Part shown: positions 1-34,847 of the stretch, piece by piece | Position numbering within the stretch: the stretch's first letter is position 1 | Layout of the letters: every line of letters starts with the position of its first letter | Source: an uncultured Bacilli bacterium | GTDB taxonomy: Bacteria > Bacillota_I > Bacilli_A > RF39 > UBA660 | NCBI GenBank assembly: GCA_944332535.1 | Contig: CALVKE010000012.1 | Coordinates: 1 to 34,847, forward strand | Length of the DNA stretch: 34,847 nt | Direction: 5' to 3' | Made by a program: the position numbers and the translations under genes | The notes under the pieces: generated by a model | The model's database searches: none | What the model saw: only the letters and a program-made list of their open reading frames with translations | Told to the model about the DNA's origin: nothing

Positions 1-250
1 AGTCTACGTGAGCGTAGTGACGAGTTTCTGTCTGATATTCAACGTGTGCTGTATTAATTGTAATTCCACGTTCTCTTTCCTCAGGTGCTTTATCGATATT
101 TGCATAATCTGTAAAGTCAGCCCAAGCTGGATTTTTGTCATGTTGACGCTTTGTAATAGCTGCTGTTAAAGTAGTTTTACCATGGTCAACGTGTCCAATT
201 GTACCAATGTTAACATGTGGTTTTGAACGATCAAATTTTGCTTTTGCCAT
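1..250 (-). CDS. tuf: Elongation factor Tu, N-terminal part (cut by window edge)
   Basis: EF-Tu delivers aminoacyl-tRNA to the ribosome as a GTPase in the cytoplasm. The visible 83 residues begin [16 protein letters not shown] and contain the P-loop GHVDHGKTT at about residues 18-26 and the switch I element [12 protein letters not shown]; the 3' end lies left of the window. The ATG is preceded by a strong AAAAAAGGAGG ribosome binding site. It follows fusA in the same direction after a 132-bp gap that holds a hairpin and its own promoter, so tuf can probably be transcribed both with and apart from the str operon. Identity is clear from sequence; the separate regulation is inferred. Confidence 0.97.
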
Positions 251-283
251 TTTATTTTTCCTCCTTTTTTAAATTACTCTTCT

Positions 284-312
284 ATTTTATCTAACAATTG
301 GAAATATTTCAA
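284..312 (-). promoter_or_regulatory. Candidate tuf promoter
   Basis: On the minus strand TTGAAA (307-312) and TAAAAT (284-289) are separated by 17 nt. The predicted start would give a short leader of about 25-30 nt before the tuf ATG. This is a sigma-A type match seen in sequence; activity is inferred. Confidence 0.6.
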
Positions 313-346
313 CTGTTTTGATAACTTTTTCTAGAAAATTTATATT

Positions 347-375
347 CATAACGAGGAAAAGATATCCTCGTTATG
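347..375 (-). terminator. Hairpin between fusA and tuf
   Basis: A perfect 11-bp stem (347-357 with 365-375, arm CATAACGAGGA) encloses a 7-nt loop just after the fusA stop. The following minus-strand sequence is AT-rich but has no clean U run. It may be a partial terminator or attenuator, or an mRNA 3'-end stabiliser, rather than a strong terminator. Confidence 0.5.
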
Positions 376-382
376 GCGAATT

Positions 383-2452
383 TTAATTACCGCTTTTTTT
401 AATAATTTCTTCAGCGATATTTTTTGGTACTTCTTCATAATGGTCAAATTGCATAATGAAGTTTCCACGACCTTGTGTATTAGAACGTAGGCCGGTTGCG
501 TATCCAAACATTTCAGAAAGTGGTACCATTGCACTAAGTTTAATGGCATTTCCTTGTGTTTCTTGTCCTAATGGTTTTCCACGACGAGAAGTTAAATCTC
601 CCATAACGTTTCCGAAATATTCATCTGGTACGATTACGTCTACTTTCATGATTGGTTCTAGAAGAACTGGTTTACATTTGTTTTTTGCCTCTTTTAATGC
701 AAAGCTTGCTGCAATTTTGAAAGCCATTTCGTTAGAGTCAACATCATGGTAGCTTCCATCAAATAGCGTTGCTTTTACATCGATCATTGGGTATCCTGCA
801 AGAACACCAGTTTGTAGAGCTTCTTGTAATCCTTTATCTACTACTGGAATGTATTCACGAGGAACAACACCACCAACGATAGCATCCACGAATTCGTATC
901 CTTTGTCAGGATTTGGTTCAAACTTAACCCAAACGTGACCGTATTGTCCACGTCCACCAGATTGTTTAATGTATTTTCCTTCACAATCTGCAGCTTGACG
1001 AATTGTCTCGCGGTAAGCAACTTGTGGTTTACCAATATTAGCTTCTACTTGGAATTCTCTCTTCATTCTGTCTACTAGGACATCTAAGTGAAGTTCTCCC
1101 ATACCAGCAATTACTGTTTGACCAGTTTCTTGATCTGTATGTACTTTGAATGTTGGATCTTCTTCTGCAAGTTTTTGTAAAGCAATTCCCATTTTTTCTT
1201 GGTCTGCTTTTGTTTTTGGTTCTACCGCAACTTCGATAACTGGTTCTGGGAATTCCATTGATTCTAGAATCACTGGCTTTTTCTCATCACATAAGGTATC
1301 TCCAGTTGTTGTATTTTTAAGTCCAACTGCTGCTGCGATATCTCCTGTATAAACATCTGAAATTTCTGTACGGTTATTGGCATGCATTTGAAGAATACGT
1401 CCGATTCTCTCTTTGGCATCTTTGGTAGAATTTAATACGTAAGATCCACTTGATAAATGTCCAGAATAAACACGGAAGAACGTTAAACGTCCTACGAATG
1501 GATCGGTCATTACTTTAAATGCTAATGCAGAGAATGGTTCATCATCTGATGGATGTCTTTCAATTTCATTTCCATTTAAATCGGTTCCTTTAATTGCTGG
1601 AATATCTAATGGACTTGGTAAATAGTCAACAACAGCATCTAGTAAAAGTTTGATTCCCATGTTTCCTAATGCTGTTCCGCACATTACTGGGAAGAATTTA
1701 ACAGCAAGTGTTCCTTTACGGATAGCACGCTTAATCATTTCTACCGTTACTTCTCCACCATCTAAGTAAGTTTCCATCAATTCATCGTCGTATTCTGCAA
1801 CTGCTTCGATTAAGTCATTATGTTTTTCTTCTGCTAACTCTTTTAATTCTTCTGGAATTTCGATTTCTTGGGCTTCTTCTTCTTGTTTTCCATCATAATG
1901 ATAAGCCTTCATCGTAACTAAATCGATGACTCCATTGAATTCGCTTTCTGCACCAATTGGCCATTCAATAGGGCGTGCGTTTACTCCAAGACGAGAATCA
2001 ATCGTAGATAATGTATATTCAAAGTTTGCTCCCATCTTATCCATTTTGTTTGCGAAAATTAAACGAGGTACAGAAAATTCTGTTGCTTGACGCCATACTG
2101 TTTCTGTTTGAGGTTCTACTCCAGCTTGTGCATCCAAAAGAGCTACAGCTCCATCTAGTACACGAAGAGAACGACTAACTTCTACGGTAAAGTCTACGTG
2201 TCCTGGAGTATCGATAATATTGAAACGATATCCTTTCCAGTATGCAGTTGTTGCTGCAGAAGTAATCGTAATACCACGTTCTTGTTCTTGGGCCATCCAG
2301 TCCATTTGGCTAGCACCATCGTGAGTTTCCCCAATTTTATGAATTTTTTTCGTATGGAATAATACACGTTCTGTACAGGTTGTTTTTCCTGCATCGATAT
2401 GTGCCATGATTCCAATATTTCTTGTATTTAATAATGATGTATCACGAGCCAT
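383..2452 (-). CDS. fusA: Elongation factor G
   Basis: EF-G is the GTPase that drives ribosome translocation and, with RRF, ribosome recycling. At 689 residues it has the usual family length. The G-domain motifs are all present: AHIDAGKTT (17-25), RGITIT (59-64), DTPGH (81-85) and NKMD (135-138). These are followed by the domain II beta-barrel and domains III-V with the conserved [10 protein letters not shown] stretch. It starts at an ATG 14 nt downstream of the rpsG stop, with GGAAAT as a modest ribosome binding site, and is the third gene of the rpsL-rpsG-fusA operon. The P-loop rules out a mitochondrial-type or RF3-like relative. Nothing is broken. Confidence 0.98.
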
Positions 2453-2466
2453 AATTTATTTCCTTT

Positions 2467-2934
2467 CTACCAACGGTAATGAGCGAAAGCTTTATTTGCT
2501 TCAGCCATTCTGTGGGTATCTTCACGTTTTTTTACTGCTGCACCAGTTCCGTTTGATGCATCAATAATTTCATTGGCAAGGTTTTCAGCCATTCCTTTAC
2601 CACCTCTAAGTCTTGCATAGTTTACTAACCAACGAAGACCTAAAGCTTGACTTCTTTCTTTGCTAACTTCCATCGGTACTTGATAGTTAGAACCACCAAC
2701 CCGACGTGATTTTACTTCTAATAATGGTTTAATATTTTCTAAAGCTTTATTAAATACTTCAAGAGGGTTCTCTCCTGTTTTTTCTTTTACGATATCAAAA
2801 GCTTCATAAAGAATTGTTTGCGCAGTTCCCTTTTTTCCATCAATCATGATACGGTTGATTAACTTTGTTACTACTTTTGAATTGTAAATAGGATCTGCTA
2901 ACACATCTCTTTTTACTGCACGTCTTTTACGCAT
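2467..2934 (-). CDS. rpsG: 30S ribosomal protein S7
   Basis: uS7 is a primary assembly protein of the 30S head that contacts 16S rRNA and the E-site tRNA. The 155-residue length and the start [15 protein letters not shown] match bacterial S7, as does the ESxxxVGGSxYQVP-like stretch (here [16 protein letters not shown]). It lies 34 nt after rpsL and 14 nt before fusA, in the standard str operon order. In Escherichia coli S7 is the autogenous repressor of this operon; whether that applies here cannot be told from the short intercistronic gap. Confidence 0.98.
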
Positions 2935-2968
2935 TTTTGCTTCCTCCTTTCATCTATGTTTGTTCTTT

Positions 2969-3382
2969 TTACTTCTTTGGTTTTTTAGCACCGTATTTAC
3001 TACGAGCTTTTTTTCTGTCTTTTACTCCAGCTGTATCAAGAGTACCACGAATTACATGATAACGTACACCGATTAGGTCTTTTACGCGTCCACCACGAAT
3101 TAATACAACGCTGTGCTCTTGTAAGTTATGTCCTTCTCCTGGGATATAAGTATCTACTTCTTTCCCGTTACTTAGACGAACACGTGCATATTTTCTCAAA
3201 GCAGAGTTTGGTTTTTTAGGTGTTTTTGTACCAACACGAGTACATACTCCACGTTTTTGAGGAGACTTTGTATCGGTCGTCTTCTTTTGGATCGTATTAA
3301 GACCAATTCCTAACACTGGGGCCTTACTTTTTCTTACCTTATCTTTTCTGTTTTTTCTTACTAACTGTTGAATTGTAGGCAT
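2969..3382 (-). CDS. rpsL: 30S ribosomal protein S12
   Basis: uS12 sits at the decoding centre and controls accuracy; streptomycin binds against it. The 137 residues match the Firmicutes-length form, with [30 protein letters not shown] (in two parts, residues 41-70) and the C-terminal [11 protein letters not shown]. The loop normally reading GGRVKDLPGVRYH reads [13 protein letters not shown], so the near-invariant proline at 104 is isoleucine (codon ATC). The two other streptomycin-contact lysines, K56 and K101, are intact. It is the first gene of the operon, about 95 nt behind a strong promoter, with a GGAAAGGAGAG ribosome binding site. Confidence 0.98.
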
Positions 3383-3442
3383 TGATTTTTCTCTCCTTTC
3401 CTTTACACATATCCAGGTGTATCATTTTCCCTATTAAATGAA

Positions 3443-3462
3443 GTCTTGCACATCCGCAAAAC
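3443..3462 (-). promoter_or_regulatory. Hairpin in the rpsL leader
   Basis: A 7-bp stem (3443-3449 with 3456-3462, including one G-U pair in RNA) with a 6-nt loop lies in the 5' leader of the str operon mRNA, between the promoter and rpsL. It could be an autoregulatory or stabilising element; no known leader family is recognised. Confidence 0.4.
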
Positions 3463-3485
3463 TCCAAAATAATATAAGCGAATAT

Positions 3486-3514
3486 AATATAACATTACTA
3501 CTATCGAAAGTCAA
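3486..3514 (-). promoter_or_regulatory. str operon promoter
   Basis: On the minus strand TTGACT (3509-3514), a 17-nt spacer and TATATT (3486-3491) preceded by TGT make a strong extended -10 promoter. It drives rpsL-rpsG-fusA with a leader of about 95 nt. Confidence 0.8.
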
Positions 3515-3539
3515 GATATTTTTTTCATTTTTTAAGTAC

Positions 3540-3797
3540 TTATTTCTTTTGTCTTTGACTTGGAATATGACACTTTTCAAAACGATATTTCGCTTTTACG
3601 TTCGGATATTTTTCATGATCCACTTCTTTGATAAAATCATCGTAACTTCTCACCCATAGAGGAGCCTCTTCGTATAATCCCCGGTAGAGGACCATTTTCT
3701 CTAATGTCTCACAATCAAGAGCAATATCAACAATCAAATAATAGTCCCCTTTAAAATGCCGGTAAATTTCGTTTCTTTTAATGGTTCTCATTTCCAT
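3540..3797 (-). CDS. DUF1653 family protein
   Basis: An 85-residue protein with the hallmark start of DUF1653, YRHFKGDYYLIVDIA (residues 12-26), then a YRGLYEEAPLWVRSYDDF stretch typical of the family. These are small proteins of unknown function that are common in Firmicutes and often carried as stand-alone genes or domains. Its start overlaps the 3' end of the upstream membrane-protein gene by 20 bp, so the two are translationally linked; it is the last gene of the P-type ATPase operon. Family assignment is from motif recall; no function is proposed. Confidence 0.85.
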   Translation of the reverse strand: MEMRTIKRNEIYRHFKGDYYLIVDIALDCETLEKMVLYRGLYEEAPLWVRSYDDFIKEVDHEKYPNVKAKYRFEKCHIPSQRQKK

Positions 3798-4287
3798 CCT
3801 CCTTCTCTATAAATTCTATTTCACAATTACTTAATTTTTGGTAACGTTGAATTTTAATTTTTTGTTTATGGTCTTCAAACAAGGATTGATAAACCGGTTC
3901 CCAAATCATGACCCAGGCTAGAATCATGATCACTTCGGAAATAATAAATCCGTGGATCTTTTCTAATAGATAATAAACAAGAAGTAAAAGAATTCCGAGA
4001 AAAAAGATGATCGTTTTCCAAAAAGATCTATATTTTAGATGTAATTTTTCTTCTTCCATCATCGTTTGATAATTTTTAGAGATTTGACTTTTCAAGTCTT
4101 CTTTTTCGAAAGAAGACATGTTAAACATTGGATAAATTTCTAATTTTACCTTATTTTGAAGAGGTTTTCCAATACATTCCTCATAAATATAATTACTCAA
4201 ATCAGAAGATAATGTCTGTGGATGAAATTTATTTTGATAATCTTCTTTTTGTTTTAGGATTACTTCTATTGTAATTTCATTAGGCAT
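3778..4287 (-). CDS. Two-TM membrane protein of unknown function
   Basis: 169 residues when started at the ATG at 4287, which has AGGAGAAG about 6 nt upstream; an upstream in-frame start would run deep into the ATPase gene and lacks such a site. The N-terminal 95 residues are soluble and acidic/basic mixed. Two adjacent hydrophobic segments follow (around FWKTIIFFLGILLLLVYYLL and the stretch after GFIISEV), then a charged tail. The start overlaps the ATPase stop by 8 bp and its end overlaps the DUF1653 gene, so it is co-expressed with the pump. It could be an accessory subunit, but nothing in the sequence proves this. Confidence 0.75.
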   Translation of the reverse strand: MPNEITIEVILKQKEDYQNKFHPQTLSSDLSNYIYEECIGKPLQNKVKLEIYPMFNMSSFEKEDLKSQISKNYQTMMEEEKLHLKYRSFWKTIIFFLGILLLLVYYLLEKIHGFIISEVIMILAWVMIWEPVYQSLFEDHKQKIKIQRYQKLSNCEIEFIEKEDGNENH

Positions 4288-6940
4288 GTTTTCTTCTCCT
4301 AATTGCCTTGTAGATTTCCATAACAATAAGTACAATACCAGATAGAAGGAATAGTACTATCATCGTTGGAATAGGAACCGTAGTCGTTTGTAAGAATGTA
4401 CTAAATAGTGGAACTTCCATAATAATAAATTGTAATACAATTGAACCAATGATACTAAATGCAATTAGTGGATTGCTGCGAAGAGAAATCTTAAAGGCGG
4501 ATTCTTTTTCACTACGACAATTTAATACATGGATATTTTGCATAAATACCATAAGAACTACAATATGTCCTCTTGCTACATAAGGATCCATCTTTGCTAC
4601 TCGAATTAAATAGAACCATACTCCAAATACGACCATCCCTATAAAGAATCCCGATAGGAATACTTCCTTGAATAACTCTTTATTAAAAATCGATTCTTGG
4701 GGACTTCTTGGTTTTTGTTCCATGATGGAAGATTCGCTTTTTTCAAAGGAAAGAGCAAAATCTTGAAGACCATCGGTAACAATATTTAACCATAATAATT
4801 GAATAGCAACTAATGGCATTGGTAAATCAAGAAGAATGGATAACACGAAGAATAATACTTCGGCAAGTCCGCAAGATAAAAGCATATAACTTACTTTTCG
4901 AATATTGCTATAAGCGGTTCTTCCTTCTTTAATTCCTGCGACAATCGATTTAAAATTGTCGTCCAAAACAATCATAGAAGCTGTTTCTTTCGCAACATCG
5001 GTTCCACTTCCCATAGCAACTCCGATATTGGCACTTTTTAACGCTGGAGCATCGTTAACTCCGTCTCCGGTTACCGCAATGAACTCTCCTTGTCGTTTTA
5101 AAGATTCCACAATTTCTAACTTATCGATTGGAGTAACTCGAGTAAAGACTGTTTTCGTCTTTACGAAGGCATCAAATGCTTCTTGTCCTTTTTTCAACAT
5201 TTCGGCAACTTCTACTCCTGTTGTTACTTCTTGTTGATTAGAAGCAATGGATAATTCTTTGGCAATCGTATAAGCAGTAAGCGGATGATCTCCTGTAATC
5301 ATCAATACTTTAATTCCAGCCTTTTGACATTCTTGAACAGAAGTTTTAGCTTCTTTTCGGATTGGATCGATAAATGCAACTAGTCCAACATGGGTAAGAG
5401 GTGGGATATCTTTTTCCTCATAGTCTTCTTTTTCTACCCAGTTTTCTACTGGTCCATCTGCAAGCGCAATAACACGATATCCTTCGGATGCTAACATTTC
5501 GTTTTGTTCCATCAATTTTTCTTTTTGAAGAGGAAGAACAGTATCCGCTTTCATCGTATTGGAAAACGAAAGTACCTTTTCAAAAGATCCTTTGACCGTA
5601 CAGCGAATTTCTCCGTTTTCCCGGTAAAAGATGGCAGAAAATTTCTTTTCGGATTCATAAGGAATGGACGCTAACACTTCTGCGTTTTTCTCTTCGACTT
5701 TGGCTTTTCGTCCTAGGGCTAAAAATGCCGCATCAACCGAATCTCCGGTAATAATCCATTTTCCGTGTTCTTTTGTAAGCGTTGCTTCGTTATTAAAGTA
5801 CCCCAGTTTAGAAAGATAAATAGCATCTTCTAAATCTTCTTCTTTTTTATCTTCTCTTTCAATTTGACCCTCATCGTTATATCCGATTCCACTTACAACA
5901 TAACTCTTATGAGGGAGTACTATTTTTTTAGCAGTTTGCTCGTTCATCGTAAGCGTTCCTGTTTTATCACTAGCAATAACTGTACAGCTTCCTAAGCTTT
6001 CTACATGGTTTAACTTTTTTACAATGACATTTTTCTTTCCCATTTTATTAGAAGCTACTGTTAAGGCCATTGTCAAAGCAAGTGGTAGGCCTTCCGGCAT
6101 AGCAGAAACAGAAAGCGCAATAACAGATAAGAAAATTGTTTTCGCTTCCACTCCCTTACTAATTAATAATATTGTAATAATAATCGCAATGATAATAACT
6201 AAAACACTAATTTGTTTTGAGAATTTATCCATTCGTATGGTAAGGGGAGATTTTGATTCCTTCGTATCGGTTACTTTTCGAGCAATGTGTCCGATTTCTG
6301 TTGTAACTCCAGTCGCAACAACCATACCAACGGCTCTTCCTGTTAATATCGTAGTTCCGGCAAATACCATATTTTTTCGATCTGCTAGCGGATGTGATCC
6401 GGTTAAAACCTCATCTTGTTTGGTAACAGAAGTACTTTCTCCCGTTAGCACAGATTCATCTACTTGTAAATTATGACACTCAAAAAGACGCATATCAGCA
6501 CTGACTTTATCTCCGGAGTCTAACAAGACAATATCTCCTACTACCAATTCACTCGAATCAACAGTAATTTCTTTTCCGTCCCGTAATACTTGTACATTTA
6601 CTTTAATCATTTGAGAAAGAGCTTTCGCATTTTTCTCTGCTTTCCATTCCTGAAAAGTTCCCATTAATAAATCTACTAAGATAATAAAGACAATAGCAAT
6701 CGCGTCAATATATTCTTCTACCAATAAGGATAAAATAACCGTAATCACCAGTAAGATGACAATCGGATCCAAGAGTTGTCGAAAAAAGATTTTAATAGCA
6801 CTATCATTTTTCTTCTTCGGCAATTCATTTTTTCCATTCTTTTTTAGCCTTTCTTTGGCTTCTATACTAGTTAATCCTTTTTGACTGCTCTGTAGTTCTT
6901 CTTCTACTTCACTTATTTCTTTTTGATACCATTCTTTCAT
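4280..6940 (-). CDS. P2-type cation-transporting ATPase (Ca2+-ATPase-like)
   Basis: An 886-residue membrane pump with the N-terminal cation-ATPase domain. It has TGES (166-169, actuator), PEGLP in TM4 (282-286), the phosphorylation motif DKTGT (325-329), GDGVNDAP in the P domain, and a six-TM C-terminal half. TM6 reads NIVTDG, matching the Asn/Asp pair that binds calcium in SERCA. In TM5 the glutamate equivalent to SERCA E771 is kept, but the position equivalent to N768 is glycine, so a complete second ion site is unlikely. This points to a Ca2+ pump with one main site, though Mn2+ or another cation is possible. It is first in a three-gene operon behind its own promoter. Confidence 0.92.
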   Translation of the reverse strand: MKEWYQKEISEVEEELQSSQKGLTSIEAKERLKKNGKNELPKKKNDSAIKIFFRQLLDPIVILLVITVILSLLVEEYIDAIAIVFIILVDLLMGTFQEWKAEKNAKALSQMIKVNVQVLRDGKEITVDSSELVVGDIVLLDSGDKVSADMRLFECHNLQVDESVLTGESTSVTKQDEVLTGSHPLADRKNMVFAGTTILTGRAVGMVVATGVTTEIGHIARKVTDTKESKSPLTIRMDKFSKQISVLVIIIAIIITILLISKGVEAKTIFLSVIALSVSAMPEGLPLALTMALTVASNKMGKKNVIVKKLNHVESLGSCTVIASDKTGTLTMNEQTAKKIVLPHKSYVVSGIGYNDEGQIEREDKKEEDLEDAIYLSKLGYFNNEATLTKEHGKWIITGDSVDAAFLALGRKAKVEEKNAEVLASIPYESEKKFSAIFYRENGEIRCTVKGSFEKVLSFSNTMKADTVLPLQKEKLMEQNEMLASEGYRVIALADGPVENWVEKEDYEEKDIPPLTHVGLVAFIDPIRKEAKTSVQECQKAGIKVLMITGDHPLTAYTIAKELSIASNQQEVTTGVEVAEMLKKGQEAFDAFVKTKTVFTRVTPIDKLEIVESLKRQGEFIAVTGDGVNDAPALKSANIGVAMGSGTDVAKETASMIVLDDNFKSIVAGIKEGRTAYSNIRKVSYMLLSCGLAEVLFFVLSILLDLPMPLVAIQLLWLNIVTDGLQDFALSFEKSESSIMEQKPRSPQESIFNKELFKEVFLSGFFIGMVVFGVWFYLIRVAKMDPYVARGHIVVLMVFMQNIHVLNCRSEKESAFKISLRSNPLIAFSIIGSIVLQFIIMEVPLFSTFLQTTTVPIPTMIVLFLLSGIVLIVMEIYKAIRRRKHA

Positions 6941-6974
6941 TTTGTCCTCCTTCGCTAGTTTTATTCTTATCTGT

Positions 6975-7003
6975 ATTTTATCACAACTCTTCTTTCTTTA
7001 CAA
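6975..7003 (-). promoter_or_regulatory. ATPase operon promoter
   Basis: Minus-strand TTGTAA (6998-7003), a 17-nt spacer and TAAAAT (6975-6980) preceded by TGA. It is followed by an AAGGAGGA ribosome binding site at the ATPase start. Confidence 0.65.
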
Positions 7004-7014
7004 CGGACAAAAAA

Positions 7015-7039
7015 AGAGAAAAAATTTTCTTTTTTCTCT
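7015..7039 (-). terminator. Terminator behind the anti-sigma gene
   Basis: A 10-bp stem (7015-7024 with 7030-7039, arm AGAGAAAAAA) with a 5-nt loop overlaps the last bases of the upstream CDS and is followed on the minus strand by a U-rich run. It separates the sigma/anti-sigma unit from the ATPase promoter. Confidence 0.75.
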
Positions 7040-7751
7040 ACTGTAAAATGCTATCTATCAATTTCAAAAATTCTTGTTCATTAATTCCCTTGGCATCGAT
7101 ATCAAAGAAAGTTCCTTGATAAGTAAATTGTGCGATATAAAAGCTGTCGCTTCCATAAAGAAGAACGGAATTTCCATTAATAGTAGAAAGTTGAGTGGCG
7201 TCTTCCATGAAATAATAATCTCGAAAAGGTTTTCCAAGTTTAGAAAAAGCGAGTACAATACTTTTGGAATAATCGGCATTTTTGTAATAATACTCATATT
7301 GGTACAATTTGCTATAATCGTTGGTTCCCGGTTCTTTGGTGTAAACGGCACATCCTCTATTTTCAGAAGGATGCGGAGTTAAAGAAATTCCACTAGGTAT
7401 CGCAAGACGGGAGAGAAACGAATACTTTTGTTTTAATTGTTCATGAGACTCGTCTGTTATTTCGACACACTTTATATCATAGTCACGAAGGGAGATCATG
7501 CTCTGATCTAATGAATTTATTATAATAGAGTCTTCCTGTTGATTTTCTTCGAATAGAAAACTTCCATGTAATGGTTTAGCAGAAATAAATAATCCAATCG
7601 TTAATAAAATAACGCAAGTAGCAGGGATTAAATAAATCAACTTTCCTTTTCTTTTTTCTTTCTTTTCTATTTTCTTTTGAATTTCTTGATAAATTTCTTC
7701 TTTATTTAAATATTTATCAAATGTTTTTTGAAAAAGCTCTTTAGGATTCAT
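7038..7751 (-). CDS. Probable membrane anti-sigma factor
   Basis: 237 residues when started at the ATG at 7751, with AAGGAG 10 nt upstream; an in-frame GTG at 7760 sits too close to that site. The first 37 residues are cytoplasmic and highly charged, one TM helix spans about 38-58, and the remaining 180 residues would be outside. No zinc-binding HxxxCxxC anti-sigma motif is seen, so the family is not a classic ZAS domain. Its start overlaps the sigma-factor gene by 11 bp, the standard arrangement for an ECF sigma and its membrane-anchored inhibitor. The role is inferred from topology and context; the outer domain is unrecognised. Confidence 0.7.
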   Translation of the reverse strand: MNPKELFQKTFDKYLNKEEIYQEIQKKIEKKEKRKGKLIYLIPATCVILLTIGLFISAKPLHGSFLFEENQQEDSIIINSLDQSMISLRDYDIKCVEITDESHEQLKQKYSFLSRLAIPSGISLTPHPSENRGCAVYTKEPGTNDYSKLYQYEYYYKNADYSKSIVLAFSKLGKPFRDYYFMEDATQLSTINGNSVLLYGSDSFYIAQFTYQGTFFDIDAKGINEQEFLKLIDSILQ

Positions 7752-8286
7752 TTCCTTCACTCTCCTTTTGAATAAGACGGTTTAACTCTTTTAGTGTTCG
7801 ATAAAGAACATTTTTTACATTGGATTCCGTCATATTTAACTCATCAGCTATTTTCTTTAAAGGGTAATCCATTTGATAATATAGATAAAATATGCGTGCA
7901 ACCGTAATCTTTTTCGATTTTAAGTATTTCCATACAAAATCCATTTGCTCTTGATGAATGATTATCTCGGGAATATTAACATTCGCTGGTATTTGTTCTA
8001 TCAGCTCGAATTCGTCTTTTTTCGAAAATAGAGAGAGAAGTTTTTCTTTATAACGAAAATGATAATAGTCCTTTACTTTATTTTTGGCAATCCCTATGAG
8101 AAAAGATTCTACATTGTCAATATCTTTCTTGGCATCTATTCTTTTGTAAAAAGATAAATACACTTCTTGCACAATATCTTTTACATCTTCTAAGTTAGAA
8201 CAATTGCAAATGACATATTTTACTATATCGGAATAGGTTTTCTGATAAGTTTCCTCAAATGTTTGGAGGGAGTTTTGAACGTTCAT
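7741..8286 (-). CDS. ECF-type RNA polymerase sigma factor
   Basis: 181 residues from the ATG at 8286 (GTGAGGTG ribosome binding site); the longer in-frame start would read through the promoter region. Region 2 reads VKDIVQEVYLSFYKRI and FLIGIAKNKVKDYYHF (residues 36 to 85). Region 4 reads YPLKKIADELNMTESNVKNVLYRTLKEL, cut here by its helix-turn-helix turn, near the C-terminus. This is the two-domain layout of ECF sigma factors. Translational overlap with a one-TM protein suggests release by an outside signal. A sequence resembling an ECF promoter lies just upstream, which would allow self-activation. Confidence 0.88.
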   Translation of the reverse strand: MNVQNSLQTFEETYQKTYSDIVKYVICNCSNLEDVKDIVQEVYLSFYKRIDAKKDIDNVESFLIGIAKNKVKDYYHFRYKEKLLSLFSKKDEFELIEQIPANVNIPEIIIHQEQMDFVWKYLKSKKITVARIFYLYYQMDYPLKKIADELNMTESNVKNVLYRTLKELNRLIQKESEGNES

Positions 8287-8307
8287 AATTAACACCTCAC
8301 TATTATA

Positions 8308-8332
8308 GTCGGGGAATCGAAGAAAAAGTTTC
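8308..8332 (-). promoter_or_regulatory. Candidate ECF-type autoregulatory promoter
   Basis: On the minus strand GAAAC (8328-8332), 16 nt, then CGAC (8308-8311) matches the usual spacing of ECF promoters (AAC-type -35, CGWC-like -10). It sits 22 nt before the sigma-factor start. A TATAAT overlaps just downstream but lacks a good -35, so sigma-A use is less well supported. Confidence 0.5.
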
Positions 8333-8344
8333 TTTTTTTGCCTC

Positions 8345-8388
8345 AAAAAAAGGTATTGTATCATCTTTTTGACTACCAATACCTTTTT
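8345..8388. terminator. Bidirectional-type terminator behind the superoxide reductase operon
   Basis: An inverted repeat with arms AAAAAGGTATTG and CAATACCTTTTT is flanked by A and T runs. It lies 7 nt past the stop of the last gene of the thyX-SDR-hrb-dfx operon and before the sigma-factor promoter. Confidence 0.8.
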
Positions 8389-8394
8389 GTATTC

Positions 8395-8772
8395 TTATTT
8401 TATATCTGCCTTCCACAATCCATGAAGGTTGCAATAAGCATATAATGTTGCGTTTTCGATATAAGGGAATTCTACTTCTGCCACTTCATTTGGATGAAAA
8501 TAGAAGATATGTTCTTCGTTTTTTGCGAAAATACCAATCCATTCTATATAATGGTTTTCCTCCATGACATGATTTACTTTTACCTTTATTTTATTATCCT
8601 TCACTTCATAGGTTGGAACGTGTTTTTCAAAAGAGGCATCTGTTGCGTTGGCATTCACCTCTTTCATTGCTTCTCCACAACAAGAAAAAGTGGCATCCTT
8701 GCAGTTACATTCCTTCCATAGTCTCACTAAAGAATGGCACTGAGGACATTCTTTCATCATTAATTCTTTCAT
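8395..8772 (-). CDS. dfx: Superoxide reductase (desulfoferrodoxin, two iron centres)
   Basis: Reduces superoxide to hydrogen peroxide without making oxygen, a defence typical of anaerobes. At 125 residues it matches desulfoferrodoxin. The N-terminal desulforedoxin iron site is C9, C12, C31, C32. The catalytic SOR centre is E49-K-H51, H68, H74, C114 and H117 (motif CNLHGLWKA). It begins directly after the stop of the flavoredoxin-rubredoxin gene, with its GGAGAT ribosome binding site inside that gene. The neighbour carries a rubredoxin, the usual electron donor to this enzyme. Every ligand is present, so both centres should be functional. Confidence 0.95.
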   Translation of the reverse strand: MKELMMKECPQCHSLVRLWKECNCKDATFSCCGEAMKEVNANATDASFEKHVPTYEVKDNKIKVKVNHVMEENHYIEWIGIFAKNEEHIFYFHPNEVAEVEFPYIENATLYAYCNLHGLWKADIK

Positions 8773-9411
8773 TTATTCTATCTCCTTTTCTATTTTTTCA
8801 AAAAAACTGGCTGGCTTTCCACAAACTGGACAACGGTAATCTTCGGGAAGAGATTCCATCTCCACTTCATAACCGCATACACTACATTTCCAAACAGTCT
8901 TTTTCTTCCCTTTACTATCCTCAACATAAGTTGGGGCATTTTTTGGACTTTTTAATTTTAATACCTCTCGGTAATAACGATACGTCATAGGAGGCGATTC
9001 TTGATAATAATCCGTTTGGATTACTTCTGCTAAAAAGATAGTATGAGTACTGGTCTCCATCGTATCGATGACTTTACAGATCATGGCTCCGCAACTATTT
9101 TTTAACACTGGAAATCCTTCTAAATCGACGGTATCTAAATTTTCATATTTATCTATTTCTCTACTACTCTGATAACCAAATGTGGAAATTACTTTCGGGT
9201 CTGTTTTTTCCGGCAAAATAGAAACGCTAAATTTTTTGGTTTTTTGAATTGTTTGATTGGTTAAGTTATCGTGATGAAGACTTACCGCAATCGTCATGGG
9301 CTGAGAAGTAATTTGTACGACCGTATTAGCGATACATCCAACATTTTTCTCCTCTTTGGCTCCAATAATATACATTCCATAACTTAAGTTTTCGAATACT
9401 TTTTTATCCAT
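8773..9411 (-). CDS. hrb: Flavin reductase-rubredoxin fusion (high-molecular-weight rubredoxin)
   Basis: A 212-residue fusion. Residues 1 to about 155 form an FMN-binding flavin reductase-like split barrel; residues 173-212 form a rubredoxin with C176-x2-C179-GY and C194-PVC-G. Proteins of this layout in acetogens pass electrons from NAD(P)H systems to oxygen- or superoxide-reducing partners. It lies 9 nt after the SDR gene and abuts the superoxide reductase gene, a direct donor-acceptor pairing. It starts at an ATG with GGAGGAAATC upstream. The pairing is well supported by context; the actual electron source is not visible. Confidence 0.93.
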   Translation of the reverse strand: MDKKVFENLSYGMYIIGAKEEKNVGCIANTVVQITSQPMTIAVSLHHDNLTNQTIQKTKKFSVSILPEKTDPKVISTFGYQSSREIDKYENLDTVDLEGFPVLKNSCGAMICKVIDTMETSTHTIFLAEVIQTDYYQESPPMTYRYYREVLKLKSPKNAPTYVEDSKGKKKTVWKCSVCGYEVEMESLPEDYRCPVCGKPASFFEKIEKEIE

Positions 9412-9420
9412 GATTTCCTC

Positions 9421-10158
9421 CTAACTTCTTGCCGCCCCATCAACAGAGAGAATAGCTCCCGTGATATAACTTGCTAAAGGACTTGCTAAAAACAAGAACG
9501 CATTAGCAATATCGCGAGGTTCTCCAATTCTTCCTAATGGAATCGTTTGAACAAGAGGCTCGATTACTTCTTTTGGAAGAGAAGATACCATGTCTGTATT
9601 AATTACCCCTGGTGCAACGGCATTTACTCGAATATGATCTCGTCCAAGCTCACGAGCAAGAGATTTCGTCATTCCGTTTACCGCAAACTTACTAGTTGGA
9701 TATCCAACTCCTGCGGCTTGTCCATAGATACTTACCATAGAACTTGTATTTAAAATAACTCCTTCTTGTTGCTTTCTCATATAAACAACCACTGCTTTTG
9801 TCATATTGAATACTGCATTTACATTTAAATCAATAATTTTTGCAAATTCTTCACTGGTGGTGTCTTCTATTTTTTTATCTGATGAAATTCCGGCGTTATT
9901 AATCAAAATATCGATATGGCCATAAGTTTCATATATTTCTTGTACAACCTTTTCAATTTCATCCATATTGTTTAAATTAGGGGCATACCCTTTGGCAGAA
10001 AGTCCTTCTGCTTCTAGTTTTTGAAGAGCAAGATCAACGGTTTCTTTTCGTGAACCAAATAGAATTACTTGGGCTTTATTTTCGGCAAACACTTTCGCCG
10101 TTTCAAAACCAATTCCCCTAGTTCCTCCGGTAATAATGGCTACTTTGTTTTCTAACAT
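9421..10158 (-). CDS. Short-chain dehydrogenase/reductase, FabG-like
   Basis: A 245-residue classical SDR with the NAD(P) motif TGGTRGIG (10-17), NNAG (87-90), the catalytic Ser near 139-140, Y153 and K157 (YPTSK), and a C-terminal SVDGAARS of FabG type. It resembles 3-oxoacyl-ACP reductase, but it is not in a fatty-acid synthesis cluster; its partners are redox and nucleotide genes, so the substrate is open. It lies 27 nt after the ThyX-like gene and 9 nt before hrb, all one direction. Confidence 0.85.
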   Translation of the reverse strand: MLENKVAIITGGTRGIGFETAKVFAENKAQVILFGSRKETVDLALQKLEAEGLSAKGYAPNLNNMDEIEKVVQEIYETYGHIDILINNAGISSDKKIEDTTSEEFAKIIDLNVNAVFNMTKAVVVYMRKQQEGVILNTSSMVSIYGQAAGVGYPTSKFAVNGMTKSLARELGRDHIRVNAVAPGVINTDMVSSLPKEVIEPLVQTIPLGRIGEPRDIANAFLFLASPLASYITGAILSVDGAARS

Positions 10159-10185
10159 ATTTCTTTCTCCTTTTTATAATATACC

Positions 10186-11388
10186 TTAGATCTTTCTAAC
10201 TAAGGTTTTTCCTTCTTTCCATTTACAATCTCGAGGGCAATCATAATCTGGGAAAGTACATCTTGCACCATGAGTGCGGCGTTCTATATCTTGAAGAAGT
10301 GGACTACTTGTTTTTTGTAGATATTGTTGGTATTTTAGTAATGTTTCTTTTGTTTGATCCATAATTTCAAGTTGAGCAGCACCACATAATCTTTCTTTAC
10401 ATTTTAAGATAAAATCTTCATACTTTCCAGACTCACTGATTCGAATCATTTCTCCTTGTGGATAAACATTTTTCACAACTTCCATATCTTTCAGCCATTC
10501 CTCTACTAATATTGGATCATCCATAAGAATAGGCGGTATATAATATTCTTTTTCTTCCAACATTTCCATTTGATAGTCAAGTGACCTATGTCTTTGAGCT
10601 TGAGCAAGAGAGGAAAAAGATCCTTCATAAGTGCAAGAATAAACATCCCCAAAATAATCTACTTTTTGATCTAAATTTTTTCCAAATAATGATAAACTTC
10701 TATATTTATCGTTTTTCATTAATCTATCTTCTAGTACATTCAAATCACTAAGTTCTCCTAATAATTCTTGCATAGATTTCTTTAATTTTTTATCAAAAGA
10801 AGGGGCTATTTCCATTGATTCAATATATTGTTGCATCCAAGAAGCAATATAGTTAATTTGTCTTAAAGAAGTAGAATAAATCATTTGGGTTGGCATAAAT
10901 ACGGTTACTAAATAGCGCGCATTTTCTTGTGCTAACTTTTGAATTCTAGCGTCCTTTAAGACGTTTCCGTACTGTGATTTGATTTTTATTTTAAATATCT
11001 CTAGCCACTTATTATAAAGTTTTTCTTCTTCATAGGTAATGATAGAATCATCCCCTCGTACAACGGGAGTATATCTTGCTGACTTTTCGCTGGTTGTATA
11101 TTGGTGTTCATTATTTAATACCATTGCTAAAATTTTTGGTACATTTTGCAAGTTAAAACTTATTGAAATATGATCATAAACACTATGATGACCATTATTT
11201 AAGGTTCTCTCAATCCTACGCATCGTTTTTTCTTCCGGTTCTGCTTCTAGATGAGCAAATCCCTCTTCATCATAGCAAACACCGGCAATTTTCCCAGATA
11301 ACTTCAGTGCTTCTGATTTGTCAAAGGTTCCATCGGACTTTAGAAATTGATTTGGTAAAATTCCTACTTTTATTTTTGTTTGTTCCAT
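10186..11388 (-). CDS. ThyX-like FAD-dependent thymidylate synthase, two-domain form
   Basis: The protein is 400 residues, nearly twice the usual ThyX length, and looks like two ThyX-like halves. The first has NNGHHSVYDHISISF (64-78) and SEKSARYTPV (100-109), the ThyX substrate region, but the RHR-type motif is degraded to NNEHQYT. The second half carries AQAQRHRSLDYQ (262-273). The C-terminus is cysteine-rich (CTFPDYDCPRDCKW). ThyX makes dTMP using methylene-tetrahydrofolate and FADH2. Long two-domain members are common in Firmicutes; whether this one is catalytic is not certain because the two motifs are split between the halves. It heads the operon with an AAGGAGGT site. Confidence 0.8.
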   Translation of the reverse strand: MEQTKIKVGILPNQFLKSDGTFDKSEALKLSGKIAGVCYDEEGFAHLEAEPEEKTMRRIERTLNNGHHSVYDHISISFNLQNVPKILAMVLNNEHQYTTSEKSARYTPVVRGDDSIITYEEEKLYNKWLEIFKIKIKSQYGNVLKDARIQKLAQENARYLVTVFMPTQMIYSTSLRQINYIASWMQQYIESMEIAPSFDKKLKKSMQELLGELSDLNVLEDRLMKNDKYRSLSLFGKNLDQKVDYFGDVYSCTYEGSFSSLAQAQRHRSLDYQMEMLEEKEYYIPPILMDDPILVEEWLKDMEVVKNVYPQGEMIRISESGKYEDFILKCKERLCGAAQLEIMDQTKETLLKYQQYLQKTSSPLLQDIERRTHGARCTFPDYDCPRDCKWKEGKTLVRKI

Positions 11389-11434
11389 AATACCTCCTTG
11401 TACTTTTCCTTTTTACTCTTTCTATTCCTTTTTT

Positions 11435-11443
11435 ATTATAACA
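11435..11443 (-). promoter_or_regulatory. Promoter of the thyX-like operon
   Basis: Minus-strand TGTTATAAT, an extended -10 (hexamer 11435-11440), with no good -35. It lies about 45 nt before the start codon. Confidence 0.5.
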
Positions 11444-11489
11444 TAGGATTGGTGTTTCGAGTCTTTTTTCGAATAGAATTGGCCAAATA

Positions 11490-11521
11490 AAAAATCAGTC
11501 CTTTACAGACCGAAATTTTTT
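11490..11521 (-). terminator. Terminator of the metalloprotease-like gene
   Basis: A short stem (UCGGUC with GACUGA in the minus-strand RNA, one G-U pair) is followed by six or more U residues and preceded by A residues. It lies 40-70 nt past the stop of the gene that ends at 11559. Confidence 0.7.
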
Positions 11522-11558
11522 ATAGCACAGATACTTTTAATCTTAGAATACTCATAGC

Positions 11559-12350
11559 TTATTTTGATATCTTGTGGTTCCTTTTGTATTCATCAATCAT
11601 TGCATATGCTTCTGTATAATCTATAGTATTATATTTTTTTGTTTTTTTGAATGGCCCGGTTGCTCCAGGAAATTTGTATTTCATATATTTATTATGAAAT
11701 TCTTTTTCCATTGTTTTTTCTAAGTCCATGAAAAACGATGTTGCTTCAGGAGATACAGAATCTAATATTTCTTTTATTTCCCGCTGACTTTTGGAAAAAG
11801 AAATTCTATTTATAATGTCTTCTCCAAATATTTCTTCTAATTCATACGCTATCTTGGTTTCCTTTGGGTATCCACAAGAAGATGTTAATAATCCATATTT
11901 TTTTGCTAATTGTCTTGTTTTTAATTCGTTTATTCCTTCTCTTAGTGCATTTCCGCCACCGCTACCACAAAAATGTAACGTTTCGTGTAAAAGAATCTCT
12001 TTAAAATACTCTTCAGGAGTTAGTCCTTTTAAAAAGGCATGTTTTATATAAGTAATGTACGTATTATTGTTTATTATCATATTTTCTTCCGTACATGTTT
12101 TATGATTTTTCATCATACCAAATCCAGGTATTTTTTTAAATGCTTTTAACACTTTAAATGCATCTAAAGGAAAATAAAAATTTTTATTTCGCACAAATAG
12201 AGATATTGTTCCCGTTTCTTCTATATGTACTCTTTCCCTTAAATCATAATTATGCGGAATATCAACAAGATTGGGGTATTCTTTTTTAATAATTTCAACT
12301 AATTTCTCGATCTCACAAATCAAATTATTTTTTATACTGTCAGTATTCAT
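11559..12350 (-). CDS. Hypothetical protein with a gluzincin-like HExxH motif
   Basis: 263 residues from the ATG at 12350, chosen because AGGAG lies 7 nt upstream; a longer in-frame start at 12377 lacks this. The centre has HETLHFCGSGGGNALREG (122-139) followed by INELK. The HExxH with a glutamate 12-16 residues later fits a zinc metalloprotease. No signal peptide or TM is seen, so it would act in the cytoplasm. It stands alone between its own promoter and terminator, next to an AT-rich foreign-looking gene, which suggests an accessory origin. No family is recognised; a host target or phage origin is possible but unproven. Confidence 0.65.
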   Translation of the reverse strand: MNTDSIKNNLICEIEKLVEIIKKEYPNLVDIPHNYDLRERVHIEETGTISLFVRNKNFYFPLDAFKVLKAFKKIPGFGMMKNHKTCTEENMIINNNTYITYIKHAFLKGLTPEEYFKEILLHETLHFCGSGGGNALREGINELKTRQLAKKYGLLTSSCGYPKETKIAYELEEIFGEDIINRISFSKSQREIKEILDSVSPEATSFFMDLEKTMEKEFHNKYMKYKFPGATGPFKKTKKYNTIDYTEAYAMIDEYKRNHKISK

Positions 12351-12420
12351 TGACTCAACTCCTAAAACGTAAAGCATTCTACGATTCTATCATATCGTTT
12401 TTTCTCTTTAAATGGCCTAT

Positions 12421-12449
12421 ATTATACCACAAGTTTCTAAATATTACAA
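12421..12449 (-). promoter_or_regulatory. Promoter of the metalloprotease-like gene (with a second -10 upstream)
   Basis: Minus-strand TTGTAA (12444-12449), a 17-nt spacer and TATAAT (12421-12426) with an upstream TGG extension. A second TGGTATAAT (12465-12473) lies 44 nt further upstream within a partial sequence repeat, suggesting duplicated promoters. Confidence 0.6.
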
Positions 12450-12582
12450 ACTGGGCTATATAATATTATACCAGTGTGCTTCTAAATTGAAAAAAACTAC
12501 CGTCAATTTGCTTTGTGAATCAATCACTACATACAGCATCATGTTTTATTGTTATTTTGAAATAGTTTTTATATGAAAAAAA

Positions 12583-12591
12583 TGGTATAAT
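12583..12591 (+). promoter_or_regulatory. Promoter of the acyltransferase gene
   Basis: An extended -10 TGGTATAAT about 38 nt before the start codon, without a convincing -35. It is divergent from the metalloprotease promoters. Confidence 0.5.
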
Positions 12592-12628
12592 TATTTAAAC
12601 TCTAATGAAAAATGAGAAGTGATTTAAT

Positions 12629-13858
12629 ATGCGATACAAAAACGAAATAATTATCACATTAATAATAACTATATTAGTATTATTTTTACGAATTATTAAT
12701 GTATTTCAAATTGAAAATGGATTAGCCAATCCTTTTGTCATGCTATCAATTATTATCATTTTCAGTTTTATTACAATTAAAATTCAACACAATATAAATA
12801 AAAATTATGAGAATAATAATATGTTTTATCAGAATTTAGATATTTTAAAATATATTTCGGCAATTTTAATTATAATCCTACACTTGCGTCCATTTCTTAA
12901 TTTTTCAAATGAATTAGATTTAGCATTTAATAATATAATTACCAGGACATGCGTTCCGATCTTTTTTACCATTACAGGATACTTTGTTGCCAAAAAAGAA
13001 AAAAATAATCCAAAATATATAGATGGTTATATTAAAAAAACAATACCATTGTATCTTGCTTGGAGCCTTATATACATAATATTTTTAATTTGTGTTGGTA
13101 TTCAGTATATTCCTGAAATTATAAACTTTGTTTCTTCTTTAAATATATCCATTCCTTTATTAATTATAGGAATAATTATTTTACTACCATTTGCTTTAAT
13201 CATTGCTTTACTTTATACAGGTGTTTATTATCATCTTTGGTATTTTCCAGCTATTATTTTTTCACTAATATTATTACGAAAATGGAAAGAAAAGCATAAA
13301 ATTAAATATTTATTAATTATTTCATTTATCCTACTATTATTTGGTGCAACAGAAACTTATTATGGTATTTTACCATTATCAATAAAAGAATTAGTATCTT
13401 ATTATTATAACATTTTCTTTACCACTAGAAATTTTCTGTTTTTTGGATTGTTCTATGTAGTGTTAGGTTATTTTATGGGATCAAAAGAAAAGCTATATTC
13501 CAAAAATTGTTTTGCAAAATTGATTATTACTATTTTCTTTCTAGTTTTTGAAGCAATACTATTACATGATACTAACAGATTAAATAGTAATATTTTACTT
13601 TCTTGCGTGCCTTTAACTTATTATTTATTCATTTCTTCTATTTATCTAACTAATAATATTAAATTAAATTTTCAATTCGGTATTTTATCAAAATATTATT
13701 ATTTAGTACATCCAATGATTATTCTTATTTTATCTTTACTCTTTAAAAATATATATAATCATCCTTATTTAAATACATTATTAGTAATATTTATAACACA
13801 TATTATTTCAATATTAATTATTAAATTAAAGAAGAAAAATAAAAACTTAATTATTTAG
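12629..13858 (+). CDS. Acyltransferase-3 family membrane protein
   Basis: A 409-residue protein with about ten hydrophobic helices. After two N-terminal TMs, residues 69-125 show the acyltransferase-3 start: FYQNLDILKYISAILI, a His in IILHLRPF (the usual catalytic His region) and FFTITGYFVAKKEK. Members O-acetylate or succinylate cell-wall and surface glycans at the membrane. It is one of the few plus-strand genes and is markedly more AT-rich than its neighbours, with many ATA and AAT codons, suggesting recent transfer. It has its own extended -10 promoter and a terminator at 13875, so it is a single-gene unit. The substrate is unknown. Confidence 0.85.
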   Translation: MRYKNEIIITLIITILVLFLRIINVFQIENGLANPFVMLSIIIIFSFITIKIQHNINKNYENNNMFYQNLDILKYISAILIIILHLRPFLNFSNELDLAFNNIITRTCVPIFFTITGYFVAKKEKNNPKYIDGYIKKTIPLYLAWSLIYIIFLICVGIQYIPEIINFVSSLNISIPLLIIGIIILLPFALIIALLYTGVYYHLWYFPAIIFSLILLRKWKEKHKIKYLLIISFILLLFGATETYYGILPLSIKELVSYYYNIFFTTRNFLFFGLFYVVLGYFMGSKEKLYSKNCFAKLIITIFFLVFEAILLHDTNRLNSNILLSCVPLTYYLFISSIYLTNNIKLNFQFGILSKYYYLVHPMIILILSLLFKNIYNHPYLNTLLVIFITHIISILIIKLKKKNKNLII

Positions 13859-13874
13859 TAATATTTATCAAACA

Positions 13875-13902
13875 GGCCAGTTCAAAATAACTGGTCTTTT
13901 AT
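13875..13902 (+). terminator. Terminator behind the acyltransferase gene
   Basis: An 8-bp stem GGCCAGTT/AACTGGTC (13875-13882 with 13889-13896, one wobble pair in RNA), a 6-nt loop and a T run, 17 nt past the stop codon. Confidence 0.85.
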
Positions 13903-14013
13903 TAAACAAAAAATGAGTAACTGTATTTAATTCCATTTACCCATTAACTAAAAAAGCTCACCGAAATTAATTTTCCATATATTTAAAATCATTCATTTGA
14001 CTTAATTTTCAAA

Positions 14014-14087
14014 TGGTGCCGATTGCGAGAATTGAACTTGCCTCTGATCCTTACCAAGGACCTGTTTTACCACTAAACTAAATCGGC
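14014..14087 (-). tRNA. tRNA-Thr (anticodon GGT)
   Basis: A 74-nt cloverleaf with acceptor GCCGATT/AATCGGC, D stem GTTT/AAAC with a short loop, anticodon stem GGTCC/GGATC and loop TTGGTAA, and encoded CCA. The T stem GCAAG/CTCGC has one A-C mismatch at its middle pair. It reads ACC and ACU. It is the promoter-distal one of three clustered tRNAs. Confidence 0.9.
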
Positions 14088-14094
14088 GTTTATT

Positions 14095-14180
14095 TGGTGT
14101 GAGAAAGGAGACTTGAACTCCCACAATCTAATGATTACTACCCCCTCAAAGTAGCGCGTCTACCATTCCGCCATTCTCAC
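14095..14180 (-). tRNA. tRNA-Leu (anticodon GAG)
   Basis: 86 nt with acceptor GTGAGAA/TTCTCAC, anticodon stem CTACT/GGTAG around loop TTGAGGG, a long variable arm (class II, as expected for Leu), the T loop TTCAAGT and encoded CCA. It reads CUC and CUU. Confidence 0.93.
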
Positions 14181-14185
14181 AAATA

Positions 14186-14261
14186 TGGTGCCGAAAGCAG
14201 GATTCGAACCCGCGACCTACGCGTTACGAGTGCGTTGCTCTACCAACTGAGCCATTTCGGC
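14186..14261 (-). tRNA. tRNA-Thr (anticodon CGT)
   Basis: 76 nt with acceptor GCCGAAA/TTTCGGC, D arm GCTC/GAGC, anticodon loop CTCGTAA, T arm GCGGG-TTCGAAT-CCTGC and encoded CCA. It has an A-C apposition at the base pair next to the anticodon loop. It reads ACG. It starts only 10 nt after the whiA stop codon. Confidence 0.93.
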
Positions 14262-14271
14262 ATTTAGAAAA

Positions 14272-15201
14272 CTAACTGTTTTCTTTCATTTTTCTGACTA
14301 ATTCTTTGATCTTGCGAAACCGATGATTTAAGCCTGATTTAGTAATGGAATTATTCGTTTCATAACTAATAATTTCGCTTAACTCCAATAAGGAAGCCTC
14401 TGGATATTTTAGACGATATTCCGCTGCTTCTTTGGTTTTGTCATCCAACAAATCAAATACATCATTTTGTTGTAAATATTCAATCTCTTTGATTTGATTG
14501 GTTGCAGTTTCTACAATCTTATCAATATTTGCTTGTTCGCAATTGTTAAGACGATTGGTCATATTTTTATGATCTCGATAAATACGAATATCTTCATAAT
14601 AAAGAATAGCATTGTTTGCATAAGCAATTCGAAGAAAATCTCCAATTTTTTCTGCTTCCTTCATATAAACCATATAACCTTTGTCTCTATTTAAGATTTT
14701 ACTATTTAGATGAAAAATATTCAAGAGTTTTTTAATAAATTCTGCTTCTTTTTTTTCTTCAATCAAAAATTCCAAGTGATAACGAGCCGTTTTTGGATCA
14801 TTAATGCTTCCTTTTGATAAAAATGCACCCATTAAATAGCATCGAATTTCTTCTTCGGATGAAAATAAATACTCTCGTGGTATTTCCAAATACTTTCCTT
14901 TTTCTGTAATCGATAAATCTTCTAGAATCTCTTCTACTTTATCATGAATAAATAAATGATAGATACTATTTTTGGATAGGTTCATGTTTTTTTGAATTTC
15001 GATCGTAGGAGAAATTTGATAAATTTCTTTTATAAGACGATAAATCTTTTTAGCAATGGAAGCATTTTCCGTTAAAAGATGAATCTCCTTTTGGTTAAAT
15101 CCTCCATTGTTTCTCATAAACCCACTTAATAGAGCAATATTTTCTGTTTTGGTACCATCATGCTTGGTAATTTCATTTTTTACATTTGTCGCAAAAGACA
15201 T
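14272..15201 (-). CDS. whiA: WhiA family DNA-binding protein
   Basis: A 309-residue protein with the N-terminal LAGLIDADG-like fold (MSFATNVKNEIT; LLSGFMRNNGGF near 24-35; CYLMGAFLSKGSINDP around 120-135) and a C-terminal helix-turn-helix (YPEASLLELSEI ... ITKSGLNHRFRKI). WhiA is a sporulation regulator in Streptomyces; in Firmicutes it affects cell division and chromosome segregation. It lies 4 nt after yvcK, with which it nearly always pairs. The homing-endonuclease catalytic residues are lost in this family, so no nuclease activity is expected. Confidence 0.96.
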   Translation of the reverse strand: MSFATNVKNEITKHDGTKTENIALLSGFMRNNGGFNQKEIHLLTENASIAKKIYRLIKEIYQISPTIEIQKNMNLSKNSIYHLFIHDKVEEILEDLSITEKGKYLEIPREYLFSSEEEIRCYLMGAFLSKGSINDPKTARYHLEFLIEEKKEAEFIKKLLNIFHLNSKILNRDKGYMVYMKEAEKIGDFLRIAYANNAILYYEDIRIYRDHKNMTNRLNNCEQANIDKIVETATNQIKEIEYLQQNDVFDLLDDKTKEAAEYRLKYPEASLLELSEIISYETNNSITKSGLNHRFRKIKELVRKMKENS

Positions 15202-15205
15202 TTTC

Positions 15206-16153
15206 TCACCTCATTAAATAAGAAAAAATAATAGAACTTAATCGCATACTATTATGGCGAATGGTACCATCTTCTGTCGTTAATAGATCCGCCTCTATTA
15301 ACTCACAACCCAATTCTTTGATGGTATCATAATCGATGATTACGGGATCTTTTTGTTCTTTGGTCGCATATTTCTGGATAATTTCGGGTTCTACGGCCGT
15401 ATTGCTAGCAATCACAACATCTACTTTCCGTGGAGAAATATAACTTTCAATCACTTTAATATGATCACCAACACAAAAATCATCCGTCTCACCCGGTTGG
15501 GTTACGGCGTTACAAATATACATAATTTTAGCGTCTGTTGTACGAATAGCCTCTTGCACTTCTTCGCAGATTAGATGTGGAAGCAAACTAGTATAAAGAC
15601 TTCCCATGCTTAAAATAACGAGGTCAGCATTTTGGATTGCTTCAATAACTTCCCGTAAAACATGTGGTTCTTCTTTATAAAAAATTCTCTTATATTTTTG
15701 ATGAGACTTGGTAATCTGTTCTTCTCCTTCAATCATCTGACCGTCTATTGTCTCTCCCATGAGCGTTAAATAATCTTCCGAAAGAGGAAGAACTCGATGT
15801 TTTACATCTAATATTACACTCATGTATTCAATTGCTTTTTGAAGGCTTCCGGTTTGTTCTAATGCCGCAGTCAACAAAAGATTTCCCACTGGATGATTAT
15901 CTAAATCACTATACGTTTGAAAACGATATTCAAAAATTTTCTGAATATCTTCTGAAAGATGCGAAAAGTTCGTTAATACTTTCCGAATATCTCCTACTGC
16001 TGGCGTTGCAAATTCTTCGCGTAATCTTCCCGTTGAACTACCACTATCCGATACTGTAATCACTGCTGTAATCTCTAGTGGAAAGTGTTTTAAACTTTTA
16101 ATCGTGCAAGACATTCCTGTCCCACCACCTAAAATAACTACTTTCTTCTTCAT
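15206..16153 (-). CDS. yvcK: YvcK/GlmR family gluconeogenesis and cell-wall regulator
   Basis: 315 residues from the ATG at 16153 (MKKKVVILGGGTGMS), which has AGGTG 9 nt upstream; in-frame starts further up (ATG 16162, GTG 16165) overlap that site. The CofD-like fold shows GGGTGMS, ITAVITVSDSGSSTGRLRE, VGDIRKVL and HPVGNLLL. In Bacillus subtilis this protein binds UDP-sugars and stimulates GlmS, tying carbon flow to wall synthesis. The usual third partner rapZ is not between these genes here; the operon begins with yvcK, diverging from gmk. Confidence 0.96.
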   Translation of the reverse strand: MKKKVVILGGGTGMSCTIKSLKHFPLEITAVITVSDSGSSTGRLREEFATPAVGDIRKVLTNFSHLSEDIQKIFEYRFQTYSDLDNHPVGNLLLTAALEQTGSLQKAIEYMSVILDVKHRVLPLSEDYLTLMGETIDGQMIEGEEQITKSHQKYKRIFYKEEPHVLREVIEAIQNADLVILSMGSLYTSLLPHLICEEVQEAIRTTDAKIMYICNAVTQPGETDDFCVGDHIKVIESYISPRKVDVVIASNTAVEPEIIQKYATKEQKDPVIIDYDTIKELGCELIEADLLTTEDGTIRHNSMRLSSIIFSYLMR

Positions 16154-16173
16154 TTTTTGCATCACCTATTACC

Positions 16174-16179
16174 ATTATA
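16174..16179 (-). promoter_or_regulatory. -10 element for yvcK-whiA-tRNA
   Basis: Minus-strand TATAAT 20 nt before the yvcK start; the -35 (TTTTAC at 17-nt spacing) is weak. It diverges from the gmk promoter. Confidence 0.4.
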
Positions 16180-16226
16180 CATAAGTTTTTCGAAAAGTAA
16201 AACCTTCTTTTCTCACATACCTAGTA

Positions 16227-16255
16227 TTGTATTTTTTCTTTTTTCAAGGTATAAT
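16227..16255 (+). promoter_or_regulatory. gmk promoter
   Basis: TTGTAT (16227-16232), a 17-nt spacer and TATAAT (16250-16255). The predicted start at about 16262 leaves a leader of only about 16 nt, just enough for the AAAGGAGGAA site. Confidence 0.75.
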
Positions 16256-16277
16256 CAGAAAAAGGAGGAAGATTCTA

Positions 16278-16982
16278 TTGTCACACATTAAAACAAAAAA
16301 GCGTGGATCTTTAATTATTATATCCGGTACTAGTTGTGCTGGAAAAGGAACTATTATCAAAGAGTTGTTAAAAAGAAATTCTAATCTTTATCTTTCTATT
16401 TCTTATACTTCTAGAAAGATGCGCCCTGGAGAAGTAAATGGAAAAGATTATTATTTTATCTCTCCAGAAGAGTTCGAAGAAAAAATTGAAAAGGGAGACT
16501 TTTTGGAATATGCGAAAGTACACTCTTCTTCTTACTATGGAACGCCAAAGAAAGAAATTGAAGAAGTGCTTGCTTCCGGTAGAGATGTTATTTTGGAGAT
16601 TGATGTACAAGGTGCCCAGCAAGTAAAAGAGCTGCTTCCAGAAACCATTTTGATTTTTGTACTCGCCCCTTCTTTACAAGAGGTAAAAAGACGAATTAAA
16701 GCAAGAGGCTCTGAGACCAAAGAACAAATTATTCAAAGATTTCAAACGATCTATCAAGAAATTAACGAAATTCCAAAATATAACTACGTAGTCATCAATG
16801 ATGTTTTAGAAGACGCTGTTCAAAAAATTGAAGCTATTTTCTTATCAGAAAAATGTCGAGTAGACCGTATTGAAGAAATTGCTTTGGAAAACAAAGAAGA
16901 GATGATGCATGAATTATTGATGGATAAAGAATTTGATAATTCTTCTACTTCTTTATTAGAATTAGAAAAGGATACTAATTAA
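16278..16982 (+). CDS. gmk: Guanylate kinase
   Basis: Converts GMP and ATP to GDP and ADP. The start is the TTG at 16278, because AAAGGAGGAA lies 7 nt before it and the protein then begins in register with the family; an upstream in-frame TTG is part of the -35 hexamer. This gives 234 residues. The P-loop is GTSCAGKGT (17-25, cysteine replacing the common Gly), followed by SYTSRKMRPGEVNGKDYYFI for GMP binding and DVQGAQQVK. A tail of about 30 residues beyond the core is longer than in E. coli. It converges with trxB with a 4-bp overlap of the coding ends. Confidence 0.95.
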   Translation: MSHIKTKKRGSLIIISGTSCAGKGTIIKELLKRNSNLYLSISYTSRKMRPGEVNGKDYYFISPEEFEEKIEKGDFLEYAKVHSSSYYGTPKKEIEEVLASGRDVILEIDVQGAQQVKELLPETILIFVLAPSLQEVKRRIKARGSETKEQIIQRFQTIYQEINEIPKYNYVVINDVLEDAVQKIEAIFLSEKCRVDRIEEIALENKEEMMHELLMDKEFDNSSTSLLELEKDTN

Positions 16983-17001
16983 TCGTTAGTATCCCTTTTT
17001 T
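16965..17001. terminator. Bidirectional terminator made from the overlapping ends of gmk and trxB
   Basis: A 9-bp perfect stem GGATACTAA/TTAGTATCC (16970-16978 with 16986-16994), with A residues on the left and a T run on the right, serves both strands. Both proteins consequently end in Asp-Thr-Asn (trxB then adds Asp). Confidence 0.85.
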
Positions 17002-17893
17002 GTATAATTTCATTCGCAGCGATGACTCCATCATAGCTTGCTGTCACTAATTGATAAAGTTCCTTCTTGCGGCAATCCCCACAAGCATAAAGATGAGGAA
17101 TGTTCGTCTCCATTTTTTCGTTGGTAATAATATAACCATTTTCTTTTTCGATAGGAAAAGAATCTAAAAGACTTGTTTTTGGAATTTGTCCAATATAGAC
17201 GAAAGCGCCAGCAACAGGGTAAGTTCGTTCTTTTGCGTCTTCTTTATCTTCGACCGTGATGGATTCTAGATGATCCTTCCCATGTAATTCTTTGACTACT
17301 TTGTTGGTTAAAATTTTGATGTTTTTTTTCTTTTTTACTTGGTCAATTAGCGATGCATCGGCTCGAAATTGGTCTCTTCTTACAAAAATTGTAACACTAT
17401 CACATAAATTGGAAAGATATAATGATTCTTCAAAAGCGGAATTGCCAGCGCCAATTACTGCTACATCTTTTCCTTTATAGAGCGCTCCATCGCAAGTAGC
17501 ACAATAGCTAATTCCTTTTCCAATAAAATTATCTTCGTTTTCTATTTCTAGTTTTTTCTGTTGCCGTCCGGTCGCATAGATAATATTTTTACAATAGTAA
17601 CTTTTTCCTGTTGTTACGACACAGAACTTTTCCCCTTGCTTTTCTAAAGAGAGGATCTCTTCGAAATAAATAGGCACTTGCAACGCATTCATTTGTTGGT
17701 AAAGATTCGTGGCAAGGGTTGCTCCGTCTGTTTTTAACACACCCGGATAATTCTCAACAGCAGAAGTTCTCAGCAACTGTCCACCGGGTGCTTCTTTTTC
17801 AAAAATGCAGAAATCTATGTTCGCTCTTTTTAAATAAAGAGCTGCACTCATCCCACTTATTCCACATCCAATAATAATCGTATTATATTCCAT
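16979..17893 (-). CDS. trxB: Thioredoxin reductase-like flavoprotein
   Basis: A 304-residue flavoprotein that reduces thioredoxin with NADPH. It has an FAD motif GCGISG (9-14), the redox disulfide CATC (131-134, YCATCDGALYKG), the NAD(P)-binding GAGNSAFEE stretch and the C-terminal YACGDCR FAD loop. It starts at an ATG with AAGGAGAAT upstream and lies 9 nt after lgt. The usual HRR-type NADPH motif reads VRRDQFRA, consistent with NADPH use. The first glycine-motif residue pattern GCGISG differs slightly from GAGPAG but is seen in Firmicutes relatives. Confidence 0.93.
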   Translation of the reverse strand: MEYNTIIIGCGISGMSAALYLKRANIDFCIFEKEAPGGQLLRTSAVENYPGVLKTDGATLATNLYQQMNALQVPIYFEEILSLEKQGEKFCVVTTGKSYYCKNIIYATGRQQKKLEIENEDNFIGKGISYCATCDGALYKGKDVAVIGAGNSAFEESLYLSNLCDSVTIFVRRDQFRADASLIDQVKKKKNIKILTNKVVKELHGKDHLESITVEDKEDAKERTYPVAGAFVYIGQIPKTSLLDSFPIEKENGYIITNEKMETNIPHLYACGDCRKKELYQLVTASYDGVIAANEIIQKRDTND

Positions 17894-17902
17894 AAATTCT
17901 CC

Positions 17903-18715
17903 TTAAAACTTGATATTTTCTTTCATCTCTTCTTTATATAATCCTTCAAAACGAGATCCTTTCTTTGAGAATAAGAATAATAATAGTCCCAAAATAAACA
18001 TTACAATTGATACTAGTTGTGCGACTTTGATACTTCCCAACATTAAGCTGTCACTGCGGAAGGCTTCAATAAAGAATCTTCCAAAAGAATACCACATCAT
18101 ATAAAATCCAGTTAATTGTCCTGTTTTTAAATAACGATATCTTTTAATAATGAGAAGTGCGGAAAAGCCAAACAAATTCCAAATCGATTCATATAAGAAC
18201 ATCGGTTGATAATACGTTCCATTAATGTTCATACCGTCGATGATAAACTCCGGTAAATTTAACTTTTCTAAAGTAAGTCTTGTTGTTTCTTGTCCGAAGG
18301 CTTCTTGGTTAAAGAAGTTTCCCCATCTTCCAACTGCTTGCCCAAGGATTAATCCGCCAACTAAAATATCCGTTATTTTTAACAATTTAATTTTATATTT
18401 TTTCGTATAGAAAAAGATAAATAATAATCCTGCTAGAATACCTCCGTGAATGGCTAGTCCACCATTCCAGATTTCTAATATTTCTAAAGGATATTGACTA
18501 TAATAATCCCAATGAAATGCACAATAGTATAATCGCGCACCAATTAAACCGAATATTACTGTATAAAAGATTAGATTAATAATGAAATCTTCATTGATTT
18601 TTTGCTTTTTACACTCTCGTAGTATCACAAAACTTCCAAGCATTACTCCAAGAAAAATAAAAATCGAATACCAATATATTTGAATTACTCCTAGGTCTAA
18701 TGCTACTCTACTCAT
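17903..18715 (-). CDS. lgt: Prolipoprotein diacylglyceryl transferase
   Basis: A 270-residue multi-TM enzyme that moves a diacylglyceryl group from phosphatidylglycerol to the lipobox cysteine of prelipoproteins. Conserved Lgt blocks are visible: GARLYYCAFHWDYY, NGGLAIHGGILAGLLF (with the essential His), GQAVGRWGNFFNQEAFG (the Lgt signature) and YSFGRFFIEAFRSDS. Seven hydrophobic helices are seen. It overlaps the upstream small membrane-protein gene by 8 bp and precedes trxB by 9 nt, as in many Firmicutes. Confidence 0.96.
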   Translation of the reverse strand: MSRVALDLGVIQIYWYSIFIFLGVMLGSFVILRECKKQKINEDFIINLIFYTVIFGLIGARLYYCAFHWDYYSQYPLEILEIWNGGLAIHGGILAGLLFIFFYTKKYKIKLLKITDILVGGLILGQAVGRWGNFFNQEAFGQETTRLTLEKLNLPEFIIDGMNINGTYYQPMFLYESIWNLFGFSALLIIKRYRYLKTGQLTGFYMMWYSFGRFFIEAFRSDSLMLGSIKVAQLVSIVMFILGLLLFLFSKKGSRFEGLYKEEMKENIKF

Positions 18716-19139
18716 TCCGTTCTATCCTCCTTATTACTGGTTTTATAATAATATTTTCTACCAATAAATTCATAATTGATATAAAAACGGCAATAAAAAA
18801 TGTATAAATGTGGGTTCCCATATTAAAATGTCCCATTAGAATCCAATCCCCTAGTTTTAATATAAATAAATTGATAACAAAATAGAATAATCCTAAAGTA
18901 AGTCCCGTAATTGGCATCGTTAAAAACAAAAGAAGAGGTTTTACGGTCTTATTTAAAAGATAAATAATAACAGATAACAAAAGGGCATAAATTCCAAAAT
19001 GAGATAAATCAATATAAAAACTGTCGAACATCAAAGAAGCTAAAATAAATACCAACGCATATCCTAACATAGAAAAAATCCATTCTATGATTGAATTTCG
19101 TATTTTCCTTTTTTCTACTGCAGAACTTTTTTCTTTCAT
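18708..19139 (-). CDS. Four-TM holin-superfamily-IV-like membrane protein (YvlD type)
   Basis: 143 residues with four hydrophobic helices. The family hallmarks of PF04020-type proteins are present: LLNKTVKPLLLFLTMPITGLTLGLFYFVIN and a short charged C-terminus. Despite the phage holin label, chromosomal members such as B. subtilis YvlD are not lysis proteins and have an unknown membrane role. It has an AAAAGGAGAAACT site, overlaps lgt by 8 bp and lies 76 nt after uvrA. Confidence 0.82.
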   Translation of the reverse strand: MKEKSSAVEKRKIRNSIIEWIFSMLGYALVFILASLMFDSFYIDLSHFGIYALLLSVIIYLLNKTVKPLLLFLTMPITGLTLGLFYFVINLFILKLGDWILMGHFNMGTHIYTFFIAVFISIMNLLVENIIIKPVIRRIERNE

Positions 19140-19215
19140 AGTTTCTCCTTTTCTTCTGGTCGTATGCTAACTCAAGTAGAAAGAAGAAGCGTACCAAGAG
19201 GAAGAATTGGTAGTA

Positions 19216-22026
19216 TTATTCTAGGATCTTCTTTAAAAATTGACCAGTGTAGCTTTCTTTTACTTGGCTGACTTCCTCAGGGGTTCCGGTTGCAACGACG
19301 GTACCACCACCGTCTCCTCCTTCTGGCCCTAAATCAATAATGTAGTCTGCTACCTTGATTACATCTAAATTATGTTCAATGATTACTACCGTATCTTTAT
19401 TATCTACTATTTTTTTAAATATTGCAAGTAGCTTTTGAATATCTTTGGAATGTAGACCAGTCGTTGGTTCGTCTAAAATAAAGAGCGTTTTTCCGGTGGC
19501 TTTCTTTTGTAATTCTTTCGCTAGCTTTACTCGTCCAGCTTCTCCTCCCGATAAAGTTGGTGCACTTTGTCCTAATTTAATATATCCGATTCCAACGTCT
19601 TCTAGTACTTTTAATTTATCGCGTACTCTTGGCACGTTTTCGAAAAATTCGATTGCTTCTGTTACTCGCATGTCTAGTACGTCGGCAATGTTTTTCCCCT
19701 TATATTTTATGCTTAATGTTTCGCTATTATATCTAGTACCGTGACAAACTTCACAAGGAATATAAACATCTGGCAAGAAATGCATTTCGATTTTCTTTAC
19801 TCCATCTCCATGGCAGGCTTCACATCGTCCTCCTTTGACATTAAATGAGAAACGATTTTTGCCATAACCGTACATTTTTGCTTCTTTAGTATTCGTAAAT
19901 AACTCTCGAATTTCATCGAATACTCCAGTATAAGTAGCAGGATTACTACGTGGCGTACGACCGATTGGATTTTGAGAAATCTCTACTACTTTATCGATGT
20001 TTTCTAATCCTTTAATTGCTTTATGTTTTCCTGGTTTATCTTTGCTTTTATAAATATGTTGATAAGCGGCACGACAAAGGATTTGATTAATTAAGGTACT
20101 TTTTCCGCTTCCTGATACACCCGTTACACAGGTTAGCGTTCCAAGTGGAATCTTGACGTTGATGTTTTGCAAATTATTTTCGCTTGCTCCCTTAATTTCA
20201 ATGAATTTTCCGGTTCCTTTGCGTCTTGTTTTAGGAACTTCTATCACTTCTTTTCCACTTAAGAAACGTCCAGTAATACTATTTTCGTTTTTCATTACTT
20301 CTTCTGGCGTTCCAGCGGCGATAACTTCTCCCCCTTGATCTCCAGCACCTGGACCGATATCTACTAAATAGTCACTTGCTAACATGGTGTCGGTATCGTG
20401 TTCTACGACAATCAAAGTATTTCCTAAATCACGCATTTCTAGTAAAGAGTCGATCAATTTTTGATTATCTCGTTGATGAAGTCCAATACTTGGTTCATCC
20501 AATACATAAAGAACTCCTGTCAACTTAGAACCAATTTGAGTAGCAAGACGAATTCTTTGTGCTTCTCCACCAGATAACGTACCTGCAGAACGACTTAAAG
20601 TCAAATATTCTAAACCAACATTTTTTAAAAATTCCAACCGAGATTTAATTTCTTTGATTAATAGACTCGCAATTTCTTGTTGCGATGGGGTTAATTTTAG
20701 TTGGTTAATAAACTCTAGCAATTGTTTAATACTCATACAAGTAACTTCATAAATATTTTTTCCACCAACTAAAACAGAAAGAACACTATCCTGTAGTCTT
20801 GCACCATGGCAAGTTTCGCATTCTGTTTCTATCATATAGTTTTCTAACCACTCGCGAATCCACTCACTACTTGTTTCCATGTATCTTCTTTGTAAATTAT
20901 TAATAACACCCTCATAAAAATCACGATTGTTTACGACATTTCCACCTTTGGTTGTGAAATGGAAATGGATAGGTTCATCGCTTCCATAAAGAAGCATCTG
21001 TTTTTCTTTTTTCGTGTATTTAGAAAAAGGTTTGTCCAAATCAATGTGATAGTGATTAGCAACACACTCTAATCGCTTGAAATAAATTCCATCCTGGTCA
21101 TCGCTTAGCGTACGAATGGCTCCTTCTTTAATACTTAAAGATTTATCCGGTATTACCAAATCTTCGTCGATGGTTAATTTAATTCCTAATCCTTTACAAT
21201 CTGGACATGCCCCAAAAGGAGCGTTAAAACTAAAAATACGAGGCTCTAATTCTGGTAAAGAAAAGTCACAATAAGGACACGCAAAGTCTTCCGAAAAAAC
21301 AACTTCCTTATCTCCTAAAATATCTACTACTACTTTTCCATGGGCTAATTTCGTTGCTACTTCTAGGGCTTCCATTAAACGTGTTCGAACATTTTCTCTT
21401 ATCACAATTCGATCGACCACAACGGCAATATTATCTTTTGTATTTTTATCCAACTCAATATTTTCGGAAAGATCCATCATCTCTCCATTGATTCGAACTC
21501 GTACAAATCCCTGCTTTCTCAAGTCTTCTAAAAGATCTTTATGAGTTCCTTTTTCCCCGTGTACTACCGGAGCTAAAATAATAATCCGCGTACCTTCTTC
21601 GTATTCTAAAATTTTGTTGGTCATTTCTTCAATACTTTGAGAGCTAATTGGAACATGATGCGTTGGACAATAAGGAATTCCTATACGAGCAAACAATAAA
21701 CGAAGATAGTCGTAAATTTCAGTAACCGTTCCCACGGTAGAACGAGGGTTTTTACTAGTTGTTTTTTGATCGATACTAATTGACGGAGAGAGTCCTTCAA
21801 TCGAATCAACATCCGGTTTTTCTGTTCCTCCTAAAAATTGCCGAGCATAAGCGGATAAACTTTCCACATATCTTCTTTGTCCTTCTGCATAAATCGTGTC
21901 AAAAGCAAGAGAGGATTTTCCACTTCCCGATACTCCAGTCATTACAATCAATTTGTTTTTAGGAAGTTCTAAGTTTATATTTTTTAAATTATTCTCACGA
22001 GCCCCTTTAATTATAATCTTATCCAT
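19216..22026 (-). CDS. uvrA: Excinuclease ABC subunit A
   Basis: The damage-recognition ATPase of nucleotide excision repair, 936 residues, full length. It has two ABC modules. The first has GVSGSGKSS near 31-39, the zinc module CPYC...CPDC and the signature LSGGEAQR. The second has GVSGSGKST near 640, the zinc finger CEACHGDG...CEVCHGTRYN and a signature reading LSGGEAGRVKLA. In the second signature the usual Gln is Gly (codon GGA), an uncommon change in a nucleotide-contact loop. It starts at the ATG with GGAAGGAACG upstream. It has its own strong promoter downstream of a terminator, so it is not simply co-transcribed with uvrB. Confidence 0.98.
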   Translation of the reverse strand: MDKIIIKGARENNLKNINLELPKNKLIVMTGVSGSGKSSLAFDTIYAEGQRRYVESLSAYARQFLGGTEKPDVDSIEGLSPSISIDQKTTSKNPRSTVGTVTEIYDYLRLLFARIGIPYCPTHHVPISSQSIEEMTNKILEYEEGTRIIILAPVVHGEKGTHKDLLEDLRKQGFVRVRINGEMMDLSENIELDKNTKDNIAVVVDRIVIRENVRTRLMEALEVATKLAHGKVVVDILGDKEVVFSEDFACPYCDFSLPELEPRIFSFNAPFGACPDCKGLGIKLTIDEDLVIPDKSLSIKEGAIRTLSDDQDGIYFKRLECVANHYHIDLDKPFSKYTKKEKQMLLYGSDEPIHFHFTTKGGNVVNNRDFYEGVINNLQRRYMETSSEWIREWLENYMIETECETCHGARLQDSVLSVLVGGKNIYEVTCMSIKQLLEFINQLKLTPSQQEIASLLIKEIKSRLEFLKNVGLEYLTLSRSAGTLSGGEAQRIRLATQIGSKLTGVLYVLDEPSIGLHQRDNQKLIDSLLEMRDLGNTLIVVEHDTDTMLASDYLVDIGPGAGDQGGEVIAAGTPEEVMKNENSITGRFLSGKEVIEVPKTRRKGTGKFIEIKGASENNLQNINVKIPLGTLTCVTGVSGSGKSTLINQILCRAAYQHIYKSKDKPGKHKAIKGLENIDKVVEISQNPIGRTPRSNPATYTGVFDEIRELFTNTKEAKMYGYGKNRFSFNVKGGRCEACHGDGVKKIEMHFLPDVYIPCEVCHGTRYNSETLSIKYKGKNIADVLDMRVTEAIEFFENVPRVRDKLKVLEDVGIGYIKLGQSAPTLSGGEAGRVKLAKELQKKATGKTLFILDEPTTGLHSKDIQKLLAIFKKIVDNKDTVVIIEHNLDVIKVADYIIDLGPEGGDGGGTVVATGTPEEVSQVKESYTGQFLKKILE

Positions 22027-22049
22027 ATTCGTTCCTTCCTTCTTTGTTT

Positions 22050-22078
22050 ATTATATCACTAACACAAATGTTTGTAAA
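22050..22078 (-). promoter_or_regulatory. uvrA promoter
   Basis: Minus-strand TTTACA (22073-22078), 17 nt, TATAAT (22050-22055) preceded by TGA. The start codon is about 24 nt further. Confidence 0.8.
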
Positions 22079-22090
22079 CAATTCCATAGA

Positions 22091-22110
22091 AAAAGGTCTT
22101 TTGACCTTTT
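22091..22110 (-). terminator. Terminator behind the unknown 133-residue gene
   Basis: An 8-bp stem AAAAGGTC/GACCTTTT (22091-22098 with 22103-22110) with a 4-nt loop overlaps the stop codon of the upstream gene. The minus-strand RNA continues with U residues. Confidence 0.8.
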
Positions 22111-22510
22111 AAACAACTAATTTTTTAACTTTGTTTACTTCCAATTCCTCTTGTATTACAGGAATCATTGGTTGTTCTGTGGAAGTAGGTAATTTTTCTT
22201 CTTTTTTTGGTTGCGAATTTAGTCTCGTCTTTTCCCAATGTTTGATTTTCTCCAGTTCGGTTGAAGTCATTAGAAAAGAATGTTTTCTTCTTCTTTCTTG
22301 AATTGGAACTAATTGATCAATGCTATAATAACGATCGGTTCCATCAATTGGTAGATAAATCGTTTGATTACGTTCATTTTTTTTCTGTTTAAAAATTACA
22401 ACATCCTTTTGAAATTGTCCTTCTAATGTGTATGAATCTGGATTAACTGTCGTAACATATCCTAAAAAAACTGATTTCGTTGGATAAATTGTTAAATTTC
22501 TTTTTTCCAT
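22109..22510 (-). CDS. Hypothetical protein between uvrB and uvrA
   Basis: 133 residues from the ATG at 22510; an upstream in-frame start lies in the promoter and is unlikely. The N-terminal 75 residues look like beta-strands (TIYPTKSVFLGYVTTVNPDS, then YYSIDQLVPI). The rest is a charged helix and a low-complexity Lys/Glu/Pro tail. No signal peptide or TM is seen. It has its own very strong promoter and its own terminator, so it is an independent unit and not part of a uvrBA operon. The leader can fold CTCCTAT against ATAGGGGGAG, pairing the ribosome binding site. No family is recognised. Confidence 0.65.
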   Translation of the reverse strand: MEKRNLTIYPTKSVFLGYVTTVNPDSYTLEGQFQKDVVIFKQKKNERNQTIYLPIDGTDRYYSIDQLVPIQERRRKHSFLMTSTELEKIKHWEKTRLNSQPKKEEKLPTSTEQPMIPVIQEELEVNKVKKLVV

Positions 22511-22547
22511 TCTATCCCTGCTCCCCCTATTTTTCCATAGGAGCACT

Positions 22548-22576
22548 ATTATATCATAATATTTTCTATTTGACAA
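22548..22576 (-). promoter_or_regulatory. Strong promoter of the 133-residue gene
   Basis: Minus-strand TTGTCA (22571-22576), 17 nt, TATAAT (22548-22553) with TGA before the -10. It is among the best consensus matches in the window. Confidence 0.8.
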
Positions 22577-22581
22577 GACGT

Positions 22582-24546
22582 TTATCTATTTTCTAGATCA
22601 CTTTTCATCTCAAACAACAAGTCACGTAATTCCATAGCACGTTCGAAATCCATGTTTTTGGCTGCTTCTTTCATTTCTTCTTCGATTCGAGCAAGCATTG
22701 TTTCTTGTTCTTTTTTGCTCATTTTTGGCTTTTTCTTTTCTTCTTTGGTTTCATCTATGTTGCTAATTAGATCCCGAATTTCTTTTTGAATCGTTTGTGG
22801 TACAATTCCGTGAATTCGGTTATACTCTTCTTGAATCGAACGACGACGACGGGTTTCTTGAATAGCTTTTTCCATGCTTTCTGTGATCTTGTCAGCATAC
22901 ATGATACAACGCCCATTCGCATTTCGGGCACACCGTCCGATCGTTTGAATTAAACTTCGTTCACTTCTTAGGAATCCTTCTTTATCCGCATCTAGTATGG
23001 CAATTAAACTTACTTCTGGAATATCAATTCCTTCTCTTAATAAGTTAATTCCAACGATACAATCGTATTTTCCCAGACGCAAATCACGAATAATACGCAT
23101 TCTCTCTAGCGTTTTTACCTCGCTATGAAGATAGGCAACTTTAATATTTAATTCTTTTAAATAATTGGTTAATTCTTCGGCCATTCGGATCGTTAAGGTG
23201 GTAATTAGTGCTCTTTCATTTTTAGCGATTCGATCATTAATTTCTCCTACTAGATCATCGATTTGACCTTCTGTTTTTCTCACTTCAATTTCTGGATCTA
23301 ACAATCCGGTCGGACGAATAATCTGCTCAATAAATTGATGATTGGTCTTTTCTAGCTCGTAATCTCCAGGAGTTGCAGAAACATAGATTGCTTGATTGAT
23401 TTTTGCTTCAAATTCTTCGAATTTCAAAGGTCGGTTATCAAGGGCACTCGGAAGACGGAATCCATATTCTACTAGATTCATTTTTCTTGCACGGTCCCCA
23501 TTATACATTCCTCTTACTTGCGGTAGAGTAACATGCGACTCATCTACTACCAACAAAAAATCTTTTGGAAAGAAATCGATTAAAGTAGTAGGTGTTTCTC
23601 CTTCTCCTCTTAGGGCCATATGCCGAGAGTAGTTTTCAATTCCGTGACAAAATCCAGTTTCTTCTAGCATCTCAATATCATAATTGGTACGTTGCTCTAG
23701 CCTTTCAACCGCCAATAATTTATTTTGACTTTTTAAAACTTCTACTCTTTCTTTTAACTCTTCTTTAATTCTTCGAATAGCTTCTTGTAACTTCTCATCA
23801 CTAGTTACGAAATGACTTGCCGGGAAAATACTAACGCTTTTTTTATTCGTTAACACTGCTCCTGTTAACGTATCAATTTCAGAAATACGATCGATTTCTT
23901 CATCAAAAAACTCAATACGGTATCCCTTGGTCGTCATATACGTTGGAATAATTTCCAATGTATCTCCTTTAATGCGAAAAGTTCCTCTTTTAAAGTCATA
24001 TTCGGAACGTTCAAATAACATTTCTACTAGTTTGGTTAATAATTTCTTGCGATCAATAGTATCTCCTACTGCTAAGGTTAGCATCTTATTTTTATATTCT
24101 TCCACTTCTCCGATTCCGTAAATACAAGATACACTAGCTACTACTATAACATCATCATAAGCAAGAAGGGAACTGGTAGCATAATGACGCAATTCATCGA
24201 TTTCATCGTTAATTGAAGAATCTTTTTCAATATAGGTATCTGTAGATGGAACATACGCTTCTGGTTGGTAATAATCGTAATAGGACACGAAATAACAAAC
24301 ATGATTATTGGGAAACAGCTCTTTTAATTCCGAATACAGTTGTCCCGCCAATGTTTTGTTATGTGCTAATACTAGGGTTGGTTTATTTACTTCTTGAATA
24401 ACATTCGCAATGGTAAATGTTTTTCCGGTTCCGGTTGCACCTAGTAAAACCTGGTGTTTTTCCCCTTTTTCAAGACCTTTTACTAATTTTTCAATAGCTT
24501 GTGGTTGGTCTCCAGATGGTTTAAACTTAGAAACTAATTCGAACAT
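22582..24546 (-). CDS. uvrB: Excinuclease ABC subunit B
   Basis: UvrB verifies DNA damage as a helicase-like ATPase and recruits UvrC. It is 654 residues and intact. It has Walker A GATGTGKT (36-43), the beta-hairpin [21 protein letters not shown] (split here by its Tyr-rich turn), DESHVTLPQ, helicase motifs [15 protein letters not shown], and a C-terminal UVR motif ([17 protein letters not shown]). It starts at the ATG at 24546 with AGAGGTGA upstream. The first ~100 bp differ strongly from a second, broken copy of the same 5' end at 26864-27132, while the next ~170 bp are nearly identical. The present gene therefore looks like a mosaic whose start came with the neighbouring cassette. No strong promoter is seen in the 290 bp before it. 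Confidence 0.98.
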
Positions 24547-24623
24547 TTTTAGGTCACCTCTTATATCATTTTTTATTAAATTTATACATGTTTTTATGGT
24601 TAATAATTCAGCTTTTACATCAA

Positions 24624-24655
24624 GGATGAATAAAAGTCACAAAACAAATTCATCC
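24624..24655 (-). repeat. Hairpin repeat 1 with TTTGTGAC in the loop
   Basis: Stem GGATGAAT/ATTCATCC (24624-24631 with 24648-24655), 16-nt loop containing GTCACAAA on the plus strand. Confidence 0.6.
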
Positions 24656-24688
24656 CCCATTTATTTTTTTCTTTATTTACAATACTTC

Positions 24689-24718
24689 AAGTAATGTTTA
24701 CAGGTCACAAATTTACTT
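24689..24718 (-). repeat. Hairpin repeat 2 with TTTGTGAC in the loop
   Basis: Stem AAGTAA/TTACTT (24689-24694 with 24713-24718), 18-nt loop with the same core GTCACAAA. Confidence 0.5.
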
Positions 24719-24754
24719 TTTTCAACTGGCTGACAGTTATCTTTGTAAAACTAA

Positions 24755-24780
24755 AAAATCAAAAGTCACAAATTTCATTT
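24755..24780 (-). repeat. Hairpin repeat 3 with TTTGTGACT loop
   Basis: On the minus strand AAATGAAA and TTTGATTT flank the loop TTTGTGACT, seven of eight positions pairing with one central G-G mismatch. Confidence 0.5.
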
Positions 24781-24834
24781 TCCAGACTAAATAACATTAG
24801 TTAATATTAAATGATACAAAACAAACATATATAA

Positions 24835-25610
24835 CTAATTTATTTGACCAATCAAAATTCCATTTTCACCATTAACATACCATACTTTAAAATCTATAAT
24901 TCTACTTTCTTTAACATTTTTTATTTTAAAATATAACGGTGTTTCAGGTGTTAAATTTTGTGAAATAATTTTTAATCCTTTACAATTATCCCCATTTTGA
25001 ATTTTACCAGAAAATCTTTGTGTTATTCTAGAATATGAAGTTTGTCCTGGTGGAGTCATTACATTAAATTCAATTTCATTAATGTCATTTTTAAATGATA
25101 TATCAATCAAAGGTTGATTTTCGACAAATCTCTTTGCTTTTACTATAATGTCAATTTCGCTTTCAGTTACTTTGACAATATCGCAATAAACATTAAAATA
25201 ATTTTCATTATAAATACTAGATTCATTATTTTCAATAATATCTATAACATTTTGATAGGTTTGTTCCAGCCCCCTTATTATACATATCAATATACAACTT
25301 ATCTATCAATATGGCAGGTTGGTTTGAATTATCAATTTTAATTGGTATAAATTTTATTTTTTCTCTTATTGACTTCTGTAATGCCGATTGCCATTCTAAA
25401 CTTACCATCCCACTTTTTAATGAATTTTCACTAATAAAAAAGAAGAAATATTTGCACTTTTCTAGTCCTTTATTCATTTGTTCTACCGTTTCCTGGTTTT
25501 ATTGACCACGAATCATAAAATACATTTTCTCTTCCATATCTATTAGCCAATCTTGCTGCTATAGGACCTACTACATCCTTATCTTTATAATTATGACTTA
25601 AAAACATCAT
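24835..25610 (-). pseudogene. TIR-domain protein gene, broken by two frameshifts
   Basis: Starts at an ATG (25610) with AAAAAAGGAGG 9-10 nt upstream. Frame 1 gives MMFLSHNYKDKDVVGPIA ... FYDSWSIKPG, a TIR-domain start. It then shifts near 25490 to EQMNKGLEKCKYFFFFISEN and SLEWQSALQKS, with the Glu of the usual NADase site. It shifts again at a G5 run near 25271 to LEQTYQNVIDIIENN and a C-terminal beta-rich region of about 130 residues ending GILIGQIN. Joined, it would be about 257 residues. Bacterial TIR proteins often cleave NAD+ in phage defence. As read it is non-functional; both shifts are single-base or equivalent and one is at a homopolymer, so sequencing error must be excluded. Confidence 0.8.
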
Positions 25611-25676
25611 TTAACAGAACCTCCTTTTTTAAATAATTATTTATTATACATAATTCAATTCATATTGTAATTATTT

Positions 25677-26701
25677 CTAATGATTTTCTAGTTTTTCTGC
25701 TTCAATTAGTAATTTATCAAAATCAGAAACAAATTTTTATCTTGTATAATTTTGTATTTTTCATATTCACTTTCTGCCTTTTGTTTTGCTTTTTCAGCAG
25801 AGATTTTTCCTTTGCCTTGTAATACATCATAATGAAATAATTTTAAAGATGTTTCAACTTCATTCTTCCAATCATTCATACTCATTGATAAATTTCTTTC
25901 TGCATTATTTTCTGCAATATCTAAAAATAAGTTCACCAAATTATTTAAGTTTTTTATTTCTTTTTCATCTAAATAATTTTTAGCAATAAAAACATCTGAT
26001 TTTAAGATTTTTCCATCAGGAGATTTGTCCCAATTTGTTAATCCCATGTTCGCTTTTTGACTATCAACTCTGTTATAAATAATTTCTGCAGCGGTATTCC
26101 CAGTAATAGCATAGTGAAATTTATTTTGAACAGTTGCATAAAAATCTTTTGCTATATCACTATTTCTATCATAATCAATAGAACACTCAGCAAATATATC
26201 GGTAATTTTTTGATAAAACATTCTCTCACTAGTACGAATTAATTTTATTCTTTCAAGTAATCTTTTAAAATATTCTTGATCAGATTTTCTTGCTTTCATA
26301 AATCTATCATCATCAAGTGCAAAACCTTGTATCATATAATCTTTTATTATTTCATTTGCCCAACTTCTAAATTTGATTGCTTTTTTAGAATTCACTCTAA
26401 ATCCAATAGAAATAATCATATCTAGATTATAATATTCCTTTTGTCTTTTAACGCTTCGTGTTCCTTCAATTTGAACTTGTTCCAAAATGGAACAAGTTAA
26501 TTCTTTACTTAATTCTTCATCATTATATATATTATTTATATGCTTTACAATAGCAGGTCTTTGTACATCGAAAAGGTTAGCTATTGCATTTACATTTAAC
26601 CAAACATTTTCATCTTGTAGAATTACTTCTACTTTGGTTTGGCCATTTTCATCACTATAAAATAAAATATTTTTTTCGTTACCAACTGTTATATTACTCA
26701 T
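25677..26701 (-). CDS. RhuM family protein, frameshifted near its C-terminus
   Basis: The ATG at 26701 has AAAGGAG 8 nt upstream. The intact frame runs 331 residues to 25706. RhuM features are clear: VWLNVNAIANLFDVQRPAI (helix-turn-helix-like), HINNIYNDEEL, KRQKEYYNLDMIISIGFRVN and FRSWANEIIKDYMIQGFALD. The family's C-terminal SDFDK block is found in the next frame (VSDFDKLLIEAEKLENH, ending 25677), so one base seems lost in the run near 25730. The change replaces only about 20 terminal residues and may be tolerated. RhuM was named in a Salmonella pathogenicity island and is frequent on mobile islands; its biochemical function is unknown. It lies 66 bp upstream of the TIR gene, same strand. 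Confidence 0.85.
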
Positions 26702-26748
26702 CTATTTTACTCCTTTCATACACTAATTTTATTTGAACTAACTGAGAC

Positions 26749-26771
26749 GAATAAAAGTCACAAATTTATTC
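26749..26771 (-). repeat. Hairpin repeat 4 with TTTGTGACT loop
   Basis: Perfect stem GAATAAA/TTTATTC (26749-26755 with 26765-26771) around the 9-nt loop. It shares the 16-bp direct repeat GAATAAAAGTCACAAA with repeat 1 on the other side of the cassette (24628-24643). Confidence 0.6.
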
Positions 26772-26773
26772 CG

Positions 26774-26848
26774 TTTAGTTATGTCTAATGTTATTTTGTC
26801 AATAAATAAAGGACCAAGTGATACTAAATAGCACTAAACATAACTGAA
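26774..26848. repeat. Imperfect inverted repeat at the right cassette junction
   Basis: TTTAGTTATGTCTAAT (26774-26789) and the reverse complement of 26833-26848 agree at 13 of 16 positions, 16 nt from the truncated uvrB copy. Within it, ACTAAATAGCACTA (26823-26836) matches ACTAAATAACATTA (24786-24799) at 12 of 14 positions. Confidence 0.45.
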
Positions 26849-26863
26849 TTTAGGGTATCTTCA

Positions 26864-27132
26864 TAATAGGACACGAAATAACAAACATGATTATTGGGAA
26901 CCAACTCTTTTAATTCCGAATATAGTTGTCCCGCCAATGTTTTATTATGTGCTAATACTAGGGTTGGTCTATTTACTTCTTAAATAACATTCGCAATGGT
27001 AAATGTTTTTCCGGTTCCGGTTGCCCCTAGTAATACTTGATCTTTCTTTCCTTCTTTAATTCCTTTGACAAGTTGATGGATCGCTTCTGGTTGATCCCCA
27101 CTTGGTTGAAATTTCGATACTAACTGAAACAT
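26864..27132 (-). pseudogene. Truncated second copy of the uvrB 5' end
   Basis: 269 bp align without gaps to the first 269 bp of uvrB (24278-24546). The ATG at 27132 keeps a good AAGGAG site and a promoter upstream. Residues 1-50 are [20 protein letters not shown] onwards through the Walker [13 protein letters not shown] to TAA change then stops translation at codon 51 (26980-26982). The segment nearest the cassette (26864 to about 27033) differs from uvrB at only 7-8 positions. The first ~100 bp differ at roughly a third of positions. It is most likely the original start of the host's uvrB, displaced by insertion. Confidence 0.9.
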
Positions 27133-27210
27133 AATTTTCTCCTTACTTATCTATGTCAATTGTGTTACCGAAAAGAGGACACAGATATACTTGATTTTTT
27201 TCGCCAATTT

Positions 27211-27239
27211 ATTCTAACACGAAAATGATAATAAGACAA
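27211..27239 (-). promoter_or_regulatory. Stranded ancestral uvrB promoter
   Basis: Minus-strand TTGTCT (27234-27239), 17 nt, TAGAAT (27211-27216) with a TGT extension. It now drives only the 50-codon uvrB remnant and perhaps the RhuM/TIR cassette by read-through. Confidence 0.65.
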
Positions 27240-27244
27240 GAAAA

Positions 27245-27266
27245 GAACAGAGTAGAAACTCTGTTC
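27245..27266 (-). terminator. Terminator of the ftsE-ftsX-M23 operon
   Basis: A perfect 9-bp stem GAACAGAGT/ACTCTGTTC (27245-27253 with 27258-27266) with a 4-nt loop, followed on the minus strand by a U-rich run, starting 4 nt past the stop codon. Confidence 0.88.
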
Positions 27267-27270
27267 CATA

Positions 27271-28473
27271 TTAACGTCCATTAAAGGTAACTCCCTTTTT
27301 TGGGAAATAGATTAAATCTCTTGGTCCATTAAAGGTTCCATTATTATAGATTTTACTAACATATTTTGTATATTTTGACCAACTTCCACAATTTGGATCG
27401 GATTGAGTATATAAGCGACAAGGGGCAATTTCCAAATGAAGATGTGGCCCATAAGCAAGTCCTGTTTCTCCCATATATCCAATGTAATCTGTTGTCTGCA
27501 CTTTCTTTCCAACATAAATATTAGGTGCATATTTACTCATATGAGTATATAAAGAAGAATAGTATTGTCCGCTAGCCGTCTTATGCTCGATAACAATCGT
27601 TAGGGCACCATAATCATCATTATATTTTGCTTTAATTGTACCATTAGCAACTGGATAAATCTTGGTACTATATGGATTTTTATTGGAAACGTCCACTGCT
27701 CGATGAAGGCTTCCCCAACGATAACCGAATTCGCTGGTTACATATCCACTTTCGATGGGGCGATACCATCCTGCTACACTATTGGTAGTAGCACAATCTC
27801 TTCCAATTACATCATTGTCTTCACATCCGGCATCTTCATAACTTTTGATAAGTTCTTGATAGATTTTAATTTGTTGACTAACAGAAACAGAGTTTTCGTT
27901 TAAGCTAGCCTTCACTCCGGTTAATTCCGTAATTTTATTCGTTAGCTCCTCTTGTTTTTTTGTCATCTCAACTTCTTTTTGTTCTAACTCTTTGGTTCTT
28001 TGTTCATTCTCTTTAATCATATTTTCCAGTGAGGTAATCAAATTATTATTATATTCTGTCAATTGTTCTACCACAGAAACACGATAGATCAAGTCTGTTA
28101 GGGTGGATGCATCAAAAGCATACTCTAAATAAAGATTTTCTCCTCTTGCTACTTGTAAGTATTCAAACAATTGCTTTGTTTCTAAGCTTTTGTCTTTGAT
28201 CTCATTGTTATAATCGATAATTTCTTGCTCCATCTCTTCGACTTCTTGATTCATTTGTTGAATTTGACGTTTAATACTTTCTACTTCGTTTCTGCTGTTA
28301 TTAATGGCTTGTTCTGTTCTATCGATTTCACTTTGATTTTGCCTTTGCTCGTTTTCATATTTATTTAATAGATCTTTGTATTCTTTCAAAGTTTCTGCGT
28401 TAACTTCTAAAAGCGGTAGAAAGAGGTATGCTACAAAAATCATAACGAGCAACATAGATACTTTCTTTCTCAT
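27271..28473 (-). CDS. Secreted coiled-coil M23 peptidase, EnvC/CwlO-like partner of FtsEX
   Basis: 400 residues. The signal peptide is about 1-26 (MRKKVSMLLVMIFVAYLF, cleavage near NAE), then a long coiled coil (about 27-210), then a LytM/M23 domain. The zinc and catalytic residues H257 and D261 (HRAVD), H311 (YTHMS) and H344-x-H346 (GPHLHLEI) are all present, so it should cut peptidoglycan cross-links itself rather than act only as an activator. It overlaps ftsX by 4 bp (ATGA). In Bacillus the FtsEX-controlled enzyme is an NlpC/P60 type (CwlO); an M23 enzyme with the same coiled-coil layout takes that place here. Control by FtsEX is inferred from the operon. Confidence 0.9.
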   Translation of the reverse strand: MRKKVSMLLVMIFVAYLFLPLLEVNAETLKEYKDLLNKYENEQRQNQSEIDRTEQAINNSRNEVESIKRQIQQMNQEVEEMEQEIIDYNNEIKDKSLETKQLFEYLQVARGENLYLEYAFDASTLTDLIYRVSVVEQLTEYNNNLITSLENMIKENEQRTKELEQKEVEMTKKQEELTNKITELTGVKASLNENSVSVSQQIKIYQELIKSYEDAGCEDNDVIGRDCATTNSVAGWYRPIESGYVTSEFGYRWGSLHRAVDVSNKNPYSTKIYPVANGTIKAKYNDDYGALTIVIEHKTASGQYYSSLYTHMSKYAPNIYVGKKVQTTDYIGYMGETGLAYGPHLHLEIAPCRLYTQSDPNCGSWSKYTKYVSKIYNNGTFNGPRDLIYFPKKGVTFNGR

Positions 28474-29375
28474 ACTTTTAAATACTTTCTTACTGCCCGA
28501 TAACTTCCTATCATACCAACAAGCATACCTATTACTAGTACAATAAGAGCGGCAATATAAATAAATGGCTCTGGTGCGATTAATTTAATTAATGGAGAGA
28601 AAAGCTGACCATTAAAATTATTATAGAATGCAAAATATCCATAAATAGTGATTAAAACCGGAATGATGGCACCGATCATACCTAGTACCATTCCTTCAAT
28701 AACAAATGGGGTTTTAATGGAAAAGTTGCTAGCTCCGACTAATCGCATTATAGAAATTTCTCTCTTTCTAGAGAAGATTGTTAATTTAATAGTATTCATA
28801 ATTAAGAAAATAGTAACAATAATGAGAGCAATAACAATTAAGATAGAAGCTTTTTGTACGGTTTTAAATACGGAAATTAAACTTTCTACCATTTTTTCTC
28901 CATAATCTACAAAATCAATTCCGTCCATGTTCGCGATTTCATCCGCTGTTTGATGAATATTATCGATATCTTTCACTGTTACTTGAAATGTATCTTTTAA
29001 AGGATTTTCTTCTTCGGTCCACTCGGACATGATATTATCAAACAACTCATAGGATTGTTGCATTTCCAATTTAACTTGCTCTTTTGTTTTTCTTACGCAG
29101 GTCAAGACGTTACTATTCGCTTTTATGGCTTGTTCAATTCCATCTAAGTATTCCGAAGGAGTATCTTTTTCTACGTAGACGACCATCGTAACATCTTCTC
29201 GTATCATCTTGGCAAAGTTGTTGACATTAAAAGTAGCTAGTATGGAAAATGCTACGATAATTAATGTAATGGTAATACAAGAAATGGATGCAATAGAAAG
29301 AGAAAAATTACGAAATACGCTACGAAACGCATCTCTTATATTCCTACCCAGCATTCTAAATATCTTCATCGGCAT
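28470..29375 (-). CDS. ftsX: Cell division permease FtsX
   Basis: A 301-residue membrane protein with one N-terminal TM, an extracellular domain (about 60-165) and three C-terminal TMs, the FtsX layout. Family signs are RNIRDAFRSVFRNFSLSIAS at the N-terminus and FSRKREISIMRLVGASNFSIK after TM2. With FtsE it transmits ATP hydrolysis across the membrane to a peptidoglycan hydrolase. Its start overlaps ftsE by 20 bp; ATGs at 29375 and 29369 are both possible, since the AAAGGAAAG site lies between optimal spacings. It stops with TGA. Confidence 0.95.
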   Translation of the reverse strand: MPMKIFRMLGRNIRDAFRSVFRNFSLSIASISCITITLIIVAFSILATFNVNNFAKMIREDVTMVVYVEKDTPSEYLDGIEQAIKANSNVLTCVRKTKEQVKLEMQQSYELFDNIMSEWTEEENPLKDTFQVTVKDIDNIHQTADEIANMDGIDFVDYGEKMVESLISVFKTVQKASILIVIALIIVTIFLIMNTIKLTIFSRKREISIMRLVGASNFSIKTPFVIEGMVLGMIGAIIPVLITIYGYFAFYNNFNGQLFSPLIKLIAPEPFIYIAALIVLVIGMLVGMIGSYRAVRKYLKV

Positions 29376-30054
29376 ACTTTCCTTTCTCGTAATCTTTGAC
29401 TAGACGTCCTTCTTTTAAAACAAGAACTCGTTTTCCCATTTTATTGACAATTTCTTTATCATGTGTTGCCATCAAAATAGTCGTTTTGGTTGTTTCGTTA
29501 ATGGACTCTAGAATTTTCATGATTTCCATACTCATTTCTGGGTCCAAGTTTCCAGTCGGCTCATCGCATAACAAAAGCTTTGGCTCGTTGACAATAGCAC
29601 GAGCAATGGCTACTCTTTGTTGTTCTCCTCCCGATAATTCACTAGGATAACTACGGATTTTTGACTTTAATCCAACCAATTCTAAAGCTTTTAACGTCTT
29701 CGTTTGTATTTCATCTTTTTTTGCTCCAATTACTTCTAAAGCAAAGGCAACATTTTCATAGACATTTAATTTCGGAAGTAATCGATAATCTTGAAAGACG
29801 ATTCCAAGTTTTCTTCTTAATTTATATACTTTTCCGTTTCTCAACTTTTTGACGTTTAATCCTCCGACCAAAACGTCTCCTCGCGTTGGTTTTTCCTCAC
29901 GGTATAGCATTTTAATTAAAGTAGATTTTCCACTTCCGCTTCCTCCGATGATAAATACGAATTCTCCTTTCTTGATTTTCAAATTTACATCGTAAAGGGC
30001 ACCTACTCCATTTTTATATTGCTTTGTGACATCATTCATCCTTATCAGTTCCAC
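29356..30054 (-). CDS. ftsE: Cell division ATP-binding protein FtsE
   Basis: A 232-residue ABC ATPase. Walker A is GGSGSGKST (37-45), the Q-loop is FQDYRLLPK as in FtsE, the signature is LSGGEQQRVAIARA and Walker B is LLLCDEP. The start is a GTG (30054) with AGGGTG 5 nt before it; the ATG five codons further in lacks spacing. First gene of ftsE-ftsX-M23 hydrolase. Confidence 0.96.
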   Translation of the reverse strand: MELIRMNDVTKQYKNGVGALYDVNLKIKKGEFVFIIGGSGSGKSTLIKMLYREEKPTRGDVLVGGLNVKKLRNGKVYKLRRKLGIVFQDYRLLPKLNVYENVAFALEVIGAKKDEIQTKTLKALELVGLKSKIRSYPSELSGGEQQRVAIARAIVNEPKLLLCDEPTGNLDPEMSMEIMKILESINETTKTTILMATHDKEIVNKMGKRVLVLKEGRLVKDYEKGKYADEDI

Positions 30055-30088
30055 TTTATCACCCTATCTTTTTACATACTATGTAATC

Positions 30089-30097
30089 ATTATAACA
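30089..30097 (-). promoter_or_regulatory. ftsE operon promoter
   Basis: Minus-strand extended -10 TGTTATAAT (hexamer 30089-30094), about 35 nt before the ftsE start, without a recognisable -35. Confidence 0.5.
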
Positions 30098-30182
30098 TAT
30101 TTTCGGCAAATTCCTTGTTTTTTCTACAATTTTACATAATTTTATTACGAATATGACTATTTTTGGCAATCAAACAAGATAC

Positions 30183-30356
30183 TTATTCTTTTATTTTCAA
30201 TAGTCCTTCCAGTTCTTGTTTCGAAATTTTACTATGTTTGGCAACCTCTGGTATACTGTAGCCCTCTTTGATCATTTCAAGAGCGATTATTATTCTTTGT
30301 TTTTGCTTCTGTCTTTCTAAAAAAGCTTTTCTCTTCAAAAACCTTCTTTTTTGCAT
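30183..30356 (-). CDS. Small helix-turn-helix-like protein (57 residues)
   Basis: A 57-codon ORF starting MQKRRFLKRKAFLERQKQKQ, with a basic helix followed by IALEMIKEGYSIPEVAKHSK and ISKQELEGLLKIKE. The second half has the spacing of a resolvase- or transposase-type helix-turn-helix. The same pattern ends many PD-(D/E)XK (Rpn-type) transposase-like proteins, so it may be a free-standing DNA-binding peptide or a remnant of such a protein. A GGGAAG site lies about 9 nt upstream. It stands between ftsE and a terminator, same strand. Confidence 0.5.
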   Translation of the reverse strand: MQKRRFLKRKAFLERQKQKQRIIIALEMIKEGYSIPEVAKHSKISKQELEGLLKIKE

Positions 30357-30446
30357 GATACATCTTCCCTTTTCTATTTATATTCGATATTACTATTCAC
30401 GGAAGAAAAGAAAATTTGACACATTTTTTATTCTTTGATAAAAAAA

Positions 30447-30471
30447 GAAGCTCTCTTAGGAGACTCTCTTC
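30447..30471 (-). terminator. Terminator behind the 192-residue gene
   Basis: A two-part stem (CTTC/GAAG and GAGA/TCTC around a 4-nt loop) is followed by seven U residues on the minus strand, 4 nt past the stop codon. Confidence 0.65.
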
Positions 30472-30474
30472 CGG

Positions 30475-31053
30475 TTATCCTTGTTGATTTTCTTTTAATT
30501 TTGGATATTTTTTTAATAAACTTTTGGCAGCAGCCTTTTGATTTACTTGTGCCGCTTTTACAAAAAATTCTTGTTGAATTTTATAAAATGCTTCCCTTTT
30601 AAAATAACCAGAAGGATTTAAAATAACATGTGTTTCTTCAAATTCCTTACATTGAGGAAGGAAAATATTTTCCGCAAAACTTTGCTCGATATTCCAATAA
30701 ATTCTATAATCTGCACTCGGATCGTCATATCTAACTCTTATATCGTTTGCGCCATGAACGATATCTATTTCACTGGAAGAGGTATACGTTCCTAAATAGA
30801 CATATATTTCATTCGTGTCAATATCTTCTATTTGACTAATATACTTTCTATAAATAGAAGCGATAATTTCTGCTTCTGAGTATTCTGTTTTTTTCACGTT
30901 ATTGTCTAATTTTCTCATTAAAGTAATATATTCTTTCACGTGAGGATCTTTTTCTAGCTCTTTTACTCGTTTGATGTCTGCATTATGCTCTTCCATTTTT
31001 TCTTTGATCCCTTTTACTTCTTCTCTTATTTCTTTTAATAGTTCTTCTTTCAT
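30475..31053 (-). CDS. Hypothetical coiled-coil protein
   Basis: 192 residues. The first 45 are a strongly charged helix, likely a coiled coil (ELLKEIREEVKGIKEKMEEH). A mixed region follows with IYVYLGTYTSSSEIDIVHG, then a basic C-terminus (AAKSLLKKYPKLKENQQG). No TM or signal peptide. The start has GAGGT upstream. It lies 106 bp after the transglutaminase-like gene, same strand, so a shared transcript is possible. No family is recognised. Confidence 0.65.
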   Translation of the reverse strand: MKEELLKEIREEVKGIKEKMEEHNADIKRVKELEKDPHVKEYITLMRKLDNNVKKTEYSEAEIIASIYRKYISQIEDIDTNEIYVYLGTYTSSSEIDIVHGANDIRVRYDDPSADYRIYWNIEQSFAENIFLPQCKEFEETHVILNPSGYFKREAFYKIQQEFFVKAAQVNQKAAAKSLLKKYPKLKENQQG

Positions 31054-31159
31054 TTTGAATACCTCATACTTTCCTTTCCATATGTTCTTTTCTAATCAAC
31101 GTGTTTTTAACAAACAGAGACTATCGAAGGTCCCCCAAACATATTTTGCTACTTTAATT

Positions 31160-32962
31160 TTATCTCGTATTCGTAGTATGATTTTTAAATTCCTCATTGA
31201 CAATTTCTTCCACATTTACATTATCATATTTATTTTCAAGAAAATCAAAAGTTCTTTTGCTACTTGAGACAGTTTCAATCGTCGGATAATATAAATTTTC
31301 TCTCTTTTTCAGCCCAGCTCGAATCGTTTGAAAATGATCAATCAATTCTTCTTGCGGGACATCTTTGTGTTCTAACTGATAAATATGCACAAGAGATGCT
31401 AAAATCTTATCTCCGCTAATAGGTTCTTGTTGAAAGGCGACACAATATTCTTTCAATTTTTCTTTCGTGGTCTCTTCTTCTAGATCATAATCTCTTTGAC
31501 AAGATTTCATAAATTCACCATTATCAATTGAACGCAATGCCGAAGGTAATTTTTGAAACATTTCCTTAAGAGTAGGATTTTTTAACATTTCCTCTAATTC
31601 CTCTGGTGTTTTTACTTTTAAAAAATCATAAGGGTTGAAAGTCACATCAAAAATTCCTTCCGAATCCCTTTCACGATCAATCTCTTCCAAAGTCATCAAC
31701 AAATGATTATATTTGGTTTCACCCATAGAGTCCCAAGTTGGATCACTAATATAAACTCCATCAATATCATATTTTTCATCTTTTATATGAACAAATAATC
31801 TAGCGTGACCGGTTACGCCAAGATTTTCTTGTTCTTCATGTAAAACAGAAACAGGCATATACCCAGTAGTCAAACCAAAACGATTACAAAACGTTTGCAG
31901 TAAATTAACATACCCTGCACAAACAATATAATCATTAAATAGAATATTAGACACAGAACGCGATGCATCATGATACATTCCTTCATCTTCGATTTGGTAT
32001 TTCTTGAAATCTTTTACAATTTCATATAATTTAGTATATAATTCGAAAGGAGAAAGTTGATCCTTAATCATCATAACCGGTTCCAATAGGGACCTTATTT
32101 TTTCTTCTGTTTGAATAGCCTTGCTAAGAGATAATTCTTCAAAATCTAAAACAACGCGCTGGCGAACATTACTATTTTCCATTTCTTCTATGCGTTTTAA
32201 AACAGAAAGATTAATATTCGAAGGATCTAGTTGAAAAACGATTTCAGCTGATTTAGGAGAAAAGAGTTCAGGGAATAACTCATCTTCAAAAGTAATACCG
32301 TCATATAAAGAAGCGATATCTTTCATAAAATTTTCTAAAAAAGAATAATCGGTAACTTCTATATTAATATTTTTAGGTAAATTATTCTTTCTATGCTTTA
32401 ATACTTCGAGAACTTCTTTCAAATCACAACTATCAATCTTTATATAATCTTCTGTTAATAGTCTTTTTAATGTGTTGAGCCCCATTCCTATCCTTTGATT
32501 CATGCGATAAGTAATTCTTGAATCATAACTGTTGGCAAGTTCCTTTGCTACCCCAGGCGTTATAATTTCCTGAATGCTTTTACTCTGACTCAAAAGATCA
32601 AAGATATTTTTTTCTAAAGAATAGCCTTGCAAATCTATTTTGGTAAGATTCGGGTTTTGGGCGATTCCTTGAACTGTATTTTCATTAATAAAAGTTTCAC
32701 CTAGAATAATTTCCTTTCCTTGTAAAGAAGTTAAAAGACTGGAAAGCGCTAAATCTACTTCTTCTTTATGATTTTTATAATAATCTTGATTAATATATAA
32801 AATTCGAGAGGAAAAGAGATCATTTTGAAATAGGAATGGTCTTTCGTTTAAAAAAACAGAATTAGTAGTATCCGAAGAAAAAGGGGAATTATATGGACTT
32901 CTACCTGTAATCATAGAAACCGTCTTCAACCTTTCATCTTTTAAATCGGAAAGAGAAATCAT
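31160..32962 (-). CDS. Large protein with a transglutaminase-like Cys-His-Asp domain
   Basis: 600 residues from the ATG at 32962 (AGGAGG 8 nt upstream; a GTG further up overlaps that site). The N-terminal ~290 residues contain leucine-spaced segments (for example NLTKIDLQGYSLEKNI and NLSVLKRIEEM). Around 300-410 is a transglutaminase/papain-like block: SPFELYTKLYEIVKDFKKYQ, then C348 in VCAGYVNLLQTFC, H386 in TGHARLFVHI and D407 in DPTWDS, in the classical order and spacing. The C-terminal 190 residues are helical and unrecognised. No signal peptide, so it should act inside the cell. The substrate is unknown. Confidence 0.75.
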   Translation of the reverse strand: MISLSDLKDERLKTVSMITGRSPYNSPFSSDTTNSVFLNERPFLFQNDLFSSRILYINQDYYKNHKEEVDLALSSLLTSLQGKEIILGETFINENTVQGIAQNPNLTKIDLQGYSLEKNIFDLLSQSKSIQEIITPGVAKELANSYDSRITYRMNQRIGMGLNTLKRLLTEDYIKIDSCDLKEVLEVLKHRKNNLPKNINIEVTDYSFLENFMKDIASLYDGITFEDELFPELFSPKSAEIVFQLDPSNINLSVLKRIEEMENSNVRQRVVLDFEELSLSKAIQTEEKIRSLLEPVMMIKDQLSPFELYTKLYEIVKDFKKYQIEDEGMYHDASRSVSNILFNDYIVCAGYVNLLQTFCNRFGLTTGYMPVSVLHEEQENLGVTGHARLFVHIKDEKYDIDGVYISDPTWDSMGETKYNHLLMTLEEIDRERDSEGIFDVTFNPYDFLKVKTPEELEEMLKNPTLKEMFQKLPSALRSIDNGEFMKSCQRDYDLEEETTKEKLKEYCVAFQQEPISGDKILASLVHIYQLEHKDVPQEELIDHFQTIRAGLKKRENLYYPTIETVSSSKRTFDFLENKYDNVNVEEIVNEEFKNHTTNTR

Positions 32963-33009
32963 TATAAACACCTCCTAAATTAATATGTTGCATACTATCA
33001 CCTATTATC

Positions 33010-33038
33010 ATTATAAGTTTTAAGGTAAGAAAAAGCAA
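33010..33038 (-). promoter_or_regulatory. Promoter of the transglutaminase-like gene
   Basis: Minus-strand TTGCTT (33033-33038), 17 nt, TATAAT (33010-33015), about 48 nt before the start codon. Confidence 0.7.
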
Positions 33039-33193
33039 GAAAAACATATTGGAGCTTTAATACACTATGGTTATTTATGATAATGTTTGATACGCTAATT
33101 TTTGAAGATGTTCTAAGGTTAATATATGATGCAGCACATAAGACGACGAAAAAAAGAAGAATTAATTAAGAAAGCAGTAGATCATTGAAAAAA

Positions 33194-33213
33194 GAGGCCT
33201 TAAAAAGAGCCTC
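33194..33213 (-). terminator. Probable terminator for the 177-residue gene
   Basis: Stem GAGGC/GCCTC (33194-33198 with 33209-33213), loop 10 nt, followed on the minus strand by six U residues. It lies about 140 nt past the stop codon. Confidence 0.5.
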
Positions 33214-33350
33214 AATCAAGATAACGATCGCGTTTGTTTTGAGTGTTTTTAAATAACCAAGAAGAACAGAAATGTTATCTTTAAGCATTAAACTTTGATT
33301 CTATATCTACTTGTATTTTTATTATCAATACTTCTTTTTCCATAATTTTT

Positions 33351-33884
33351 TTACTTTTTAAAATTAACTTCAAAATATGTAAATATATTTTCACTAGGAA
33401 CAGTTAATTTAAAAAGAAATTTATCCTCATCTAATTTAAAAACATAAAGACTTGTTAATTGATGAAACATATCAGTATTTTTATTAGTAGGTAGATAACA
33501 GTCTAAAAATTGAGACTTATCATCATTAGGTCTTTTAACAAAGGCTTCACTTTCTAATATATATTTTGTAATATCTTCTATTTTATTATTATCAAAATTA
33601 TTTAAAGTCTCTAAATCTAACTTAAGCATAAAACGAAGAAAAGCATCTCTATTATTATCATCAACACCTGATATTTCCAAGGAAATTAAAGGACTAGACG
33701 TCTCTTTTCCTCTTTTTCCCTCAATAAACTCTACGTTTTCTATACTATCATAATAATAAGTGATTTTAGCATCATTAATATCTTTCCCATCCATTTCAAA
33801 AACATAATCAGGAAAATTTAAAACTTCTACCACTTCTTTTGTTTTACTATTGTTCCCAATTTTACCAACATAAGCTTTACTCAT
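33351..33884 (-). CDS. Hypothetical protein, 177 residues
   Basis: The ATG has AAAGGAAAG 6 nt upstream. The protein is acidic and predicted to be mostly beta-strand, with SPLISLEISGVDDNN in the middle and LTVPSENIFTYFEVNFK at the end. No TM, signal peptide or motif is recognised. It stands alone on the minus strand, AT-rich compared with the core genes, between two hypothetical regions and the insertion sequence; accessory origin is likely. Confidence 0.65.
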   Translation of the reverse strand: MSKAYVGKIGNNSKTKEVVEVLNFPDYVFEMDGKDINDAKITYYYDSIENVEFIEGKRGKETSSPLISLEISGVDDNNRDAFLRFMLKLDLETLNNFDNNKIEDITKYILESEAFVKRPNDDKSQFLDCYLPTNKNTDMFHQLTSLYVFKLDEDKFLFKLTVPSENIFTYFEVNFKK

Positions 33885-34698
33885 TAATATCTTTCCTTTC
33901 TTATTTATTACATTTTAATCATTATCAGCGCTAGTTAATTCTATGTTTTTAATATTATACCATTAGAATGAATATATTTAAAAACAATTTATCATTTTTT
34001 ATTATATCAGATAGCAGCATTTTTTAACATTCAAAAAATACTCTAAAATCAAAAATAATAATATGTTAGTAATATTTTCATAAATAAAAATGATTGAACT
34101 TTTTTAACTACATTTACTTTTCTCGCTGAGAAAATCTTTACTTTATATAAATGGAATTATATTCAAAGAAAAGGATTGCGCTTGCACGACTTTTTGTTTC
34201 CAAAAAATTTCCCCTTATTGTATTAGTTAACTACCACAGCAATTCTTGTATTTTTTTCTCTTTCGCACGTTCAAGAAAGCCAAGTATTTATGTTATTTAC
34301 ATAATTATTGGTATTTCAAGGCTTTGTGGCACTGGTAATAAAAATTTATAGTACTATCGGTACTATGTTTACATTATATTTTGAAAACTAAACGGAAACA
34401 TTGTGTGTATTCGCTCACAATTTATTCAACAACTCGATTTACAGCCTCATTATACACTATTGTTTTAGTTACTGCAAAATGATTACATAAGAAATATTAT
34501 TTAGAAAAGTAAATGCAAACCAATAATCATTTAAAGTCGTGATTTTCCCAACATTAGAATTTCTAATTAAAATAACTCGTGTATCAATGTCCACTTTATT
34601 CCACCATATAATATAAAAAAAGAAATTAACCTCAAAAAAGTGGTTGTATTATAAATAGTGTTGGTGAATATTTTCACTAATGATATTGTTATTAAAAA
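33885..34698. other. Long AT-rich intergenic region before the insertion sequence
   Basis: About 800 bp with no ORF that has a ribosome binding site. A 7-bp hairpin ATAGTAC/GTACTAT (34348-34354 with 34360-34366) lies in the middle. The left end of the ISL3-type element should lie somewhere in about 34560-34690, but without its right end I cannot place it. Confidence 0.5.
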
Positions 34699-34759
34699 AG
34701 ACATAAGTTTGATACAATGTAATTGACAAAAAAACACTGAAAGGAACAAACTTATGTCT
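34699..34759 (+). promoter_or_regulatory. Transposase promoter enclosed by a 13-bp inverted repeat
   Basis: AGACATAAGTTTG (34699-34711) and its exact complement CAAACTTATGTCT (34747-34759) flank a 35-nt loop with the ribosome binding site AAAGGA. The extended -10 TGATACAAT (34710-34718) straddles the left arm. The right arm includes the start codon at 34754. Confidence 0.7.
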
Positions 34760-34847
34760 ATAAATAATTATATCTTAAATCTACTAAATATCAAGGATAA
34801 AAATATTCATATTATTACAGAATGTAAAGAAAAAATGATAAAAGGGA
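34754..34847 (+). CDS. ISL3-type transposase, N-terminus (cut by window edge)
   Basis: The visible 31 residues begin MSINNYILNLLNIKDKNIHI and continue to KEKMIKG. This is the typical start of ISL3-family DDE transposases, which precedes their zinc-binding region. The ATG has AAAGGA 8 nt upstream. It marks the left part of an insertion sequence that continues beyond the window. The family call rests on this short stretch only. Confidence 0.7.
   Translation, partial: MSINNYILNLLNIKDKNIHIITECKEKMIKG

Follow-up and report, generated by a model that had tools for sequence, protein, structure and literature searches.

The 13-bp inverted repeat that brackets the transposase promoter at the end of this stretch of bacterial DNA probably, on the evidence of sequence comparison, controls an insertion sequence of the ISL3 family at the RNA level, acting on both strands. 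On the plus strand, the repeat would fold only in RNA that arrives from upstream of the internal promoter, hiding the start codon. On the minus strand, the same repeat would supply the stem for a ~70-nt antisense RNA, which would begin at the base of that stem, a short way into the transposase gene, and end in a U-tract past the left arm. Over its first ~35 bases this RNA is complementary to the start of the mRNA, with the Shine-Dalgarno sequence and ATG included, and this leads to the prediction that it blocks translation and can act in trans between copies of the element. A terminator at the left tip of the element would provide an extra guard.

The left end of an ISL3 element

The window, by which we mean the whole stretch of DNA analysed (34,847 nucleotides), is an entire contig (C12) of a draft genome of 96 contigs and 1.12 Mb. 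The end of the contig cuts the transposase gene after 94 bases. The features at this end are as follows.

34634–34641, no strand assigned: 8-bp left flank AAAAAAGT, expected to be a target-site duplication, with its right partner not assembled
34642–34667, plus strand: ISL3 left terminal inverted repeat GGTTGTATTATAAATAGTGTTGGTGA, matched to both ends of complete relatives
34660–34681, plus strand: left-tip hairpin seen on folding, an intrinsic terminator in relatives, with a weak T-tract in the window copy (TATTGTTAT)
34690–34760, minus strand: predicted RNA-OUT-like antisense RNA of ~71 nt (stem, loop, and U-tract), fold −19.5 kcal/mol, z −5.4
34694–34698, minus strand: A-tract on the plus strand, which is the U-tract of the putative antisense terminator; A fraction 0.70–0.88 by the left arm in 66 loci
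34699–34711, no strand assigned: left arm of the repeat, AGACATAAGTTTG, from sequence and covariation
34710–34718, plus strand: putative extended −10 promoter TGATACAAT of the transposase gene
34725, plus strand: predicted start of the transposase mRNA, near the hairpin apex and 7 nt past the −10
34740–34745, plus strand: Shine-Dalgarno sequence AAAGGA
34747–34759, no strand assigned: right arm of the repeat, CAAACTTATGTCT, which holds the ATG (34754–34756)
34754–34847, plus strand: first 31 codons of the ISL3 transposase gene; N-terminus 90% identical in genome G219
34767–34794, minus strand: predicted antisense promoter, TTGATA (34794–34789), 16 nt, TATAAT (34772–34767), with 11 of 12 consensus bases

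The element begins at 34642, 112 nt upstream of the ATG. Its left terminal repeat was also matched to two right ends of the same element elsewhere in this genome, one at the start of contig C46 and one at the start of C77; their flanks differ, so that the source genome holds at least three copies. Complete relatives span ~1,450–1,500 bp, their two terminal repeats resemble each other, and most of them are flanked by 8-bp target duplications that match at 8 of 8 positions, whereas for the window copy the left end only is assembled. The 31 amino acids encoded in the window are 81–90% identical to the N-termini of full-length relatives, which are ISL3 transposases according to PF01610 (2.6e-43) and NF033550 (3.1e-76). 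Searched alone, the 31-residue fragment gave no Pfam match, and the end of the window gave no blastn match to plasmids; one partial transposase was found among viral contigs.

Copies of ISL3 elements in this family of genomes are often broken, inverted, or fragmentary (L123 and other fragments in genomes G078, G052, and G270), which suggests frequent decay after insertion. The left and right terminal repeats (34642–34667, and positions ~230–252 of right ends L151/L152) are near-identical; they differ in that the left repeat carries TATTAT/TATAAT where the right repeat, read outward, carries TTGACA. By sequence, a circle that joined the ends with ~5 bp between them would therefore have a promoter at the junction. 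A transcript from it would meet both the terminator and the start-codon hairpin, which fits poorly with any role in boosting transposase.

An inverted repeat around the transposase promoter

The original prediction placed a perfect 13-bp repeat here, with an extended −10 promoter at its left arm and the ATG in its right arm, and its coordinates were confirmed. The arms are 100% complementary over 13 bp and are spaced 35 nt apart. The left arm ends with the TG of the extended −10 (34710–34711), which is followed by TACAAT at 34713–34718, and the pattern TGnTAnAAT is retained in distant copies (TATGTTAAAAT, TATGATACAAT). Across 64 loci the predicted mRNA start lies close to the apex of the hairpin, with a median offset of −2.5 nt (MAD 2). 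The window contains no other perfect inverted repeat with arms of 13 bp or more and a spacer not exceeding 60 nt, where 0.07 such repeats are expected, and such a pair of arms at a given start codon arose in 1 of 20,000 resampled sequences. The pairing energy was better than in 300 of 300 dinucleotide shuffles (z −5.6).

A second short helix, 34715–34720 with 34734–34739 (CAATGT/ACATTG in relatives), lengthens the stem. The −10 sequence forms part of this second helix, which has one mismatch in the window copy.

Conservation and covariation of the arms

The repeat should be kept in other copies of the element, with changes in one arm compensated in the other, if it is selected for pairing; this check was set out in the original prediction and it came out in its favour, both among 27 close copies and across 66 divergent left ends. 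When 386 genomes belonging to the same family were searched, 26 places were found, and the repeat stands at the same position in nearly all of them. The arms AGACATAAG/CTTATGTCT are replaced by AGACATGGA/TCCATGTCT, by AGACATAGAT/ATCTATGTCT, or by GACATGTAATC/GATTACATGTC, and in two copies codon 2 has changed from Ser to Tyr with the left arm altered to match (GTACAT/ATGTAC). The alignment of close copies contains two-sided changes in 25 cells, at 5 pairs, compared with 6.6 ± 2.0 in shuffles, and none of 500 shuffles reached 25. Sliding the partner by 1–3 columns in this alignment lowers pairing from 92.8% to 22–44%.

The divergent set consisted of 66 non-redundant left ends of ISL3 elements from Bacillota. 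They come from Erysipelothrix, Holdemania, Peptostreptococcus, Granulicatella, Jeotgalibaca, Lactobacillaceae, and a Desulfitobacterium metagenome-assembled genome, with enterococcal and staphylococcal plasmids also sampled, and they include the named elements ISEfa5, ISEfa11, IS1165, and IS1251. Several copies of the element were seen in Holdemania sp. Marseille-P2844 and in Erysipelothrix inopinata. Their arms are unrelated in sequence and still pair across the promoter, covering the Shine-Dalgarno sequence or the ATG. Mean arm pairing was −18.7 kcal/mol for cognate arms and −10.5 kcal/mol for swapped ones; in a permutation test the cognate sum was −898 compared with −512 ± 22, and 57 of the 66 left ends stood at 3 of 300 shuffles or better. 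Related copies inflate counts of this kind; duplicates were removed, and swaps, shuffles, and synonymous controls were used, with the per-locus tests otherwise ignoring shared ancestry.

The hairpin is also present in four ISL3 elements of halophiles, at a TTG start. It is absent from four distant ISL3 elements, in B. badius, Gloeothece, ISKpn25, and P. putida (z −0.8 to 0.7), which form one group in a transposase tree that has long branches. The main clade is represented in this tree by 41 sampled members, every one of which falls within the set tested for the hairpin. A few members have no clear hairpin, either by score (L027 and L024) or through a deletion that runs through the arm and the −10 (L006/L045), and some of these are degraded copies.

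The start codon on read-through RNA

Folding of the window copy buries the ATG in a stem (about −14 kcal/mol; z −3.8) in read-through RNA, while RNA that begins near 34725 is almost structureless. In folding models of the 66 left ends, the mean probability that the ATG is unpaired was 0.09 in read-through RNA and 0.45 in internal RNA (Wilcoxon p 2e-10). The start region is thus predicted by folding to be paired on transcripts from outside the element and freer on internal ones, and the idea that read-through mRNA locks the start codon, a trait of the kind known for IS10, IS50, and IS200, is plausible on these models. This idea, from the original prediction, stood with regard to anatomy, compensation, and folding; the same prediction overlooked the minus strand and so missed the candidate antisense gene, and the lock is half of the story.

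Outside transcription would first meet the hairpin at the left tip. Terminator-like hairpins of −5 kcal/mol or stronger lie within the left terminal repeat in 59 of 70 loci scanned, a set that takes in the four distant ISL3 elements. Their base pairs include 71 G-U and 5 A-C combinations, indicating constraint on plus-strand RNA, and the terminator is a third layer of control. In the window copy the T-tract seen in relatives is weak (34660–34690), and with its loss the second hairpin may matter more here. The original prediction also held that protection of this kind was undescribed for ISL3, which is only partly so: in 2010, Naville and Gautheret described 5′ terminators ahead of ISL3 transposase genes in Firmicutes as mobile attenuators (PMC2965389), where the terminators are in common with those here and neither the start-codon hairpin nor the antisense RNA is described. 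Our literature search found no paper on a start-codon lock in ISL3.

A predicted antisense RNA on the minus strand

Three independent features, namely a U-tract, a minus-strand promoter, and pairing that is not biased toward either strand, point to a putative antisense RNA gene. The run of A residues beside the left arm occurs in almost every member and moves with that arm and not with the −10. We also considered whether this tract might serve the plus-strand promoter as its −35 or UP element, and rejected that assignment because the tract follows the stem.

The predicted minus-strand promoter is the best of 24 sites in 33000–34847. Scored over 180 start positions in 61 members, the maximum falls exactly at the stem base, at 4.16 compared with −4.58 ± 2.21. 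In divergent members it exceeds randomization of synonymous codons (z 5.5, 0 of 400), whereas control positions give z of −1.4 to 0.5. Among close relatives this synonymous signal is weak (z 1.6–2.5), because the conserved Asn-Tyr-Ile codons already yield a −10-like sequence. An opposed promoter inside the transposase start and a stem-loop RNA with a U-tract are thus both found, at the level of sequence. The predicted antisense RNA of the window (34760 to ~34690) overlaps the predicted mRNA by ~36 nt, and the median overlap between predicted starts across 64 members is 35.5 nt (IQR 33–37). We infer that the window copy makes this RNA, that both transcripts start where predicted, and that either form of the repeat represses translation. 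No small RNA in Rfam matched window positions 34400–34847.

The types of mismatch tolerated in the repeat allow the two strands to be compared. A hairpin that acted in plus-strand RNA alone should resemble the adjacent terminator, with G-U favoured over A-C. The inverted repeat has 7 G-U and 8 A-C combinations (Fisher p 7e-5 against the terminator), an argument that rests on these 15 wobble or A-C positions, and its lack of bias indicates that it does not serve plus-strand RNA alone. The G- and T-rich terminal repeat inflates the contrast somewhat, by too little to explain it.

In ISL3 elements other than the window copy, no part of the left end apart from the terminal repeat is better conserved than a box (AAGTCACCACAA or GTTACnACA) just past the −10. 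The position of this box corresponds to the apical loop of the predicted antisense RNA and to the 5′ end of the mRNA.

Alternative explanations

The repeat might serve the minus strand only, as stem and terminator of the antisense RNA, with the read-through hairpin a passive mirror image that has little effect of its own. All of the antisense-specific features are conserved, and the RNA of IS1181 is known experimentally. We think this account rather unlikely. Selection on the minus strand alone should prefer A-C over G-U as read on the plus strand, and the counts of 8 and 7 show no such preference; moreover, almost every member has its plus-strand promoter between the two arms, and an arm covers the Shine-Dalgarno sequence or ATG even where the sequences wholly differ. 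The converse, a read-through lock with no functional antisense RNA as originally proposed, agrees with the anatomy, the covariation, and the folding. It appears improbable, since the tolerance of G-U that it predicts on the plus strand is not seen and it leaves the stem-anchored A-tract, the minus-strand promoter, and the small RNAs of IS1181 unexplained.

Complementarity without strand bias is also what two half-sites for binding of transposase or a repressor to DNA would show. Such sites were considered and rejected on compensation and spacing: the arms change freely with compensation among close transposases, which fits pairing rather than a fixed protein site, the half-sites would be 35 nt apart, and the arms are unlike the terminal repeats. 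We give this explanation very little credence. Complementarity with no function, produced by chance or by codons in A+T-rich sequence next to a conserved protein start, is extremely improbable, given its rarity at a given start codon (1 in 20,000) and its recurrence with different sequence in most divergent left ends, and it is contradicted by covariation. The reading we prefer remains control on both strands, for which the repeat, its covariation, the unbiased pairing, the anchored U-tract, the minus-strand promoter, and the match of IS1181 to known small RNAs can each be seen in the sequences.

Comparison with known systems

The arrangement predicted here resembles the RNA-IN/RNA-OUT system of the E. 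coli element IS10/Tn10. RNA-OUT measures 69 nt, of which 35 nt are complementary to the mRNA, and it is itself destabilized by mutations in the promoter of that mRNA (PMC5006887); read-through RNA of IS10 folds over the start, according to the account of Davis et al. 1985 cited in PMC2965389. In ISL3, likewise, we predict an opposite-strand antisense RNA of ~70 nt, an overlap of ~35 nt at the translation start, an mRNA promoter within the antisense gene, and a start region that is folded on read-through RNA. IS10 belongs to the IS4 family, however, while the transposase here is of the ISL3 type with no sequence relation seen, and ISL3 has an intrinsic terminator in its left terminal repeat; the control is IS10-like and the element is not a member of IS10. 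The two systems of control look convergent. From the fit to IS10 and the small RNAs of IS1181, the read-through lock is best regarded as what a module resembling that of IS10 does on its plus strand.

In S. aureus, the ISL3 element IS1181 (L154) matches the Rfam family sau-5949 (RF02396) on its minus strand with 81.8 bits against a cut-off of 56; an S. simulans element (L156) also matches (62.9), and Ref64 (RF02847) aligns across the whole IS1181 hairpin. RNA sequencing has detected antisense RNAs (RsaOW/Teg17) at the 5′ end of tnp in IS1181, and these have been likened to RNA-OUT (PMC2873960, PMC3053349, PMC3861533), a likeness that in the cited reviews is one of predicted structure. Terminator, A-tract, arms, −10, Shine-Dalgarno sequence, and minus-strand RNA are laid out alike in IS1181 and the window, both of the ISL3 family, but their arm and loop sequences differ and the window falls below the Rfam model. 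The published work on IS1181 concerns the RNA alone, and neither a read-through lock nor the wider family. Ref64, Spy392987 (RF02592), and S. pneumoniae srn266/M10 are likewise small antisense RNAs at transposase starts, and pneumococcal small RNAs antisense to ISL3- or IS30-type transposases have been reported (PMC12323649). Matches of Spy392987 and srn266 to the loci analysed were below Rfam cut-offs, and those of srn266 were too weak to use.

The combination of a terminator and a start-site hairpin has a further parallel. IS200 is reported to have a terminator near its left end and a hairpin at the ribosome-binding site (Beuzon et al. 1999, cited in PMC2965389). The ISL3 elements here similarly join a left-end terminator to a hairpin at the translation start. 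IS200 encodes an HUH transposase, however, and its second hairpin is also present on the internal transcript, unlike that predicted for ISL3.

Wider occurrence and significance

A search of Bacilli genomes with Ref64 and Spy392987 found the same layout before transposase genes of the ISL3 (L157), IS30 (L161), IS481-like (L164), and IS256-like (L166) types. A pattern that combined the −10 and the conserved box added a further multicopy IS30 element, L199, whose arms pair with −26.5 kcal/mol (z −7.7); most single matches to this pattern lay in coding sequence and were chance-like, and only multicopy matches beside transposases were used. The GTTACnACA box, in the antisense loop, is common to the modules before IS30, IS481-like, and IS256-like transposases (L161, L164, L166, and L199). 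A tentative proposal, which we put at somewhat short of an even chance, is that the repeat is selected on both strands and that Bacillota insertion sequences share the whole cassette as a control module that is old and portable. It would be general in the sampled main clade of ISL3, would carry the GTTACnACA box before IS30, IS481-like, and IS256-like transposases, and would be filed under at least two to three unlinked Rfam names. The module may have been exchanged between IS families, or it may have been invented repeatedly.

ISL3 elements are common in Firmicutes, and the silencing of their transposases has been little studied. The IS10-like control predicted from these sequences is new for this lineage and is unified here across ISL3. 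The count of G-U against A-C offers a simple way to separate RNA hairpins that act on one strand from those that act on two. An antisense RNA combined with a read-through lock gives a directly testable model and would explain several orphan small RNAs from separate screens. It also makes it possible to ask whether RNA control is shared between different IS families or has been repeatedly reinvented by them.
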